From: a bacterium 1xD42-67
Lineage (GTDB): Bacteria > Bacillota > Clostridia > Oscillospirales > Oscillospiraceae
Assembly: GCA_003612335.1 (NCBI GenBank)
Contig: RAYO01000014.1
Location: 62,001 to 126,000 of the forward strand
Direction of reading: 5' to 3'
DNA: 64,000 nucleotides
Shown: positions 1 through 64,000 of the stretch, in pieces
How the letters are laid out: each line of letters starts with the position of its first letter
Position numbering within the stretch: position 1 is the first letter of the stretch
Notes under the pieces: model-generated
What the model saw: only the letters and a program-made list of their open reading frames with translations
Database searches by the model: none
What the model was told of the DNA's origin: nothing
Made by a program: the position numbers and the translations under genes

Positions 1-1113
<1,113 letters not shown>

Positions 1114-1125
1114 TCTTCAGACCCA

Positions 1126-1155
1126 AAACAGGGCGCTCCTGCGCCCTGTTTTTTT
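1126..1155 (+). terminator. Intrinsic terminator of pckA
   Basis: An 11-bp perfect stem (AAACAGGGCGC / GCGCCCTGTTT) with a TCCT loop runs into a T tract, 13 bases after the pckA stop codon. Confidence 0.9.
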
Positions 1156-1179
1156 ATCACATCGGCAGGAGGAAGCCTT

Positions 1180-2121
1180 ATGGGACTGTTCAAGAAAAAG
1201 AAACAGCCGGAGAGAGCTCCGGAGCCGGAGAAAAGATCCCCCCTGGACGAGATGGACCCCTCTATCCGCCCCGGCGGGGTGTTCATGGTCCAGCTCCTGA
1301 TGAAGGAAAAATGCGAGATGCCGTCTATCCAGCGGATTGCCGAGGTGCTGGAGCGCTACATCGGCAGGGTGGAGGCGGCGGAGCCGCAGGAAAAGAGCGC
1401 CAAGGCTATGGACGGCCTCGCCCTCTTCGCCGCCATGGACCACATCGCCAAGTTCAGCAACGGCCAGGGGCCGGTGCAGGTGTCCATCATGCCCTGCGAC
1501 ACCTTCCACCCGGAGACCATCGACGAGATGAAGCGCAGCCAGATGTGGGACTGCTTGGAGGACCGGGACCGCATCCTGTCGGAGTGCAGATACTGCGTCT
1601 TCGCCAACGACATGCTCGCCGGCGCTCTGGACCCTCTGGAGCGGGCCGACTTCGACATGGACTACCTGGAGGCCCTGGTGGAGCTCTTCCCCACCTGCGA
1701 GGCGGTGTACTCCCTCAACACCGGCAAGCTGATCCTGGCCGACACGGTGCGGAACAGGGAGTTTACCGGCCTGGACCGCTTCATCCACTACATCGTCAAC
1801 GCCCGGTTCTTCAATATCAGCGGCACCAGCGACTCCGTGGTAGATACCCTGGGGATGAGCCTGCTGTATATCGAGGACATGCAGTACCACTTCCACGGCA
1901 TGGACCCAAACTGGGTGGTACGCCACGCCTACTCAATCGCCTCTTACTGTCTGGAAAACTGCCGGCCTATCAAGGACGGCGACACGGTGGACGGCGTGGC
2001 GGACAACGGGGATCTGGACCAGAGCATCCAGTGGAGATGCCGCTATGAGGACGCCCTGGTCCAGCCCGAACGGCCGGTGCTGGACGTGCATATGGGCCAG
2101 TACGCCGCTGGAGGCCGGTGA
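1180..2121 (+). CDS. DUF4261 domain-containing protein
   Basis: A 313-residue soluble protein of unknown function. It begins with a lysine-rich stretch (MGLFKKKKQPE); there is no signal peptide or membrane segment. The C-terminal part (about residues 190-300) has features I associate with DUF4261: a central DTLGMSLL segment, DMQYHFHGMDPNWVV, and a closing YEDALVQPERPVLDV. The ATG is preceded by AGGAGG at good spacing. It lies alone after the pckA terminator. The function is not known for the family, and I infer none from the context. Confidence 0.75.
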   Translation: MGLFKKKKQPERAPEPEKRSPLDEMDPSIRPGGVFMVQLLMKEKCEMPSIQRIAEVLERYIGRVEAAEPQEKSAKAMDGLALFAAMDHIAKFSNGQGPVQVSIMPCDTFHPETIDEMKRSQMWDCLEDRDRILSECRYCVFANDMLAGALDPLERADFDMDYLEALVELFPTCEAVYSLNTGKLILADTVRNREFTGLDRFIHYIVNARFFNISGTSDSVVDTLGMSLLYIEDMQYHFHGMDPNWVVRHAYSIASYCLENCRPIKDGDTVDGVADNGDLDQSIQWRCRYEDALVQPERPVLDVHMGQYAAGGR

Positions 2122-2170
2122 TATCACACCGCATGCCTGTGGGAGCGCCACGGGCGGCTGGGCCGCCTGC

Positions 2171-2803
2171 TCAGAAGATCTGCCGGTCTTCAGAGCAGGC
2201 GGCTCTCTGTTCAGGGGGATCTTCCAATTTGACCGCCTTGGAATAAAAGGTGCCCACCGGCATGGCACAGGCCCGGGCCGCCTGCCGGAGGGTCATCTTT
2301 TTTCCCCGCCAGTCCTTATGTATCTGACCAAAATTCTCGGGCAGAGGGAGAGGCGGCCGCCCGAACCGCACCCCCCTCGCCTTCGCTGCCGCGATCCCCT
2401 CCGCCTGCCGCTGACGGATGTTGCTCCGCTCGTTCTCCGCGACGAAGGAGAGGACCTGCAGAACGATATCGCTCAAAAAGGTGCCCACCAGATCCTTGCC
2501 CCGCCTGGTATCCAGCAGGGGCATGTCCAGCACCACGATATCGATCCGCTTCTCCTTCGTCAGGACGCGCCACTGCTCTAAGATCTCGGTGTAGCTGCGG
2601 CCCAGCCGGTCGATGCTTTTGATATAGAGCAGGTCGTCCGGCCTGAACCGCCGGACCATCCGCTGATACTGGGGCCGGTCAAAGTCCTTCCCGGACTGCT
2701 TGTCCACAAAGATGTTCCTCTCCGGGACACACAGCTCCTGCATCGCGATCAGCTGCCGGTCCTCGTTCTGCTCCCGCGTACTCACACGGACATAGCCATA
2801 CAT
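2171..2803 (-). CDS. Serine recombinase (resolvase/invertase family)
   Basis: About 210 residues, the usual size of a small resolvase/invertase. The N-terminus MYGYVRVSTREQNEDRQ carries the catalytic serine in VRVS(T). The RLGRS and SFVAENERSNIRQRQAEGI motifs match the catalytic core and the long E helix. A C-terminal helix-turn-helix (KKMTLRQAARACAMPVGTFYSKA) should bind DNA. Such proteins cut and rejoin short recombination sites to resolve cointegrates or invert segments. I chose ATG 2803; an in-frame ATG at 2836 would add 11 residues, but the only Shine-Dalgarno-like AGGGAGG lies downstream of it. No partner transposon is visible, so it may be a solitary mobile-element remnant that is still intact. 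Confidence 0.85.
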   Translation of the reverse strand: MYGYVRVSTREQNEDRQLIAMQELCVPERNIFVDKQSGKDFDRPQYQRMVRRFRPDDLLYIKSIDRLGRSYTEILEQWRVLTKEKRIDIVVLDMPLLDTRRGKDLVGTFLSDIVLQVLSFVAENERSNIRQRQAEGIAAAKARGVRFGRPPLPLPENFGQIHKDWRGKKMTLRQAARACAMPVGTFYSKAVKLEDPPEQRAACSEDRQIF

Positions 2804-2835
2804 CTCATTTCCGATCGGTCTCGCCTCCCTGTGCA

Positions 2836-2853
2836 TGATATCAAATCATATCA
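2836..2853. promoter_or_regulatory. Palindrome upstream of recombinase
   Basis: TGATAT-caaatc-ATATCA is a 6-bp inverted repeat just upstream of the recombinase start. It could be an operator or part of a recombination site. Its short length makes this weak. Confidence 0.3.
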
Positions 2854-2869
2854 GGATCCGGCAGACTGT

Positions 2870-2897
2870 GGTATAGCCTCCATCTCTATTTTTTCAA
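2870..2897 (-). promoter_or_regulatory. Promoter for serine recombinase
   Basis: On the minus strand TTGAAA and TATACC are separated by 16 bases, about 70 bases upstream of the recombinase start. Confidence 0.5.
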
Positions 2898-3049
2898 CTC
2901 TATCCACCTTTCAGCGCGGCCCTCCCCATGCCGGGAGCCGACCTAGGGCGCCTGTCAGACCGGCCGCAGGAGCGCAAATCGCTTTATCTTCCTGTCCTCA
3001 GCGCAAATGACCACTATCTGATGATTTTTTGACGATCGGGCCAATATCC

Positions 3050-3078
3050 TTGCCTTACTCGGGTATTTCTGTTAGAAT
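3050..3078 (+). promoter_or_regulatory. Promoter for TauE/SafE gene
   Basis: TTGCCT and TAGAAT with a 17-base spacer, ending 56 bases before the transporter start; AAGGGGG lies just ahead of the ATG. Confidence 0.6.
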
Positions 3079-3134
3079 CTCAAAGACAGAGGCGCATCTC
3101 TCCCCGCCTCACCAACTTTGAAGGGGGCATCCCG

Positions 3135-3872
3135 ATGCTCTATGCGATATCCTTTTTCACCGCCATGGCCGCAGGCGCCATCCAGACGATCACAGGCTTC
3201 GGCGCGGCGATCATCCTGATGACCGTCCTGCCCTATTTTTTCGATATCCTCCAAGCCTCCGCCCTGGCCTCCTCCATCACCTTGGGGGTGACCATCGCCC
3301 TGTCCTGGCGCTTCCGGCGGCACATCGACCTGCACGCTGTCCTCTTCCCTACGATCGTATTCCAGCTCACCAGCCTCTTCGTCATCCAGATCGCCGGCGG
3401 ACTGGATATGGACCTGCTGGGGATCGCCTTCGGGGCCTTCCTGATCCTCGTCTCCCTCTATTTCCTGGCCTTCGATGACCGGATCACCATAAAGGGGACC
3501 CCCACCGCCGCCTTCTGCATCTCCTTCCTCTCAGGGGCGTGCAGCGGCCTCTTTGGGATCGGCGGACCTCTGATGGCGGTCTATTTTTTGGCTGTGACCA
3601 GGGATAAGGAGTCCTATACCGCCGACCTCCAGTTCCTCTTCGCCCTGACCAATACCGTCAATCTGGGCCTGCGGATCTATAAGGGGTTCTACCTCCTCTC
3701 CTTCCTCCCTATGACCATCACCGGCATCCTGGGCATCAACCTGGGGAAGGCCATGAGCCTGCGGATCCTCCACCGAATCGACAAGGAGATGATGCATAAG
3801 CTGGTCTATCTCCTGGTGGGGATCTCCGGGGCGATGGCCCTCTTCCCTTATCTCGCCCGCCTCTCCCTCTAG
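3135..3872 (+). CDS. TauE/SafE (TSUP) family anion exporter
   Basis: A 245-residue polytopic membrane protein, the normal length for TSUP transporters, with about eight hydrophobic segments. The two internal repeats each carry the family glycine signature: GAIQTITGFGAA near residue 14 and SGACSGLFGIGGPL near residue 135. TSUP members move small organic anions or sulfonates (sulfite, sulfoacetate and similar) across the cytoplasmic membrane. It precedes a GntR-type regulator on the same strand and faces a catabolic operon convergently. That suggests, by inference only, that it exports an acidic product of that pathway. Confidence 0.85.
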   Translation: MLYAISFFTAMAAGAIQTITGFGAAIILMTVLPYFFDILQASALASSITLGVTIALSWRFRRHIDLHAVLFPTIVFQLTSLFVIQIAGGLDMDLLGIAFGAFLILVSLYFLAFDDRITIKGTPTAAFCISFLSGACSGLFGIGGPLMAVYFLAVTRDKESYTADLQFLFALTNTVNLGLRIYKGFYLLSFLPMTITGILGINLGKAMSLRILHRIDKEMMHKLVYLLVGISGAMALFPYLARLSL

Positions 3873-3908
3873 ATCCTCCGCGCCTTGAACGGGGCAAATA
3901 TCATATTT

Positions 3909-3924
3909 TTCCGAATCTTCGGAA
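3909..3924. promoter_or_regulatory. Perfect palindrome, candidate operator
   Basis: TTCCGAATCTTCGGAA is a perfect 7-bp inverted repeat with a 2-base spacer. It sits 19 bases upstream of the -35 box of the GntR gene, a typical place for an autoregulatory site. It could alternatively be a weak hairpin at the end of the TauE transcript. Confidence 0.45.
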
Positions 3925-3942
3925 CGAATCATCATTTATACC

Positions 3943-3972
3943 TTGACAGTGGCCGCTATTTTTGGATATAGT
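3943..3972 (+). promoter_or_regulatory. Promoter for GntR-family regulator
   Basis: Consensus TTGACA and TATAGT with an 18-base spacer. The implied leader is about 105 bases. Confidence 0.7.
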
Positions 3973-4084
3973 ATAAAAAGACTGTCTTTCCATATCTGTA
4001 GCGGGATCGGAGCGGCACGAGGCAGAACTGCCTGCTCCGCGTCCATGGCTGCCAGCGCCATCATTTTTAGGGAAGGGGATCACT

Positions 4085-4810
4085 TTGAAGGATCATAGTT
4101 TAGAGTATCTCATTTTAAATCAGATGTCTGAGCTCAATACGCCCATAGGAGCCAGTATGCTCTGTTCCAAGATCGACACTTCCCAAGCGAATATCGGCCG
4201 GATCCTCCACCTCTTGGAGGAGCGGGGCCTGGTGGAAAAGGTGAGCAACAAGGGCCGCGTCCTGACAGAGGAGGGGAAGAACCACTTCCAGCGCCTCCAG
4301 CAGGACATCCAGTCGAAGGAATATGTGAAGGTCCTCTTAGATCTGTACTCCAAAAACGACAAGCAGGTGTATCTGGATATCCTGGAGGCGAGGATCCTGC
4401 TGGAGACAAAGACCGCAGAGCTGGCGGCGATCCGGGCCACGGAGGAGGACCTGCGCGAGCTGGAGCAGATCCTGGAGCGGCACCGCAGCGCCCGGGCCCT
4501 GGGCCGGCCGGCAGAGCACGAGAATCTGGAGTTCCACTATAAGATCGCCGAGATCGCGGGGAACCCGGTCATCTATCACCTGCTGAAGCTGGTGCTGACC
4601 CAGCACTCCGCCTACATCCAGTTCTCCTTCATGGACTACACCCTGGTGGGCTCCACCCTGTTCCACTCCCAGATCCTCGGCGCGATCAAGAGCCGCGACG
4701 GAAAAGAGGCCGCCTCTTTGATGTATAAGCACCTCAACGCCTTGGTCAAGACCCTGACGGACATCGAACACAGCTACCTGTTCTCCAGCCCGGAGACAGA
4801 ACGGTCCTGA
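4085..4810 (+). CDS. GntR family transcriptional regulator, FCD domain
   Basis: A 241-residue regulator beginning at TTG (GGAAGGGG upstream). The N-terminal ~70 residues form a winged helix (STTSQANIGRILHLLEERGLV-like recognition region, seen here as SQANIGRILHLLEERGLVEK). From about residue 90 an all-helical FCD ligand domain follows (LEARILLETKTAELAA; EFHYKIAEIAGNPVIYHLL). FCD regulators usually sense carboxylates or amino-acid derivatives and control adjacent catabolic genes. Here the likely target is the converging minus-strand oxidoreductase/transport operon. The wing is unusual for FadR-type proteins and resembles MarR/NrpR-like heads, so the exact subfamily is uncertain. Confidence 0.85.
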   Translation: MKDHSLEYLILNQMSELNTPIGASMLCSKIDTSQANIGRILHLLEERGLVEKVSNKGRVLTEEGKNHFQRLQQDIQSKEYVKVLLDLYSKNDKQVYLDILEARILLETKTAELAAIRATEEDLRELEQILERHRSARALGRPAEHENLEFHYKIAEIAGNPVIYHLLKLVLTQHSAYIQFSFMDYTLVGSTLFHSQILGAIKSRDGKEAASLMYKHLNALVKTLTDIEHSYLFSSPETERS

Positions 4811-4816
4811 CATAAT

Positions 4817-4848
4817 GCGCCGCCCGCAGATCCTCCTGCGGGCGGCGC
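4817..4848. terminator. Bidirectional terminator between GntR gene and oxidoreductase operon
   Basis: A 13-bp perfect stem (GCGCCGCCCGCAG / CTGCGGGCGGCGC) with a 6-base loop lies between two converging genes. The + side continues TCTCTGTCTG, a weak T tract. Confidence 0.7.
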
Positions 4849-4860
4849 TCTCTGTCTGTC

Positions 4861-5649
4861 TCAGTCCGTCTCCCCACTGAGGAAGGAGGCGATCTTGATC
4901 GGCTTGATCGGCTGACGGTATTTGGGGGCCGTCAGGTCGCCGACCGGCTTTTTCGTCTTAGCGGACAGCTCCCGCATCACCAGCGCGATGCAGGTCTTGC
5001 CCTGGCAGGGCCCCATAGAGACCCGGGCGTTCAGCTTCACCTGCTTGAGGGAATCCGCTCCGCCGTCCACCAGGGCTCGGATCTCCTCCTCGGTCACGTC
5101 CTCACAGCGGCAGACGATGCTGGCCCCCTGCTCCGGCTCCTCCCTTATCGGGGAGATCAGCTCCGCCCGGGGGGCCATCCGGATCCCCCGGACCACGTGG
5201 GTCATCTCCTTGGGCACCGCCAGGGCGACGATCGAGGTCTTGTTCTTCAAGGTGACCACCTTCTCCACCCGGACCTCACACGCCCTCCCGCCGATTCGGT
5301 CCACCCCCTCCACCACCTGTCCGGCGGCAGGGAGGGGACTGTACTCATAGGGGATCTTCACCAGGGACTCCGTCTCGGACCAGGTCTCATCGATCACGAA
5401 GGCGGCCAGGCCAGGACACACGGCGATACAGGCGCCGCAGCCCACACACTTGTCATAGTAGGTCTCAGGGGTCTCATTGATGTCGGTGAGGGGCTTGACC
5501 GCGTCGAACTTGCAGGAGGTGTAGCAGGGGTTGCATGGGATGGACTGGAAGCACTCGAACAGGGCATAGGGCCCCTTCTGCCGCCGCTCCGGGCTGGGCA
5601 GGATCTCCATGGCTCTGCGCTCCAGCTCTTCCAACAGATCATTTTTCAT
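4861..5649 (-). CDS. Iron-sulfur subunit of FAD-dependent amino acid/opine-type dehydrogenase
   Basis: A 262-residue iron-sulfur protein. Near residue 40 is CNPCYTSC and near residue 68 CVGCGACIAVCP, together a ferredoxin-like pair of cysteine clusters. Around residues 175-235 is a BFD-like [2Fe-2S] region (CRCEDVTEEEI ... GPCQGKTC). It presumably carries electrons between the flavoproteins encoded just upstream. The ATG at 5649 overlaps the stop of the upstream FAD gene by 11 bases, which supports this start and translational coupling. The BFD motif is seen fused or separate in HcnABC, opine oxidase and D-hydroxyproline dehydrogenase systems; the 4Fe-4S addition gives this one a clostridial look. 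Confidence 0.8.
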   Translation of the reverse strand: MKNDLLEELERRAMEILPSPERRQKGPYALFECFQSIPCNPCYTSCKFDAVKPLTDINETPETYYDKCVGCGACIAVCPGLAAFVIDETWSETESLVKIPYEYSPLPAAGQVVEGVDRIGGRACEVRVEKVVTLKNKTSIVALAVPKEMTHVVRGIRMAPRAELISPIREEPEQGASIVCRCEDVTEEEIRALVDGGADSLKQVKLNARVSMGPCQGKTCIALVMRELSAKTKKPVGDLTAPKYRQPIKPIKIASFLSGETD

Positions 5650-7078
5650 ACTGCACCGGCTCCCCTTCCTTGGTCTTGCGCAGACCGTTCCTGATCTTCC
5701 CGCCCTCGGGGCGCAGGGACTCCAGCTGCTGGGCATAGTCCCGGAACTTGGCCTCATAGTCCTGGTCATAGCCCAGGTCCCGGGCGGCAGAGATCCCCGC
5801 CAGCTTGCCTGTCAGCATGGCGCTGGACGCCTCCTCTACGCCGCCGGAGTCCCCCGCGGCATAGACGTTCCTCACACTGGTGTGGCGCTCGCTGTCGATC
5901 ACCGGCACATAGCCGCCCAGCTCGGGGACGAACTTCATATCACAGCCGGCCTGGAAAAAGAGCTCCGGCAGAGGGGCCAGGCCCACCGCCATACAGATCG
6001 CATCGCACTTCACGTCCTGCTCCGTGCCTGGGATGGGCTGGAAGTGCTCGTCCAGCTCGTGGATGATGGCGCCCTCTACCTTCCCCTGGCCGTAGGCGCA
6101 TTTGATCGTATGCCGGGTCATGATAGGCACTCCCGCCCGGCGGAGCTTGTTGGCGTGGACCAGATAGCCGCCGATATTGGGGGCGGCCTCGATCACAGCG
6201 GCCACATCCACCCCAGCCTGCATCAGCTGATAGCTGACGATCAGGCCGATGTTCCCCGCTCCTACCATCAGGACGCTCTTGGCAGGGACCACCCCTTCCA
6301 TGTTCATCAGGGTCTGTACGGCTCCCGCTCCATAGATCCCGGGCAGATCGTTGTTGGGGAAGACCAGATTCTTCTCGAAGGCGCCGGTGGCGATGATCAC
6401 CGCCTTGGCCCGGATCCCCTCGATGGTCCCATTCCGGTCCACCATAACGATCCCATCCCGGTAGAGACCGGCGGCGATGGACTGGGTCCAGACCTGGATG
6501 CCCTCCAGGGCCTCGATCTCAGCCTGGATCTTGTCAGCGATGTAGATCCCTCGGGTGCCGGCATCCTGCTTTTCAGAGCCAAAGAACTTGTGGGTCTGCT
6601 TGACCAGCTGTCCGCCCAGCTTGGCGCTGCGCTCCAGCAGGATCACCCGGGCCCCTGCCCGGGCCGCCTCGATCGACGCGCACATCCCGGCGGGACCGCC
6701 GCCCACCACCAGGACCTCCGCCTCGATCACCTCCCGGGGATCGCTCAGCTTCCGCTCGACGGCGGCGTCCACCCTGGCCTTCTCGTTGCCGATCTGCCGC
6801 TCCACCACGATCCCCTCCCGCAGGGGCTCTACACACACCCGGATATTGGGGATCCCGTTCACCTTCATCAGGCAGGAGGAGCAGTTGCCGATGGCGCAGA
6901 ACAGCCCCCGGGGGCGGTGCTTCTTCGCGCTCTCGTGGAGGAAACGCACCCCCGCCGCATGGAGAGCCGCCGCGATCGTCTCCCCCTCATATCCGGTGAG
7001 CTCCCGGCCCTCGAAGGTGAAGGCGACCTGCCTCCCCTTCTCGAATGTCAAGATCGGATGGTCGTTCGTTCTATCCAT
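5639..7078 (-). CDS. NAD(P)/FAD-dependent oxidoreductase with N-terminal [2Fe-2S] domain
   Basis: A 479-residue flavoprotein. Residues 1-90 form a plant-type-like ferredoxin module with Cys61, Cys66, Cys69 and Cys82. A Rossmann FAD motif VVGGGPAGMCAS begins near residue 124, and an NAD(P)-type motif VLMVGAGNIGL lies near residue 265. The region TSVRNVYAAGDSGG near residue 410 is the usual second FAD contact. The arrangement equals a fusion of HcnA-like and HcnB-like subunits, as in the alpha subunit of opine oxidases and sarcosine oxidase. It should pass electrons from the DAO-type subunit to an acceptor. AGGAGG precedes the ATG. The substrate of the complex cannot be read from sequence. Confidence 0.85.
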   Translation of the reverse strand: MDRTNDHPILTFEKGRQVAFTFEGRELTGYEGETIAAALHAAGVRFLHESAKKHRPRGLFCAIGNCSSCLMKVNGIPNIRVCVEPLREGIVVERQIGNEKARVDAAVERKLSDPREVIEAEVLVVGGGPAGMCASIEAARAGARVILLERSAKLGGQLVKQTHKFFGSEKQDAGTRGIYIADKIQAEIEALEGIQVWTQSIAAGLYRDGIVMVDRNGTIEGIRAKAVIIATGAFEKNLVFPNNDLPGIYGAGAVQTLMNMEGVVPAKSVLMVGAGNIGLIVSYQLMQAGVDVAAVIEAAPNIGGYLVHANKLRRAGVPIMTRHTIKCAYGQGKVEGAIIHELDEHFQPIPGTEQDVKCDAICMAVGLAPLPELFFQAGCDMKFVPELGGYVPVIDSERHTSVRNVYAAGDSGGVEEASSAMLTGKLAGISAARDLGYDQDYEAKFRDYAQQLESLRPEGGKIRNGLRKTKEGEPVQYEK

Positions 7079-7113
7079 ATATGCCTCCTAAGTTTCCTTT
7101 CCTGCGCTGCCCG

Positions 7114-8292
7114 TCAGCCCTTTTGTTGGGAAAACCGACTGAACAGGAAGGGACGGATATCCTCTGTCACCGTTTGGGAGATGATATAGTCCGACATGAT
7201 CTCTCCGGTGATCGGGGCCATCGCGATCCCGTCCCCCTCGTGTCCGGCTGCCATCACGAACCCGTGGATCCCATCCACCGGGCCCAGGATCGGACCGCCC
7301 TCGCAGTAGGGCCGCAGTCCGGCAAAGGTTCGGATGATGTTCAGCTCGCTGAGGAAGGGGACCAGACTGGCCGCATAGCTGCAGATCGCGCAGAGGATCT
7401 CATACGAAGTGCTCTTGTCATAGCCGCTCCACTCCCGGTTGCTCCCAAAGATGATATTGCCGTCGTGGGTCTGCTCCAGGAACAGATTCACGCCCAGGCG
7501 CATACTGGGGTCGCTGGAGGTCTTGGCCAGATCTGGATCGTGTTTGAGGGCGATATACCGTGCGCAGATCAAATTGTGCTCCACACAGGGGGCCACCTGC
7601 TCTGTGACCACGATATTCCCCTTCCTGGGAAGGATCGGGATGTCCAGCCCCACCATCCTGCCGATCTCCGGAGCATAGACGCCGCAGGCGTTGACCACCA
7701 CCTCAGCCCGGATCGGTCCCCGGGTGGTCTCCACACCGGTGACCTGCCCGCCCTCCACGGTCACGCCCGTGACCGCCGTGTTCAGCAGGAACTCCACGCC
7801 GGCCCGGCCAGCGGCCTTGGCATAACCGATCGTGGTGTGGATCGGGCTCACCCGCCCATCGTCAGGGCAGTAGGTCACGGCGGTGATCCGCTTGGACAGG
7901 CAGGGCTCCATCCGTCTGGCCTCGTCGCCGCTGAGGATGGTGACGTCCACCCCCGCCGCCGTCTGTTCAGCCACCGAGTGCTCCACGACCCCCATCAGCT
8001 CCGGGGAATCCACCATCACCATGCCGCCGTATTTTTCAAAATGGACATCATAGTCCAACTCCTGGCTGAGGGTCTGATAGAGCTCCACGCTCCGTTTTGC
8101 CAGCTTCAGGGCCGGACCGGGGGCCTTGGTCTGGAGATTGACTCCGCCGTCACAGGCACTGGAGGTCTCCTCACCGATCCCTCTCCGCTCCACGACGGTC
8201 ACCCGTCCGACTCCCTTCTTCTTCAGGCCGTAAGCGATCGCACAGCCCATGATACCGCCGCCGATCACGACCACATCTGCTTTTTGGACCAT
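7114..8292 (-). CDS. FAD-dependent oxidoreductase, DAO/HcnC family (catalytic amine oxidoreductase subunit)
   Basis: A 392-residue protein with an N-terminal FAD site DVVVIGGGIMGCAIAY at residues 6-21, followed by VTVVERRG. The C-terminal part (GLRPYCEGGPILGPVDGIHGFVMAAGHEGDG) is the family GxRP...GHxGxG signature. DAO enzymes oxidise the C-N bond of glycine, sarcosine, D-amino acids or opines, giving an imine. I take ATG 8292 (GGAGG upstream) and not the longer frame from 8355, whose extra residues are not family-like. The gene is followed by the two electron-transfer partners, so it is likely a dehydrogenase and not an oxygen-using oxidase. Confidence 0.87.
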   Translation of the reverse strand: MVQKADVVVIGGGIMGCAIAYGLKKKGVGRVTVVERRGIGEETSSACDGGVNLQTKAPGPALKLAKRSVELYQTLSQELDYDVHFEKYGGMVMVDSPELMGVVEHSVAEQTAAGVDVTILSGDEARRMEPCLSKRITAVTYCPDDGRVSPIHTTIGYAKAAGRAGVEFLLNTAVTGVTVEGGQVTGVETTRGPIRAEVVVNACGVYAPEIGRMVGLDIPILPRKGNIVVTEQVAPCVEHNLICARYIALKHDPDLAKTSSDPSMRLGVNLFLEQTHDGNIIFGSNREWSGYDKSTSYEILCAICSYAASLVPFLSELNIIRTFAGLRPYCEGGPILGPVDGIHGFVMAAGHEGDGIAMAPITGEIMSDYIISQTVTEDIRPFLFSRFSQQKG

Positions 8293-8363
8293 AGCAGCCT
8301 CCGTAACGAAATATTTTTCAAAGGAGCGCCCCGCAGGCCCATGCCTGCGGGGCACAGCCTGCC

Positions 8364-8840
8364 TCAGATCTTAGCCAGGGTCTCGTCCTTGATCTCCACG
8401 TCGATCGTGATCTCACAGGCGGCACCCCCGCCCAGAGTGGCCATGCCCACCGCGCAGCGGGCATGGCGGCCCGCCTCTCCGAACAGCTCCACCAGCAGAT
8501 CGGAGGCCCCATTGAGGACCTTGGGCTGGTCGATGAAGTCGGGCTCGGAGTTGATGTAGCCGGTGACCTTCATGATATGGGCGATGTTGTCCAGACCGCC
8601 GCACAGGTCGTCCAGCACGGCCAGAGCGTTGATGGCGCACCGGCGGGCGGCCTGATAGCCCTCGTCCACCCGATCGGCGGACAGGTGGCCGGTGTATTGC
8701 AGGACCCCGTCCACCCGGGGGGTGTTGCCCGCGGACATGACCAGTCTGCCGCAGCGGGAGGCACATACATAGTTGGCGATCGGAGGGGTGAAGGGGGGGA
8801 GCTCGATCCCCATCTGAGCCAATCTCTCTTTTATCGTCAT
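8364..8840 (-). CDS. RidA family protein (enamine/imine deaminase)
   Basis: A 158-residue YjgF/RidA-like protein, slightly longer than the usual ~130 residues. Family features are LVMSAGNTPRVDG in the N-terminal half and ITIDVEIKDE near the end. The usual catalytic arginine region appears as GRHARCAVGMATL rather than the standard ARxxVxxxxLP. RidA proteins hydrolyse reactive imines/enamines to keto acids plus ammonia. Its place directly upstream of a DAO-type oxidoreductase fits removal of the imine product. It belongs to the divergent long RidA group often found with D-amino acid or opine oxidases. Confidence 0.85.
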   Translation of the reverse strand: MTIKERLAQMGIELPPFTPPIANYVCASRCGRLVMSAGNTPRVDGVLQYTGHLSADRVDEGYQAARRCAINALAVLDDLCGGLDNIAHIMKVTGYINSEPDFIDQPKVLNGASDLLVELFGEAGRHARCAVGMATLGGGAACEITIDVEIKDETLAKI

Positions 8841-8871
8841 GGTGATCTCCTTTCTCGGCGGACCGTTGTCT

Positions 8872-9828
8872 TCAATTTTTGACGTTCTTGGGCGTACCGT
8901 CCAGGAGAGCCCTCAGATTCTCCGCACTCCTGTTGACCAGGTTCTGCCGGGTCTCCAGGGGGGACCAGGCCACATGGGGGGAGGCGACACACCGGGGATG
9001 GGTGGCCAGGGGGTGGTCCTTGCCGCAGGGCTCCGGATCGAAGACGTCCACACCGGCCATATACACTTTGCCGGAGTCCAGCGCGGCCACCACGTCCGCC
9101 GTATCGAACAGGGCGCCCCGGCCCACGTTGATCAGGATCACACCGTCCTTCATCTTGGCGATGGAGTCTTTGTTGATGATATGGCGGGTCTCATCGGTAA
9201 GGGGGCAATTGGTGCTGATGATATCGGCATTCCGGAACAGGGTGTCCAGGTCCACGAACTGGAGCTGATCGCACTCCCACTCCTTCACCGGGTGGCGGCG
9301 GTGAGCCAGCACCTTCATGTCCAGGGCCATGGCCACTTTGGCGATGGCGTAGCCGATGTCCCCCATGCCCACGATCCCCAAGGTCTTGCCCGTGAGCTCC
9401 ATCTGGCGCACGTTGCTCACCTCAGGCTCGATGGAGTTGACCCAGCCGGTCTCCTTGATGAAGCTGTTGAAGTAGGATGTACGGCGGCAGACCTCGAACA
9501 TCAGGGCGATGGCCATCTGGGCCACGGCCCCCCGGCCGTAGCCGGGGATATTGCAGACGGACACACCGTGTTCCCGGGCGGTCTTACAGTCGATGAAGTC
9601 CACGCCGGTGCCGAAGGTGCCGATCATTTTCAGCTTCTTGGCATGCTGGAAGACCTCCGCGGGGAAGCGCACCCGATTGGTAAAGGCCGCGTCCACATCT
9701 GCGATCCGCTCCAGCAGTTCCTCCGGCGTGGTGTCGTCGTAGTAGATCACCTCGCCGATCTCCTCCAGCGGCTTCCATGACACACCGCCGGCATTCACCA
9801 AAAATCCATCTGTGATCAGAATCTTCAT
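8872..9828 (-). CDS. D-2-hydroxyacid dehydrogenase, NAD-binding
   Basis: A 318-residue cytoplasmic dehydrogenase. The NAD site is TLGIVGMGDIGYAIAKVA around residue 150. The catalytic Arg lies in INVGRGALFD (about 235), the Glu in VDVFDPEP (about 264) and the His in SPHVAW (about 285), the normal R-E-H triad. It would reduce a 2-keto acid to a D-2-hydroxyacid with NADH, or the reverse. ATG 9828 has TAAGGAGG upstream. In this operon it can re-oxidise NADH by reducing the keto acid made by the oxidoreductase and RidA; that assignment is an inference. Confidence 0.9.
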   Translation of the reverse strand: MKILITDGFLVNAGGVSWKPLEEIGEVIYYDDTTPEELLERIADVDAAFTNRVRFPAEVFQHAKKLKMIGTFGTGVDFIDCKTAREHGVSVCNIPGYGRGAVAQMAIALMFEVCRRTSYFNSFIKETGWVNSIEPEVSNVRQMELTGKTLGIVGMGDIGYAIAKVAMALDMKVLAHRRHPVKEWECDQLQFVDLDTLFRNADIISTNCPLTDETRHIINKDSIAKMKDGVILINVGRGALFDTADVVAALDSGKVYMAGVDVFDPEPCGKDHPLATHPRCVASPHVAWSPLETRQNLVNRSAENLRALLDGTPKNVKN

Positions 9829-9895
9829 TTTGTTCCTCCTTAGATCATAAGTGATATCTGCCCTCCTCAAAGGGCGGGGATGGGGTCGAGAGAGG

Positions 9896-9938
9896 GGGCT
9901 GACTGCCGGCCGCCAGTCCATCTCGCGGCAGTCAGCCC
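9896..9938 (-). terminator. Inverted repeat between permease and dehydrogenase genes
   Basis: A 13-bp perfect stem (GGGCTGACTGCCG / CGGCAGTCAGCCC) with a 17-base loop lies in the 236-base gap between the permease and dehydrogenase genes. No T tract follows on the minus strand, so it may be a processing or stability hairpin and not a full terminator. The rest of this gap shows no gene. Confidence 0.5.
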
Positions 9939-10064
9939 ATGAGGATAGGGGAAGTACTGGGGCGTCTGGCGGCATGAGTCGATCATACTACACAAATCTC
10001 AAAAATGCAAGCACTGATCCAAAATGGTCATTGTCTCTTTCCAGATGTGGATCTCTCCTGCCCG

Positions 10065-11420
10065 TCACCGGATGACGCAGACGAAGATCAGACCGGCCAG
10101 GATCATGCAGCCGCACATGAAGCAGGCATAGAGCATGGCTTTGATGGGATCCACCTTCTTCCCTGTGATCCCATTGACCAACCCGGCCACAGCGAAGGTG
10201 ACCACGTCGGCAGGGGGCATCCCCTGTCCAGCCATGGCCCAGTGTCCGCCAGCGATGGCGGCACTGACCGGGGAGATCCCCGTGGCGATCAGAGCGGGAC
10301 CTATCATCGTGAACACGATCGTTTGGGTCGTGGTCTGGGAACCAGTGAGCATGCCCAGCAGACACATAGCAGCCAGGCCGCCGATGATCAGGGTGGCTGG
10401 AGTCAGGGTGGCCAGGAAGGCAGAGGTAGCTTCGATCTGTCCACCGATGTAGAAGGAGCCGATCAGGAAGGCGGCGCAGGCCTGGACAGAGATGGTGGGC
10501 ACCACGTTCTTGAAGCCTTGGACACAGATGTCCCCGAACTGCTGGCGGACGGGCCTATAGAACAGGGAGAGGATGATCGTCATATACAGCAGACAGGTGA
10601 TATTGTAGACCAGGCCGCTGAGGACTCGGATCCCCTTCACCGGGGCGATGATCGGGTCGATGAAGACCAGGATGTCCATCTTGAAGCCGGACCGGAAGAT
10701 GACGGCCAGGGCCAGGAAAGCCAGGGGGACCATGGCGGGCCAGTTCTCCTTCAGGATCTGGCTGGCCGTTTTGGTGGGGATCAGGTCCTCGGGGATGGTC
10801 TTGACCTTGATGAACAGCGTACAGACATAGATACAGCACAGTACGAAGATGATCCCGATGGTCAGATAGGTCCAGTTCAGCACCGCATCGGAATCTGCGC
10901 CCACCAGACCAGCCGCCATGGTAGAGGCCTGGGAGATGGGGGGCATGATGGAGCCCAGGGCACAGCCCATCACGATGGTGGCGGTGGTCTGCTCCGGAGT
11001 CATGCCCAGCTCATCCAGGTTGCCGATGATCAGCGCACCGATGACCACGGCGGAGGCCACGGATTCCCCCAGCAGAGAGCCGGACAGACACAGGGTGAAC
11101 ATGATGACGCAGACCAACCCCTTGGGGCTTCGGCCGAACCGGGCGCGGCAGGCGTTGAGCACCGTCTCCATCGTCCCGATCCGCTTTTGGGACTCAGCAT
11201 AGATGGAGCCCACCAGCGTCAGGCAGATGACCCAGGCGATCTTGTCCGCGCCGGTGATCAGGGCCTCCAACCACATCGCTGGGTCGTATTCGCCACCCAT
11301 CAGCAGACACAGGGCGGCGCCGATGAGGAGAGCGGGCTGGACCTTGCCCCCAATGAACGGGATCTGTTTCAGCATGATGATGAGGATCAATACTGCGATA
11401 GGGATGATAACGATAGTCAT
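10065..11420 (-). CDS. DctM-like / ion transporter superfamily permease
   Basis: A 451-residue integral membrane protein with about 11-12 hydrophobic segments. LSGSLLGESVASAVVIGALI and MGCALGSIMPPISQAS look like the two re-entrant motifs of the ion-transporter superfamily, close to TRAP large subunits (DctM). No small DctQ subunit or binding protein sits beside it, so it may work alone as a carrier or be a TRAP relative that has lost partners. It lies between a sodium symporter and the oxidoreductase genes and should carry a substrate or product of the pathway. The start is ATG 11420 with AAAGGAGG upstream. Confidence 0.7.
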   Translation of the reverse strand: MTIVIIPIAVLILIIMLKQIPFIGGKVQPALLIGAALCLLMGGEYDPAMWLEALITGADKIAWVICLTLVGSIYAESQKRIGTMETVLNACRARFGRSPKGLVCVIMFTLCLSGSLLGESVASAVVIGALIIGNLDELGMTPEQTTATIVMGCALGSIMPPISQASTMAAGLVGADSDAVLNWTYLTIGIIFVLCCIYVCTLFIKVKTIPEDLIPTKTASQILKENWPAMVPLAFLALAVIFRSGFKMDILVFIDPIIAPVKGIRVLSGLVYNITCLLYMTIILSLFYRPVRQQFGDICVQGFKNVVPTISVQACAAFLIGSFYIGGQIEATSAFLATLTPATLIIGGLAAMCLLGMLTGSQTTTQTIVFTMIGPALIATGISPVSAAIAGGHWAMAGQGMPPADVVTFAVAGLVNGITGKKVDPIKAMLYACFMCGCMILAGLIFVCVIR

Positions 11421-11471
11421 ATGGTCAGGTCTCCTCCTTTATTTGGCTTAGCGCTGGATCACGGGACACGT

Positions 11472-12863
11472 TCAGGAGACAGGCTTTTTCCTGGACAGGG
11501 CGCTGCCGGCCACCAGGCCCACCAGGGAGAAGATCAGGCCGAACATGGCGAAGGGGATCTGTCCCACAGGCGCGAACTGGAAGATCGCACATCCCACAGC
11601 GCCGCCGATGATGGAGCAGTAGCAGCCGAACCGGGTAGTGAACTCTTTTTTGCGGAGGTAGTAGCCCACATACATGGGGACCAGCAGCATCGCGACCCCA
11701 TAGGAGTAGCCGGTGGTGATCAGGTCCAGCACACTGGGGAACTTCAGGCCCAGCACCACAGAGATGAACAGAGCGATGGCCGAGACGACGCGGGAGAGCG
11801 CCTTCAGCTTCTTCTCGTCCGCATTGGGGTCGATGACCTGGTGATAGATGTCATACACCACGCAGACCGCCGTGGTCTGGACAGCGCTGTCGCAGGTGCT
11901 CATGACAGCGGCGCCGATCATCCCCACGATCAGGCAGGTGAACCAGACGGGCAGGGTGGTGAGGAACCAGCCGAAGACCTCCTCTGAGGCCAGGCCGGGC
12001 TGGACGGTGCGGATGGACATGCCCACCATAGCGGCGAAGATATCAGCGGCGAAGACTAGGACACAGGAGATGCCCAGGGCTTTATAGATATCCTTCACAT
12101 GGCGGACGGAGGACACCCGCTGGATATACATCTGATTGGTGGGCTGTCCCGGCAGGACCGACATGGCCCATAGGGCCAGCTGCGCGCCTCCTACCGCCGC
12201 CATGCCCGTGGGGAACGAGACGATCTCAGCAGGGACGGAGGCCACTACATTGGACCAGCCGCCGGCCTCCCCCAGGGCATAGAAGACAGTACCGATACAG
12301 ATCCCGCAGAGGATGAAGCCGAAGATCGCGTCGGTCCAGGCCACGGTGCCGAACCCATTGGGGAGGACGAAGAGCAGGCAGACGACCGCGAAGATCACGG
12401 TCAGCAGGGGGACGGACAGGCCGGTGATCGCGGAGAACAGCTTGCCGAAGGCGGTACACTGGCCGGCGATCCAGCCGAAGGGGGTGACGACAGAGGCGAT
12501 GGCCACCAGAACGGTGAGCAGCTTGCTCTCACCATACAGGGCCTTGAAGACGGTGGGGATGGTATCGAACTCGTTCTCTCTCAGCCATCTCGCCATGAGG
12601 ATGACCAGGAAGATGCCGCCGCCCTGGCAGACGCCGTAGGAGAGGGCGGACCAGCCGTATTGATAGCCCAGACCGATGTGATAGGTCAGCACACCACCGC
12701 CGATCGCAGTGGCGAAGGTAGTGCCGATGGTGACGAGCAAAGGGGTCTTCTGGACCGCCCAGGTCCCCTCGCTCTTCTTGTTGAGATAGAAAGACAGGAG
12801 CGCAGTACCGACCAGCACCACTGTGATGCTGATCACCATCAGAACGACAGCACCAGTATTCAT
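11472..12863 (-). CDS. Sodium:solute symporter (SSS family)
   Basis: A 463-residue membrane protein with about 12-13 transmembrane segments. TFATAIGGGVLTYHIGLGYQ near residue 45, PFGWIAGQCTAFGKLF near 120 and GMIGAAVMSTCDSAVQT near 300 match the SSS (PutP/PanF) fold with its sodium-site helices. It would use the sodium gradient to import an amino acid or similar solute. The start is ATG 12863, with GAAAGGAGAG upstream; it follows the racemase gene by about 70 bases. This is the most likely uptake system for the operon substrate. Confidence 0.88.
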   Translation of the reverse strand: MNTGAVVLMVISITVVLVGTALLSFYLNKKSEGTWAVQKTPLLVTIGTTFATAIGGGVLTYHIGLGYQYGWSALSYGVCQGGGIFLVILMARWLRENEFDTIPTVFKALYGESKLLTVLVAIASVVTPFGWIAGQCTAFGKLFSAITGLSVPLLTVIFAVVCLLFVLPNGFGTVAWTDAIFGFILCGICIGTVFYALGEAGGWSNVVASVPAEIVSFPTGMAAVGGAQLALWAMSVLPGQPTNQMYIQRVSSVRHVKDIYKALGISCVLVFAADIFAAMVGMSIRTVQPGLASEEVFGWFLTTLPVWFTCLIVGMIGAAVMSTCDSAVQTTAVCVVYDIYHQVIDPNADEKKLKALSRVVSAIALFISVVLGLKFPSVLDLITTGYSYGVAMLLVPMYVGYYLRKKEFTTRFGCYCSIIGGAVGCAIFQFAPVGQIPFAMFGLIFSLVGLVAGSALSRKKPVS

Positions 12864-12936
12864 GGTCTCTCTCCTTTCTCGAACAGATCGACCTCCATCA
12901 AACTCATTTTGGGACAACAGGATTGCAGCGCCTCAG

Positions 12937-13668
12937 CTACATATATCCAAAGGTATCCTTTTTCAGGAAAGCAGACGCCACATAGTTGGTCAGGGTACAG
13001 ATATCGAAGACAGGCCGCCCCGTCACCTCCTGGACGTCCTTGGACCAGGGGGGCATGTTGGTGCATTCCAGTACGATGGCCCCCACCTCTGGGTGCTCCT
13101 GGATCATCCGGGCAGCCACACGGATGTGGTCCTGGCGGCACTTCTCGGTGTCCACCTCCTGGCGGTCTTCCCGCATGAAGTGGGTGAACTCCTCCTCGTC
13201 CTGCATCCCATAGACCACCTTGGGGATGTCAGCGGCACCGGCACAGGCGAAGTGCTGGGGGGTCAGCTTGCTGCTGTCCACCGTCATCACGCCCACGATC
13301 TGTCCCTTGGGCAGCAGCTTATACACCAGAGGGATCTGGAGCAGCGAGGAGGCGAAGATGGGGATGCTGATGTGCTCCTTGATCTTCTCCTGGTAGAGCG
13401 CGACGAAGCCGCAATTCGTGGTGATGGCCCGGACGCCCTCCGCCTCCAACTCCTTGGCCGCTTCGATATAGGGCTGGAGGAGCTCCTCTTCCGGGAGCCC
13501 GCCATCCACCACCTTCTCAAAGCGTGCGCCCTTCACCACGCGGTAACGGACAGGAAAGTCCCAGGTCCAGGCATTGCCCATCTCCCCCGGGACACGGGGA
13601 AAGCTGGACTCGTTCATGAGGATCCCGATCGGGATCCCGTAGAAATTCTTGCCGCCTTTTGCTAACAT
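12937..13668 (-). CDS. Aspartate/glutamate racemase family protein
   Basis: A 243-residue member of the cofactor-independent Asp/Glu/hydantoin racemase superfamily. One catalytic cysteine is in AITTNCGFVALYQ (about residue 86) and the second in AIVLECTNMPPW (about 202), the expected two-cysteine arrangement. It would invert an alpha carbon, for example L- to D-amino acid, or racemise a hydantoin-like substrate. It is the first gene of the operon, so it likely prepares the isomer used by the DAO-type enzyme. GGGGATCAAC precedes the ATG. Confidence 0.85.
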   Translation of the reverse strand: MLAKGGKNFYGIPIGILMNESSFPRVPGEMGNAWTWDFPVRYRVVKGARFEKVVDGGLPEEELLQPYIEAAKELEAEGVRAITTNCGFVALYQEKIKEHISIPIFASSLLQIPLVYKLLPKGQIVGVMTVDSSKLTPQHFACAGAADIPKVVYGMQDEEEFTHFMREDRQEVDTEKCRQDHIRVAARMIQEHPEVGAIVLECTNMPPWSKDVQEVTGRPVFDICTLTNYVASAFLKKDTFGYM

Positions 13669-13700
13669 GTTGATCCCCTTCTTTCCTATTTGATCTTTTT

Positions 13701-13724
13701 ATAGTTGGCGTGGTCGAAAAGAAG
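13701..13724. repeat. Short dispersed repeat, copy 1
   Basis: TATAGTTGGCGTGG followed by two swapped bases and GAAAAGAAG recurs at 23869. Here it is followed by AAAGAAGTAAAACTTCTTT, a small hairpin. It lies in the leader of the racemase operon. Confidence 0.55.
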
Positions 13725-13856
13725 TAAAACTTCTTTTCAACCAGTGCGGCGAGTTGTCGCCGCAGGAGACCGCTCCCGCAGTCCCGCTTTGGACTTCCTG
13801 GGCTGGGCCCCTGTGCTCTGCGGGGCCGGCTGCTCTGACCATCCTTCTCTTGATCC

Positions 13857-13885
13857 TATATATCCGATATGTTATCACTGCTCAA
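13857..13885 (-). promoter_or_regulatory. Second promoter for the racemase-oxidoreductase operon
   Basis: On the minus strand TTGAGC and TATATA with a 17-base spacer, inside an AT-rich stretch about 190 bases upstream of the racemase start. Confidence 0.45.
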
Positions 13886-14039
13886 TAAGTATTATTTATT
13901 CCTTATTTATGATCAATGATAGGCAGGACAACACATCTAAACCTGCAAAAAAATGATATCGTTCTTTCTCAGCGCCCAAGGCGGCTGTCCCCTTTGGCCG
14001 TTCCATCATCGTTTCTTCTGAAGCATCCAAATATCAGTT

Positions 14040-14113
14040 TTGATCAATGTCTACTACTGCATAGTATCATATGCCCCATGAGATGTCAACAATATTTTGA
14101 CTTGATCGATCAT
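14040..14113 (-). promoter_or_regulatory. Main promoter and candidate operators of the racemase-oxidoreductase operon
   Basis: On the minus strand TTGACA (14084-14089) and TACTAT (14061-14066) have a 17-base spacer, a strong vegetative-type promoter with a leader near 380 bases. TTGATCAA, a perfect palindrome, lies at 14040-14047 near the start point, and TTGATCGATCA at 14103-14113 just upstream of the -35 box. TGATCAATG is repeated at 13910. These could be sites for the GntR/FCD protein. The rest of 13669-14250 has no gene I can support. Confidence 0.6.
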
Positions 14114-14250
14114 TTTTGGTCAAAGTGTCAGATCCGATGAGCTATGGATCAGGGCCAAGGAGAACGGCACGGCCGTTGGAAGCAAAATGCTCCCTTGGGA
14201 GACATCGGGCGGCTGCCGCCAGTCCCCCTGAGGAGCCCCAAGATATGGAA

Positions 14251-14281
14251 GAGCCGGCGCAGCCTGATGCTGCGCCGGCTC
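14251..14281 (-). terminator. Terminator of lysC
   Basis: A 13-bp perfect stem (GAGCCGGCGCAGC / GCTGCGCCGGCTC) with a 5-base loop, 17 bases after the lysC stop. The following minus-strand sequence has only a weak T content. Confidence 0.7.
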
Positions 14282-14298
14282 TCATCTCGCTGTTCCTG

Positions 14299-15522
14299 TC
14301 ACGCGTTCCCGAACTCGCTGAAAAAGCGGTCGTGGATGGCCTGGACGGCCCGGTCGGCGTCCCTCTCGTCCACCAAGACGGACACCTTGATCTCACTGGT
14401 AGAAATCATATTGATATTGATCCCGGCGGAATACAGTGCCTCGAACATCTTGCAGGCCACGCCGGCATTGTGGGCCATCCCTGCGCCCACGATAGACACC
14501 TTCGCCACCTCGGTGCTGACCTCGATGGACTTGCAGCCGATGGACTCCTTATGCTCCTCCATGAGCTCTTTGGCGGACTGGGCATCGCCCTGGGCCACGG
14601 TGAAGCTGATATCCTTGCTCCCATCGCGGCCGATGGACTGGAGGATGATATCCACATTGATGGCCTTCTTGGCCAGCAGAGAGAAGATCTTGAATGCGAT
14701 TCCGGGCTGGTCCATCAGCCCCACCAGGGCGATGCGGGCCACGTCCTTGTCCTTGGCGATCCCGCTGACATACGTTTTTTCCATAGTCTTGACGACCTCC
14801 TTCACTTTTGTGCCTGGGTTCCCGCTGAAGCTGGACAGCACCTCCAGATTGACGTTGTACCGCTTGGCCATCTCCACGGATCGGTTGTGGAGCACCTGGG
14901 CTCCAAGACTGGCCAGTTCCAGCATCTCGTCGTAGGTGATCTCGTCGATCTTCCGGGCCCCCGTCACATGGCGGGGATCGGCGGTGTAGACGCCGTCCAC
15001 GTCGGTGTAGATCTGACACAGGTCGGCGTGGAGGGCGGTGGCCAGGGCCACGGCGGAAGTGTCGGAGCCCCCGCGGCCCAGGGTGGTGATGTCGTCATAC
15101 TTGTTGATGCCCTGGAACCCAGCCACCAGGACGATCTTCTTCTTGTCCAGCTCCTTTTGGATCCGCTCGGTGCGGATCCGCTTGATCCGGGCGGAGGAGT
15201 AGACCGAATCGGTGAGCATCCCTGCCTGCCAGCCGGTGAGGGAGACGGCCTGATATCCCATGCGCTCGATGGCCATAGCACACAGGGAGATAGAGATCTG
15301 TTCCCCGGTGGCCAGCAGCATGTCCATCTCCCGTTTGGAGGCCCCGGGGTGGATCTCCCGAGCCTTTTCGATCAGGTCATCGGTGGTGTCCCCTTGGGCG
15401 GACAGGACCACCACCACGCTGTGGCCCCGGCGGTAGGTCTCGGTGACGATCCGGGCCACATTGCGGATCTTGTCGGCGTCGGCCACAGAGCTGCCGCCGA
15501 ATTTTTGTACGATAAGCGCCAT
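14299..15522 (-). CDS. lysC: Aspartate kinase
   Basis: A 407-residue monofunctional aspartokinase that phosphorylates aspartate, the first step toward lysine, threonine and methionine. MALIVQKFGGSSVAD opens the kinase domain; TLGRGGSDTSAVALA near residue 150 and IYTDVDGVYTADPR near 172 are nucleotide and substrate sites. Two C-terminal ACT domains (IALVGLMDQPGIAFKIF and VSIVGAGMAHNAGVACKMF) give feedback control by end products. The length is typical. It is the third gene after an ACT regulator and hom, with a hairpin repeat between it and hom. Confidence 0.97.
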   Translation of the reverse strand: MALIVQKFGGSSVADADKIRNVARIVTETYRRGHSVVVVLSAQGDTTDDLIEKAREIHPGASKREMDMLLATGEQISISLCAMAIERMGYQAVSLTGWQAGMLTDSVYSSARIKRIRTERIQKELDKKKIVLVAGFQGINKYDDITTLGRGGSDTSAVALATALHADLCQIYTDVDGVYTADPRHVTGARKIDEITYDEMLELASLGAQVLHNRSVEMAKRYNVNLEVLSSFSGNPGTKVKEVVKTMEKTYVSGIAKDKDVARIALVGLMDQPGIAFKIFSLLAKKAINVDIILQSIGRDGSKDISFTVAQGDAQSAKELMEEHKESIGCKSIEVSTEVAKVSIVGAGMAHNAGVACKMFEALYSAGININMISTSEIKVSVLVDERDADRAVQAIHDRFFSEFGNA

Positions 15523-15560
15523 GTATGGTATACCCCCTAAAGGTTTGAATCGATGTCCTC

Positions 15561-15690
15561 TGCCTCCCCCGTCGAGGAGGCGGCACGGCGAAGCCGTGAC
15601 GGAGGGGGACGATGGCCATAAAGCGGCGGAAGGGCGTCCCCCTCTCAGTCAGCCTTCGGCTGACAGCTCCCCCACAGGGGGAGCCTTTTA
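15561..15690. repeat. Hairpin-rich dispersed repeat (MITE-like), copy 1
   Basis: About 130 bases packed with short hairpins: GCCTCC..GGAGGC, CACGGCGAAGCCGTG, GTCAGCCTTCGGCTGAC and CTCCCCCACAGGGGGAG. The segment GGCACGGCGAAGCCGTGAC reappears with one change at 63260. It fills the lysC-hom gap and may add a transcript end or RNA-processing site there. Elements with the CAGCCTTCGGCTGACAGCTC core are familiar from Oscillospiraceae intergenic regions (recollection, not a search). Confidence 0.65.
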
Positions 15691-15710
15691 TCCTATGAGC
15701 CTGCGCCTGC

Positions 15711-16922
15711 TCAGGCCAGCACGCGGAACAGAGAGCCCGTCTCCAGGCCCGCCAGCTTCTCCCGGATCTCCGGCTCGGTCATCGGCGCGGTGAGGAACGC
15801 CGCCTCACCGGCAGGGGCACCGCTGCGGGCCAGGAGCTGGATATCGCCGCAGCGCCTCTTCGCCTCGTCGGCGGACATCTGGGCCCGGACGTACCAGGGG
15901 GAGGCCAGGCCATCGGTGGAGACCACCAGGTCGGGGGCCCCCTCTCCCCAGCCGTTGTGATGATCCTGCTTCAGGTCCTTGGCGATGTCGATCACGTCGG
16001 CCACCACTGCGGAGGCGGTGGGCAGCTTGCCGGCCCCCCGGCCGTAGAACATCACATCGCCGATGGCGTTGCCGGTGACAGAGATGGCGTTGAACACGTC
16101 CTCCACGCTGGCCAGGGGGAGGGCCCCCGCCACCAGGTGGGGAGCCACGAAGGCCATGACCTTGCCCTCGGGCTGGCGGATCGCTCTGCCCAGCAGCTTG
16201 ATCTTATAGTCCGCAGAGTCAGCATATGCCACATCCTCCAGCGTGACCCCCCGGATGCCCTGGGTGGGCACCTGGTCCGGGTAGACGTGCCGGCCGAAGG
16301 CCAGAGCGGCCAGGATACAGATCTTCCGACAGGCGTCGTGGCCGTCCACGTCGGCGGTGGGGTCCTTCTCGGCGTAGCCGTTGGCCTGGGCCTCGGCCAA
16401 AGCCTGATCGAAGGTGAGCCCCGCCCGGATCATCCGGGTGAGGATATAGTTGGTGGTGCCGTTGAGGATCCCGGTGACCTGCTCCAGCTGATTGGCGGCC
16501 AGGCAAGAGGTGAGGGGCCGCAGGATGGGGATGCCCCCGCCCACGCTGGCCTCGAAGAGATAGCTGCACCCGTGTTCCTTGGCCAGCTGGAGCAGCTCAT
16601 AGCCGTGGGTAGCCACCAGCTCCTTATTGGAGGTGACCACGCTCTTCCCCGCCTTCAGGGCCCGGGTGGTGAACTCCAGGGCGATCGTCGCCCCGCCGAT
16701 GGTCTCCACCACGATGTCCACCTCTGGGTCCTCCTCGATCACGGCGATATCCTTGACGAAGCAGTCCCGATAGGGGCTGTCCGGGAAGTCCCGTACGTCC
16801 AGGATATATTTCAGGCGCACCAGGTCCTCCACCCGGCGGTCGATCAGCCCGCTGTTGGTGGTGAGCACCTCGGCCACACCGGAGCCTACCGTTCCAAAAC
16901 CTAAGATCGCTACATTGACCAT
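15711..16922 (-). CDS. hom: Homoserine dehydrogenase
   Basis: A 403-residue enzyme reducing aspartate semialdehyde to homoserine. The NAD(P) motif is VAILGFGTVGSGVAEVL at the N-terminus; TSNKELVATHGYEL near 100 and GILNGTTNYILTRM near 150 are active-site segments, and EKDPTADVDGHDACRK near 190 carries the substrate-binding acidic residues. The C-terminal regulatory part is only about 70 residues and lacks the usual PGVL...I helix of an ACT domain, so feedback control may be altered or supplied by the neighbouring ACT protein. The gene precedes lysC in the same direction. Confidence 0.95.
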   Translation of the reverse strand: MVNVAILGFGTVGSGVAEVLTTNSGLIDRRVEDLVRLKYILDVRDFPDSPYRDCFVKDIAVIEEDPEVDIVVETIGGATIALEFTTRALKAGKSVVTSNKELVATHGYELLQLAKEHGCSYLFEASVGGGIPILRPLTSCLAANQLEQVTGILNGTTNYILTRMIRAGLTFDQALAEAQANGYAEKDPTADVDGHDACRKICILAALAFGRHVYPDQVPTQGIRGVTLEDVAYADSADYKIKLLGRAIRQPEGKVMAFVAPHLVAGALPLASVEDVFNAISVTGNAIGDVMFYGRGAGKLPTASAVVADVIDIAKDLKQDHHNGWGEGAPDLVVSTDGLASPWYVRAQMSADEAKRRCGDIQLLARSGAPAGEAAFLTAPMTEPEIREKLAGLETGSLFRVLA

Positions 16923-17057
16923 GCTTCTCTCTCCTTATCCATATCATATTTGCAGGGGGCGGCCTTTGTGCCGCCCCGTCAGAGCAGATGCAGCGCCGGC
17001 CACAGGGGACGGCGCCTCGACGCCTGCCTGACATCCGAAGGATCCCCTGTACGAGCT

Positions 17058-17498
17058 CTATCCCGCCAAGATCTCCCACTTGATGACCCCTGTCCCGGCG
17101 GACAGCAGGGACAGGACCTCCTCCAGAGAGTCCTGGAGGGCAGAGGTCTCCGCCGTGATGGTGACCACCGCGCAGCCGTTCACCGGGATGCTCTGGTTGA
17201 TGGTGAGGATGTTCACCCCGGTGCCGGCCAACACGTTGAGCGCGCCGGACAGTACCCCCGGTTCGTCCTTGAGCAGGGCCTGGAAGGTGACGATCCGCCC
17301 GTGGAGCATGTCATTGAAGGGCCGCACCGCATCCTTATACTTATAGAAGGCGCTGCGGCTGATGTCCACCGCCTGGGCCGCTCCGTTGACGGTCTTCTCC
17401 TCCCCTGTCTCCAGCAGCCGTTTGGCCTCCGCCACCTTCCGGAAGATCTCCGGCATGGCTCTGGCCTCCACGATAAAATACTTTGCCGGACCGCTCAT
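17058..17498 (-). CDS. ACT domain-containing protein (PheB / UPF0735 family)
   Basis: A 146-residue protein beginning at ATG 17498 (CTGGAGGAG upstream). The N-terminal half has a helix-turn-helix-like stretch (NGAAQAVDISRSAFYKYKD); the C-terminal half is an ACT domain (VTFQALLKDEPGVLSGALN). PheB-type proteins sit next to aromatic or aspartate-family genes and probably sense an amino acid. Here it leads the hom-lysC transcript. A longer frame to 17606 exists but crosses the promoter, so the short start is preferred. Confidence 0.85.
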   Translation of the reverse strand: MSGPAKYFIVEARAMPEIFRKVAEAKRLLETGEEKTVNGAAQAVDISRSAFYKYKDAVRPFNDMLHGRIVTFQALLKDEPGVLSGALNVLAGTGVNILTINQSIPVNGCAVVTITAETSALQDSLEEVLSLLSAGTGVIKWEILAG

Positions 17499-17565
17499 AG
17501 TCTCCTCCAGTCTACGCCGGGCCTTCGTCCGTGTTGCGTGGTCATTTGTTTTTACAGCGTGGTCT

Positions 17566-17594
17566 ATTGTAACACACCTTCCCCTGGACCGCAA
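17566..17594 (-). promoter_or_regulatory. Promoter for ACT-hom-lysC operon
   Basis: On the minus strand TTGCGG and TACAAT with a 17-base spacer, about 60 bases upstream of the ACT gene. Confidence 0.7.
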
Positions 17595-17704
17595 CACAAG
17601 ATCCACCGTCTGAATAGAGGAAGTTTCGCCTGTCCTGGCTGACGGATCTTGTCAGATCCCACAGCCCGGGCCGGACAAAGGGGCTCTCCCGGCCCTCCAG
17701 GTCC

Positions 17705-17740
17705 AAAAACAGCGCCGCAGGCGGCCGCCTGCGGCGCTGT
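17705..17740 (-). terminator. Terminator of the PBP gene
   Basis: A near-perfect 14-bp stem (CAGCGCCGCAGGCG / CGCCTGCGGCGCTG) followed on the minus strand by TTTTT, 12 bases after the penicillin-binding protein stop. Confidence 0.88.
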
Positions 17741-17751
17741 ATGCCCATCTG

Positions 17752-20535
17752 CTACTGCTCTGGGGCCACCCCCGGCCGCACAGCGGTGCCGGGGAGCTGG
17801 GGGGCCACATCGGGCCGCACCCCGCCTGTGCCGGAGGAGCTGGACGGACCGGCAGAGCCCTGGTCGGGCTGGGTGGGCTGCCCGGGATCCGTGGGGCCCG
17901 TGGTCCCGCCGGGATCGATGGGGGGGAAGGGGAGATAAGGGGCGTTGGGGTCCAGGGGGTCCACAGGGAAGATGGGATCCTCCGGACCGGGCTCAGGCTC
18001 CTCCGCCTCGACGTGGACGATGCAGGGACCGTAGGCGCTCACCGTCTCATACCGCCAGAGGGCGTCGTCCGCCACGGCGGCCCCGACCTGCTCCCGGGGG
18101 TAGTTGGGGTAGCAGATCTCTTTCTTGCTCTCCTCGGGGCAGTAGGGCCCCGCCTGGTAGTACAGGCCGGTGGGGGTCCCGTCCTCCTTGGCCACAGGAC
18201 ACCCCGTACAGACGGCGATCACCGTCTCCGCCGTGTGGGCGGTGCAGATCAGGCCCTCCGGGTAGTCCTCGGGGAAGACCGACCCAGTAGCCACCCGGCT
18301 GCCCCGGGGATCCAGAGCGCACCACTCGCTGGCAGGCAGGCCGGAATCCAGACAGTAGGTCAGCGGCCGGCGGCCGCCGGGATCCTGATAGTCCTTTTTC
18401 TCCAGTCCCTCGTGGAGGGGGATCATCACCTTCTGCCACAGGACCAGGGCGGGGTTCACGTCCCGCAGGTTCATCTTGTAGCCCTTCTCATAGCCTGTCC
18501 AGACGGCGGCGGTGTAATAGGGGGTGTAGCCCACGAACCAGCGGTCCTTGTTGTCGCTGGTGGTGCCCGTCTTGCCGGCGGCGTTCTGGCCCGGGATGCC
18601 CTTTCCGGCGGCGGTACCGCCGCCGTCGAAGACGTGCTTGAGCATGTCGTTCATATACCAGGCGGTATTGGCCGAGATAGAGGGCTCAGGCACCAGCTCG
18701 TTCTCCATCAGCACCACCTCTTCTCCATCCACCAGCTGGGTGACCTTGGTGAAGGTGCGGGAGCCCTGGTAGTAGCCGTTGTTGGGGAAGACGCAGTAGG
18801 CCTCGGCCATGTCCCGGACGTTGGTGCCGTCGGTGAGGCCGCCCATGGCCAGCGACTCGGTGATGTCGGTCTTCCACTCGTCGCCCACCATCCGGCCCTC
18901 CTCCAGGTCGATGTGATACCGGTCCTGGACGAACTTGAAGCTCTCCTCGGGGGTGACATAGTCGTTCATCAGCCGGACAGCCACTGTGTTCAGCGACTGC
19001 TTCAGGGCCTCACGCATGGTGATCTGGCCCTTGTAGTGTGTCGTGCCCGAGTTCAGGGGCCAGGCCTTGCCTCCGTTCTCCCGGTAGGGGTAGTCGTCCA
19101 GCACCGAATAGGGGTTGGCCTTGTGGAACTCCAGGGCCGGAGAGTAGACGGCCAGGGGCTTGAAGGAGGAGCCGGGCTGACGGCGGCCGTTGTTGGCGTA
19201 ATTGCTGCCGAAGTTCACGTTCTTTACCCCGAACTGGCCGGCGATGGCCACCACATCGCCCGTCTGATTGTCGATGACACAGATGGCGGACTGCATCTGC
19301 TGGCCCTCCTTGGAGGTATAGTCCAGGTTGGCCCGGTCGGTGTAGATCTGGTCCACGATGGCCTGGGCGTTGGGGTCGTAGCAGGTGTAGATCCGCAGGC
19401 CGCCCCGGGCCAGGGCCTGCTCAGCCACCGACTCGGACCAGCCGAATTTGGCCCCTAGGGCCTCCTTCACGTCGGAGATCACGGTCTCCTCATACCAGGT
19501 GTAGTAGATCTCGCTGCTGGAGCCCTGGTCCTGATCCTTAGCGAAGACCAGCTCCTGGGCCACGGCCTCGTCATACTCCTCCCGGGAGATCATGCCCTGC
19601 TTCAGCATCTGCCCGAGGACCACCTCCTGGCGGTACTTGTTCCACTGGCGGGCGTCCCAGATCTCGTCGGTGTTCATCCCCTGGGACTTGCCGAAGGAGT
19701 AGGGGCCGTATTTGGAGGGGTTGTTGGTGATGGAGATCAGGCTGGCGCACTCGGCCAGGGTGAGCTCAGACACCGGCTTGCCGAAATACCCCAAGGCCGC
19801 AGAGCCCACACCTTTATATTTGCTGCCCAGAGGGATGATGTTCAGATACCGCTCCAGGGTGTCCTCCTTGGAGTTGTTCTGGGTGAAGCGGATGGCCCGG
19901 ACGATCTCGGTGATCTTCCGCTTCACAGTGGTCTCGTTCTCCAGGGTGGTGTTCTTGATCATCTGCTGGGTGATAGTGGAGCCGCCGGAGATCTCCTTGC
20001 CGGTGAACATGGAGTAGACTGCGTAGGCCGTCCGCCGCCAGTCCACCCCGGGGTGGGTCCAGAAGCGCTTGTCCTCGATGGCCACGGTGGCGTTGATCAG
20101 GTCCTCGGGCATGTCCTCGAAATCCACCCACACAGAGCTGGTCACGTTGTTCAGCCGGACCATCTCCACGTACTGACCGGTGGCCTTGTCCTGATAGTAC
20201 ATGATGCTGTCCTCCCCCAGGGGGAAGTCGTCCAGGCTCAGGTCGGCCTTGGGGACGATGACCTCGTTGATATATACTGCAGCGAAGCAGGCCAGCAGGA
20301 CCCCGGTGCACAGCCCGATCAGGAAGAGGGTGCCCACCACCTTGAGGAAGATGGACACCGCCCGCCAGATGCTGGCCCCCCCCTTTTTCCTGCGGCGCTT
20401 CCGGGGCGCGCCGGAGCGCCGCGGATCCTCCGTCCGCCTGCGCTCCCCCGAGGAACGGGAGGGGCCGGGCGCCTGACGGCGGGATGGATAGTCGCTGTTG
20501 TCATATAGAGAACTGCGGTCGTTGTAGTCTGACAC
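17752..20535 (-). CDS. Class A penicillin-binding protein (transglycosylase/transpeptidase, PBP1A type)
   Basis: A 927-residue bifunctional peptidoglycan synthase. A basic cytoplasmic head is followed by one membrane segment near residues 58-90. The GT51 domain has VAIEDKRFWTHPGVDW (catalytic Glu near 154), GGSTITQQMIKN and the RKITEIVRAIRF segment. The transpeptidase has SSFK (active Ser near 456), SLN near 514 and GKTGTT further on. The C-terminal ~120 residues are proline-rich (PDPGQPTQPDQG), like Firmicute PBP tails. The GTG at 20535 has GGAGGT at good spacing, better than the upstream ATG at 20616. It is transcribed divergently from the DUF1292 gene. Confidence 0.95.
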   Translation of the reverse strand: MSDYNDRSSLYDNSDYPSRRQAPGPSRSSGERRRTEDPRRSGAPRKRRRKKGGASIWRAVSIFLKVVGTLFLIGLCTGVLLACFAAVYINEVIVPKADLSLDDFPLGEDSIMYYQDKATGQYVEMVRLNNVTSSVWVDFEDMPEDLINATVAIEDKRFWTHPGVDWRRTAYAVYSMFTGKEISGGSTITQQMIKNTTLENETTVKRKITEIVRAIRFTQNNSKEDTLERYLNIIPLGSKYKGVGSAALGYFGKPVSELTLAECASLISITNNPSKYGPYSFGKSQGMNTDEIWDARQWNKYRQEVVLGQMLKQGMISREEYDEAVAQELVFAKDQDQGSSSEIYYTWYEETVISDVKEALGAKFGWSESVAEQALARGGLRIYTCYDPNAQAIVDQIYTDRANLDYTSKEGQQMQSAICVIDNQTGDVVAIAGQFGVKNVNFGSNYANNGRRQPGSSFKPLAVYSPALEFHKANPYSVLDDYPYRENGGKAWPLNSGTTHYKGQITMREALKQSLNTVAVRLMNDYVTPEESFKFVQDRYHIDLEEGRMVGDEWKTDITESLAMGGLTDGTNVRDMAEAYCVFPNNGYYQGSRTFTKVTQLVDGEEVVLMENELVPEPSISANTAWYMNDMLKHVFDGGGTAAGKGIPGQNAAGKTGTTSDNKDRWFVGYTPYYTAAVWTGYEKGYKMNLRDVNPALVLWQKVMIPLHEGLEKKDYQDPGGRRPLTYCLDSGLPASEWCALDPRGSRVATGSVFPEDYPEGLICTAHTAETVIAVCTGCPVAKEDGTPTGLYYQAGPYCPEESKKEICYPNYPREQVGAAVADDALWRYETVSAYGPCIVHVEAEEPEPGPEDPIFPVDPLDPNAPYLPFPPIDPGGTTGPTDPGQPTQPDQGSAGPSSSSGTGGVRPDVAPQLPGTAVRPGVAPEQ

Positions 20536-20759
20536 GATGATACCTCCAGTCGGATGAGGGGGATGGATCTCCCGCCCCGACGGCCTGGACGGACCGCTGT
20601 CCGCCCTGACGTTCACATGCGTTCTGCCTGGGCCTGCCAGAGCTGAAGGGATGCAGGCTCCAATATCAGCATTATACCAGATTTTCCTTGTTTGTCCACC
20701 CCACAGGCCCTGGAAAGTATGCCTTTCAAAAATTCTTAAAATTTACCTGTCCTCCCCCC

Positions 20760-20788
20760 TTGCATTTTTTCCGCCGCCGGGTTACAAT
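20760..20788 (+). promoter_or_regulatory. Promoter for DUF1292 gene
   Basis: TTGCAT and TACAAT with a 17-base spacer, 33 bases ahead of the start codon. Confidence 0.75.
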
Positions 20789-20821
20789 AGAGTCGTAACG
20801 ATCGAAACAGGAGGATGCCCC

Positions 20822-21139
20822 ATGGAAGACAGCTTTGGCCCCGACCTCATCACCGTCACCGATGAAGAGGGCAACGACTTCGAACTGGAGCTGGTAGACT
20901 CCCTGGAGCATCAGGGGATCACCTACTACGCCATGTTCCCCACCGTGGAGGAGGACGAGGCCACCGGCCAGCCCAAGGATGTGGACGCCGATGACGAGGA
21001 ATATGGCCTGATCATCATGAAGACCATCGTGGAGAACGGCGAGGAACTGCTGTCCACCCTGGACTCCGATGAGGAGCTGGATACGGTGTATGAGCTGTTC
21101 ATGGAGCGCTTCTTCCAGGATGAGGCAGAGGGATCCTGA
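20822..21139 (+). CDS. DUF1292 domain-containing protein
   Basis: A 105-residue very acidic soluble protein. LITVTDEEGNDFELELVDSLEHQG then YYAMFP and EYGLIIMK match DUF1292 (YrzB-like) proteins that are widespread in Firmicutes and often near RNA-processing or Holliday-junction genes; their function is unknown. ATG 20822 has AGGAGG 8 bases upstream and directly follows a good promoter. An in-frame extension to 20651 crosses that promoter and is rejected. Confidence 0.9.
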   Translation: MEDSFGPDLITVTDEEGNDFELELVDSLEHQGITYYAMFPTVEEDEATGQPKDVDADDEEYGLIIMKTIVENGEELLSTLDSDEELDTVYELFMERFFQDEAEGS

Positions 21140-21159
21140 TCCTATCATCAGTCTGTTTT

Positions 21160-21350
21160 TCCTGCTCGGTGCGTGATGGGTCCTTTTAAACCCACATTTT
21201 TAAAACGGGACGCCACCTCACGGCGCGGCTTGCAGGCCTCCCGGCCCCCTTATGAGGTCAGCTGGACGTTGGAAGCAGAAAAACGTCGTGGAGGCGACCC
21301 ACCTGCCATCTGTGCAGGTTTTAAACGGGCCCACACGGCCAGAGCGGGGT
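21160..21350 (+). ncRNA. ssrS: 6S RNA (clostridial type)
   Basis: No good reading frame; the RNA folds like 6S. The outer closing stem pairs GCTCGGTGCGTGATGGGTCC (21164-21183) with the complementary strand around 21327-21345, with single bulged A residues. Inside are A/T-rich single strands (CTTTTAAACCCACATTTTT on the 5' side, GGTTTTAAAC on the 3' side), the classical open bubble. A small 3' hairpin ACCTGCcatctgtGCAGGT and the GGAGGCGACCCACCTG context are as I recall them for clostridial 6S RNA. The product mimics an open promoter and binds the housekeeping RNA polymerase in stationary phase. Ends are approximate. Confidence 0.78.
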
Positions 21351-21380
21351 TAAAAAAAGCCATAGTGATCCAGCCTTTGG

Positions 21381-21413
21381 CCGCGGCACCTCTGCCGCGG
21401 TCTTTTCTTTTTT
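21381..21413 (+). terminator. Intrinsic terminator after 6S RNA
   Basis: CCGCGGCA / TGCCGCGG stem, CCTC loop, then TCTTTTCTTTTTT. Confidence 0.85.
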
Positions 21414-21425
21414 GAACATTATGTA

Positions 21426-21471
21426 AAAGTCCGCCCTCCCTCTTGCATTTGAAGGCGGACTTTAGTATAAT
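21426..21471 (+). promoter_or_regulatory. Promoter with overlapping inverted repeat for the foldase gene
   Basis: TTGCAT (21443-21448) and TATAAT (21466-21471) are 17 bases apart. A 10-bp inverted repeat AAAGTCCGCC (21426-21435) / GGCGGACTTT (21454-21463) flanks the -35 box and covers the spacer, so a repressor could act here. Confidence 0.7.
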
Positions 21472-21535
21472 ATCTCGGAAATGCCCGGGAGGGCATCTCC
21501 TTTTACACTATCGAACATGAGAGGACTGAATCACC

Positions 21536-23032
21536 GTGAGTGCAGAGAAAAAGGCCCAGACCAGAGCGGAGCGCGAAGAGAAGCGCCGTCAGGAGGAACG
21601 CAGGGACCGCCGGTCCATGGCAGTCTACTCCATCGTCGCTGTGGTGGTAGTGATCGCCGCCGCGGCCCTGATGGTGTGGAACGCCGGGATCCTCCAGCGC
21701 AGCCTCACCGCTGTGGAGATCAACGGTACCAAATATTCCGCCGCTGACATGCAGTACTATTACAACAGCATCTATTCCAGCTATGCCAACCAGTATTTCA
21801 GCGCCAGCGTCTCCCCCAAAAAGCAGATCCGGGACCAGGCGACCGGACAGACTTGGTATGACTACCTGGTGGAGCAGGCGGTGGAGAGCCTGACCGATAC
21901 CGCCGCCCTGTCCGCCCAGGCAAAGAGCGAGGGCTATGCCCTCTCCGCCGAGGGCCAGGCCCAGCGGGACGCGGCCATCGCCCAGCTGGACACCGCCTGG
22001 ATCAGCTACGGCCAGCCCAGCCGGGACGCCTTCATCCGGGCCCGTTTCGGCCCCCATATGACCTACAGCCGTCTGGTGGAGCTGATGGATATGGAGTTCC
22101 TGGCCAGCGACTACGCATCCTCCCGGATGGATGCCATCCAGCACCCGGACTCCGACTATGAGAGCTACTACCAGGAGCACAAGGATCAGCTGGACACCAT
22201 CGTATACACGCAGCTGGCTTTCCAGGCCCAAGTGCCCAGCGCCGAGGCCGAGACCATGAGCGACGCGGAGAAGACCGCCGCCCTGGAGGAACGGAAGGCC
22301 GAGCAGAAGGCCCTGGCCGAAGAGGTCAAGGCCAAACTGGAGGGGGGCGCCGATCTGGAGGAGATCGCCGACGAATATCACGACCAGCTCTACAGCACCG
22401 CCCTCTCCCGCCGCTCCTCCGGTACCAATGCCGGCTGGTCCAACTACGCCGACTGGCTGCTGAATCCCGCCCGCCGGGCCGGCGACATCACGTTGGAGGA
22501 GTATGATTCCGGCTCCGCCTACTACTACTATGTGGCCGTCTTTGAGGACCGGGTCCGGGACGAGGAGGATCTGCACAGCGTGCGCCACATCCTGATCCGC
22601 GCGGGAGACGGGGAGGGCACCCCCACCCAGGCCGAGTATGATGAGGCCGAGGAGAAGGCCCAGGCCCTGCTGGATGAGTGGAAGGCCGGCGAGGCCACTC
22701 AGGACTCCTTCGCCGCCCTGGCCTCCGCCAATACTCAGGACACCAGCTCTTCCGCCAGCGGCGGGCTGTACACCGAGATCAACAGCTGGTCCAACTACGC
22801 TGCTCCCTTCAAGGACTGGGTCCTGGACCCCGCCCGCCGGGAGGGGGACACCAGCCTGGTGAAGACCGAGTTCGGTTGGCACGTCATGTATTACGTGTCC
22901 TCCAGCGACCCCATTTGGCGGCAGGACACCGCCAGCGCCCTGGCCAGCCAGGACTATGAGCAGATCGCCGACAGCGCCGCTCAGGGCCTGACTGTCAGCC
23001 GGGGGATGGGCATGGGCCTCATCTCTGCATGA
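21536..23032 (+). CDS. Membrane-anchored peptidyl-prolyl isomerase (PpiC/SurA/PrsA-like)
   Basis: A 498-residue protein starting at GTG. A charged cytoplasmic head is followed by one membrane helix (AVYSIVAVVVVIAAAALMVW, about residues 28-48); the rest is outside. A SurA_N-like helical part spans roughly 55-220. A parvulin rotamase domain runs about 345-475, with VRHILIRAG, ASANTQDTSSSASGGLY and VKTEFGWHVMYY. It should help exported proteins fold at the membrane. It is larger than PrsA and anchored by a helix instead of a lipobox. A terminator follows directly. Confidence 0.9.
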   Translation: MSAEKKAQTRAEREEKRRQEERRDRRSMAVYSIVAVVVVIAAAALMVWNAGILQRSLTAVEINGTKYSAADMQYYYNSIYSSYANQYFSASVSPKKQIRDQATGQTWYDYLVEQAVESLTDTAALSAQAKSEGYALSAEGQAQRDAAIAQLDTAWISYGQPSRDAFIRARFGPHMTYSRLVELMDMEFLASDYASSRMDAIQHPDSDYESYYQEHKDQLDTIVYTQLAFQAQVPSAEAETMSDAEKTAALEERKAEQKALAEEVKAKLEGGADLEEIADEYHDQLYSTALSRRSSGTNAGWSNYADWLLNPARRAGDITLEEYDSGSAYYYYVAVFEDRVRDEEDLHSVRHILIRAGDGEGTPTQAEYDEAEEKAQALLDEWKAGEATQDSFAALASANTQDTSSSASGGLYTEINSWSNYAAPFKDWVLDPARREGDTSLVKTEFGWHVMYYVSSSDPIWRQDTASALASQDYEQIADSAAQGLTVSRGMGMGLISA

Positions 23033-23038
23033 GATCGG

Positions 23039-23076
23039 AAAGACCTCTATCCAGAACGGATAGAGGTCTTTTTTCA
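23039..23076. terminator. Bidirectional terminator between foldase gene and deoC
   Basis: A 14-bp stem (AAAGACCTCTATCC / GGATAGAGGTCTTT) with T runs on both strands; the minus-strand run overlaps the deoC stop codon. Confidence 0.92.
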
Positions 23077-23718
23077 TCTTGCCAGAGCCACCAGCGCACT
23101 GGCCCCGATCCGGTCAGCGCCAGCATCGATCATGGCCTGGGCCTGCTCAAAGGTCCGGATCCCCCCAGCGGCCTTGATCCGCAGGTCGGGACTGATATGC
23201 TCCCGGAAGAGCCTCACGTCCTCCACAGTGGCCCCGCCGGCCCCAAAACCGGTGGAGGTCTTGATGAAATCCGCCCCCGACATGGACACCACCCGGCACA
23301 GGGCGACCTTCTCCTCCTGAGTGAAGCTGCACGCCTCGATGATGATCTTCAGGATCCGGCCATTGCAGGAGGCCTTCACCGCCCTGATCTCCGCCAAGAC
23401 CCCTTCCCAGTCCCCTTCCTTGGCCAGGCCCTGGTTGATGACCATATCGATCTCGTCGGCGCCGTCCCGGATGGCGTCCTCTGTCTCGAACACCTTCACC
23501 TCCGGCGTGGAATAGCCATTGGGGAAGCCGACCACCGTGCAGATCTTCAGGCTCCCGCTGACATGATCGTTGGCCCGCTTCACATAGCGGGGCGGGATAC
23601 ATACCGAGGCCGTCCCGAACTCTCTCCCCTCATCGCAGACGGTCTCCACCTGTCCCCAGGTGGCTGTGGGAGCAAGGATCGTGTGGTCTACCCGGCTCAA
23701 TATCTCTTTTCTGTCCAA
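23074..23718 (-). CDS. deoC: Deoxyribose-phosphate aldolase
   Basis: A 214-residue class I aldolase that splits 2-deoxyribose-5-phosphate into glyceraldehyde-3-phosphate and acetaldehyde in deoxynucleoside salvage. VDHTILAPTAT opens the barrel; GADEIDMVIN (about residue 86) and FIKTSTGF (Schiff-base Lys about 151) are the active-site motifs, and AAGGIRT follows. The start is TTG with AAAGGAG upstream. No other deo genes are adjacent. A GC hairpin followed by T7 on the plus strand (23734-23757) lies in its leader region. Confidence 0.96.
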   Translation of the reverse strand: MDRKEILSRVDHTILAPTATWGQVETVCDEGREFGTASVCIPPRYVKRANDHVSGSLKICTVVGFPNGYSTPEVKVFETEDAIRDGADEIDMVINQGLAKEGDWEGVLAEIRAVKASCNGRILKIIIEACSFTQEEKVALCRVVSMSGADFIKTSTGFGAGGATVEDVRLFREHISPDLRIKAAGGIRTFEQAQAMIDAGADRIGASALVALAR

Positions 23719-23810
23719 ATATTTGCTCCTTTCCCCGCCGAAGGGCGGGCTTTTTTTGCGGTATCATTTTACCTTGTCACAGGACAGTTGTCTATTTATG
23801 GAAAGTAAAA

Positions 23811-23990
23811 AGATCGGGCCGCCGAAAAGCTCATTTTTGGCTTTTCGACGGCCCATCCACAGATCTTATAGTTGGCGTGGCTGAAAAGAAGCCTGCGCCA
23901 GACTTCATAGCCAGCGCACAGGCTCTGCCCGCCAGCGGCTCTGCCGCTGGTCGAAGATCGGTCTTGCCGATCTTCAAGTGTGCTGACTAT
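23811..23990. repeat. Structured intergenic element with dispersed repeat, copy 2
   Basis: This 180-base stretch between deoC and metK has no gene. It begins with a 14/15-bp hairpin (GGGCCGCCGAAAAGC, 23816, with its complement at 23840). TATAGTTGGCGTGG at 23869 matches the element at 13701. Two more hairpins follow, CAGCGGCTCTGCCGCTG and GAAGATCGGTCTTGCCGATCTTC. The outer ends TATAGTtggC and GctgACTATA are partly inverted, as in small non-autonomous elements. Confidence 0.5.
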
Positions 23991-24035
23991 ATCCCCCATA
24001 GCCGGTGAAGGGACGGTCCCTTCGATATCATGAAG

Positions 24036-24065
24036 GACCGCGGCGGTCCTGCAGCCGCCGCGGTC
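24036..24065 (-). terminator. Terminator hairpin of metK
   Basis: An 11-bp stem GACCGCGGCGG / CCGCCGCGGTC about 10 bases past the metK stop. It is not followed by a clear T tract. Confidence 0.6.
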
Positions 24066-24075
24066 TTCTGGATGC

Positions 24076-25260
24076 TCATACCAAAGCAGCCTTCAGCTCC
24101 TCCACCCGGTCGGTCTTCTCCCAGGCGACGCCCAGATCCTCCCGGCCGAAGTGGCCATAAGCGGCCAGCTGGCGGTAGATGGGGCGGCGCAGGTCCAGGT
24201 CCCGGATGATGGCGGCGGGGCGCAGGTCGAAGACCTTTGCCACCGCCTCCTCCAGCTTGGCGTCGGAGACGGTCCCGGTGCCGAAGGTGTCCACCCGGAC
24301 CGAGACGGGCCGGGCCACGCCGATGGCATAGGCCAGCTGGACCTGACAGCGGGAGGCCAGGCCGGCGGCTACCACGTTCTTGGCCGCCCAGCGGGCGGCA
24401 TAGGCGGCGGAGCGGTCCACCTTGGTGGGGTCCTTGCCGGAGAAGGCGCCGCCGCCGTGGGGGGCGGAGCCGCCGTAGGTGTCCACGATGATCTTCCGTC
24501 CGGTGAGCCCAGAGTCCCCCTGGGGCCCGCCGATGACGAACCGGCCGGTGGGGTTGACATAGATCTTGGTGTCATCGTCCATCAGCTCGGCAGGGAGGAT
24601 GGGCCGGATGACCAGATCGATCATGTCCTTCCGGATCTGATCCAGCTCCGCCTCAGGGCCGTGCTGAGTAGACACCACCACCGCATCGATCCGCTTGGGC
24701 TTGTCCTCCTCATCATACTCCACGGTGACCTGGGTCTTGCCGTCGGGGCGCAGGTAGTCCACCTTGCCCTCCTTGCGGACACGGGTGAGCTGCATGGCCA
24801 GCTTCTGGGCCAGGGAGATGGGCAGGGGCATCAGCTCGGGGGTCTCGTCGCAGGCGTAGCCGAACATCATGCCCTGATCCCCAGCGCCGTTGTCCAGTCC
24901 GTCGTCCTGAGCGCCCTCCTTGGCCTCCAGGCACTTGTCCACCCCCATGGCGATGTCTCCGGACTGCTCGTCGATGGAGGTGATCACCGCGCAGGTCTGG
25001 CAGTCGAAGCCGAATTTGGCCCGGTCGTAGCCGATGTCCTTCACCACCTGGCGGGCGATCTTGGGGATGTCCACGTAGCAGGAAGTGGTGATCTCCCCCA
25101 TCACGTGGATCAGGCCGGTGGTGGCGGTGGTCTCGCAGGCCACCCGGGCCTGGGGATCCTCCTCGAAGATGGCGTCCAGCACCGCGTCAGAGATCTGGTC
25201 GCAGATCTTGTCTGGATGCCCCTCGGTGACGGATTCGGATGTAAAAAGTCTCTTTGCCAT
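24076..25260 (-). CDS. metK: S-adenosylmethionine synthetase
   Basis: A 394-residue enzyme making SAM from methionine and [21 protein letters not shown] is at the N-terminus, [12 protein letters not shown] near 120 and [16 protein letters not shown] near 265 are nucleotide/phosphate motifs. The length is typical. ATG 25260 (GAAAGGAG upstream) is chosen; a longer frame runs back through the riboswitch and is not real. Expression should fall when SAM is high through the upstream riboswitch. Confidence 0.98.
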
Positions 25261-25283
25261 GGTATGTTCTCCTTTCTTTTCTT

Positions 25284-25333
25284 CCCCTGTCCGCTCCCCC
25301 GTCCCTGGGAGGGGGACAGGGAGCGGACAGGGG
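25284..25333 (-). other. Long inverted repeat in metK leader
   Basis: A perfect 15-bp inverted repeat (CCCCTGTCCGCTCCC / GGGAGCGGACAGGGG) with a 20-base GC-rich loop lies between the riboswitch terminator and the metK ribosome binding site. Its role is unknown; it is not part of the normal SAM-I design. Confidence 0.7.
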
Positions 25334-25346
25334 AGCTCTGGGGGTG

Positions 25347-25374
25347 AAAAACGCCCCGCCGGACGGCAGAGCGT
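25347..25374 (-). terminator. Riboswitch-controlled terminator
   Basis: AACGCTCTGCC / GGCGGGGCGTT stem with two mismatches, then TTTTT on the minus strand, directly after the SAM-I aptamer. It acts as the expression platform. Confidence 0.8.
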
Positions 25375-25388
25375 TATATGTGGCACAC

Positions 25389-25502
25389 CCTCATCTTTCG
25401 ATACACTACCGCCGGATTTAGCACCTTGCATCAACAGATCAGCTCCGCTTTTGCAGGTTGCCGGGCTTCATCGGGCCGTTCCCTCCACCGCTCTTGATAA
25501 GG
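25389..25502 (-). promoter_or_regulatory. SAM-I (S-box) riboswitch
   Basis: The minus strand reads CCTTATCAAGAGCGGTGGAG, then GGGAACGGCCCGATGAAGCC and CGGCAACC, then GGTGCTAAATCCGGCGG and GAAAGATGAGG. These are the conserved core parts of the S-box. Stem P1 pairs CCTTATC with GATGAGG. SAM binding should favour the downstream terminator and shut off metK. Confidence 0.95.
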
Positions 25503-25522
25503 CTATTCAGTTGTCTGGGATG

Positions 25523-25552
25523 ATTATATAACATGGCCGCCTGCCTTGTCAA
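25523..25552 (-). promoter_or_regulatory. Promoter for metK
   Basis: On the minus strand TTGACA and TATAAT, both full consensus, with an 18-base spacer just upstream of the riboswitch. Confidence 0.85.
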
Positions 25553-25666
25553 GGAGTTTCCCATCCTGACTTTTTTCAAAAAGTGCTGCTGGATATAAAC
25601 TCCGTCGGAGCCTTTTGCGTCTATATCGATGTAGTCCGACACAACGATCATTAGGAGGTCATGATC

Positions 25667-26098
25667 ATGAAAAGGCTTTATCCTGCCGCGATCGTATTAT
25701 CGATGCTGTCCTGTCTCATCGTCACAGGCTGTTCCGCTGAGAACGCATCCTCAGTGATCAGCGAAGCGATCCCAGAAAACATCACACACATCGAAGTGAG
25801 CGGTTTTTATCATGGCGAGTTGGAGCCCTGGGAGCTGACACAGACGGAGATCGAGGAGTTGGATACATGGATCGCTCAGCTTTCTTTGACGCATAGGACA
25901 TATGCCGAAGGAGAAGCCCCTAACGAAGTCTATGCTGGTGGAGTTTGTTATCGTTTTGATATCAACGATGGTGAGATGTCGTTCACATGGATACATATCG
26001 ATCAGGCGTATCTCCAGTACGATGGTGGATGGTATGAGATCACGAACACCACAGCTCCACCGCTCGGCCTGGCCGGGCCCGGTCGATCAGTGGACTGA
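25667..26098 (+). CDS. Hypothetical lipoprotein
   Basis: A 143-residue protein with a lipoprotein signal (MKRLYPAAIVLSMLSCLIVTG then Cys in a TGCS lipobox), so it should be anchored on the outer face of the membrane. The mature part has no family I recognise; it holds many acidic and aromatic residues (ELEPWELTQTEIEELDTW). Of two ATGs, 25667 has the better spacing from AGGAGG. The last dozen residues look unrelated to the rest, so the 3' end may be altered. Nothing more is evident in 26099-26305. Confidence 0.7.
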   Translation: MKRLYPAAIVLSMLSCLIVTGCSAENASSVISEAIPENITHIEVSGFYHGELEPWELTQTEIEELDTWIAQLSLTHRTYAEGEAPNEVYAGGVCYRFDINDGEMSFTWIHIDQAYLQYDGGWYEITNTTAPPLGLAGPGRSVD

Positions 26099-26305
26099 TC
26101 TCGACCGCTGGATACAGGGCGGCTGTTACGATCCAGCTGTCCTGTATCTTATGCCTCATCCCTCTGCTTCAGCGAAGGATCTGGACGATAGAGCAGCAGC
26201 ATCGATCTGAACAGGGAGCCCGTCCTCTTGATGGGGATCCGTCCTCTGTCGAAAAGGGGCGGGACCGGTCACAGAAAGTTTACCGGAAGTTTACATGGTA
26301 TTTCC

Positions 26306-26334
26306 TTGTTTTTATTTCTGGACTGTGGTATGAT
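26306..26334 (+). promoter_or_regulatory. Promoter for ftsH
   Basis: TTGTTT and TATGAT with a 17-base spacer, about 48 bases before the TTG start. Confidence 0.65.
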
Positions 26335-26381
26335 ATCCTTTGCCCTGTTTTGAAAATGCAGAAAAATGGAGGTACGCTCCT

Positions 26382-28538
26382 TTGAAGCCAGATAAAGGAA
26401 ACAACAAAAAGAACACCTTCGGGCTGATCTCCCTGATCCTGTGGGCCTTGCTGCTCACCATGCTGTTCCGGAGCTGCAGCAGCTCCATCGCCAGCTCCAA
26501 CCAGGTCCAGGTGGACTACTCTGTCTTCCGCCAGTGGGTGGCGGCGGACCTGGTGGCCGAGGTCCACATGGAGAGCGAGCGCTATGTCATCACCCTCCAA
26601 AAAGAGAAGGAGGAGGAGGCCCTGACCTACCTCCCCCAGGATGAGGATCTCCAGCAGGGAGGCGGCATGTTCTTCTGGATGCCTGTCCAGAACGATAAGG
26701 ACACCGAATATGTCACCACGCCGCCCCCGGTGAGCGACCTGGGCATCATCCAGCTGATGGGCGACCACGGTGTGGACTACTACCGCGATCCCCCGGACAG
26801 CTCCGGCTATATCATCTCCCTGCTGCTCACCACCATCCTGCCCATCGTCATCATGGTGGGGGCCATGGTCTTCCTCATGCGGGGCATTGGCGGCAAGGGG
26901 GGCATGGGCGGCATCGGCGGCGTGGGCAAGGCCAACGCCAAGGTATATGTAGAGAAGAAGACGGGGGTCACCTTCCGGGACGTGGCCGGCCAGGACGAGG
27001 CCAAAGAGTCTTTGGAGGAGATCATCGACATCCTCCACAACCCCCAGAAGTACACCGAGATCGGCGCAAAGCTGCCCAAGGGCGCCCTGCTGGTGGGCCC
27101 TCCGGGCACCGGCAAGACCCTCCTGGCCAAGGCCGTGGCCGGTGAGGCGGGGGTCCCCTTCTTCTCTATCAGCGGCTCTGACTTCGTGGAGATGTTCGTG
27201 GGCGTGGGTGCGAGCCGTGTCCGGGACCTCTTCAAAGAGGCCAGCAAGATGGCCCCCTGCATCATCTTCATCGACGAGATCGACACCATCGGCAAGTCCC
27301 GTGACAACCGCATGGGGGGCAACGACGAGCGGGAGCAGACTCTGAACCAGCTGCTGGCCGAGCTGGACGGCTTCGACCCTGGCAAGGGGGTCATCGTCCT
27401 GGGGGCCACCAACCGGCCCGAGGTGCTGGACAAGGCCCTCCTCCGCCCCGGCCGCTTCGACCGGCGCATCACCATCGACCGGCCCAACCTGGCGGGACGC
27501 CTGTCCACCCTCCAGGTCCACACCCGGAACATCCGCCTCAGCGAGGACGTGGATCTGAAGAAGATCGCTCTGGCCACCGCCGGCACGGTGGGCGCGGATC
27601 TGGCCAACCTGGTGAACGAGGCCGCCCTGCGGGCGGTCCGCCACGGGCGCCGGGCGGTCAACCAGGAGGATCTGCTGGCCTCCTTCGAGTTCGTCATCGC
27701 CGGCAGTGAGAAGAAGAATTCGGTCCTCACCGAGCTGGAGCGCAAGCTGGTGGCCTACCACGAGGTGGGCCATGCCATGGTGGCCTACAAGCAGAAGAAC
27801 GCCGAGCCGGTGCAGAAGATCACCATCGTCCCCCACACCGAGGGCAGCTTGGGCTATACCCTCCTCATGCCTGAGGAGGACAAGACCAACCTGCGCACCA
27901 AGGAGGAGCTGATGGCCAAGATCGCCGTCTCCATGGGCGGCCGGGCCGCCGAGGAGGTGGTCATGGACACCATGACCAACGGCGCCTCCCAGGACATCCA
28001 GGAGGCCACCAACATCGCCCGGAACATGGTAGCGATGTACGGCATGAGCGAGGAGTTCGGCATGATGGCCCTGGGCTCGGTCCGCAGCCAGTATCTGGAC
28101 GGCGGCTACGGCCTGGACTGCGCCCAAGACACCGCCGCTGTGATGGACAAGGCAGTGAAGGCTATCCTGGACGTGTGCTACAAGGACGCCGTGGCGGTCA
28201 TCCGGGAGAATCGGGACGATATGGACAAGGTGGTGGCCTATCTGCTGGAGAAGGAGACCATCACCGGCGGCGAGATGGTGGCGATCATCGAGGGCCGGGA
28301 CCCGACCACTGTGGAGGACGCTTACGCCTCCACCAAGTCCAGGGTCAAGCCCCTGCCCGGGGACATCGAGCCCCCCGCCCGGGCCATCCACATCATCAGC
28401 GAGGAGATCAGACCTCCCGCTCCCGTCGAGGAGTCGGAGGGTCCCGCTCCCCAGGAAGAGGCCGGAGAGGCCCCCTCCAGCCCGGAGCCCGCTCCCCAGG
28501 AGGAGGCCCCGCAGGACGATGCGGAACGGCCGGAGTGA
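26382..28538 (+). CDS. ftsH: ATP-dependent zinc metalloprotease FtsH
   Basis: A 718-residue membrane AAA+ protease that removes unassembled membrane proteins and regulators. Two membrane helices lie near residues 10-28 and 145-167, flanking a small outer domain. Walker A GPPGTGKT is near 230, Walker B IIFIDEID near 285, the second region of homology follows, and the zinc site HEVGH is near 455. The TTG at 26382 has GGAGGT 8 bases upstream; the upstream in-frame TTG at 26340 lacks one. A long acidic, proline-rich tail (about 50 residues) extends past the usual end. Confidence 0.97.
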
Positions 28539-28580
28539 TACAGCGCAAGATCAGCATGTTCCTTGGGAGGATCCCGATCA

Positions 28581-28617
28581 TAAAAGGGCGATGTCGGCAG
28601 GACATCGCCCCTTTTTA
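28581..28617. terminator. Bidirectional terminator after ftsH
   Basis: GGGCGATGTC / GACATCGCCC stem, GGCAG loop, flanked by AAAA and TTTTT, between converging genes. Confidence 0.9.
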
Positions 28618-28627
28618 TGATACCGTC

Positions 28628-29020
28628 CTATGATCCTCCACTGTCCCCCTGCTCCGGGCCCTTGCTGCGGCCAAAGAGCTCCATCCCGCCCACTGCGATG
28701 AGGAAGGCCCCGAAGCATTTCCGGAGCAGTCCCACCTCCATGGCCGAGGCCGCCCAGGCTGAGAGCGCTGCGCACACCAGCCCTCCGCCGATGGCGGGGA
28801 GGAGGACCCGCTTCTCGATACAGCCGTTCTTCACATGGGCGGGCAGCGCCATCAGTCCGGCGGGGAGGAAATAGAGCAGGTTGATCCCCTGAGCCAAGCG
28901 CTGCTCCACCCCGGCGAAGGCGGTCATATAGACCAGCAGCAGGGTGCCGCCCCCCACACCGAATCCGGACAGCACCCCTGTAGCCGCCCCCACCAGCAGG
29001 GGCAGGATCCAGTCTCTCAT
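28628..29020 (-). CDS. TSUP/TauE-like half-transporter, second half
   Basis: A 130-residue membrane protein with about four hydrophobic segments. GAATGVLSGFGVGGGTLLLV is the TSUP glycine motif. A normal TSUP protein has two such halves in one chain of about 250 residues; here the second half is its own gene. Its ATG shares ATGA with the stop of the upstream half-gene, so the two are translationally coupled and probably form a heterodimer. A longer reading frame to 29611 is not supported, since it crosses the first half in another frame. Confidence 0.8.
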   Translation of the reverse strand: MRDWILPLLVGAATGVLSGFGVGGGTLLLVYMTAFAGVEQRLAQGINLLYFLPAGLMALPAHVKNGCIEKRVLLPAIGGGLVCAALSAWAASAMEVGLLRKCFGAFLIAVGGMELFGRSKGPEQGDSGGS

Positions 29021-29373
29021 AGAAAGCTCCTCACTCCTCCATAGATCAGCAGCAGGCCGAAGGCCCGCTTCAGCCAGAGGATCTTCACCCCTTTGAACCA
29101 CTTCCCTCCGGCCCAGCCCCCTGCGGTCCCCCCGATGAGGTAGGGCAGAGCAGTCATCACATCCAGTCCGCCCCGAAACAGGTAGATTCCCACCGACAGG
29201 GCGCACAGGGGCAGGATCACCGCCACCGAGGTGGCGAAGGCCCGCCGCTGGTCCAGACCGCAGTATCGGGTGAGCAGAGGCACCAGCACCGATCCGCCTC
29301 CGCCGCCGAAGAGGCCGTTGGCGATCCCCGCCAGCCCGCCGGCCAGCAGATAGCGGCCCTTTTTTCCCTGCAA
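29017..29373 (-). CDS. TSUP/TauE-like half-transporter, first half
   Basis: A 118-residue membrane protein with four predicted helices and the motif GGLAGIANGLFGGGGGSVLV. AAAGGAGG precedes the ATG. It overlaps the second-half gene by four bases. Together they equal one TSUP exporter of small anions. The split is clean, with each half starting and stopping properly, so it is a gene organisation and not a frameshift. Confidence 0.8.
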   Translation of the reverse strand: MQGKKGRYLLAGGLAGIANGLFGGGGGSVLVPLLTRYCGLDQRRAFATSVAVILPLCALSVGIYLFRGGLDVMTALPYLIGGTAGGWAGGKWFKGVKILWLKRAFGLLLIYGGVRSFL

Positions 29374-29467
29374 CCGTCTCGCCTCCTTTAGGCTCAGTGT
29401 ACCAAAAAGAGGGGCGGTCTATTCCCTCCAGGAGCCGCTCCATATTTCGATCTTTCTTCGATCTTCC

Positions 29468-29496
29468 TTGATCCTTTTTTAAGGTCATCTTAAGAT
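29468..29496 (+). promoter_or_regulatory. Promoter for amidase gene
   Basis: TTGATC and TAAGAT with a 17-base spacer, 46 bases before the ATG. Confidence 0.5.
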
Positions 29497-29542
29497 CTCC
29501 GTAGTAAGATATCTCCATCCTGATCCAAAGAAGGCGGCAGAT

Positions 29543-30262
29543 ATGTACAGAGGACAGAGGATCGATCACGAGGATGCCCGGCCCCGGCACAGGGATCGGA
29601 GACGGCGGCACAGCCCACTGTTCTATCTGATGGTGGGGCTGGCCCTGGGGATCTGCCTAGATCAGGCCCTGCAAAGCCTCCTCTCTGTCCAAGACACTGG
29701 GCCTTCAGCGCCCAGACAGCATCCCAGGATATCCCAGTCGAGCTCCAGCCAGCAGTCCGCCCTCAAAGCGCCTCCCAATTGCCCTGATCAGATCGAGCAG
29801 GACTTTCTCACTGTCAATCCTTACTCTCGGCCAGGCACGAAGCTGGTCTCGGTCAATGGGATCGTGGTCCACTACGTAGGCAATCCCGGCACCACCGCCC
29901 GTCAGAACCACAGCTACTTCCAGAATCTGGCCCGGAGCGGCGAGACTTTCGCCAGCAGCCACTTCCTCATCGGCCTGGAGGGAGAGATCATCCAGAACGT
30001 CCCTCTGGACGAGGTGGCCTACTGCTCCAGTCAGCGAAACAGCGATACCATCTCCATCGAATGCTGCCATCCGAAGGAGGATGGCGCCTTCACCCCAGAG
30101 ACCTATGATTCCCTGGTCGAGCTGGTGAGATGGCTGGCAGACTATTATGATCTGGATACCGACCAGATCATCCGCCATTACGACGTGATCGGCAAAGAGT
30201 GCCCGGTTTACTACGTCCGGAATCCCGACGCCTGGACCCGATTCCTAGAAGATCTGAACTAG
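29543..30262 (+). CDS. N-acetylmuramoyl-L-alanine amidase (Amidase_2/PGRP fold)
   Basis: A 239-residue cell-wall hydrolase. After a basic head, one hydrophobic segment (LFYLMVGLALGICLDQAL, about 26-43) anchors it or acts as a signal; a serine/glutamine-rich linker follows. The catalytic domain has zinc ligands in VVHYVGNP (about 110) and IRHYDVIGKECP (about 212), with SIECCHP between. It cleaves the bond between muramic acid and the stem peptide. It may act in wall turnover, spore formation or as a phage-derived lysin; context does not decide. Confidence 0.88.
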   Translation: MYRGQRIDHEDARPRHRDRRRRHSPLFYLMVGLALGICLDQALQSLLSVQDTGPSAPRQHPRISQSSSSQQSALKAPPNCPDQIEQDFLTVNPYSRPGTKLVSVNGIVVHYVGNPGTTARQNHSYFQNLARSGETFASSHFLIGLEGEIIQNVPLDEVAYCSSQRNSDTISIECCHPKEDGAFTPETYDSLVELVRWLADYYDLDTDQIIRHYDVIGKECPVYYVRNPDAWTRFLEDLN

Positions 30263-30381
30263 TCAGGACCACCCGTATATGGGTCACCTGCACTCGCCCT
30301 ATAAGGGCGTGATATTGGCCGCGCTTCAAGGCACGGTGAAACAGTCTGCCGTCCGCATATTCTTACAAGCGGCCCCACTCA

Positions 30382-31845
30382 GTGGGGTTGCATATTGATT
30401 CGGCTTCTATTGTTCCTATATTCCAAAAGAGATTCTTCCGTCTTTGGCTGGACAGCGTTTTGCCGGAGTATCCTGTTGTAGCGAACTTCCGCAGGAAGAC
30501 GCAGGAGACTGTGATCCAAGAATTCGAGCAGCTTGACAAGCTCCAATTTGCGATTGCCCGCTCCCGTATTCGTTCAAAGCTCATCAATGGTCTACCTTCG
30601 TTGGATCATTTCACAAGCGGTGTTGACGAGATCAGCACCCTCAAGCGGGAATTGAACAAACAGCGGCGCATCATGCCCATTCGACGTTTGTTCCGGGAGA
30701 TACCCAACCTCATTTTGGCATTGAAACCTTGCTTGATGATGTCACCTCTGTCGGTCAGTCTGTTCCTGGAGGCCAATACGTTCACATTTGATACTGTCAT
30801 TTTTGATGAGGCATCCCAGGTCTGCACAGAGAACGCTATCGGTGCTATCCTGCGTGGAAAGCAGGTTATTATTGCTGGTGACAGCAAGCAGCTCCCACCC
30901 ACAAACTTCTTCTCTGCCTCAGTATCTGACAGCGACTTTGATGGGGATATTGGGGACGAAGATGAATACGATGACAGCAATGCTTACGAATCCATTTTGG
31001 ATGAAGCAGCACTGCTCCCTGAGCGCACCCTGCTATGGCATTACCGGAGCCGCCACGAGCATTTGATCGCATTTTCCAATGCAAAAATCTACAAGGGAAA
31101 TCTGATCACATTCCCATCCAATGTGGACCGCGCACCGAATGTAGGCGTAGAGTACACCTATGTTCCTACTGGCTACTATGATCGCGGAGGACGCAAAGGG
31201 AATGTGATCGAAGCGGAAAAGGTTGTCGACCTGATCTTTGAACATATCCAACAATTCCCAAATCGTTCTCTTGGGGTCATTGCTTTTGGTGAAGTCCAGC
31301 AGTTAGCAATTGACACCGTACTTCGTAAAAGACGTATGGAAAGTCAGCAGTATGAATCGTTCTTTGATGAAGACCGGCAGGAGGCTTTCTTTGTCAAAAG
31401 TCTGGAAAACGTCCAAGGTGATGAGCGGGATACGATTATTTTTAGTATCGGCTATGTTAAGGATGCGTCTGGTGTCATGCGGATGAACTTTGGTCCTCTA
31501 AGCAAAACAGGTGGGGAACGCCGGCTGAATGTCGCTATCACCCGCGCCAAATGTAATGTGAAGCTGGTAGGCTCTATTCTCCCCACAGACATCAATGTTG
31601 AGCGTGTCTCCGCTGATGGTCCGAAACTACTGCGGGGATATATCGACTTTGCTATGAACGGTCCCTCTGTTTTGCAGAACGAGGTAACAGAATCCGACTT
31701 TGTGCAGCATGACTCTCCCTTTGAGACCGCTGTTTACAATTTCCTGGACTGCAAAGGGTACAAGCTGGCAACCCAAGTGGGCTGTTCTGGTTATCGTATC
31801 GATATGGCCGTTAAGCATCCAAAGTTGAGCGGCCGCTATGTATTA
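30382..31845 (+). pseudogene. Truncated superfamily 1 DNA/RNA helicase (DUF4011-type)
   Basis: The reading frame encodes the middle and late part of a large SF1 helicase. Walker B/motif II is FDTVIFDEASQV, motif III is IIAGDSKQLPPTNFF, motif V/VI regions are VQGDERDTIIFSIGY and RRLNVAITRAK. A Vsr-like nuclease part begins SPFETAVYNFLDCKGY but stops at SGRYVL, where the sequence changes to an IS3 transposase end. Motif I and the whole N-terminus are absent upstream of the apparent GTG. Intact relatives exceed 1,000 residues. The frame stays open into foreign sequence to 32304, so a chimeric product could be made but is unlikely to work. Its AT-richer codons differ from the neighbours. Confidence 0.82.
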
Positions 31846-32021
31846 TCAATCTATGGAACATTTCAAGCAAGAACTATTTGCTTACTTGGTTCACTACAAC
31901 AACCGCCGTATCAAGGCAAAGCTGAAGGGTTTGCCGCCTGCCTTGCACAGACAATAAACCCTTTCAGCTGCTTGAACAATTTCTCTTGGCATTCTTTGTC
32001 TAACTTTTTGGGGTCACTTCA
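31839..32021 (+). mobile_element. IS3-family remnant: transposase C-terminus and right end
   Basis: In a second frame 31839-31955 reads MYYQSMEHFKQELFAYLVHY then NNRRIKAKLKGLPPALHRQ and a stop, the classical C-terminus of IS3-family OrfB. At 31997-32021 is TGTCTAACTTTTTGGGGTCA plus CTTCA, an IS3/IS150-like terminal repeat. No left end or catalytic core is present, so this is a deletion remnant. Confidence 0.85.
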
Positions 32022-32056
32022 GATCTCGTGTCCGCTGTTCTATACTTCGATTCGGG

Positions 32057-32512
32057 TCAGGGCCTGCCCTTGGTTTTTCGGCGCAGATAGGGGTAGGCTG
32101 CACGAAAGAGGGAAGCGGTCAGCATGGCTCCCACGGCCAGAGCGGAGGCCATACCGAAGGTGTGGAGGAGGGTGTCCAGAAAGCGCTGGATGTCCCCGGC
32201 GACGCAGTAGCTCATCGCGAAATAGATCCCTCCGCCGGGCACCAGAGGGAGCAGGGCTACCAGCAGGTAGCCTGTCACTGGGCAGCGGCGCAGCCGCGCC
32301 ATGATCTCAGAGAACAGACCGATGACAGCGGAGGCCAGGAAGGCGGCGAAGATCGTGCTCCCGGCCAGCAGGTAGACCAGCCAGCCCAGGGCCCCGCCTA
32401 CGCCGCAGATCAGCTTGCCGACCCCATGGATGTTGAACACCAGGGTGAAGCCCACACAGGCCAGGAAGGAGCAAAGACAAGGCAGGATATATCCAGACCA
32501 GATGGTCTCCAT
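32057..32512 (-). CDS. Threonine/serine exporter, small subunit (ThrE_2)
   Basis: A 151-residue membrane protein with about five hydrophobic segments. GWLVYLLAGSTIFAAFLAS and LLPLVPGGGIYFAM match the ThrE_2 (DUF3815) half of split threonine/serine exporters. It starts 12 bases after the larger subunit, with AAGGAGG upstream. The pair acts as one carrier exporting threonine or serine. The gene ends near the IS3 remnant and is complete. Confidence 0.87.
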   Translation of the reverse strand: METIWSGYILPCLCSFLACVGFTLVFNIHGVGKLICGVGGALGWLVYLLAGSTIFAAFLASAVIGLFSEIMARLRRCPVTGYLLVALLPLVPGGGIYFAMSYCVAGDIQRFLDTLLHTFGMASALAVGAMLTASLFRAAYPYLRRKTKGRP

Positions 32513-32524
32513 ATGCCGTCCTCC

Positions 32525-33286
32525 TTAAAAGATACCGCCGATCGCCAGTCCCACAGCGGAGCCGATGGCGATGGCCGAGGCAGTCAGGATCGATTCCGCA
32601 GCGCGACACAGACCGGAGATGATATCTCCCGCCATGATCTCCCGCATGGCGTTGGTAAGGGCCACCCCGGGGACCAGGACCATCAGCACGCTGATGGTCA
32701 CCGTGTCCACGCTCTGGCCGAAGCCCAGCCGGACCAGCAGGAGGGAGAGCAGGGAGGCGACGGCGCTGCAGACCGCTGTGCGGAAGAAGCCGTTCGACCC
32801 GATCAGGCGGCGGCCGTACAGCAGGAATGCCCCCACCACCAGACCGCCCGCCAAAGCGCATATGGCGTCTGAGATCCCGCCGCCAAAGAGGGGGGAGAAG
32901 AGGGCTGGGGCAGCTCCATAGCCCAGGAGAACCTGCCAAAGGGGGTGCTTGGGGGTCTGGAGGGGCAGGGCGTCCAGCTGCTCCCTGGCCTCGTCCAGAG
33001 AGGGAGGGTCCGCACAGAAGCGGCGGCACAGGGCATTGCACCGCTCCAGCAGCTCGATATCGGTCCCGTGGCCGCCGATCCGCCGCATCCGGGTGATGGG
33101 ATGCCCCTCTGGGGTGGTGATGCTGACGATGACGCAGTTGGGGATGGCGAAGACCTCCGGGGATCCCAGACCGTAGGCCTGGAGCAGGCGGCGCACCGAC
33201 TCCTCCACCCGATAGATCTCTGCCCCGCTGGACATCAGCAGACAGCCCAAGTCTACAGCGATATTCAGCAGCCTATCATGATCCAT
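32525..33286 (-). CDS. Threonine/serine exporter, large subunit (ThrE)
   Basis: A 253-residue protein. The N-terminal ~115 residues are soluble with the family motif LLMSSGAEIYRVEESVRRLL and IPNCVIVSITTPEG; about five membrane helices follow (LAGGLVVGAFLLYG; LMVLVPGVALTNAMREIMAGD). It is the ThrE/PF06738 part of the split exporter. Export of excess threonine or serine protects cells during peptide use. AGGGAGAG precedes the ATG. Confidence 0.9.
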   Translation of the reverse strand: MDHDRLLNIAVDLGCLLMSSGAEIYRVEESVRRLLQAYGLGSPEVFAIPNCVIVSITTPEGHPITRMRRIGGHGTDIELLERCNALCRRFCADPPSLDEAREQLDALPLQTPKHPLWQVLLGYGAAPALFSPLFGGGISDAICALAGGLVVGAFLLYGRRLIGSNGFFRTAVCSAVASLLSLLLVRLGFGQSVDTVTISVLMVLVPGVALTNAMREIMAGDIISGLCRAAESILTASAIAIGSAVGLAIGGIF

Positions 33287-33342
33287 GACGTTCTCTCCCT
33301 GATGATGAGTGCTGTGCCCGCATCTGGGGTGGGCATTAGAAG

Positions 33343-33368
33343 CCCGGCGGAGCAGACGCTCCGCCGGG
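33343..33368 (-). terminator. Terminator hairpin after TRAP permease
   Basis: An 11-bp perfect stem CCCGGCGGAGC / GCTCCGCCGGG with a 4-base loop, 26 bases past the permease stop; followed on the minus strand by TTCTAAT. Confidence 0.65.
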
Positions 33369-33393
33369 GCAGTGGGTATCTTTGCCGGGGGGC

Positions 33394-35421
33394 TTAGGCA
33401 GTCTTCTTCGCGCCCATGCGCTGGAGGACCACCACGGCACCCACAGTGACCAGACCGACCACGTCGGTGAGGGTGCCAGGGATCAGCATCGCCAGTCCGC
33501 CCACCGCCATCAGGACCCGGAACAGGGGGTTGATGGGCCGGTAGAGGAAGCCGTTCAAGGAGGCTGCCACACCGAAGAGGCCCAGCAGAGCAGTGATGCA
33601 GATCTGGACCACCAACACCACCATCATCACACTGGAGGTCCCTTCGGGGAACTGGAAGAGCATGGAGGGGTTCAGAGCGAAGATGTAGGGGACGATGAAT
33701 GCGGCGATGGCGAGCCGCGTGGCATTGAAAGCCGTCTTCATGGGAGGTGCCTTGGCGATGGCAGAGCCGGCGTAGGCAGCCAGGGCCACGGGCGGGGTGA
33801 TGTCGGCCACGATGCCGAAGTAGAACACGAAGAAATGAGCGCAGATCATGGGGATGCCGATGGCCGGATTGACCAGGATGGGGGCGCAGGTGGAGGCCAT
33901 GATGCAGTAGTTGGCGGTGGTGGGCACTCCCATGCCCAGCACGATACAGCAGATCATGGTGAGGAACAGGGCGATGATCGCCTGTCCGCCGGACACCCGG
34001 ACGATCGCGGTGATCAGCTTGGAAGCCAGACCGGTGGTGGTGATGCAGCCGGCCACGATGCCCGCCATCGCGCAGGCGGCGGCCACGCTGATGGTGCCCT
34101 TGCCGCCGGCCTCCAGAGCGTCGAAGAATTTGCCCACGGTGATGTTGTCGCTCTTATCCGGATTCTTGGTGACGGTGTTGATCACATTGGTCATCAGGCC
34201 CACGACGATGGTGACCAGGATGGCGATGGCCGCAGAGGACTGCATGGTCCGCTTCCCGGAGGAGACCAGCCAGACCAGGACCACCAGGGGGAGGAGCAGG
34301 TAGATCTTAGGCATCAGGTCCTTCATCTTGGGCAGCTGGCTGCGGGGGATGCCCTTCAGGCCCAGCTTCTTGGCCTCCAGGTGGACGGCGATGAAGATGC
34401 CGGTGAAGTAGAGGACAGCAGGCAGGATGGCCAGCAGGGCGATCTTGCCGTAATTGAAGGGCTCGCCCACGTACTCCGCCATGAGGAATGCGGCTGCGCC
34501 CATGATGGGGGGCATGATCTGTCCGCCGGTGGAGGCGGCCGCCTCCACCGCGCCGGCGAACTCCGGCTTATACCCCGTCTTCTTCATCATAGGGATGGTG
34601 ATGGAGCCGGTGGTGACCGTGTTGCCCACGGAGGAGCCGGACACCATGCCGCACAGGGCGGAGGAGAGGACGGCCACCTTGGCCGGACCGCCGGAGGCAG
34701 AGCCGGCGACGGAGTTGGCCAGGTCGATGAAGAAATTAGAGATCCCCGTCCGTTCCAGGAACGCGCCGAAGATGATGAACAGCACGATGTATTTGGCGCA
34801 AACGTTGATGGGGGCACCCAGCAGGCCGTTCAGGGTGTAGAACAGATCGTAGATAGCCTTGTCATACTTGATCCCTGCGCCGAAGGGCAGGAAGGTATAC
34901 AGGACCAGCGCGCCCACCACACACAGGATGGGCAGGCCCACACACCGGCGGCACAGCTCCACCAGGGAGAGGAACACCAGGACAGCCAAAATGCACATCA
35001 GGGGGTTCCGGGTGAGCCGGCGGGCCTGGGTCACGATCACGCTGTCATAGACGTAGGAGCAGTAAAGCAGGGGGAGCACGCCGGCCAGCATGAAGATGAT
35101 GTCGTACCAGGGGAGGGAGTTGACCTTGACATTGCCCTTTTTGATGGGGTAGGTCAGATAGCCCAGGACCACGATCATGGCCAGGAAATTGTACAGGCGG
35201 ACGTGCTGGGCCGCCTGGCTCCAAAGGGTCACATACATGCAGTAGAGGGAGAAAGCCACCGCGATGACCTTGACGGCCAGCTTGGGGATGCCCTCCCAGA
35301 CGCGGGTGTTGGACTCACGGTCATATTTTTTCATGACCTCGTCCAGATCGGCTTCGGTGCCGACCTCCACATCGGCGACTTTCCCTTCCAGGAGCTTTTG
35401 GTCTTTTTCGTTGGATGCCAT
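33394..35421 (-). CDS. TRAP transporter fused permease (DctQM, TAXI type)
   Basis: A 675-residue membrane protein with about 16-18 helices, the length of fused 4TM/12TM TRAP permeases. After a 45-residue acidic head, the DctQ-like part runs to about 200. The DctM part carries VSGSSVGNTVTTGSITIPMM, STGGQIMPPIMGAAAF and MGVPTTANYCIMAS. It works with the TAXI binding protein encoded upstream to import an organic anion using the sodium gradient. AGAAAGGAG precedes the ATG. Hairpins separate it from the binding-protein gene. Confidence 0.93.
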   Translation of the reverse strand: MASNEKDQKLLEGKVADVEVGTEADLDEVMKKYDRESNTRVWEGIPKLAVKVIAVAFSLYCMYVTLWSQAAQHVRLYNFLAMIVVLGYLTYPIKKGNVKVNSLPWYDIIFMLAGVLPLLYCSYVYDSVIVTQARRLTRNPLMCILAVLVFLSLVELCRRCVGLPILCVVGALVLYTFLPFGAGIKYDKAIYDLFYTLNGLLGAPINVCAKYIVLFIIFGAFLERTGISNFFIDLANSVAGSASGGPAKVAVLSSALCGMVSGSSVGNTVTTGSITIPMMKKTGYKPEFAGAVEAAASTGGQIMPPIMGAAAFLMAEYVGEPFNYGKIALLAILPAVLYFTGIFIAVHLEAKKLGLKGIPRSQLPKMKDLMPKIYLLLPLVVLVWLVSSGKRTMQSSAAIAILVTIVVGLMTNVINTVTKNPDKSDNITVGKFFDALEAGGKGTISVAAACAMAGIVAGCITTTGLASKLITAIVRVSGGQAIIALFLTMICCIVLGMGVPTTANYCIMASTCAPILVNPAIGIPMICAHFFVFYFGIVADITPPVALAAYAGSAIAKAPPMKTAFNATRLAIAAFIVPYIFALNPSMLFQFPEGTSSVMMVVLVVQICITALLGLFGVAASLNGFLYRPINPLFRVLMAVGGLAMLIPGTLTDVVGLVTVGAVVVLQRMGAKKTA

Positions 35422-35455
35422 AGACGTTCTCCTTTCTCTTGTTCTCCACAGTGGC

Positions 35456-35563
35456 TGCGAAGCAGATATATCACTATCCCGCCAAATAGAGACATATCTG
35501 CTCCGCAGATCTTATCCATGTCAAAGAGGACGGCTGCGGCGGTACCAGTCCGCCGCAGCCGTC
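35456..35563 (-). other. Two intercistronic hairpins between TAXI gene and permease
   Basis: A 14-bp perfect stem (35529-35542 / 35550-35563, GACGGCTGCGGCGG and complement) and a second stem (about 35457-35470 / 35494-35507, TGCGAAGCAGATAT with one mismatch) fill this gap. The first may partly terminate or protect the upstream mRNA, giving more binding protein than permease. Confidence 0.65.
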
Positions 35564-35597
35564 TGGCTCACGCTAAAGGATGCTGAGACCTAGAGGC

Positions 35598-36674
35598 TCA
35601 CTTGCCGGGGACAGTGATGCCCTTGTCGGCAAAGTACTGCACAGCGCCGGGATGATAGGGCACGGCAGTGACGGAGGAGGCGAAGGTCAGATCCAGCTCC
35701 TTGGCCTTGTCGTGGCCCAGAGAGTCGATGTTCTCGAACACGCCATACAGGAAGTTGTAGACGTCGGCGTCGCTCACGTCATCGCGGGCGATGACCACAG
35801 CGCCCACAGCCACGGTGGTGGCATCCTCGGGGGTCTTATAGGTGTCCTTGGAGATGACATACTTGCTGTAGTAGGGGGAAGAAGCGATCAGCTTCTCGAT
35901 GTGCTCGTCGTCCAGGCTGACCAGGTAGACATCGCGGGTGGCCGCCAGAGTGGTGACAGCGGTGGTGGGGGCGCCGGCGACCACGAAAGCGGCGTCGATC
36001 TTGCCGTCCTGCAGGTTCTCGGTGGAGTCGCCGAAGGACAGGTACTGGGGCTGGATGTCGGCCTCGGTCAGGTCATAGGCGCCCAGCACGTCGATGGCGT
36101 TGAAGTACACGCCGGAACCCTGGTCGCCGATGGAGACGGACTTGCCCTTCAGATCGGCGACGGTCTTGATGTCGGGATTCAGGGTGACGATCTGGACCTG
36201 CTCCATGTACAGGGCGGCCACGGTGGAGAAGCTGTCGATCTTGGTATCGAACAGGCGCTCGCCGTTATAGGCATAGGCCATGACGTCGGACTGGACGAAG
36301 CCCAGCTGAGCGTCTTCCAGGTCCATGCTGTCGATGTTGGCCTTGGAGCCGCCGGAGGGGACTGCGGTGACGGTGGTGCTGGTGGTCTCGCCCACCTTGC
36401 CGCCCAGAACGCCGCCAAAGCCGAAGTAGGTGCCCTGGTCGCCGCCGGTGGTGAAGGTCAGGCTGGATCCGCCGTCCTTGGGGGACAGAGTGCCCGCACC
36501 GCCCTGGCTGCTGCCGCCCTGAGAGCTGCCACCCTGGCTACCGCCGCCCTGGGAGCTGCCACCCTGGCTGCCGCCGCCCTGGCTGCTGCCGCCCTTGTCT
36601 TTGGTGCCGCAGGCAGTGAGCGCCATGGTCACGATCATCGCGAGGGAGAGCGCAATGGCAAGTTTCTTCTTCAT
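35598..36674 (-). CDS. TAXI-family TRAP transporter solute-binding protein (lipoprotein)
   Basis: A 358-residue exported lipoprotein: signal helix then LTACG lipobox (Cys near 22). Residues 28-60 are an unusual Gly/Ser/Gln repeat (GGSSQGG units), a flexible tether. The TAXI domain begins LTFTTGGDQGTYFGFGGVLG and continues with GFVQSDVMAYAYNGE and VSIGDQGSGVYF. TAXI proteins bind glutamate, 2-oxoacids or similar anions; the ligand here cannot be told. It is the first gene of the TRAP operon, with GGAGG before ATG. Confidence 0.92.
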   Translation of the reverse strand: MKKKLAIALSLAMIVTMALTACGTKDKGGSSQGGGSQGGSSQGGGSQGGSSQGGSSQGGAGTLSPKDGGSSLTFTTGGDQGTYFGFGGVLGGKVGETTSTTVTAVPSGGSKANIDSMDLEDAQLGFVQSDVMAYAYNGERLFDTKIDSFSTVAALYMEQVQIVTLNPDIKTVADLKGKSVSIGDQGSGVYFNAIDVLGAYDLTEADIQPQYLSFGDSTENLQDGKIDAAFVVAGAPTTAVTTLAATRDVYLVSLDDEHIEKLIASSPYYSKYVISKDTYKTPEDATTVAVGAVVIARDDVSDADVYNFLYGVFENIDSLGHDKAKELDLTFASSVTAVPYHPGAVQYFADKGITVPGK

Positions 36675-36706
36675 ATTTTCGTTCCTCCATTTTCAAGATT
36701 GGCGAT

Positions 36707-36750
36707 GCTCTCCCGGTACCGGGAGAGCAAAAGCCCGATCGGGCTTTTGC
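36707..36750 (-). other. Two overlapping perfect palindromes in TAXI gene leader
   Basis: A 22-bp perfect palindrome centred on CCCGGTACCGGG (36707-36728) shares two bases with a 24-bp perfect palindrome centred on AAGCCCGATCGGGCTT (36727-36750). They lie between the promoter and the TAXI start and would form two adjacent stem-loops in the leader RNA. Attenuation, a protein site or an mRNA stabiliser are all possible. Confidence 0.75.
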
Positions 36751-36784
36751 CATATGTCGCAAGGCTCTTTGCACTTGCAGGGTC

Positions 36785-36813
36785 ATTATACAATATTTTC
36801 GTATGGATTGCAA
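36785..36813 (-). promoter_or_regulatory. Promoter for TRAP operon
   Basis: On the minus strand TTGCAA and TATAAT with a 17-base spacer, about 110 bases upstream of the TAXI start. Confidence 0.75.
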
Positions 36814-36863
36814 CATATTTTTTCTTTGGAGCCAGGGTCGGATGTCCTCGATGGAAAAATATC

Positions 36864-36892
36864 TTGACAAATCCTTGCTGGGGAAGTATAAT
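36864..36892 (+). promoter_or_regulatory. Promoter for tRNA-Leu
   Basis: Full-consensus TTGACA and TATAAT with a 17-base spacer, 31 bases before the mature tRNA. Confidence 0.85.
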
Positions 36893-36923
36893 CAAAAAGA
36901 CGTGGAGATGAGCCATGTCATAT

Positions 36924-37010
36924 GCGGCTGTGCTGGAATTGGTAGACTGGCAAGCTTGAGGTGCTTGTGTCCGTATGGGCGTACGGGTTCGACTCCCGTC
37001 AGCCGCACCA
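36924..37010 (+). tRNA. tRNA-Leu (anticodon GAG)
   Basis: An 87-base class II tRNA including encoded CCA. The acceptor stem is GCGGCTG / CAGCCGC, the anticodon stem CAAGC / GCTTG with loop TTGAGGT (anticodon GAG, reads CUC/CUU), a long variable arm TGTCCGTATGGGCGT, and T arm ACGGGTTCGACTCCCGT. Confidence 0.97.
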
Positions 37011-37048
37011 AGTTGCATCGACAAAAGACAAAAAAGATGCAGACAAAG

Positions 37049-37075
37049 ATCCCGCACCTCGGTGCGGGATTTTTG
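37049..37075 (+). terminator. Terminator of tRNA-Leu
   Basis: ATCCCGCACC / GGTGCGGGAT stem followed by TTTTG. Confidence 0.9.
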
Positions 37076-37080
37076 CGTTT

Positions 37081-37300
37081 AGCTAACGGGATGTTCCAAA
37101 ATAAAGATCATGTTCTGCTGTTCCAAACATTTGGCTCCACAAAAATAACGCGCTGGAGATGCAGATCTCCAAATTTAGGCGCTGACAAAAAGGATCCGAA
37201 CGGGCCTGCCGCTCTTTCCAGCACGCATCCTCGAAAATGCTCAAGGTACAGATATCACAGAGGGGGACGGGAGGCCCGTTCCCCTCTTTTTTGCGTCCTG
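37081..37300 (+). other. Non-coding stretch ending in a strong terminator
   Basis: No gene is visible in 37081-37368. At 37259-37292 a 13-bp stem (AGAGGGGGACGGG with its complement) is followed by TTTTTT, a good intrinsic terminator on the plus strand with no obvious gene before it after the tRNA terminator. A small RNA, or a second tRNA-readthrough stop, would explain it. No clear promoter was found. Confidence 0.4.
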
Positions 37301-37368
37301 GCGCGCTGTTCTATTTCCATGACATGACTGTATCGCCCTATGTTTCCATCTGGTGGGGCAGAGAGCTA

Positions 37369-40300
37369 TCAGAATGGTCCAAAGCCGGATCGATCATATC
37401 GGTCGAAGGAGATATCCGGTCTCTCCCGCCTGCAGTCGTGCTTTACTCTTTCTGGGATCGAGCCAAGGAAATAGTCTTCGATCAGGTCCCAGCGGGCCTC
37501 ATTGGAAAGATCCCCTTCATAAAGGTAAGTGAGCATCTTCACAGAGATCAAATGTCTCTCTGATACAGCATCCAACAGCCTATTGTCATAGCGATAGGGG
37601 GCATTTATGATATTTTTGAGCGCCTGGATCTGGTTGATATAGATATACAGCTGGCTGTTGGCGCCGCCGATCATCTCGAAGGAGAGCACGCCCATGGCTT
37701 CCAGGATGCCCAGGATGACACCGTATCCCTTGCTCTGCTTACTGTTATCGTTCATGAGATACAGCTGGCCGTTTTGGACCTCCTGTTCGATCCTCCGGGC
37801 TCCGGACTCGACCCACTGGAAATAGGAATCCACAGCCACATTGAACTGATACTTGGTCTTCCCTCCTGTAGTCGTCTTTTCCAGTACGATCGGAGTAGCG
37901 GAACGAGCAAAGTTTTTCCGGTAGGGATCCATCGATGCGATCAGGACCTCGCAGATCGTCTGGGCTTTGTACCGATTGATATCGCAGGATACGGTCAGGG
38001 CCTCGGCGATCTCTGAGACCGCAGTATGTTCAGAAGATATGACCTTTTTCCTGATAAAGCCCTTCAGTGCGCCCCAGATGTTCTGGAACGAACTGGAGTG
38101 GTCGTGACTGAACGCGACCGTGACGCACAGCGCAGGGTCCATCGGATATTTGGCCACCAGGTCCAGATGTTCAGAGTCCTTCGAATAGAGCATGAACTTG
38201 AATTCGGGGAAGGACTGATCCTGATAGTCCTTCGACCAGATCTGGCTCAAAAATACCCGGCAGATATGCTTGCTGCTCTCGATCTCCTGCACAGAATCGG
38301 GATAACGCGCCAGGAGCTTTTCCTGTATCTTTGGGGATATCCCAAAGAATCCCACGGAGAACATCGGGATCGGACGGACGTTGATGGGGGAGAAGCCGGT
38401 CTTCGCCTCGAAGTCTTTCTGGATCAGGAGGAGCGCGGTCTTCACCTTATTGATATTGTTGTCTTCATCGCTGGCCGGTGAAGCGAAGATATAAGAAAAG
38501 TTCTCAGCGTCCAACAGCATCGCGTTCCGCCGTTTGGTGAGATCCCTGCGTTTATCGGTCCGCATGCTCCGCTGATACAGCTCGTCTATCTTCTTGATGA
38601 CCTGAATCAGCTGATACTTCTGTATCATCGACAGACCGTGCAGGCGGTTGATATGCTTGAAGTCCCGGGGGTTGTAGTAATACAGCGCCTCGCCTCTCAG
38701 GTCCTCCCGTCTTGCGGCGCGGCCGATCTCCTGGACATAGTCGCAGACGTTGCCCGTCGGGGCAAAGTGGGCCACCAGCTCGATATCATTGATGTCGATC
38801 CCCATGCCGAACGCTTTCGTCGCGAGCATCACGAGCTTTTCTTTCGCAAGGAACCTCTCATAGTTTTCCTGTTTCTCATCTTTGCTGAGAGATCCATGAT
38901 ATATCGCGACGTGTCCGGCCTCATGCCTGCTCCTCAAATACTCGTAGCATCTGTTGATCAGCGCGACCGTGGGGAAATAAATCAAGGTCTTCTTGTTCGT
39001 GATCAGTGCGCGGTGGAGGATCTCTTCGATCTGGACGAATTTATCCAGCTCATATTCCGTCCGGCCCCCTCTCAGCTTTTGAGGATGTCTGATATCGATA
39101 TCGATATCTCTGCGCTTGACATATCCCAGATAGGTGATGGGGCTCAGCATATGGAGGCTGTTGATCGTTTCGGTGTACATATCCTCGACGCCGCGGTAGA
39201 TGGCCGTGGCTGTGAAGGTAGCGATGACGAAGGACCGGCCCTTGCTGGTCAGCTGCTTTTTCCTGAGTTTTCGGATGTGGTCGCCCAGATACCAGTAATC
39301 CGGCCGGAACTGTTTGCCCCAGGTGGTGACGATATGGGCCTCGTCGATGACGATCATGCCGATGGTCCTGTCGCCGATCAGCTGTTCCACATCGCTGCGG
39401 CTCAGCAGCGTCTCAGGGGAGAGATAGAGGATGTGATACTGTCCGTCGGAGACCTTTGTGATGATATCCTGTTTGATGATGGGCGAGATGTCTGAGTTGA
39501 TCGTTTTGGCATAAGGATATTTTTTCAGCTCCAGATTCTTCACCTGGTCGTTCATGAGACCGATGAGGGGGGAGACGACGATGGTGAGGAGACCATACTG
39601 TTCCGCGAGATAGATCGCAGGCACCTGGAACATCACCGATTTGCCGGCGCCGGTAGGTGCGGTGACGAACACGTCCCTAAAATCCTGTCCGTTGCCGCAA
39701 TGCTCCACTTCTTCTATCAGGTCGGCGATGATCCTCTCCTGAGACACCTGCTTGACGACCTTTTCCCCCCGGTCAAGGGCGTTCATGTCGTAGACGTCGA
39801 GGGTCCGGAAGGACGGATATCCCCAGTATTTTTTTAGGATATCCCCGTATCCCGCCCTGGGCACATAGTCGTCCCTGAGCTCCTGGGTCTGGAGGAAGGA
39901 TATAGCGGTATGGTCCTTCCAATAGTGGGAGATGACCGAGATATGATCCCTGAGCCTGCCGGCGTCACCTGTGTAATTAGATATACGGACATACAGCTCG
40001 TCCGGTCCAGTGAGGAGGCGCCTGACGAGGCCGACGTAGTCTGATTCCTCCAGGATCTCCAGGAAGCTGGCCGGCTGCTCGGCAGAATAGACGAGTTCGT
40101 CCCTTTCGTCATCGAAGAGATCCACAGTGATGACCTTGGGGCTTTGGAGGGCGGCGACGGGGGAGTAGACGCCGATCAGCTGGCCGTCGCATTCCTTCAG
40201 CCCCTGGAACATGGCGATATATTCGTCGATGTCTCCGATGTAGCTGTCGTCGGATCCGCTGTCATCCGATTCGGCGTAATGATTCAAAAGGCCGGAACGG

Positions 40301-40617
40301 ACCGTATCATCAAAGTGCTCCTCGATGGGATACTGGTCCATATAGATATTGTTGTTGAGGATGGTGACTTCCTTATACTGAAGGACGATCAGATCGGAGA
40401 GGATGAGGAACTCCTCATAGCTCAGATATGTCCTCTTCCCATAGATCGACAGGAGATACCCCAATTTGTTCGACACGGCCTCGGACAGGTCCAGCCGCGC
40501 CACAGAAGGCTCAACGGCGGACAGAGGGATCCCCTTCAATACGACGATCGAACCGCTGGCGATATCCGATCGTGCCGTTCTTTCTGCCAAGCGGTCCATT
40601 ATCACACGATGAGTCAT
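37369..40617 (-). CDS. RecQ-like superfamily 2 helicase with large novel N-terminus
   Basis: A 1,082-residue protein. Residues 1-300 match no domain I recognise and include an acidic stretch (ESDDSGSDDSYIGDIDEY). The helicase core follows: motif I FVTAPTGAGKSVMFQVPA near 320, DEAH in MIVIDEAHIVTTWGKQFRPD near 425, which is RecQ-like, and motif VI QEIGRAARRED near 660. The last ~400 residues are also unassigned and have no obvious RQC zinc cysteines or HRDC domain. ATG 40617 (GGAGG upstream) shares ATGA with the sigma-factor stop, so the two proteins are co-translated. It could unwind DNA in transcription, repair or defence; the function is unknown. Confidence 0.85.
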   Translation of the reverse strand: MTHRVIMDRLAERTARSDIASGSIVVLKGIPLSAVEPSVARLDLSEAVSNKLGYLLSIYGKRTYLSYEEFLILSDLIVLQYKEVTILNNNIYMDQYPIEEHFDDTVRSGLLNHYAESDDSGSDDSYIGDIDEYIAMFQGLKECDGQLIGVYSPVAALQSPKVITVDLFDDERDELVYSAEQPASFLEILEESDYVGLVRRLLTGPDELYVRISNYTGDAGRLRDHISVISHYWKDHTAISFLQTQELRDDYVPRAGYGDILKKYWGYPSFRTLDVYDMNALDRGEKVVKQVSQERIIADLIEEVEHCGNGQDFRDVFVTAPTGAGKSVMFQVPAIYLAEQYGLLTIVVSPLIGLMNDQVKNLELKKYPYAKTINSDISPIIKQDIITKVSDGQYHILYLSPETLLSRSDVEQLIGDRTIGMIVIDEAHIVTTWGKQFRPDYWYLGDHIRKLRKKQLTSKGRSFVIATFTATAIYRGVEDMYTETINSLHMLSPITYLGYVKRRDIDIDIRHPQKLRGGRTEYELDKFVQIEEILHRALITNKKTLIYFPTVALINRCYEYLRSRHEAGHVAIYHGSLSKDEKQENYERFLAKEKLVMLATKAFGMGIDINDIELVAHFAPTGNVCDYVQEIGRAARREDLRGEALYYYNPRDFKHINRLHGLSMIQKYQLIQVIKKIDELYQRSMRTDKRRDLTKRRNAMLLDAENFSYIFASPASDEDNNINKVKTALLLIQKDFEAKTGFSPINVRPIPMFSVGFFGISPKIQEKLLARYPDSVQEIESSKHICRVFLSQIWSKDYQDQSFPEFKFMLYSKDSEHLDLVAKYPMDPALCVTVAFSHDHSSSFQNIWGALKGFIRKKVISSEHTAVSEIAEALTVSCDINRYKAQTICEVLIASMDPYRKNFARSATPIVLEKTTTGGKTKYQFNVAVDSYFQWVESGARRIEQEVQNGQLYLMNDNSKQSKGYGVILGILEAMGVLSFEMIGGANSQLYIYINQIQALKNIINAPYRYDNRLLDAVSERHLISVKMLTYLYEGDLSNEARWDLIEDYFLGSIPERVKHDCRRERPDISFDRYDRSGFGPF

Positions 40618-41732
40618 GATCGATCCTCCCAAAAATCATCCAATCTGCGCCGGCGAGAGGGATGCTGCATCTTTTTGATCGCTTTCGCCTCTATCTGACG
40701 GATCCGTTCCCGGGTGACATGGTATTCCGAGCCGATCTCCTCTAAAGTCATGGGATGGTCGTCGTCCCAGCCGAACCGGAGCTTTAGGATATCCCGCTCC
40801 CTTGGGTGCAGGGTGGCGAAGATCTTCTCCAGCTCATGGCGCAGGGCATGATCCAAGACGATCCCTTCCACAGGATCTTCCGCCTCGTCCGGGATGAGGT
40901 CCCTCAGTTCTGTGTCGCCGTCTTCACCGATCGGCACGTCCAAAGAGGTATATCCAAGGATATTCGCCTTCAATGTGAGGCATTCTCTCACCTCATCGTC
41001 GGAGCATCCTGTTTCAGCGGCGATCCGCAGGACCCTCTCGTGGGGAGGGGCCCCTTCTTCGGCCAATCTGTTGTGGATGGCGACCACTTTGTTGATCCTC
41101 TCCATCATGTGGACCGGGATCCGGATGGCATACCCGTTATCCATGATCTCCCGCGCGATGCTCTGTTTGATCCAAAACACAGCGTATGTACTGAACGCGG
41201 TGCCCTGCTGGATGCTGAAGCGCTGGGCCGCCTTGATCAGGCCCAAAAACCCGACCTGCTCCAGGTCCTGGAAGTCAAGGCGATTCCCATATCGTTTCTC
41301 GTAGGCGCTCACATATTTATCGACGAGCCGTTTGTTTTTGATGCACAGGTCCTGAACGGCCTGCCGGTCGCCTTGCTGGATCAGACTGCAGAGGATCTCG
41401 TTGGATTGACGTATCTCCTTATATACGATAAGGCTGTCGTTCCAGCCCTCAGGAGCTCCCCTGTCCTGGAACAGAGAGGGATCATACAGGATCTCCAGAT
41501 CCTCGTCCTCCAGATCGTCAGGCGCTCCGTCGCCGCTGTCTATATCCAGAATCAGCTCGCTGTCTTCGATATGGCGGTCCACAAGGTCGATCCCGTTCTT
41601 GTAAAGGATGTCAGTGACGATATACTGTTCTTTTTTAGACAGCATAGAGAAGACCCTGCTGAATTCATCATAGGTCATGGCGCTGTCCTTGACGTATGGC
41701 CTTACCATGCCGAGGATGATCTCTTCATTCAT
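40614..41732 (-). CDS. Sigma-70 family RNA polymerase sigma factor (RpoD-like, atypical)
   Basis: A 372-residue sigma factor. The N-terminal part (YDEFSRVFSMLSKKEQYIVTDILYKNGID) resembles region 1.1; an acidic linker follows. Region 2 has DLEQVGFLGLIKAAQRFSIQ and FSTYAVFWIKQSIAREI with the -10 recognition helix; region 3 is IRIPVHMMERINK; region 4.2 is MTLEEIGSEYHVTRERIRQI. It therefore looks group 1/2-like and not ECF, yet the window suggests an accessory locus, not the rpoD operon. ATG 41732 is preferred to an upstream ATG. The tail YHVTRERIRQIEAKAIKKMQ is well kept. Confidence 0.92.
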   Translation of the reverse strand: MNEEIILGMVRPYVKDSAMTYDEFSRVFSMLSKKEQYIVTDILYKNGIDLVDRHIEDSELILDIDSGDGAPDDLEDEDLEILYDPSLFQDRGAPEGWNDSLIVYKEIRQSNEILCSLIQQGDRQAVQDLCIKNKRLVDKYVSAYEKRYGNRLDFQDLEQVGFLGLIKAAQRFSIQQGTAFSTYAVFWIKQSIAREIMDNGYAIRIPVHMMERINKVVAIHNRLAEEGAPPHERVLRIAAETGCSDDEVRECLTLKANILGYTSLDVPIGEDGDTELRDLIPDEAEDPVEGIVLDHALRHELEKIFATLHPRERDILKLRFGWDDDHPMTLEEIGSEYHVTRERIRQIEAKAIKKMQHPSRRRRLDDFWEDRS

Positions 41733-41797
41733 GGCTGTCCTGCCCCCTTTGATGGTGTCGTTCTGTCCGCCGCAGCGATATCTCCGTCTTTTTTTAC

Positions 41798-41826
41798 AGT
41801 ATACCACATGAGACCGCATTTTTCCA
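41798..41826 (-). promoter_or_regulatory. Promoter for sigma-helicase operon
   Basis: On the minus strand TGGAAA and TATACT with a 17-base spacer and a TGTGG just before the -10 box, about 60 bases upstream of the sigma start. It looks like a housekeeping promoter, though self-recognition cannot be excluded. Confidence 0.6.
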
Positions 41827-41930
41827 GAGAGATCTGTGCTGGATCGAAAGATCCCGCCTCCGGTATCCCCGCGAGGCGCAGATCCTGTCCCGGCATGGAC
41901 CGTGACGCCCCGAAAGATGCCGTTCCATCA

Positions 41931-41959
41931 TTGAAAGGATCCGGCGTTTGTGGTATGAT
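41931..41959 (+). promoter_or_regulatory. Promoter for response regulator operon
   Basis: TTGAAA and TATGAT with a 17-base spacer, 28 bases before the ATG. Confidence 0.7.
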
Positions 41960-41987
41960 CTTCAAAACGGATCGAGGAGGTCATCCT

Positions 41988-42665
41988 ATGCCCCGGATCT
42001 TGATCGTAGAAGACGACACCGATATCAACAACTCCACCGCCGGATATCTGCGCCGGCAGGGCTGCGAGTGCGTCCAGGCGTTTTCCGGAACCGAGGGCCG
42101 GCTGCTCTGGCAGGCGGGCGGGATCGATCTGCTGCTGGTGGACCTGATGCTCCCGGGCCTGTCCGGCAGCGAGCTGATCGGGGAGATCCGCAGGACCAGC
42201 CGGACGCCGGCGATCGTCCTGTCGGCCAAGACCGAGTTGGCTGACAAGGTGGAACTGCTGGGCCTGGGGGCGGACGACTATCTGACCAAGCCCTATCAGC
42301 TGGAGGAGCTGTGGGCCCGGATACTGGTCCAGCTCCGCCACGCCAGCACCGCCCCCACCGGAACGTCCCTGCGCTACCGGGACTGGGTGCTGGACCCGGA
42401 GGAGATGACCCTCACCGCCGCCGGACGGCTGGTCGATCTCACCGCCCACGAGTTCAAGATCGTGGAGCTGCTGGCAGGCCGGCCCAAGCGGGTCTTCACC
42501 AAGCAGCAGATCTACGAGGCGGTCTGGCAGGAGCGATATGCCGTGGAGGACAAGACCATCACCGTCCACATCAGCAACATCCGGGCCAAGCTGCGGCCCA
42601 GCGGCACAGACAGCTACATCCAGACGGTGTGGGGGATTGGCTTCAAGCTGGCAGAAGAAGCGTGA
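41988..42665 (+). CDS. OmpR/PhoB-family response regulator
   Basis: A 225-residue two-component regulator. The receiver domain (1-115) has ILIVEDDTD, the phospho-acceptor Asp in LLLVDLMLPGLSG (about 51), and K in YLTKPYQLEEL. The winged-helix domain (130-225) has LTAHEFKIVELL and TVHISNIRAKL. GAGGAGG precedes the ATG. Its histidine kinase is probably the one encoded at 44606, after the ABC genes, as in BceRS-like or lantibiotic-resistance modules. Confidence 0.93.
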   Translation: MPRILIVEDDTDINNSTAGYLRRQGCECVQAFSGTEGRLLWQAGGIDLLLVDLMLPGLSGSELIGEIRRTSRTPAIVLSAKTELADKVELLGLGADDYLTKPYQLEELWARILVQLRHASTAPTGTSLRYRDWVLDPEEMTLTAAGRLVDLTAHEFKIVELLAGRPKRVFTKQQIYEAVWQERYAVEDKTITVHISNIRAKLRPSGTDSYIQTVWGIGFKLAEEA

Positions 42666-42882
42666 GTTTAGCCGCGCCGGCCCGGATGGACTGGAGCGAG
42701 GGCAAAAGCCAAAGCCCACGCAGTGGGACTGGATTTTGTCCGAGTCGGAGGGAAGCCGGGCCGGTAAGCGCGGCCAAAGCGAGCGTGACAATGTAAACTT
42801 TATACTTTCTTTACCTTTCCTTTGCGATGTTTGGGCACTCGTCTGTTAGACTGAGCCTGCAAACAAAAAAGGAGGTTTTTCT

Positions 42883-43794
42883 ATGGCAGTGATACAGACC
42901 ATGGGCCTGTCCAAGCGCTACAAGGACAGATGGGCTGTGGACCACCTGGACCTGCAGGTGGAGCAGGGGGACATCTACGGCTTCATCGGCCAGAATGGCG
43001 CGGGCAAGTCCACCACCCTGAAGCTTCTGTGCGGCCTGGCCCGGCCCACCCAGGGGGAGGCGCTGATCTTCGGCAAGCCGGTCCGGGACTCGGTGGCCCG
43101 CCGCCGGGTGGGGGCCCTCATCGAGCAGCCGGGACTCTACCCCGACCTGAGCGGCCGGGAGAACCTGCGGCTGTACGCCGCGATTCTGGGGCTGGACGAC
43201 CCGGAACGGCAGGTGGAGGAGATCCTGCAGACCGTGGGCCTGGCCCCCAAAGAGAAAAAGCCGGTCAAACACTACTCCATGGGCATGAAGCAGCGGCTGG
43301 GGGTGGCCCTGGCCTTGCTGGGCAGGCCGGACCTGCTCCTGCTGGACGAGCCGATCAACGGCCTGGACCCGGAGGGCATCCGGGAGATGCGGGAACTGCT
43401 GCTGCGGCTGAACCAGGAGCGGGGACTGACCATCCTGGTCAGCTCTCACATCCTGGGGGAGCTGAGCAAGATCGCCACGCGATACGGCATCATCCAGGAG
43501 GGCCGGATGGTGGAGCAGATCGCCGCCGGGGAGCTTGCGCAGAAATGCACCGACTACCTGCATCTGCGCACGGACCAGCCCCAGAAGGCGGCGGCCCTGC
43601 TGGAGCGGGAGCTCCATCTGAAGCGCTGGGAGATGCGGCCCGAGGGGGAGCTGCGCATCTATGAAGCCGTGGACACCAGGGCCGTGGGGCAGGCCCTCGC
43701 CCAGGCCGGGATCGCCATCGAGGAGATGGGCCTGCACCGGCAGGACCTGGAGGGCTATTTTCTGGAGCGGATGGGAGGAAAGGATCATGTCTAA
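42883..43794 (+). CDS. ABC transporter ATP-binding protein (BcrA/lantibiotic-immunity type)
   Basis: A 303-residue ATPase. Walker A GQNGAGKSTTL near 38, signature YSMGMKQRLG near 131, Walker B LLLLDEPINGLD near 150, and a C-terminal ~85-residue extension typical of BcrA/DrrA-like exporters. It overlaps the permease gene by 8 bases. The transporter may expel or sense a peptide antibiotic under control of the flanking two-component system. The 217-base gap before it holds GGAGG and a weak promoter (TTGCGA, TAGACT). Confidence 0.9.
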   Translation: MAVIQTMGLSKRYKDRWAVDHLDLQVEQGDIYGFIGQNGAGKSTTLKLLCGLARPTQGEALIFGKPVRDSVARRRVGALIEQPGLYPDLSGRENLRLYAAILGLDDPERQVEEILQTVGLAPKEKKPVKHYSMGMKQRLGVALALLGRPDLLLLDEPINGLDPEGIREMRELLLRLNQERGLTILVSSHILGELSKIATRYGIIQEGRMVEQIAAGELAQKCTDYLHLRTDQPQKAAALLERELHLKRWEMRPEGELRIYEAVDTRAVGQALAQAGIAIEEMGLHRQDLEGYFLERMGGKDHV

Positions 43795-44593
43795 TATGCT
43801 GTGTATGGATCTGCGGCGGCTGTTCCGGAGCCGCAGTTTTAAGGTCGTCCTGCTGGTGACTGCGGTGCTGATGCTGATGGTGTCTTTTATGGCCGCCATC
43901 GTGTCTGACCCGGAGATGCTGGATGAAATGGATTCCCGCGGCGCGGAGATCGAGGAGATCGACCGCCAGATATCGGAGGAGATTCGTGATATGACCCAGC
44001 TGGAACTGGCCCACGAGACCCTGGGCGGCGGTTTTTTGCTGATCGTAGTCGGAATCGGGGTCACGCTCTTCGTCGATCATGACTTCTCCAGCGGCTTTGT
44101 CAAGAACATCTGCTGCGCTCAGCCCCGCCGGAGCGGCTATGTCCTGTCCAAGGTGCTGATTGCCGGAGTCTACAGCGGCATTATCACCCTCCTCGGTATT
44201 CTGCTGATCCTGCTGGCCCCCCGCCTGTTCGGGATGCACCCCGTCCCCAGTCCCGTCCCCGCGATTTTGCAGTATCTCTTCTGGATGTGGCTGCCCCACT
44301 GGGCCTTTGGCCTGATGGCTCTGGCTCTGGTCCTGCTGACCCGGAGCACCACCCTGGGGATCATCCTGTCCCTGACGGCCGGCGGCGGACTGACCGCCGC
44401 TCTGCTGGGGACACTGAGCAGCCTGCTGCACTGGCCCCACCTGGAACGATATGTCCTCGCCGCTGTGGTGAAGAGCATCTATGTGCCTAAGGTCGGCATG
44501 ACACAGGTGGGGATGGTCCTGGCCTGTACCGTCGCCTGGGCGGTCATTTACGGAGCTGGCAGTCTGCTGGCCATGGAGAAGCGGGACATTTAA
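43787..44593 (+). CDS. ABC transporter permease
   Basis: A 268-residue membrane protein with about six helices, beginning MSNMLCMDLRRLFRSRSFK, a basic amphipathic head common in ABC-2 permeases such as LanFEG/BcrB. A charged outside loop rich in Glu/Asp follows the first helix (about 35-75). Its start lies inside the end of the ATPase gene, so translation is coupled. It is the likely membrane half of the exporter. Confidence 0.82.
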   Translation: MSNMLCMDLRRLFRSRSFKVVLLVTAVLMLMVSFMAAIVSDPEMLDEMDSRGAEIEEIDRQISEEIRDMTQLELAHETLGGGFLLIVVGIGVTLFVDHDFSSGFVKNICCAQPRRSGYVLSKVLIAGVYSGIITLLGILLILLAPRLFGMHPVPSPVPAILQYLFWMWLPHWAFGLMALALVLLTRSTTLGIILSLTAGGGLTAALLGTLSSLLHWPHLERYVLAAVVKSIYVPKVGMTQVGMVLACTVAWAVIYGAGSLLAMEKRDI

Positions 44594-44605
44594 GGAGGGA
44601 TCTCT

Positions 44606-45481
44606 ATGCTGCCTGCCCTGATCTTGGCCCTTGCCGCCCTGGGGGGCGCGGTCCTGCGCCTGTGGGCCTACCGCGCCCAGATGCTGGAGATGGCCCGGAC
44701 CCTGGAAGAAACTCCGACCGAGAGCGATCTGCGCCTGACGGTCCGGATGCCCGGCGCCCCGCCCCGGCGGCTGTGCCGGGCGGTGAACGCCCGGCTGGAG
44801 GAGGGGCGGCGGCTCCGCCTGGAAACGCAGAAAAGAGAGCGGGAGCTGAGATACACCATGGCCTGTATCTCCCACGACATCCGCACCCCTCTGGCCGGGG
44901 CCATGGGCTATCTGCAGCTGCTGGAGGGGGAACCGGACCGGCAGGCGGAATATCTTGGGATCGTAGGGAAACGGCTGAAGGAGCTGGAGGAGCTGTTGGA
45001 GGAGCTGTTCCTTTATACCCGCTTACAGGGCGGCTCCCTTCCACTGGAGTGCGGGGAGATGGCGGCCCTGCCGCCCCTGTGGGACGCGCTGGCGGAGTTC
45101 TACCCCCAGCTGGAGGCCGCAGGAGCAAGACCGGAGCTGCGGTTCAGCCGGGAGGACTTGAAGGTACGGGCCGATCCGGAGGCCCTGGGCCGGGTGTACC
45201 GGAACCTGATCGCCAACGCCCTGCGCCACGGCGGCGGGGGGCTGACCGTCTCTGGCCGGGACGGGGTGATCTGCTTTTCCAACGAGCTGCTCCCAGGCCC
45301 CAGGCCGGACCCGGAGCACCTGTTTGACCGCTTCTACCAGAGCAGCCCCTCCCGGGCAAAGGGCGGGGCCGGTCTGGGGCTGTCCATCGTTCGGGAGCTG
45401 ATGGAGCGGATGGGCGGGCAGGTGTCCGCCCGGATCACAGGGGACAGGCTGGAGATCAGGTTATCCTTTTCGCACACCTAG
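44606..45481 (+). CDS. Sensor histidine kinase
   Basis: A 291-residue kinase with one N-terminal membrane helix and almost no outer domain. The H-box is ACISHDIRTPLAGAMGYLQ (His near 90), the N-box is NLIANALRHGG (about 203), the G boxes are FDRFYQ and GGAGLGLSIVRELM. Such short intramembrane sensors usually take their signal from the partner ABC transporter, here encoded just upstream. The likely partner regulator is at 41988. Confidence 0.92.
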   Translation: MLPALILALAALGGAVLRLWAYRAQMLEMARTLEETPTESDLRLTVRMPGAPPRRLCRAVNARLEEGRRLRLETQKRERELRYTMACISHDIRTPLAGAMGYLQLLEGEPDRQAEYLGIVGKRLKELEELLEELFLYTRLQGGSLPLECGEMAALPPLWDALAEFYPQLEAAGARPELRFSREDLKVRADPEALGRVYRNLIANALRHGGGGLTVSGRDGVICFSNELLPGPRPDPEHLFDRFYQSSPSRAKGGAGLGLSIVRELMERMGGQVSARITGDRLEIRLSFSHT

Positions 45482-45490
45482 ACAAGGATA

Positions 45491-45516
45491 AGCGGGGCGG
45501 CCGTGGCCGCTCCGCT
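45491..45516 (+). terminator. Hairpin after histidine kinase gene
   Basis: An 11-bp GC-rich stem AGCGGGGCGGC / GCCGCTCCGCT (one G-T pair) with a CGTG loop, 10 bases past the stop; the T tract is weak. Confidence 0.5.
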
Positions 45517-45575
45517 GGTCGTTTCAAAGGGTCTGCATTTCGTGACATATTTTGGACATCCCGTTACAACGGACC

Positions 45576-45604
45576 TTGCCCGCCCGGTCCGCTTCTGCTA
45601 CTCT
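45576..45604 (+). promoter_or_regulatory. Promoter for first LytTR/GHKL pair
   Basis: TTGCCC and TACTCT with a 17-base spacer. CCGTTACAACGG, a partial palindrome, lies at 45561 just upstream and could be an activator site. Confidence 0.5.
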
Positions 45605-45626
45605 GGTCGAAAGTGTGGTGGTGAAC

Positions 45627-46340
45627 ATGATAAGATTCGCGATCTGCGACGACGAGCCTCTGATGGCCCAGGAGCTTGCTGCCCGCCTCGCAGGCTATAT
45701 GGAGGAGCGGCAGATCACGGCCTATTCGGTCAGCCGCTTTTCAGGCGGAGACGCCCTGCTGGAGAGGTCCGGCCGCTTTGATGTGATTTTTTTGGACATC
45801 CAGATGGACCCGCCCGACGGTATGGAGACGGCCCGGCTGCTCCGCCAGCGGGGGGACCGCAGCCTGCTGGTCTTTGTGACAGTCTTGAAGGAGCTGGTCT
45901 TTGACGCCTTCGAGGTGGAGGCCTGCGGCTATCTGGTCAAGCCCCTGGACCGCGCCGCTTTCCAGCGGACCATGGATCGGGTCCTGCGCTCCCTGGAGCG
46001 GAGGACCTCCGGGGACCTCCTGATCCAGCGGGGGGCCGGCTGTGAGGTGGTCCCCCTGGACCGCATCGTGTACTGCGAAGTGCTGGGGCGAAAAATCTAC
46101 CTCCATCAAAATGACGGGACCGTCCTCGACTACTACGACAGGCTGGAGGACCTGGAGCGGCGTGTAGACAGCCGCTTTTTCAAGTGCCACCGGAGTTATC
46201 TGGTCGATCTGGACTATGTGTGCGGGTGCCAGGACGGACAGGTCCTGCTGCCCCAGGGAGAGTCCATCCCGGTCTCCCGGCTGCGGGAGCGGGAGCTGAT
46301 GCAGGCCCTTTTGCGCCGCATGAAAGAGAGGGGGATCTAA
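45627..46340 (+). CDS. LytTR-family response regulator (AgrA-like), first copy
   Basis: A 237-residue regulator. The receiver has FAICDDEPLMAQ, phospho-acceptor in DVIFLDIQMDPPDG (about 56) and K in YLVKPLDRAAF. The C-terminal LytTR DNA-binding domain spans about 140-235 (VYCEVLGRKIYLHQNDG; FFKCHRSYLVDLDYV). Starts at ATG 45627; the ribosome site is weak (GTGGTGGTG). Its gene abuts that of a GHKL kinase, an AgrCA-like arrangement. Confidence 0.92.
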   Translation: MIRFAICDDEPLMAQELAARLAGYMEERQITAYSVSRFSGGDALLERSGRFDVIFLDIQMDPPDGMETARLLRQRGDRSLLVFVTVLKELVFDAFEVEACGYLVKPLDRAAFQRTMDRVLRSLERRTSGDLLIQRGAGCEVVPLDRIVYCEVLGRKIYLHQNDGTVLDYYDRLEDLERRVDSRFFKCHRSYLVDLDYVCGCQDGQVLLPQGESIPVSRLRERELMQALLRRMKERGI

Positions 46341-46341
46341 T

Positions 46342-47664
46342 ATGGATACCTTTGCCCTGCTTCTGGACATCCTCTGCCTCCTTGTGGGACATGGGGTGAT
46401 GCACATGGTCTTTATCGGCCGTCTCACCGGAAAAAAACTGAAAAAACGGTGCTTTGCCGCCTACCTTCTCCTCCTGGCTGTCCTCCAGCTTGTCTCGGTC
46501 GGGCTTTCCCTCAGCGGGACACTCTCCGTTGCCGCAGGTGTGTTGGAGCTGTATGCTGTCAGCCGTTTTGGGATGGGAAATCGACCGTCCGTGTCCTGGC
46601 TGGCTGCCGTGCTGGCCTTCTACGTATCCCAGCTCTCCTTTGGCATCATCAACTCGGTGGAGGCGGCGTTCTTTCCCCGATTCGTCGGAAGTCCTCTGCT
46701 GTATCTGCTGCTTTTGGCGGCGCAGATCCTTTTCTTTGCGCTGTGTGCCGGCTGCTATCATGCCGTGCTGAAGCTCCTGGCCTGGACGGAGGACAGCCAG
46801 ACGCCCTATGCGGGCCTGCTGCTCTTTCCTGTGCTGTTCTTCTTTGCCGCAGAGCTGTATATCCTCCAGACCGCCTACAGCTTTTTCGCCCCCATCGTCT
46901 CTCTGGAGGAGGTCGGAAGACACAGTACGCTGCTGCTCCTGCAGGTCATGGGGCTGGCGGCGCTGCTGTGTACCCTGTACGCATACCGTCATCTCTGCCA
47001 GGGCTTTCAGGCCCAGGCGGAGCTGCAGGTCCTGGCCCAGGCAGCCCAGGCGCAGAAGGTCTACATCGCCGAGGCCCAGGCGCGCTACAAACAGACCACC
47101 TCCTTCCGCCACGATGTGAAAAACCATCTGTCCGTGCTGGACGGCCTGCTCCGGGGCGGAAGGCTGGAGGAGGGCAGAGCCTACCTGAAAAAGCTGAGGG
47201 CTGTCTCGGAGTCCCTGTCCTTCCCCTACCAGACCGGCAATGCCATGGTGGATATCCTGTTGGGAGAAAAGCTGGGACTGGCAAGGGATATTTCGGCGGA
47301 GGTGTCCCTGGTCCTGCCCGAGCCCTGCGGGATCGACGATCTCGACCTGTGCGTGCTCTTTGCCAACGCCCTGGACAACGCCATCGCCGCCTGCCGCGAA
47401 AGCGCCGGGGACAAGTCCATCCGTATCATCGGGAAACAGCAGGGAGATCTCTATCTGCTGACCTTTGAGAACACCTGCGCAGGCGGACCTCTGCCCCCGG
47501 CGGGGACCGGGCTCTCCAGCATCAAAGCGGTGGCGGAACGATATCACGGAGCAGTGCTGACAGAAAAACGAGACCGCCAGTTTTATTTAAGCGTGCTGCT
47601 GAATGTTCTTCTTTCTCCGAGTCTCGATAAGCAGAGATCCCTTGCCGGTATCGAGCGGACGTAG
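46342..47664 (+). CDS. GHKL-domain sensor kinase (AgrC-like), first copy
   Basis: A 440-residue membrane kinase with about six N-terminal helices (residues 1-215), a coiled linker (AQAELQVLAQAAQAQKVYIAE) and a phospho-acceptor region TTSFRHDVKNHLSVLDGLL near 255. The ATP-binding domain has LFANALDNAIAACRES and GTGLSSIKAVAERY. It starts one base after the regulator stop. Such kinases often sense peptides, but no AgrB protease or AgrD precursor gene is seen nearby. Confidence 0.92.
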   Translation: MDTFALLLDILCLLVGHGVMHMVFIGRLTGKKLKKRCFAAYLLLLAVLQLVSVGLSLSGTLSVAAGVLELYAVSRFGMGNRPSVSWLAAVLAFYVSQLSFGIINSVEAAFFPRFVGSPLLYLLLLAAQILFFALCAGCYHAVLKLLAWTEDSQTPYAGLLLFPVLFFFAAELYILQTAYSFFAPIVSLEEVGRHSTLLLLQVMGLAALLCTLYAYRHLCQGFQAQAELQVLAQAAQAQKVYIAEAQARYKQTTSFRHDVKNHLSVLDGLLRGGRLEEGRAYLKKLRAVSESLSFPYQTGNAMVDILLGEKLGLARDISAEVSLVLPEPCGIDDLDLCVLFANALDNAIAACRESAGDKSIRIIGKQQGDLYLLTFENTCAGGPLPPAGTGLSSIKAVAERYHGAVLTEKRDRQFYLSVLLNVLLSPSLDKQRSLAGIERT

Positions 47665-47670
47665 TATAAT
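47642..47670 (+). promoter_or_regulatory. Promoter for second LytTR/GHKL pair
   Basis: TTGCCG and TATAAT with a 17-base spacer, overlapping the end of the upstream kinase gene and 31 bases before the next regulator. Confidence 0.75.
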
Positions 47671-47701
47671 ACTCACAGGAAAGACGAAGGGGGACTGCTC
47701 T

Positions 47702-48421
47702 ATGGTGCGGATCGCCATCTGCGACGATGACAGCGCTGCTGTCCAGAACGACCAGCAGATCGCGGAGGACTGTTTGAAACGTTGCGGGAGCGCCGGTGAG
47801 ATCGCCGCCTACACCCACAGCGACGATCTCCTCTACGACATCACTGAGGACGGATCTTTCTTCGACCTGCTCCTGCTGGACATCGAGATGCCCGGCAGCA
47901 CCGGGATGGAGCTGGCCGGGAAGATCAGGCCCTTCCTCCCCAATGTGAAGATCATCTTTATTACCTCCCACGTGGAGTATGCCATCGACGCCTTTGAGCT
48001 GTCCATCTTCCGCTATGTCCCCAAAAATGATATCGTCCGGCGGCTCCCCGGGGCGGTCTGCGACGCCATCCGGCTGATCGAGCTGGAGGAGGGGAGGTCC
48101 TATACCATCCGGACCAACAGCCGTCTGGAGAAGATCCCCTATAAGGAGATCCTTTTCATCGAACGGGACGGGAAAAACGCCAGCATCACCATCGTTGGTG
48201 GGACGGCCAAGGTGCGCAAGAGTTTGCAGCAGGTCTATGAGGAGCTGGCCGCAGAGGAATTCATCTTCATCGACCGGGGCTGCATCGTCAATATGATCCA
48301 CGTCATGCAGGTCAAGGAGGGGACAGTCGTCCTGAAAAACGGCGCGGCCCTCCCCATCAGCCGCTCCCATCTGCAGGAGGTGAAGGCGCAGATCAACGCC
48401 TATTGGGGGGCGCACATATGA
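47702..48421 (+). CDS. LytTR-family response regulator, second copy
   Basis: A 239-residue regulator with IAICDDDSAAVQN, phospho-acceptor in LLLLDIEMPGSTGME (about 61) and a LytTR domain from about 140 (ILFIERDGKNASITIVGG; EFIFIDRGCIVNMIHVM). AAGGGGG precedes the ATG. The usual conserved lysine region reads RYVPKNDIVRRL, a normal variant. The stop shares ATGA with the following kinase gene. Confidence 0.92.
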   Translation: MVRIAICDDDSAAVQNDQQIAEDCLKRCGSAGEIAAYTHSDDLLYDITEDGSFFDLLLLDIEMPGSTGMELAGKIRPFLPNVKIIFITSHVEYAIDAFELSIFRYVPKNDIVRRLPGAVCDAIRLIELEEGRSYTIRTNSRLEKIPYKEILFIERDGKNASITIVGGTAKVRKSLQQVYEELAAEEFIFIDRGCIVNMIHVMQVKEGTVVLKNGAALPISRSHLQEVKAQINAYWGAHI

Positions 48422-49722
48422 TGGACGCTTTCCTGCTGCTCTCCGGCGTATCGGCTGGAGCGGTGCGGGTCCTCACCGGCCTGATCCTCCTCCACCGGCT
48501 GCTGTCCGCAAAGAGGCCAGATGGCCGGAGCCTTGGGGCCGGGCTGGCCGGGGCGGCGGTCCTCACGGCCTCTCTGTCCCTGCTCCACGCGCCGGACTTT
48601 TACCGGATGGCCCTGGAGGCAGTGCTGATCGCGGTCTGTGCCCACTGGAGGCAGGGCGCCGAGCTGAGGATGGGCCTGTTCGTCAGCACCTTTTATGAGA
48701 TCGGGCTCTCCTTCTGGTCGTTCCTCCTGTCGGCGGGGCTGGGCGTGCTGTTCCGCTCCCAGGACCTCCTCGACGCCAGGACACTGGCCGGACAGTCCCC
48801 GGTGTGGCTGCTCCACGGGCTGCTGGCAGGGCTGGCGGTCTGGCTCTCCAGAGGCCAGGAGACAGACCGAAAGGCGGTGTTCCGCGCCGTCTCCGCTGTC
48901 ACGCTGGCCGGATTCCTTGCGGTCATCACCCTGTCTGAGCAGACAGTCCTGGAGATTCCGGACGATACCCTCTATATGTGGACCATCCTGGCCGTGGTCC
49001 TGATGATGTCGGTGCTGGTGTTCGATATCAACCGGCAGTATGAGGTGGAGAAGGAGCTGGCAAGGCTGAGGACGGAGCAGGCTGAGCTGCTGGAACGGGA
49101 CTACACCACCATCGATCGGGCCTATCAGGTCAACGCCAAGCTCTTCCACGACTTCCACAACCACATCGGGGTGCTGCGGCAGTTCCTCGCTCATGAAAAA
49201 TATGGGGAGGCGATCCGCTATCTGGATGAGCTGCAGGCTCCGATCCAGGACATGACCGCCGCCGTCTGGACAGGGGACGAGACGGCGGACTATCTCATCA
49301 GCAGCAAGGCGGCTGCGGCGGAGTCCGGCGGGATCCGGTTCCAGGCCCAGGTGGAGTTCCCCCGGCGCACCAACATCCGCAGCGTGGACCTGTGCGCAAT
49401 CTTGGGAAACCTGCTGGACAACGCCATCGAGGCAGCCCGGCAGGTACCGGACCCGGCGGGGCGGTCGGTAACTCTTACCATCCGGCGCATCCACCAGATG
49501 CTGGTCATCAAGGTGGAGAACAGCTTTGCCGCCGCCCCTGTCCGGGAGGACGGCTGTCTGAAGACCACCAAGACCGGGGGCGGTCTCCACGGCTGGGGCC
49601 TGAAAAGCGCCCAGACCGCCGCAGAAAAGTACGATGGCATGGTGCAGACCGGCATCTCCGGCGATGTCTTCCGGGCAGTGGCGACCCTGTCCTATCAGGG
49701 AGCGGGGAATCTGTGCGGGTAG
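48418..49722 (+). CDS. GHKL-domain sensor kinase, second copy
   Basis: A 434-residue kinase with about six N-terminal membrane segments (1-205), a coiled linker (EVEKELARLRTEQAELLERD) and the phospho-acceptor KLFHDFHNHIGVLRQFL near 248. The ATPase domain has ILGNLLDNAIEAARQ and GLHGWGLKSAQTAAEKY. It is coupled by a four-base overlap to the second regulator. Similar in layout to the first pair but clearly diverged, so the two pairs probably answer different signals. Confidence 0.92.
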   Translation: MMDAFLLLSGVSAGAVRVLTGLILLHRLLSAKRPDGRSLGAGLAGAAVLTASLSLLHAPDFYRMALEAVLIAVCAHWRQGAELRMGLFVSTFYEIGLSFWSFLLSAGLGVLFRSQDLLDARTLAGQSPVWLLHGLLAGLAVWLSRGQETDRKAVFRAVSAVTLAGFLAVITLSEQTVLEIPDDTLYMWTILAVVLMMSVLVFDINRQYEVEKELARLRTEQAELLERDYTTIDRAYQVNAKLFHDFHNHIGVLRQFLAHEKYGEAIRYLDELQAPIQDMTAAVWTGDETADYLISSKAAAAESGGIRFQAQVEFPRRTNIRSVDLCAILGNLLDNAIEAARQVPDPAGRSVTLTIRRIHQMLVIKVENSFAAAPVREDGCLKTTKTGGGLHGWGLKSAQTAAEKYDGMVQTGISGDVFRAVATLSYQGAGNLCG

Positions 49723-49812
49723 ATGCGATGCGCACTTATGTGCGATGGGGTCGTTCAGCGGCCGAGCTTGTGCTGTGATCGGAGCAATCGACGAAATGAA
49801 GGAGGAATCGAA

Positions 49813-50220
49813 ATGGGTGCATGGGATCATGGTGTGTTTGATGACGATACAGCTTATGATGCTCTGGATGACCTGAAAGCTTCACAAGAGATCATGACAG
49901 AGATGGAACGATATTTTGACGCTGTGATCGGAGCAGAGCATGTCGGTTATGACGAGGGGCATTACGCACTGGTATCGGCCGCAGTTATGGATAGCGTACT
50001 CAATGGGACACGATATAGGTGCGATGATGAAGATCATTTCGAATGGATAAAAACATTGGATTCATTTGACCTTGCTCCGCTCAGGCAGAAAGCGATAGCG
50101 GCGATCGATGCGGTCCTATCCGATAGATCTGAGCTAAAAGAGCTGTGGCAGGAAAACAAGGAACGATTCAGTGCATGGCAGGAAGATAAGATCTCCATGC
50201 GAGAAAGGCTTCGATCATAA
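49813..50220 (+). CDS. DUF4259 domain-containing protein
   Basis: A 135-residue acidic soluble protein. MGAWDHGVFDDDTAYDALDD is the hallmark start of DUF4259; the rest is helical with no known catalytic motif. GGAGGAATCG precedes the ATG. Its AT-richer, less GC-biased codons differ from the flanking kinases, so it may have come in separately. Function is unknown. It is followed by a strong terminator. Confidence 0.85.
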   Translation: MGAWDHGVFDDDTAYDALDDLKASQEIMTEMERYFDAVIGAEHVGYDEGHYALVSAAVMDSVLNGTRYRCDDEDHFEWIKTLDSFDLAPLRQKAIAAIDAVLSDRSELKELWQENKERFSAWQEDKISMRERLRS

Positions 50221-50242
50221 GCGAAAGCAGATTCTGATCGAC

Positions 50243-50278
50243 CGGGCGCTCATCCGCAGAGGGTGAGCGCCCTTTTTG
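50243..50278 (+). terminator. Terminator after DUF4259 gene
   Basis: GGGCGCTCATCC / GGGTGAGCGCCC stem (one G-T pair) followed by TTTTTG. Confidence 0.88.
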
Positions 50279-50379
50279 CGGTCAAAAACCAACTGTTTGC
50301 GGACATCTCCGCACAGCGCCTGTTTTTGTGCTATGATGCAGGTACATCAAGGAAGCACCGCTTCAAGGAGGAAACTATC

Positions 50380-50556
50380 ATGCGTCATGTCTATATCCGC
50401 GGTATCTTGGCTCTGATCTGGCTGGCGGCGGCGGCCGTCAGCGGCGTGTCCGGCGATCTGGAGTGGGCCGGGCTCTATGTCCTGATGGGGGCGGCTTTCG
50501 GGTATTCCGCCGGGGCCTCCTGGAAAAAGGGAAAGAATAACAAGGGGGGGCGATAA
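50380..50556 (+). CDS. Small membrane protein
   Basis: A 58-residue protein with two short hydrophobic segments (GILALIWLAAAAVSGVSG and AGLYVLMGAAFGYSAG) and a basic tail KKGKNNKGGR. AAGGAGG precedes the ATG. It lies two bases ahead of an ABC ATPase gene and may be an accessory subunit. No family is recognised. Confidence 0.65.
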   Translation: MRHVYIRGILALIWLAAAAVSGVSGDLEWAGLYVLMGAAFGYSAGASWKKGKNNKGGR

Positions 50557-50558
50557 CC

Positions 50559-51266
50559 ATGAGCGGAAACATCCTGGAGCTGCATGACCTCAGCGCCTGG
50601 TACAGAGAGGGACAGAACGTGCTGTCCGGTCTCTCCCTCCAGCTGAGGTCCCATGAGGTGGTGGGGCTGATCGGTCTGAACGGGGCTGGGAAGACCACCT
50701 TCCTGAAGACCCTGTCCGGCCTGCACGAGGGCTTCCGCTGTGACAGCATCCGTCTGGATGGCCAGCCGGCCTCCTTCCGGAGCAAGGGTTTCAAGCTGAG
50801 TCGGTACACCGTCTTTACCGAGGACGATTCCTTCCAGTATTTCACTTTTCGGGAGTACCTGTCCTATGTGGCGGCGGCGTACAAAAAGGAACTGCCTGAT
50901 GTAACGGAACTGGTGCGGGGATTCCACTTCGAGGACTACACCGACGCCCTGCTGAAGGACCTGTCCACAGGCAGCAAGAAAAAGGCGTTCCTGATCGCAG
51001 CCTTCGCCCTGGAGCGGCCGCTGCTCCTGCTGGACGAACCGGTGAACGGGCTGGACTTCCAGAGCACGGAGTATCTGTACCGGCTGATCGCCGGATACAA
51101 GGAGCATGGGACGGTCCTCTTCTCCTCCCACATCCTGGAGAGCATCACCCTGACCTCCGACCGGGTGCTGGTGCTGGAGGAGGGGAAGATCCGGCGGAGC
51201 TTTGAGGGCGGTGCAATCAACGCCGCGGATATCCGGGAGGCCCTGCATGATGAAAATGAGCTTTGA
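50559..51266 (+). CDS. ABC transporter ATP-binding protein
   Basis: A 235-residue ATPase with Walker A GLNGAGKTTFLK near 41, a signature written LSTGSKKKAFL near 137 in place of the common LSGGQ, and Walker B LLLLDEPVNGLD near 157. The H-loop is SSHILES. It overlaps the permease gene by about 20 bases. The odd signature is shared by some bacteriocin or antibiotic exporters, but the substrate is unknown. Confidence 0.9.
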   Translation: MSGNILELHDLSAWYREGQNVLSGLSLQLRSHEVVGLIGLNGAGKTTFLKTLSGLHEGFRCDSIRLDGQPASFRSKGFKLSRYTVFTEDDSFQYFTFREYLSYVAAAYKKELPDVTELVRGFHFEDYTDALLKDLSTGSKKKAFLIAAFALERPLLLLDEPVNGLDFQSTEYLYRLIAGYKEHGTVLFSSHILESITLTSDRVLVLEEGKIRRSFEGGAINAADIREALHDENEL

Positions 51267-52266
51267 AGTCACCGCCAAAAAGCTGTTCGGCGTCAGATAT
51301 GAGCGGCTGACCAGGACGCTCTTCCTTGATCTGGCAGTCTTTTGGGGCCTGCACATCGCCGGGCTCCAGGTGAAGATCGCCCCTGCCATCCTGTATCTGA
51401 TGACCAGCGCCTTCACCGCCGGGATCATGTGGCAGGCCCTCTCCGCCGAGGATAACAGGGCCAACATGGAGAACATGTTCATGCTCCCCTTTGAGGAGCG
51501 GAGCCTGATCCTCTCCTATGTGGCCGCCCTGGGAGCCTACGCCCTGCTGACCAAGACCGCCGGACTGCTGGCTGTGGTCTGGGCAGTCTCCCCCTGGAGC
51601 TGGGCGGAGATCTTGGGGAGCATCCTTTGCTCCCTGGCCGCTGTCGTGGTGGTATCCTGTCTCTATCCCCTGCGCCTGGGGCGTACCGACGCCTATGCCT
51701 TTTATATCCGGCCTGAGCGCCGCAGGAGGACGGTCAAAGTCCACCGCCGCTGCTCCGTTTGGCGCTATCTCTTCCGCTACCTGATGGCCCACAAGAACTA
51801 TCTGGTCAATACGGCGGCGATGTGGGGAGTGGCCTGTGTCCTGCCGGTGCTGCTGGGTCAGATGGAGGCGCGGTCCGTCCTGCCGATCGGCTTTGCCATC
51901 CTCTCTCTGAACACGCCGATCTGTATCCTGCTGTCCTGCGACCCGGCCCTGGAACAGGCGGTGCGTTTCCTGCCGGGACAGCGAAAGGCGTTCTGCGTCC
52001 CCTACTGCCTGTTCATCTTTGTGTGCGATCTGGCGGCGGATGTCGTTCTCCTGTGCAGCTGGCAGATCCAGATCGGCGGTGTCGGCCCGCTCCATATTTT
52101 GACGTCGGTCTCCTTTGCCCTGTCAAGCGCGATCGGCGCCGTCCTGCTGGAGTGGCACTGCCCTGTCCGAGGGTGGAAGATCGAGAGCGACCTCTGGCAC
52201 CATCCGCGAAAATATGTCGTGCCGGCGATCATGCTCCTGCTGGCCGGGCTGACCAGTATGTTTTGA
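51247..52266 (+). CDS. ABC transporter permease-like membrane protein
   Basis: A 339-residue protein with about seven or eight hydrophobic segments. Starts at ATG 51247 (or 51250), inside the end of the ATPase gene. A charged cytoplasmic loop (RPERRRRTVKVHRR) lies near residue 160. No named permease family is evident by eye, but its place next to the ATPase and its size indicate it is the membrane partner. It ends 17 bases before a converging gene. Confidence 0.75.
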   Translation: MMKMSFEVTAKKLFGVRYERLTRTLFLDLAVFWGLHIAGLQVKIAPAILYLMTSAFTAGIMWQALSAEDNRANMENMFMLPFEERSLILSYVAALGAYALLTKTAGLLAVVWAVSPWSWAEILGSILCSLAAVVVVSCLYPLRLGRTDAYAFYIRPERRRRTVKVHRRCSVWRYLFRYLMAHKNYLVNTAAMWGVACVLPVLLGQMEARSVLPIGFAILSLNTPICILLSCDPALEQAVRFLPGQRKAFCVPYCLFIFVCDLAADVVLLCSWQIQIGGVGPLHILTSVSFALSSAIGAVLLEWHCPVRGWKIESDLWHHPRKYVVPAIMLLLAGLTSMF

Positions 52267-52282
52267 ACCGCCGTTTAAGAGA

Positions 52283-52822
52283 TCAAGAGAGCTGTGTAAA
52301 GGTGGCGTTCCGTTCCCGGTATGTGTCATTATCCTTCTGCTTCAGTTCTCGCTCCACCTGAGCCAGCTGGCGCTCCAGATCCTTGATCTTGACTTCATCG
52401 GTCTCGCCATCGAGCCGTTGTTCCAGCTCCTGCTGCTGCTTTTTCAGTTCTTCGACCTCGTGGTCCACCTTATCGGTATTGCACTCCCAGACCTCGTCCT
52501 TGTCCTTTTTTCTCTCTGGGCCTTTCGTATCCTGATCCGCCGGATCGGGTCCCTCAGAAACAGGGACGCCCTCCGGCTGTCCAGGGACCGCCTGCTCCGG
52601 ATCGTCGAAACAGATCTTGGGCTGGCCGTCCTCGTCCTTGCTCATCCAGTAGAGGCCGGACGGCTCCTGCGGTCCTTCCGGGACATATCTGTCCATCATG
52701 GGCCTCAACTGGAGGCCCTGGATCTCCTCCTTGGGTCCCTGTATCTTGGATGCTCCCAGCACGTCCTCAGTCGTTGTTATGGGCTGGACAGCGCCGGTAT
52801 CCACACCAGAGATCGGCATCAT
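52283..52822 (-). CDS. Hypothetical coiled-coil protein
   Basis: A 179-residue soluble acidic protein. The N-terminal ~100 residues are proline- and glycine-rich (MMPISGVDTGAVQPITTTED), and about residues 118-165 form a coiled coil (DHEVEELKKQQQELEQRLDG). AAGGAGG precedes the ATG. Small proteins starting MPISG occur in related bacteria, but I know no function. Confidence 0.65.
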   Translation of the reverse strand: MMPISGVDTGAVQPITTTEDVLGASKIQGPKEEIQGLQLRPMMDRYVPEGPQEPSGLYWMSKDEDGQPKICFDDPEQAVPGQPEGVPVSEGPDPADQDTKGPERKKDKDEVWECNTDKVDHEVEELKKQQQELEQRLDGETDEVKIKDLERQLAQVERELKQKDNDTYRERNATFTQLS

Positions 52823-52866
52823 ATACGATTCCTCCTTGAAATTTTTTCAGAAACTTCACCATCCCC

Positions 52867-52895
52867 AGTTTATCGGGCAAGCCCTGCCACTTCAA
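52867..52895 (-). promoter_or_regulatory. Promoter for coiled-coil protein gene
   Basis: On the minus strand TTGAAG and TAAACT with a 17-base spacer, about 45 bases upstream of the start. The remainder of 52896-53129 shows nothing I can assign. Confidence 0.5.
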
Positions 52896-53129
52896 GGCTT
52901 TTGTATCGAGATGCACTCTGGATGTCGTGAAATGTTTTGGTCAGGGGCAGTCCGCCGCCTGGATGCGCTCCATCAGCCAGCTGCTCCTCTTGATCACAGC
53001 TCAGGGTATGAGACGGACAAAAATGAGCCCCCAGATGGCTGCCGAGGGCCCCAGTCGATTTTATTGTAATAGTATAGCCGAAAGGCATCGGTAAAGCTAT
53101 TACCATTCCCAACAATGATCGAGGGAACA

Positions 53130-53185
53130 AAAAAGCCGCCCATTGCCTTATCAGTGTTCCTGGCAGACAGTGGGCGGCCTTTTTC
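53130..53185. terminator. Large hairpin with T runs on both strands
   Basis: AAAAAAGCCGCCCATTG (53130-53146) pairs with CAGTGGGCGGCCTTTTT (53169-53185) across a 22-base loop. It can terminate in either direction; the gene it serves is not clear. Confidence 0.65.
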
Positions 53186-53323
53186 ACTTTTTGGATGTGT
53201 GGGAGCTCGAACTGTGTGTGTTTCTAAAGTCTCCCAGATTCGGGGGATCTACATCCCCAGGTAAGCGACAAACTGAGGAGGACCTGGACGAAGCAGAAAG
53301 CCCGCAGCATGCAGCGGGCTTTC

Positions 53324-53684
53324 ATTTACACATGCGGTTTCCACAATGGAGTAGACGGCGGCGCTGGCATCGGCCCCGGCTGGAGTATTGCAGAACAGCC
53401 AGTTTTTCCGGCCAATGGCGAACGGACGCACAGCGCGTTCCGCCCGGTTTTTGGAAAGCTCCAGCCGCCCGTCCAGAAAAACGTTCACCAGCCAGCTCTT
53501 CTGGTTCAAGGCATAACCTAACGCCGCGCCGTACATCGTTTTCGGCACGGGGTTAGTCATTTCTTCCGCCTTAGCCCAGGCAAAGAATTCTTCCGCCACT
53601 GGTTTGGAGCGCAGGAGTCTGGCATCCTGCCGTTCCTGAAAAGAGAGCGCATCTTTGGTGTATTCCTCTTCCAGCGCGAACTAA
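53324..53684 (-). mobile_element. IS66-family transposase fragment
   Basis: The minus strand encodes the IS66 C-terminus: ALGYALNQKSWLVNVFLDGR, LELSKNRAERAVRPFAIGRK and NWLFCNTPAGADASAAVYSI. Homology stops after VETA near 53330. Upstream residues back to 53684 look IS66-like only if the frame is changed once, so a frameshift is likely. The N-terminal two thirds are absent. Confidence 0.85.
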
Positions 53685-53688
53685 ACTG

Positions 53689-54386
53689 TACCCAAGATTA
53701 TGGACAGCAGGAAAAATGGAGACCCAGGTTGGTGGACAGGTCAAAAAGTAAGGACGTACCCTAAAAGTGGACGAAACAAGTAATGAAAGAAAAGGGGTAC
53801 AGGACAAGAGTATGTTCTAAGGGCAGGGGTGTGTGATAAAATGAAGCCAATAGAAAGGGGCATCACACATGGCACGGAAAATGTTTACCCAGGAGCAGGT
53901 GCGGGTTATGGCAGAAAATCCATACACGCTCCATGTGTCCACCACGCAGATCACCTTTACAAACGCATTCAAGGAAGAATTCTGGCGGAGATACCAGGAA
54001 GGGGATACGCCCAGAACGATTATGTACGATTCGGGCTATGATCCGGAGGTACTCGGGAGGAACCGTCTCAGCAGCATCCAGAACGTAGTGTGCAAGCAGG
54101 CGGTTTCAGCGAAAGGGTTCCATGAGCGGCCGCAGCGCAGGCGCGGAGAGGGCTCTGCTGAAGGCGGAGACACAACTACCCAGGCTCAGCTGCGGCAGAT
54201 GCAGCACCGGCTGAAATATCTGGAGCAGGAGGTGGAATTTCTAAAAAAATATCCTCTGCCAGAGGTGGACGAAAGCAAGGGCCGCGGCCATGAACGAGGC
54301 TTCCACCATCTTTTCCCTGATCCACCAGACGTTATCCGGCGGTGAGAACGAACTATCCGTATCCATGATGTGCCAGACAGCCGTTG
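53689..54386 (+). mobile_element. Truncated IS3-family element
   Basis: The element keeps OrfA and the first ~30 residues of OrfB, then ends abruptly inside an HtrA-like gene. TGTACCCAAGATTATGGACA at 53689 and CGTACCCTAAAAGTGGAC near 53755 look like remains of IS3-type ends. OrfB begins MNEASTIFSLIHQTLSGGEN at 54290 in the -1 frame and breaks off after MMCQTAV near 54383. No right end or DDE core is present. Confidence 0.8.
53869..54345 (+). CDS. IS3-family OrfA (helix-turn-helix protein)
   Basis: A 158-residue DNA-binding OrfA. MARKMFTQEQVRVMAENPYT begins an HTH region, with EEFWRRYQEGDTPRTIMYDSG as its second part; QLRQMQHRLKYLEQEVEFL near the end is a leucine-zipper. A run of seven A bases at 54243-54249 follows EFL and is a classic -1 slippery site that would join OrfA to OrfB. 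Since OrfB is cut, the element cannot move by itself. Confidence 0.82.
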   Translation: MARKMFTQEQVRVMAENPYTLHVSTTQITFTNAFKEEFWRRYQEGDTPRTIMYDSGYDPEVLGRNRLSSIQNVVCKQAVSAKGFHERPQRRRGEGSAEGGDTTTQAQLRQMQHRLKYLEQEVEFLKKYPLPEVDESKGRGHERGFHHLFPDPPDVIRR

Positions 54387-54910
54387 AATGTTATCGCTGT
54401 CACCCAGCACCGCCGCTTGCAGTCCTTCGGCCTCGATTTTCAGCACAGCAATGTCCCCATCTTCATAGCATCCTACCACAGAGGCTGTAAATTCCGCACC
54501 GTCGAAGGTAGTGACGTTTATTGAATTGGCCCCGGAAACCATATGGGCGCAGGTCAGAATATATCCATCCTCGCTGATGATCACGCCGCTGCCCGCTCCA
54601 CTGGAGATCTGCGGACCGAACCAAAAGTGATTTACTGTCATTTTTTCTGTGGTGATGGACACTACTGTCGGGCTGATGGCTTTTGCCACTTCTACTGCCG
54701 GAGTTATACTGTCCTCTGCATCGGGCGTGGCAACTTTCTGGATGACAACTTTTTCTTCTGCCTGCGAATTTGCCAGATAGGAGCCGAGATAGCCGCAGCC
54801 AGCGCGATCACAGCAGCCAGCAACAGTGTCCAAAGTGTTTTGTGGGATTTTTTCCTGGGAGACGGAACGGTATTTTCATTATGTACATTGAAATCGTCCA
54901 CTATATTCAT
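54386..54910 (-). pseudogene. HtrA-like serine protease, 3' end lost to IS3, N-terminal frameshift
   Basis: The gene starts MNIVDDFNVHNENTVPSPRK with a membrane helix (TLWTLLLAAVIALAAAI). Near 54800 the frame must shift to reach SYLANSQAEEKVVIQKVATP. The protease part then has SGAGSGVIISEDGYILTCAH (catalytic His) and DGDIAVLKIEAEG (catalytic Asp), and stops at LGDSDNIQ where the IS3 sequence begins. The catalytic Ser and PDZ regions are gone. It is the last gene of the MarR operon, 18 bases after the CheW-like gene. Confidence 0.85.
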
Positions 54911-54928
54911 CCTTTCCTGATAGAGTTT

Positions 54929-55363
54929 TCAGCAAATCGACAGCAAGCGGGGGACATCCAGCCCAAGAACCAACTCATCCCGGTTATCACATGAATACAC
55001 ACACTGAATAAACTGCCTGGACAATGGGTCGGGCCTTTGATACGAACAAAGCGTTTCAACGCCTAAGACAGCTTCGACTAAAAAGCCGATCCCGGTGTTT
55101 TCGATCATGAGCAGACATTGGCTGGATGACTCGCTGCTTGTTGTGCGCTCAAAGCCAAGCAGGCACCCCAAATCGACTATGCTGATATTTTTTCCATGTG
55201 ACGGATACACTCCGATCATGTGATTGGGGGAACGCGCTACTGTGGCCGGCCTTCTCACCAGAGGTTCTACCCATGTAATACATTGAATGGGAATGGAATA
55301 GAGGTCACCGTCTTTGTAGATGCGAAAAAGTACGCTGCGCTGGTTTTCCTCTCCCTCATACAT
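54929..55363 (-). CDS. CheW-like domain protein
   Basis: A 144-residue protein consisting of one CheW-type domain: LFRIYKDGDLYSIPIQCITW at the start, ISIVDLGCLLGFERT near 70 and GFLVEAVLGVETL near 105. CheW normally couples chemoreceptors to CheA; no such genes are in the window. Here it overlaps the kinase-like gene by eight bases and precedes the HtrA remnant. It may act as a scaffold or sensor in a non-chemotactic system. Confidence 0.82.
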   Translation of the reverse strand: MYEGEENQRSVLFRIYKDGDLYSIPIQCITWVEPLVRRPATVARSPNHMIGVYPSHGKNISIVDLGCLLGFERTTSSESSSQCLLMIENTGIGFLVEAVLGVETLCSYQRPDPLSRQFIQCVYSCDNRDELVLGLDVPRLLSIC

Positions 55364-55982
55364 GACTCATCCCCGTATCGACTGACGCAAGAATAAGGTC
55401 CACACAGCGGTCGATACCCAGCTTGCTGCTGTTCAGACAGAGATCATAGTTTGCGGCCATCCCCCACGTCTGATCGGTGATATGCTTGTAGTAGCTGGAG
55501 CGCTTCCTGTCCCGCTCCTTCACATGACTTCTGGCAGCGTCAACGGCAACCCCATGCTCCGCGATGACACGGTTGGCCCGGTCAGGCAGCGCGCCGGTGA
55601 TAAAGATGTGGAAACAGTCCTCCCGCCCTTGCAGGATGTAGTCAGCGCACCGCCCTACAATGACGCAGGACTCCTTCTCCGCCAGTTCCTTGATCAGCTC
55701 GGTCTGATAGGCGTTGATCTGATCGGGCAGGGCCATATTCCCCCTCTGATTGGCGTTATAGGCCGAGTAGCCCCGCGATGAAACGCTGGTGAACAGGCTG
55801 CTGGCGGAGGAGTATTCCCCCTCCCGCCGCACCGTCTCAGCGGACAGCCCGCTGCGCTCCGCCACGATCTGCACCAGCTTCTTGTCGTAGAAGGGAATGC
55901 CCAGCCGTTCCGCCACGGTTTTTCCGATGGTATGGCCTCCACTGCCGCACTGACGGCCTATGGTAATGATACATTTCTTCAT
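55356..55982 (-). CDS. Cytidylate kinase-like family protein
   Basis: A 208-residue P-loop protein. CIITIGRQCGSGGHTIGKTV at the N-terminus is the nucleotide site; CVIVGRCADYIL near 110 and VKERDRKRSSYYKHI near 160 are typical of the cytidylate-kinase-like (AAA_26) group, which differs from true Cmk. It starts inside the stop of the MATE gene (ATGA). The group often accompanies transporters or membrane proteins in Firmicutes; its substrate is not known. Confidence 0.85.
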   Translation of the reverse strand: MKKCIITIGRQCGSGGHTIGKTVAERLGIPFYDKKLVQIVAERSGLSAETVRREGEYSSASSLFTSVSSRGYSAYNANQRGNMALPDQINAYQTELIKELAEKESCVIVGRCADYILQGREDCFHIFITGALPDRANRVIAEHGVAVDAARSHVKERDRKRSSYYKHITDQTWGMAANYDLCLNSSKLGIDRCVDLILASVDTGMSHV

Positions 55983-57358
55983 TGTTTTGCTACCTCTTTT
56001 CCAAAAATCTTCTTCCAAGATAACCATACGGTAATCAAGGAGATCACGCCAGACAGCCCGTCACTGAAGGGACCAGCCCAAAGGACCCCTTCCACACCCC
56101 AAAAATATCCAAAAATCAACATAGCCGGAATCAGGAAAATAATTTGCCGGGATAATGAGAGCAGCGTGGCGGGAACAGGTTTGCCGATGGCTTGGAAGAA
56201 AATTCCTGTGACAGCTCCGGCAGGGATCAGGAAGCAGGCCAGCAGGTAGACCCGGAAGCATTTTACCGCAAACTCTATGTACAGTTCCGACTCCTTGCCA
56301 AACAGGTTGATAATCTGCTCCGGGAAGATCTGAAAGATAAAGAACGCCGCGACCATGATCGCGCTGCCGACTCCCAATGCCAGCTTATAGGTCCTTTTCA
56401 CCCTCGGATACTGACCGCTGCCATAGTTATAGCCCAAGATGGGCTGGACCCCGGCAGCAAGGCCCAGCGTGATCCCGGAGATGAGACTGCTCACCTTCAT
56501 CACAATGCCGAACACCGCCATGGGAATGTCAGGACCATAGGGGGACGCAGCGCCATAGGTCACCAGCAGATTGTTGGTAACGGCAATGACAAATACAGAG
56601 GCGATTTGAGAGATGAGGCTGGATACGCCCAAAGAAGCAAGCCGCCTGGCAATTTGCAGCCTGGGAACAAAATATTCCCGTTTCAGTTTAATAGTCTTAA
56701 ACCGGAACAGACAGACAGCGAAAAAGGCCGCATTCAAAATCTGCCCCAGGATGGTGGCCCAAGCGGCGCCTTTGACCCCCCATTGGCAAACAAAAATGAA
56801 GATCGGGTCTAAAATGATATTTGCGGCACAGCCTATGAGCAAACCGATCATGCTGACTCTGGGACGCCCATCTGCCCGGATCACACTCCCGAAGGCGGAG
56901 CAGACAGCGGAGAAGGGAAAGCCCAACACAATAATACGGCCATAATCCAGCGCATAGGGGAGATTTCCCTCTGTAGCCCCGAACAACCCGCAAAGCGGCT
57001 CCAGGAAAAGCTGAAACAAGACCAGGAATATAAGTCCTGTCCCAATCGTCAGGGTAACCAGATTTCCTACACCGCGGGCTGCATCATCGGGCCGGTTTTT
57101 TCCCAGGTTCAGACTCATGTAAGCTGCGGCGCCATCCCCCAACATAAAAGCGATGGCCATGAGGATGGTTGTCAGCGGCATGATGACATTGGTGGCGGCA
57201 TTGCCCAGGTAGCCAACCCCCTGCCCAATAAACACCTGATCCACCATGTTGTAGAGAGAGTTAACTACAATAGAGATAATGCTGGGAACCGCGTAGCGAA
57301 TCATCAACTTTCCAACCCGCTCAGTTCCCAGCGGATTGGCGGCAACTTGTTCGTTCAT
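55979..57358 (-). CDS. MATE family efflux transporter
   Basis: A 459-residue pump with 12 membrane segments. MIRYAVPSIISIVVNSLYNM and DQVFIGQGVGYLGNAATNV in the first half and the matching second half (GVSSLISQIASVFVIAVTNN; LAAGVQPILGYNYGSG) match MATE proteins of the DinF/NorM group. It likely exports drugs or toxic metabolites by sodium or proton antiport. TAGGAGG precedes the ATG, and the gene follows two ABC half-exporters in the MarR operon. Confidence 0.94.
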   Translation of the reverse strand: MNEQVAANPLGTERVGKLMIRYAVPSIISIVVNSLYNMVDQVFIGQGVGYLGNAATNVIMPLTTILMAIAFMLGDGAAAYMSLNLGKNRPDDAARGVGNLVTLTIGTGLIFLVLFQLFLEPLCGLFGATEGNLPYALDYGRIIVLGFPFSAVCSAFGSVIRADGRPRVSMIGLLIGCAANIILDPIFIFVCQWGVKGAAWATILGQILNAAFFAVCLFRFKTIKLKREYFVPRLQIARRLASLGVSSLISQIASVFVIAVTNNLLVTYGAASPYGPDIPMAVFGIVMKVSSLISGITLGLAAGVQPILGYNYGSGQYPRVKRTYKLALGVGSAIMVAAFFIFQIFPEQIINLFGKESELYIEFAVKCFRVYLLACFLIPAGAVTGIFFQAIGKPVPATLLSLSRQIIFLIPAMLIFGYFWGVEGVLWAGPFSDGLSGVISLITVWLSWKKIFGKEVAKQ

Positions 57359-57388
57359 TTCAAATTCCTCCTAACGAATGTGAATTGT

Positions 57389-59266
57389 TCAGGCGATTGC
57401 GTTGCCTGTGTAGAGCTGATAGTACCGGCCCTTTTCCTCGATCAACTGGTCGTGGGTCCCCCGCTCGATGATCCGGCCCTGCTCCAGAACCATGATACAG
57501 TCGGAGTTTCGGACCGTGGAGAGCCGGTGGGCGATGACAAAGGTGGTTCGGCCTTTCATCAGCCGGTCCATGCCCTCCTGCACCAACTGCTCTGTGCGGG
57601 TGTCGATGGAGGACGTGGCCTCGTCCAAGATCAGGACCGGCGGGTCCGCAACGGCGGCGCGGGCGATGGCGAGGAGCTGCCGCTGGCCCTGGCTCAGATC
57701 GGCCCCATCGCCGGTGAGGACTGTCTGGTAGCCATCCGGAAGCCGCTGGATAAAGCTGTCGGCGTTGGCCAACTTCGCGGCGGCAACGCACTCCTCATCG
57801 GTGGCCTCCAGCCGCCCGTAGCGGATATTCTCCATCACTGTGCCAGTAAACAGGTGGGTGTCCTGCAAGACGATGCCCAGGGAGCGGCGAAGGTCGGCTT
57901 TCCGGATCTTGTTGACATTGATGCCGTCATAACGAATCTTGCCGTCCTGGATATCGTAGAAGCGGTTGATCAGATTGGTGATGGTGGTCTTTCCCGCGCC
58001 GGTACTGCCCACAAAGGCGATCTTCTGTCCGGGTGTGGCAAAGAGTTTGATGTTGTGCAGGACGATTTTTTCATCGTTGTAGCCGAAGTCCACATCGTCA
58101 AAGACAATATCGCCCTCCAGCTTTTGGTAGGTGACTGTGCCATCCGCTTTGTGGGGGTGCCTCCAGGCCCACAGGCCCGTCCGCCGGGGTGTTTCCGTCA
58201 GAGTACCGTCCGGCTGCTGCTCCACATTGACCAGCTCCACATAGCCGTTGTCCGTCTCCGGCTGCTCATCCAGCAGCTTGAAAATTCGCTCCGCTCCGGC
58301 CAGGGCCATGATGATGCTGTTGAATTGCTGGCTGACCTGGGTGACGGGCTGGGTGAAGTTTCGGTTCAGATTCAGATAGGAGACCAAGGTGCCGAGGGTC
58401 AGGCTCCCCATGCCGTTCAGGGCCAGGACCGCTCCCAGCACCGCGCACAGCACATAGCTGATGTTCCCCAGGTTTCCGTTGACCGGCATGAGGATATTGG
58501 CGATTTTATTTGCGTTCTTGGTACTCTCCCGCAGCTCCTGGTTGATGGCCCGGAACTGCTCAATATTCTCGTTCTCATGGCAGAACACTTTGACGACCTT
58601 CTGCCCCTCCATCATCTCCTCGATGTAGGCGTTGACCTTGCCCAAGCTGCTCTGCTGCTTGATGAAATATGTCCCGGCCATGCCGCCCAGCTTGGACGCC
58701 ACCACCAGCATGACGGCCACCATGCACAGGGTCAGGATGGTCAGCGGGATATTCAGGCACACCATGCTGATAAAGGTGAGCACAATGGTGACCGTGGAGT
58801 TGACCAGCTGCGGTACGCTCTGACCGATGAGCTGCCGGAGGGTATCCACATCGTTGGTGTAGACCGACATGATGTCCCCGTGGGGCGTGGTGTCAAAATA
58901 TTTGATGGGCAGGGACTCCATTTTGGAGAAAAGCTGTATCCTGATTTTCTTCAGCGTTCCCTGGCTGATGACCGCCATGATCCGGTTATACCCGTAGGAG
59001 CAGAGCAGGCCGATCAGATACACCAGGGCCAGGGAGAGCAGGGCATGGGCCAGCGGGCCGAAATCGGGCGTCTCCACGCCGATCATGGGCTTAATGTACA
59101 CATCCACTAAATCGCGCATGAACAGCGTTCCCCGGAGGGTAGCCAGGGCCGCTCCCAGAATCAATGCCACCACAAGGCAGAACTGCGCTTTGTACTCCCG
59201 GAGCATGATGTCCAGCACACGCTTCAGCAGGAGCATCAGATCATTCTTATTCGCTTGCTTGTTCAT
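57389..59266 (-). CDS. ABC exporter half (permease fused to ATPase), second subunit
   Basis: A 625-residue protein with six N-terminal helices and a C-terminal ATPase. Walker A is VGSTGAGKTTITN near 400, signature LSQGQRQLLAIARA near 502 and Walker B PVLILDEATSSID near 523. A 40-residue insert (about 340-380) separates the two domains. It pairs with the gene upstream, which overlaps it by about 20 bases, to form a heterodimeric multidrug-type exporter. GGAGGT lies ahead of ATG 59266. Confidence 0.93.
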   Translation of the reverse strand: MNKQANKNDLMLLLKRVLDIMLREYKAQFCLVVALILGAALATLRGTLFMRDLVDVYIKPMIGVETPDFGPLAHALLSLALVYLIGLLCSYGYNRIMAVISQGTLKKIRIQLFSKMESLPIKYFDTTPHGDIMSVYTNDVDTLRQLIGQSVPQLVNSTVTIVLTFISMVCLNIPLTILTLCMVAVMLVVASKLGGMAGTYFIKQQSSLGKVNAYIEEMMEGQKVVKVFCHENENIEQFRAINQELRESTKNANKIANILMPVNGNLGNISYVLCAVLGAVLALNGMGSLTLGTLVSYLNLNRNFTQPVTQVSQQFNSIIMALAGAERIFKLLDEQPETDNGYVELVNVEQQPDGTLTETPRRTGLWAWRHPHKADGTVTYQKLEGDIVFDDVDFGYNDEKIVLHNIKLFATPGQKIAFVGSTGAGKTTITNLINRFYDIQDGKIRYDGINVNKIRKADLRRSLGIVLQDTHLFTGTVMENIRYGRLEATDEECVAAAKLANADSFIQRLPDGYQTVLTGDGADLSQGQRQLLAIARAAVADPPVLILDEATSSIDTRTEQLVQEGMDRLMKGRTTFVIAHRLSTVRNSDCIMVLEQGRIIERGTHDQLIEEKGRYYQLYTGNAIA

Positions 59267-60997
59267 GGTCAAAGTCACCTCCGCCTTTCGTCTGAGCCTC
59301 GTAGATCTCCTGATAGATGGTATTGGTTTTCAGCAGATTTTCGTGGGTGTCAAAGCCGCTGACCCTGCCGTTGTCCAGCACCAGGATACGGTCCGCGTCC
59401 TGAACGCTGGAAATGCGCTGGGCAATGATGATCTTGGTGGTTCCGGGGATCACTGTTTGGAGGGCTTCCCGGATTTTTGCATCCGTGGCTGTATCCACCG
59501 CGCTGGTGGAGTCATCCAAAATCAGCGCCTTGGGATGTTTCAGCAAGGCCCTGGCGATGCAAAGCCGCTGTTTTTGACCACCGGAGAAGTTGGCCCCGCC
59601 CCGTTCCACCCAGGCGTCATAGCCCTTGGGCAAATGTTCGATGAACTCATCCGCACAGGCCAGACAGCAGGCTTCCCGGTATTCCTCCGTGCTGCCTATC
59701 TTCTTGCCCCAGCGCAGATTGTCTAACACGGTCCCGGAGAACAGCACATTCTTTTGCAGGACCACCGCCACCTGATCGCGAAGCGTTTCCAGATCATAGT
59801 TTCGGACATCCTCACCGCCCACCTTGACAGAGCCGGAGGTCACATCGTACAGACGGCTGATAAGGCTGACCAGGCTGGATTTGCCGCAGCCGGTCCCGCC
59901 GATGATGCCGATGATCTCTCCAGATCGGATGTGAAGATCAATGCCGCTCAGTGTTTCTTCGCCGCTCCCCTGGCGGTAGGAGAAGGTCACATGGTCGAAA
60001 TCAATGCTGCCGTCTTTCACACGATCCAGCGGTTTCGAGGGATCGGTGATGTCCGCTTTTTCCTCCAGCACCTCCGCAATCCGTTTCCCGCTGGCTGCGC
60101 TCATGGTCATCATCACGAAGATCATGGACAGCATCATCAGCGAGGAGAACACGGTCATCACATAGGTAAACAGGGAAGTCAGGTTGCCGGTGGTCATGCT
60201 GCCGGCCACGATGAAGCGCGCCCCAAACCAGGAGATCGCAATGATGCAGCCATAGACAATAAACATCATCACCGGCAGATTCAGCGCCTGGAGCTTTTCC
60301 GCGCTGACAAACAGCTCGTAGAGCCTTGTTGCTGCTTTGCTGAACTTTTCGTTCTCATAGTCCTCCCGGACAAAGGCTTTCACCACACGGATAGCCGAAA
60401 TATTCTCCTGAACGCTGGCGTTCAGGTCATCGTACCGATGAAACACATGACTGAAAATTTTCATGGCCTTACTCATGATCAGAGCTACCGCAGCCGCCAG
60501 CACCACAATAGCAGCCAGGAAGATCATGCTCAGTTTAGCGTTGATGAGCAAACACATCACCATACTGCAGATCAGCATCAGCGGCGCTCTCAGAGCGATG
60601 CGCAGGCACATCGAAACGCCATCTGCATATTGGTGACATCCGTTGTCATGCGGGTGACGAGGCCCGCCGTGCTGAATTTGTCGATGTTGGAAAAGGAAAA
60701 AGTCTGGATGTTTTCAAACATACTCTGGCGCAGGTTGCAGGCAAAACCGGCAGAAGCAGAAGCCGCGAACCGTCCAGCCAAGATGCCGAACACCAGACCG
60801 AAAAAGGCCAGCACGATCATCAGCGCGCCGTAAAGGTAGACATTCCGCAGATTCCCGGCTTCAATGCCTTTGTCGATGAGACTGGCGATCACAAAGGGGA
60901 CCAGAAGCTCCGCCACCACTTCCAGAATTGTAAAAATCGGCGTAATGATGGTATCCTTTTTGTATTCCCCAATTTGTTTCAACAGTGTTTTTATCAA
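59247..60997 (-). pseudogene. ABC exporter half, first subunit, interrupted by a frameshift
   Basis: Two adjoining frames make one exporter half. The first, from TTG 60997 (GAGGAGG upstream), gives MIKTLLKQIGEYKKDTIITP to TDVTNMQMAF. The second continues MCLRIALRAPLMLICSMVMC through six-helix and ATPase parts (Walker A GGTGCGKSSLVSL, signature FSGGQKQRLCIARA, Walker B ALILDDSTSAVD). The join near 60612 lacks one base after ATGGCGTTTC. It may be a real mutation, phase variation, or a sequencing error; all other residues look conserved. Confidence 0.85.
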
Positions 60998-61012
60998 GAA
61001 CAGTGCCTCCTC

Positions 61013-61510
61013 TCAAATCCCGCTCTCCTGAATGAAGCGGCGCAGTTCCCGGAGGTCATCCGCATCGGGATGATTCATGGAATGCTGGAACGCCTCCAGC
61101 ATGACCTTGGCCCGCTGGTTTTCCGGGTTTTCGTCCAAGGCGGTCTGTACGGTTTCTATCACGCTGGCCGGAATCTGACCTGGACAGAAAAACATTCCGC
61201 GATAGTCGCACTCGTCCGGTATGAAGGGGAGAAGGTTGTGTTCGATGCTGTCCTTGCTCTCATGAAGCGCCATGCCGCAGGTGACACAGCAGAGGATGGT
61301 TTTCCCCTCCAAATTTTCCAACACATCCATGATCTTCAGCGGGATCGCGGCCTGCGTGATCTCAAAGACAAGCAGGTACACGTCCGCATCGTCCGAGATC
61401 TCCTGCCTGCTTAAATCCACCAGCTCCGCACCAGCCAGGATCGTTTGGATCTCATCAGCCAGCACCCAGGCGTTTCCATATACATTTAAGTACGCAATCT
61501 GATAGTCCAC
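61013..61510 (-). CDS. Flavodoxin-like protein
   Basis: A 165-residue protein from GTG 61510, directly after the MarR stop, with AAGGAGG upstream. The pattern IAYLNVYGNAWVLADEIQTI, a central DADVYLLVFEIT strand and GKTILCCVTCGMA suit a flavodoxin fold. The usual phosphate loop SxTGNT is replaced by NVYGNAW, so FMN binding needs proof. It is the second gene of the operon and may supply electrons or be a regulatory relative. Confidence 0.65.
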   Translation of the reverse strand: MDYQIAYLNVYGNAWVLADEIQTILAGAELVDLSRQEISDDADVYLLVFEITQAAIPLKIMDVLENLEGKTILCCVTCGMALHESKDSIEHNLLPFIPDECDYRGMFFCPGQIPASVIETVQTALDENPENQRAKVMLEAFQHSMNHPDADDLRELRRFIQESGI

Positions 61511-61957
61511 TTACACTGGCCTCCTTGGAGTTTTTTGTTGTATATTGTCAAGGATCGTCCGCAGGGCGCTTTCGATCCCCTCCAAGCAGTGTTCGGGTAT
61601 TTCCTGCGCAAGACAGTCGTTTAGATTTTCGATGTGATCCTTTACGATACCTTCGGCTGCATGGGCCTTGGGCGTCAGAACGGTATGTTTTTTGCGGTTA
61701 TCGTCCTTGTCCATCTTCATTTTGACATATCCATTTTTCCGCAGCTCTTTCAGCGTTCTGGAAATAGACGGCCGGGTAAAGCCCATCCTTTCGCACAGTT
61801 CTGTGGAGCAGACACATGGGGAGTCCATTGAAAAAATTTCATTCAGCAAGAACGCCTGCGCGAAGGTCATCTCGCTTGCTGCCAGCTTCTCGCTTTCATA
61901 GAGGCCCAGGCAGATGTTGATCTGCCGAAGCGTCAACAGCAGGTTCCCATCAGACAT
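61511..61957 (-). CDS. MarR family transcriptional regulator
   Basis: A 148-residue winged-helix protein. STELCERMGFTRPSISRTLK is the recognition region, followed by the wing KDDNRKKHTVLTPKA, with long helices at both ends for dimer formation. It heads the flavodoxin-ABC-MATE operon and probably represses it until a toxic ligand appears, as is usual for the family. ATG 61957 is preferred to an upstream frame from 62020, which would cross the promoter. Confidence 0.9.
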   Translation of the reverse strand: MSDGNLLLTLRQINICLGLYESEKLAASEMTFAQAFLLNEIFSMDSPCVCSTELCERMGFTRPSISRTLKELRKNGYVKMKMDKDDNRKKHTVLTPKAHAAEGIVKDHIENLNDCLAQEIPEHCLEGIESALRTILDNIQQKTPRRPV

Positions 61958-62034
61958 TTCACATCGCCCTTTCTTTTGCGGCTTTGCTTGGTTTGCGACT
62001 GTTCGGCAGACAATTCTCACTGGCGCTATCGTTT

Positions 62035-62082
62035 ATTATACTCATTTTCTCTTGATTGTTAATTCAAAAAATGTTATAACAT
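62035..62082. promoter_or_regulatory. Overlapping divergent promoters of MarR operon and LysR gene
   Basis: Minus strand: TTAACA (62057-62062) and TATAAT (62035-62040), 16 bases apart. Plus strand: TTGATT (62052-62057) and TATAAC (62075-62080), 17 apart. The -35 boxes overlap, and a perfect 12-bp palindrome ATGTTATAACAT at 62071-62082 covers the LysR -10 box. Use of one promoter should limit the other. Confidence 0.65.
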
Positions 62083-62116
62083 ATAAAGATCTTTTATCGA
62101 TCGGAGGATGGGCAGT

Positions 62117-62998
62117 ATGAACACATTTCAGCTTACCTGTTTTTTGACCGTAGCAGAGACCCTCAATTTTGCGAAAGCTGCTAAATTGCTCAATGTGACT
62201 CAGCCAGCAATTACGCATCAGATCCACTCTTTGGAAGAGGAATTGAACGCGCAGTTATTTAAACGCACCACACGCTCGGTGGAGATCACTCAGGAAGGAC
62301 TCATATTTTTGAACGATGCCAAAAACGTATTGAATATCATTACTTTGGCAAAAAAGCGGTTTGAAGAACCTGTGATCGATGAACGGCAGTTCTTTTCTAT
62401 CGGATGCCATAGCCAGAATGAATTGCACTTGCTGCCTGAAATACTGCGGCAAATGGCAGAGTCCTGTTCCACGCTATATCCCGTGTTTCAGGTCGTGCCT
62501 TTCCAGCATTTATATCAATTGCTGGCTGAAGAAGCGGTCGATGTGATCATCGCATTTCAAGAAAAGGGTCCCAAGAAAATAGATGGCATTTACAAGGAAC
62601 TGGCTCAAGTCTGTATTAGCGGTATTTTACCTGCAAACCATCCGCTGGCAGAAAAAGAGCTGCTGGACGAGGACGATCTCCGAACCCAGAGGCTGCTCCT
62701 GCTCGACCCGCAGAGATGCCCCGACAACTTGAATACCGTTCAGCACGAATTGACAACGGGAAGGGCCGTATCTGAATTGCTCATGTGCGGGTCAGCCGAT
62801 GCCTGCATCACGTTGGCTAAGGCCGGTTTTGGGATCGCTGTCCAGCCTGATTTCCCATCCTTTCGGGACCCTGCTCTGGCATATATCCCGATCAAGGGAA
62901 CGGAGCCGCTGTCCTATGGGGCATACTACAAAAGCGTAACGGGAAAGCCGTTGTTGAAGCTCTTTCTGCAAGCGTGCAGGGAGACTTTCCCGGTCTGA
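62117..62998 (+). CDS. LysR family transcriptional regulator
   Basis: A 293-residue regulator. The N-terminal HTH is FLTVAETLNFAKAAKLLNVT then QPAITHQIHSLEEELNAQLF; the effector domain spans about 90-290. ATG 62117 has GGAGG at better spacing than ATG 62108. It is divergent from the MarR operon and may control it, or the remnant gene downstream. AT-richer codons than most of the window. Confidence 0.92.
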   Translation: MNTFQLTCFLTVAETLNFAKAAKLLNVTQPAITHQIHSLEEELNAQLFKRTTRSVEITQEGLIFLNDAKNVLNIITLAKKRFEEPVIDERQFFSIGCHSQNELHLLPEILRQMAESCSTLYPVFQVVPFQHLYQLLAEEAVDVIIAFQEKGPKKIDGIYKELAQVCISGILPANHPLAEKELLDEDDLRTQRLLLLDPQRCPDNLNTVQHELTTGRAVSELLMCGSADACITLAKAGFGIAVQPDFPSFRDPALAYIPIKGTEPLSYGAYYKSVTGKPLLKLFLQACRETFPV

Positions 62999-63003
62999 CC
63001 GGA

Positions 63004-63032
63004 TCGACCCAGATTTGAGTCCATGATATAAT
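63004..63032 (+). promoter_or_regulatory. Promoter of acetyltransferase remnant
   Basis: TCGACC and TATAAT with a 17-base spacer; CAGGAGG follows at 63052 before the decayed start. Confidence 0.5.
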
Positions 63033-63065
63033 CGAAACAATAAAGTTTTGTCAGGAGGCAAAAAG

Positions 63066-63180
63066 GTGAGTTTACCCTTATCGACTTGGAAAATTGGGAA
63101 CGCAGGGAGCATTATCTGCACTTTTTGAACGAGGTCAGATGCTCTTATTCTGTGAGCGTCGATCTTGATACAACTTCACA
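63066..63180 (+). pseudogene. Chloramphenicol acetyltransferase-like (CatA) N-terminal remnant
   Basis: After CAGGAGG and GTG the sequence reads, once one base is added, as FTLIDLENWERREHYLHFLN and EVRCSYSVSVDLDTTS, which closely resembles the first 40 residues of CatA proteins. The single missing base after GTG and the abrupt change to a terminator hairpin at 63182 show it is dead. The acetyl-transfer His motif of the C-terminus is absent. Confidence 0.72.
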
Positions 63181-63184
63181 AGAA

Positions 63185-63225
63185 CGCCCGCCGGGAAGCA
63201 TCTACTTCCCGGCGGGCGGTATTTT
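63185..63225 (+). terminator. Strong hairpin after acetyltransferase remnant
   Basis: A 14-bp perfect stem CGCCCGCCGGGAAG / CTTCCCGGCGGGCG with a 6-base loop, followed by GTATTTTCG. Confidence 0.75.
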
Positions 63226-63236
63226 CGTTCTTATTT

Positions 63237-63350
63237 GGCCTCCTTGTGAAAGGGGGCTGGCACGGCGGAGCCGTGACTGGGGAATCCTCTTCCCAGGAAT
63301 CCCCTTGCCCCTTCGGGGCACCCCCCTTTGACAAGGGGGGCTTTGCTACT
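63237..63350. repeat. Hairpin-rich dispersed repeat (MITE-like), copy 2
   Basis: GGCACGGCGGAGCCGTGAC matches the core of the element at 15590 with one change. Further hairpins are TGCCCCTTCGGGGCA and a CCCCCCTTTGACAAGGGGGG palindrome. Ends GCCTCCTTGTGAAAGGGGG and the final CAAGGGGGGCTTTGC are inverted. Confidence 0.6.
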
Positions 63351-63380
63351 CTGCCAGCTCATCCAGCATCCCGCTCCGAT

Positions 63381-63761
63381 CTATGTAAGGGATATCGAGC
63401 CGGCAAATAGGGAGAAGCCTATGGCGCTGGCTATGATGCACCCCGCCAGCGTCCTTCGATGCTCCACCACATCGATCCCTTCCGATTCCAAATATCCACA
63501 GAGACCTTCTCTCAATTTGCAGAAAGAGCCCTCATTGCGCAGCACGCCCAGGAGGGACCAGAACCTCCTGTGACCGGCCAGCAAGCTCCACTGAAAGGCA
63601 TCGGGCAGTGCGGCCAGGAAAAAGATACCTAAGCCGATCACAAGACAAGTGTATCGCGTATCCGGGGACGCCTGCGTCTCCCAAAAATCATACAGCACCC
63701 AAAGCAAAAGATAGGCGAGTATGACATTTGCCACCGGTCTGCTCTTTGCCGAACGCCTCAT
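63381..63761 (-). CDS. Hypothetical membrane protein
   Basis: A 126-residue protein with three hydrophobic segments: VILAYLLLWVLYDFW (about 13-27), YTCLVIGLGIFFLAALPDAF (about 37-56) and CIIASAIGFSLFAGSI (about 108-123). A soluble loop between the last two is charged. No family is recognised, and no clear ribosome site stands out. Confidence 0.5.
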   Translation of the reverse strand: MRRSAKSRPVANVILAYLLLWVLYDFWETQASPDTRYTCLVIGLGIFFLAALPDAFQWSLLAGHRRFWSLLGVLRNEGSFCKLREGLCGYLESEGIDVVEHRRTLAGCIIASAIGFSLFAGSISLT

Positions 63762-63782
63762 CCTGTATCACTGCTCCTATCC

Positions 63783-64000
63783 TCAGCCGCCAATCGCCTG
63801 ATAATAATCTCGCTCTGTTTTATACGGTCTTGTTGCGTTTTCTTCGAAAAATTCAGCCTTTTGGTGATAACAATGGATGTAATAACTTCGATCTACCGCA
63901 AACAGGACTTGATACGTATCAGAAGAAATAACTACTTTATAAAATTGAGAACCACCTATGTCAAGCATATTATCGTAAACTAGGGTTGCAAGACCTAGAA
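63783..64000 (-). CDS. Hypothetical protein, C-terminal part
   Basis: The frame is open to the window edge. An ATG at 63968 would give 61 residues, but no Shine-Dalgarno precedes it, so the gene probably begins outside. The sequence is rich in Tyr (SDTYQVLFAVDRSYYIHCYH; RPYKTERDYYQAIGG) and suits a small beta-alpha fold. Not recognised. Confidence 0.45.
   Translation of the reverse strand, partial: LGLATLVYDNMLDIGGSQFYKVVISSDTYQVLFAVDRSYYIHCYHQKAEFFEENATRPYKTERDYYQAIGG

What the first reader, a model, noticed from the sequence alone, without database searches (positions are those of the whole stretch)
37369..41732. Sigma factor translationally coupled to a large RecQ-like helicase
Seen: a 372-residue sigma-70 factor with regions 1.1-like, 2, 3 and 4 ends in TGA that overlaps the ATG of a 1,082-residue helicase. 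The helicase has RecQ-like motifs (DEAH followed by TTWGKQFRPD) but about 300 unassigned N-terminal and 400 C-terminal residues. Known: RpoD-like sigma factors sit in dnaG-rpoD loci, and RecQ proteins are not normally paired with one. Inference: the helicase may be recruited by, or act on, a dedicated RNA polymerase, in stress transcription, DNA repair or anti-phage defence. The locus lies next to tRNA-Leu, a frequent insertion place, and a house-style promoter precedes it.
Basis: partly seen in the sequence, partly recalled or inferred. Interest (0 to 1): 0.78.

Follow-up and report, generated by a model that had tools for sequence, protein, structure and literature searches.

The report
Mobile sigma factor and helicase pair
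A spare copy of the protein that tells RNA polymerase where to start is locked, gene to gene, to a large DNA-unwinding enzyme in a small cassette that moves between bacteria and on plasmids, often beside anti-virus genes, which suggests a bacterial defence that works through transcription; this has not been tested.

Summary
A 372-residue RpoD-type sigma factor (40614-41732, minus) overlaps by ATGA a 1,082-residue helicase with a RecQ-like core (37369-40617). The pair is real: 67 of 72 helicase loci from public genomes carry the sigma upstream on the same strand; 2 of the other 5 are cut by contig ends. Sigma-linked helicases form one branch with one apparent loss, and distances of the two proteins correlate (r 0.88). 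All 18 host genomes searched have a separate true RpoD; so does the window's. The cassette is accessory: 1 of 64 genomes of the genus has it, its GC is below its flanks, and it occurs on plasmids and near defence genes, sometimes with a nuclease-helicase. The sigma keeps RpoD's DNA-reading residues but lacks the region 1.2 motif and has a changed 2.1 surface. The helicase's first 288 residues fold confidently without a Foldseek match in the PDB. Best reading: a horizontally moving, defence-type module whose sigma links the helicase to RNA polymerase at ordinary promoters. Module and patchy spread are shown; defence and mechanism are inferred. Ten literature searches listed no paper on the pair.

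The parts
40614..41732 (-). RpoD-type sigma-70 factor, 372 aa (P0002), first gene of the module
37369..40617 (-). 1,082-aa SF2 helicase with RecQ-like core (P0001), second gene
40614..40617 (-). ATGA overlap: sigma TGA stop inside the helicase ATG; a GGGAGGA ribosome-binding-like stretch (by eye) lies just upstream, inside the sigma gene
   Evidence: sequence
41568..41693 (-). sigma region 1.1-like segment (residues about 14-55)
   Evidence: NF006666 match from residue 14; the family profile matches three SigA chains from profile positions 7-15 on
41139..41339 (-). sigma region 2 (residues 132-198); -10 reading residues mostly kept
   Evidence: Pfam PF04542; alignment
40866..41102 (-). sigma region 3 (residues 211-289)
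   Evidence: Pfam PF04539
40662..40820 (-). sigma region 4 (residues 305-357) with the same recognition stretch VTRERIRQIEAKA as the genome's own RpoD
   Evidence: Pfam PF04545
39754..40617 (-). helicase N-terminal domain (residues 1-288), ordered alpha/beta, no PDB match by Foldseek at E 0.001
   Evidence: AF2 mean pLDDT 86.8; Foldseek best E 0.03, prob 0.10
38698..39690 (-). RecQ-like helicase core (residues 310-640)
37372..38550 (-). helicase C-terminal part (residues 690-1082), perhaps tandem winged helices (read by eye from predicted secondary structure)
   Evidence: AF2 model; conserved residues
41798..41826 (-). possible promoter TGGAAA-17-TATACT with TG before the -10
   Evidence: number of such hits not above shuffled expectation
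36924..37010 (+). tRNA-Leu(gag); left of the stretch without similarity to the compared relatives

Best explanation
A horizontally acquired two-gene defence-type module. The first gene is a spare RpoD-type sigma that should still read ordinary -35/-10 promoters; the second is a RecQ-core helicase with its own N- and C-terminal domains. I think the sigma, bound to core RNA polymerase or as a partner of the helicase, brings the helicase to transcription start complexes, chiefly on incoming phage or plasmid DNA with host-type promoters, where it unwinds or blocks the opened DNA; in some lineages a nuclease-helicase then acts with it. Shown: the conserved pair, its one branch in the tree, patchy distribution, a sigma distinct from RpoD, kept DNA-reading residues. 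Inferred: defence role (about 0.65), physical link of sigma to helicase (about 0.4), action at promoters (about 0.35).
For: Sigma upstream on the same strand in 67 of 72 loci, 56 of them with a gap of -56 to +23 bases. One sigma-linked branch of 71 of 81 helicases with one apparent loss; Mantel 0 of 2000. Adjacency kept where the genes are divergent, on an Exiguobacterium plasmid. In 391 genomes of the class all 5 strong hits of the sigma N-terminus sit beside the helicase. R341, E342, R343, R345 and Q346 of the -35 recognition stretch invariant in 56 sigmas, stretch identical to own RpoD; module sigmas split from RpoD-type sigmas in a tree. Purifying selection on both genes. Plasmids; 165 against 19 PADLOC families matched among 112 neighbour and 112 control ORFs; SF1 helicase partners, two of those tested with a NERD domain. 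Patchy: 1 of 64 in the genus; in the family 8 of 300 have any match at E 1e-60, 2 of them with the sigma.
Against: No function has been tested in any paper that the searches listed. The window's own neighbours, read by eye, are not defence genes. In Selenomonadaceae the module often sits between the same chromosomal genes (clusters c8 and c9), as a stable locus would. Helicases without a sigma exist (11 of 81 rows; 4 of the 10 found in the class; all 3 closer viral-contig relatives), so the helicase can work alone. The loci were found with short peptide patterns of the window's helicase, which favours close kin. RpoD-like promoter reading gives no obvious way to tell foreign from self promoters. 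The window has another low-GC stretch at 30-32 kb, so low GC alone is weak evidence.
Confidence: 0.4

Rival explanations
1. The sigma is a regulator only: a private sigma that turns on the helicase (and perhaps neighbouring defence genes) when the host sigma is inhibited, for example by a phage anti-sigma protein; the helicase is the effector and never touches RNA polymerase.
For: Sigma is the first gene and the genes overlap; sigma drifts faster than the helicase (dN/dS higher in sigma in all 7 of 11 pairs where both values were finite; two of the 7 share a locus and one uses a broken sigma's fragment), most of all outside the DNA-reading parts, as expected if it evades anti-sigma proteins.
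Against: Its -35 reading stretch equals RpoD's and its -10 residues are mostly kept, so no private regulon is suggested. I read 63 upstream regions by eye and noticed no shared special motif, but ran no motif search. In 5 loci a third gene lies between the two.
Confidence: 0.33
2. The pair serves genome maintenance, for example clearing transcription-replication conflicts, and has no defence role; its link to RNA polymerase resembles human RECQL5.
For: RecQ core; Foldseek hits include RECQL5; abstracts in the search listing say RECQL5 binds RNA polymerase II. Repeated chromosomal context in Selenomonadaceae.
Against: Patchy, on plasmids, defence-rich neighbourhoods.
Confidence: 0.15
3. The sigma is a decoy or sensor that phage anti-sigma proteins bind, which triggers the helicase or releases it.
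For: Drift outside the DNA-reading parts: regions 3.0-3.1 at 23% mean identity against 68% for RpoDs of the same 18 genomes.
Against: A pure decoy would not need invariant -35 recognition residues. The low identity may reflect an older ancestor rather than a faster rate, and the DNA-reading regions too are less alike than in RpoD (4.2: 67% against 93%; 2.2-2.4: 55% against 93%).
Confidence: 0.08

Closest known systems
MZA anti-phage system (MzaA sigma factor)
   Same: An RpoD-like sigma-70 encoded in a defence locus; P0002 scores 233 bits against both the MzaA model and a RpoD model. PMC9523054 (passage read) calls mzaA a sigma factor of the validated mzaABCDE system.
   Different: The MzaA model has 726 positions, and P0002 matches only 473-716; its score is far under the cut-off of 800. 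No match over the cut-off in 388 genomes of the phylum, but the control genomes gave none either, so that search lacks a positive control.
RecQ DNA helicase
   Same: Helicase core, DEAH and aromatic-rich loop (the loop's name is recalled).
   Different: Scores 207 against a RecQ cut-off of 640; extra N-terminal domain of 288 residues and about 390 C-terminal residues; none of the 5 Pfam matches is a RecQ zinc or HRDC domain.
PADLOC model PDLC01089 C3a193, 'poss. alt. Cas3'
   Same: Covers almost the whole helicase (55-1053, E 3.5e-144): the same family.
   Different: A protein model; the call names no system and no sigma partner. That 'C3a' means accessory to type III CRISPR is my guess from memory.
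DpdF and PsyrT defence helicases
   Same: RecQ-like SF2 core.
   Different: The best matches cover only residues about 313-696; DpdF NCBIfam score 136 against a cut-off of 550.
Housekeeping RpoD/SigA
   Same: Region 1.1-like start, regions 2-4, identical -35 recognition stretch.
   Different: Region 1.2 motif lost, region 2.1 altered with an insertion; score 213 against a TIGR02393 cut-off of 354; RpoD present elsewhere.
Human RECQL5
   Same: A RecQ helicase tied to an RNA polymerase (abstracts in search listing).
   Different: Eukaryotic (recalled), no sigma; only the helicase core aligns.

Membership tests
RpoD (primary sigma) | TIGR02393 score over 354 bits | tested here: not met
   212.9 bits; all 18 genomes searched that hold homologues have another gene over the cut-off
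RpoD (primary sigma) | -35 reading stretch VTRERIRQIEAKA | tested here: met
   identical to own RpoD; R341, E342, R343, R345, Q346 invariant in 56 sigmas
RpoD (primary sigma) | region 1.2 motif DPVRMYLKEIGK | tested here: not met
   replaced, with a 4-residue gap in about 95% of 63 module sigmas; largely kept in 19 RpoD rows, one gene counted twice
MZA system | MzaA model over 800 bits | tested here: not met
   233.1 bits, sigma part only
MZA system | mzaB-E neighbours | not tested
   window neighbours were read by eye only
RecQ | RecQ-type helicase core with DEAH and following loop | tested here: met
RecQ | TIGR01389 over 640.2 bits; zinc and HRDC domains | tested here: not met
   207 bits; no such Pfam match
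DpdF | NF041063 over 550 bits | tested here: not met
   135.7 bits, core only
PADLOC C3a193 protein family | near full-length match | tested here: met
   E 3.5e-144 over 55-1053 of 1082
Anti-phage defence system | protects against phage | not testable with these tools
   needs plating assays
Anti-phage defence system | found among defence genes more than background | tested here: met
   165 against 19 PADLOC families at E 1e-25; rough, because families overlap and per-ORF counts are not given

The most novel reading that the evidence does not exclude
RNA-polymerase-guided immunity: a dedicated sigma factor uses RNA polymerase's promoter search to deliver a RecQ-type helicase, and in some lineages a nuclease-helicase, to the promoters of invading DNA. 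This would be a defence that finds its target by transcription initiation rather than by DNA modification, guide RNA or protein sensing.
Probability: 0.22. Interest if true: 0.92.

Novelty: new variant of a known kind. Interest (0 to 1): 0.7.

Why it matters
Sigma factors normally run host genes. Here a RpoD-like one has stayed with a single helicase in Bacillota, Gastranaerophilales, Mycoplasmatota and Deferribacterota, while the 18 host genomes searched keep their own RpoD. That makes a direct test possible: does a sigma factor aim an effector at DNA? It would also give a second sigma-containing defence design beside MZA, whose sigma has no role stated in the passage I read. The N-terminal domain of the helicase may be a fold not yet in the PDB.

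Tried and rejected
Sigma-specific N-terminal domain of the helicase: BLAST suggested that sigma-free sisters share only residues 250-1055, but by eye their N-termini carry similar stretches, so the idea was dropped. Pure decoy: set aside because the -35 reading residues are invariant. Private promoter: 63 upstream regions were printed and read by eye without a shared special motif; no motif program was run. Integration at tRNA-Leu: no second copy of the tRNA end in the window; flanks in relatives differ from each other, so no clean empty site could be shown. The third gene C658 has no match in the window's genome (no positive control). MzaA: the phylum search gave matches mostly to the sigma part alone and none over the cut-off, without a positive control. 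Foldseek on the full helicase shows helicase-core proteins only, in the 50 rows listed for each library. Phage records: 4 matches, all to the core.

Rows left out: the helicase tree used 81 rows (L052, L071, L076 dropped as short or broken, L101 as distant; the other viral-contig loci L097-L100 and L102-L104 were not examined). The distance comparison used 63 pairs (sigmas under 300 aa, including the broken ones in L034, L052, L069, L076, and loci with short helicases left out). The neighbour test used 112 of 206 neighbour ORFs from 61 loci and 112 of 155 control ORFs, because of the tools' limits on rows and residues. Of 64 plasmid records with a match, five were opened: three have a sigma beside the helicase, two do not. 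Three core-only hits in the family search (G036, G078, G090) were not opened.

Full report
What is there. The sigma gene (40614-41732, minus strand, 372 aa) ends in TGA inside the ATG of the helicase gene (37369-40617, 1,082 aa), with a GGGAGGA stretch just before that ATG. Pfam and NCBIfam confirm sigma regions 2, 3 and 4 and a RpoD-like N-terminus, and a DEAD/Helicase_C core closest to RecQ. The genome has 24 Sigma70_r2 matches; the best is a RpoD-like gene on another contig beside a dnaG-like ORF (by eye).

The pair is conserved. A pattern-based scan of one genome per species gave 72 helicase loci. The sigma lies upstream on the same strand in 67 of 72; the five without are two contig ends (L030, L044), one apparent loss (L054) and two distant sisters (L079, L080). 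In 56 the gap is -56 to +23 bases; in five a third gene lies between; the remaining six have larger gaps or broken frames. In a FastTree tree of 81 helicases, rooted at the midpoint, the sigma-linked rows form one branch of 71 (99*) that holds one sigma-free row and two not scored. Pairwise distances of the two proteins correlate (Pearson 0.88, 63 pairs, 0 of 2000 permutations as high).

Sampling the other way. In 391 genomes of the class, 10 have the helicase at E 1e-150 or better; six have a sigma next to it, one of them a 953-residue form, and four have none. The sigma N-terminus gave 5 strong hits (E 1e-37 or better), all beside the helicase, and three weak hits (E 1e-11 to 1e-13) in genomes without it. 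So no orphan module sigma was seen.

It is accessory. Of 64 genomes of the genus two have a match at E 1e-100, and only the window's has the sigma. Of 300 in the family eight have a match at E 1e-60: two with sigma, three opened without, three core-only hits not opened. Module GC is 53.7% against 59.1% for the window, though 30-32 kb is lower still. Similarity to compared relatives stops at the tRNA-Leu 3' end and resumes at 41931-41949. Sigma and helicase pairs sit on plasmids of Enterococcus faecium and Lactiplantibacillus plantarum, and a divergent pair on an Exiguobacterium plasmid; two further opened plasmids have the helicase without sigma. Neighbours include type I and type II restriction-modification genes, Vsr and a type IV-like restriction helicase. 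At E 1e-25, 112 neighbour ORFs matched 165 PADLOC families and 112 control ORFs from seven of the same genomes matched 19; families overlap, so this is a rough measure. Against this, in several Selenomonadaceae the pair sits between the same chromosomal genes.

A third partner. Twelve of 72 loci carry a protein of about 658 aa with a UvrD-like SF1 part, seven before the sigma and five between the two genes. Its N-terminus looks NERD-like to my eye only: Pfam finds no NERD there, and the PADLOC 'NERD+UvrD' match covers just the SF1 part. A clear NERD plus UvrD protein directly follows the helicase in L057 and in the sigma-free viral contig L096.

The sigma. Against 19 RpoD rows (one gene counted twice), 63 module sigmas keep the region 4.2 recognition stretch and the main -10 residues, but lose the region 1.2 motif, carry an insertion in 2.1 and share residues that RpoDs lack (N111 92%, K132 89%, G200 95%). 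They split from 21 RpoD-type rows, three of them under the RpoD cut-off, in a FastTree tree (support 89). Core identity among module sigmas is 42% where RpoDs of the same 18 genomes share 78%. Both genes are under purifying selection (dN/dS 0.03-0.27 where finite); it is higher in the sigma in the 7 of 11 pairs where both values were finite (dS is large in several, and two pairs share a locus).

The helicase. AlphaFold gives mean pLDDT 84.9 for the whole protein. Foldseek lists only helicase-core matches in the 50 rows shown. The N-terminal 288 residues, folded alone (pLDDT 86.8), have no PDB match at E 0.001 (best 0.03, probability 0.10). The C-terminal part looks like two winged helices, by eye.

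How it may work. A sigma that should read ordinary promoters but has altered protein-facing surfaces, tied to one helicase, is best explained as a link between RNA polymerase and the helicase. A regulator-only role is nearly as likely. Defence is inferred from company and mobility, not shown.

Literature. Ten searches of the open PMC library were used. None listed a paper on a sigma and RecQ-like helicase pair, but several lists were cut (for example 15 of 9,734), and only titles, abstract starts and a few passages were read. PMC9523054 (passage) names mzaA as a sigma factor of a defence system; PMC12839542 (passages) reports a sigma-HTH-like domain in BrxL.

Noticed in passing
L211 5073-7934 (-): A 953-residue protein with a sigma domain only in its last 250 residues overlaps a distant full-length helicase; about 700 N-terminal residues have no Pfam match.
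   Followed up: partly
L106 1-928 (-) and 984-4196 (+): On an Exiguobacterium plasmid the sigma and helicase are divergent, 55 bases apart; the sigma is cut by the record's start.
   Followed up: partly
L094 7248-10430: A sigma-free sister helicase sits right after a tape-measure-like gene in a viral contig, with an ADP-ribosylglycohydrolase-like ORF (both by eye) on its other side.
   Followed up: no
L092 5910-6701 and 10791-11885: ADP-ribosylglycohydrolase-like and macrodomain-like ORFs (by eye) lie near a sigma-free sister helicase, one on each side.
   Followed up: no
L059-L061, L063, L067, L071: Gastranaerophilales module sigmas in these loci are longer (434-453 aa), in L059 with about 80 residues after the sigma domain.
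   Followed up: no
L034, L052, L069, L076: Sigma (and in L052, L076 also helicase) reading frames are broken; decay or sequencing error not told apart.
   Followed up: no
window 21156-21354 and 25388-25503: 6S RNA and a SAM riboswitch.
   Followed up: no
L184 1-4778: In a same-genus genome the 3' side of the matching tRNA-Leu holds restriction-helicase-like ORFs (by eye), hinting at a variable site.
   Followed up: partly
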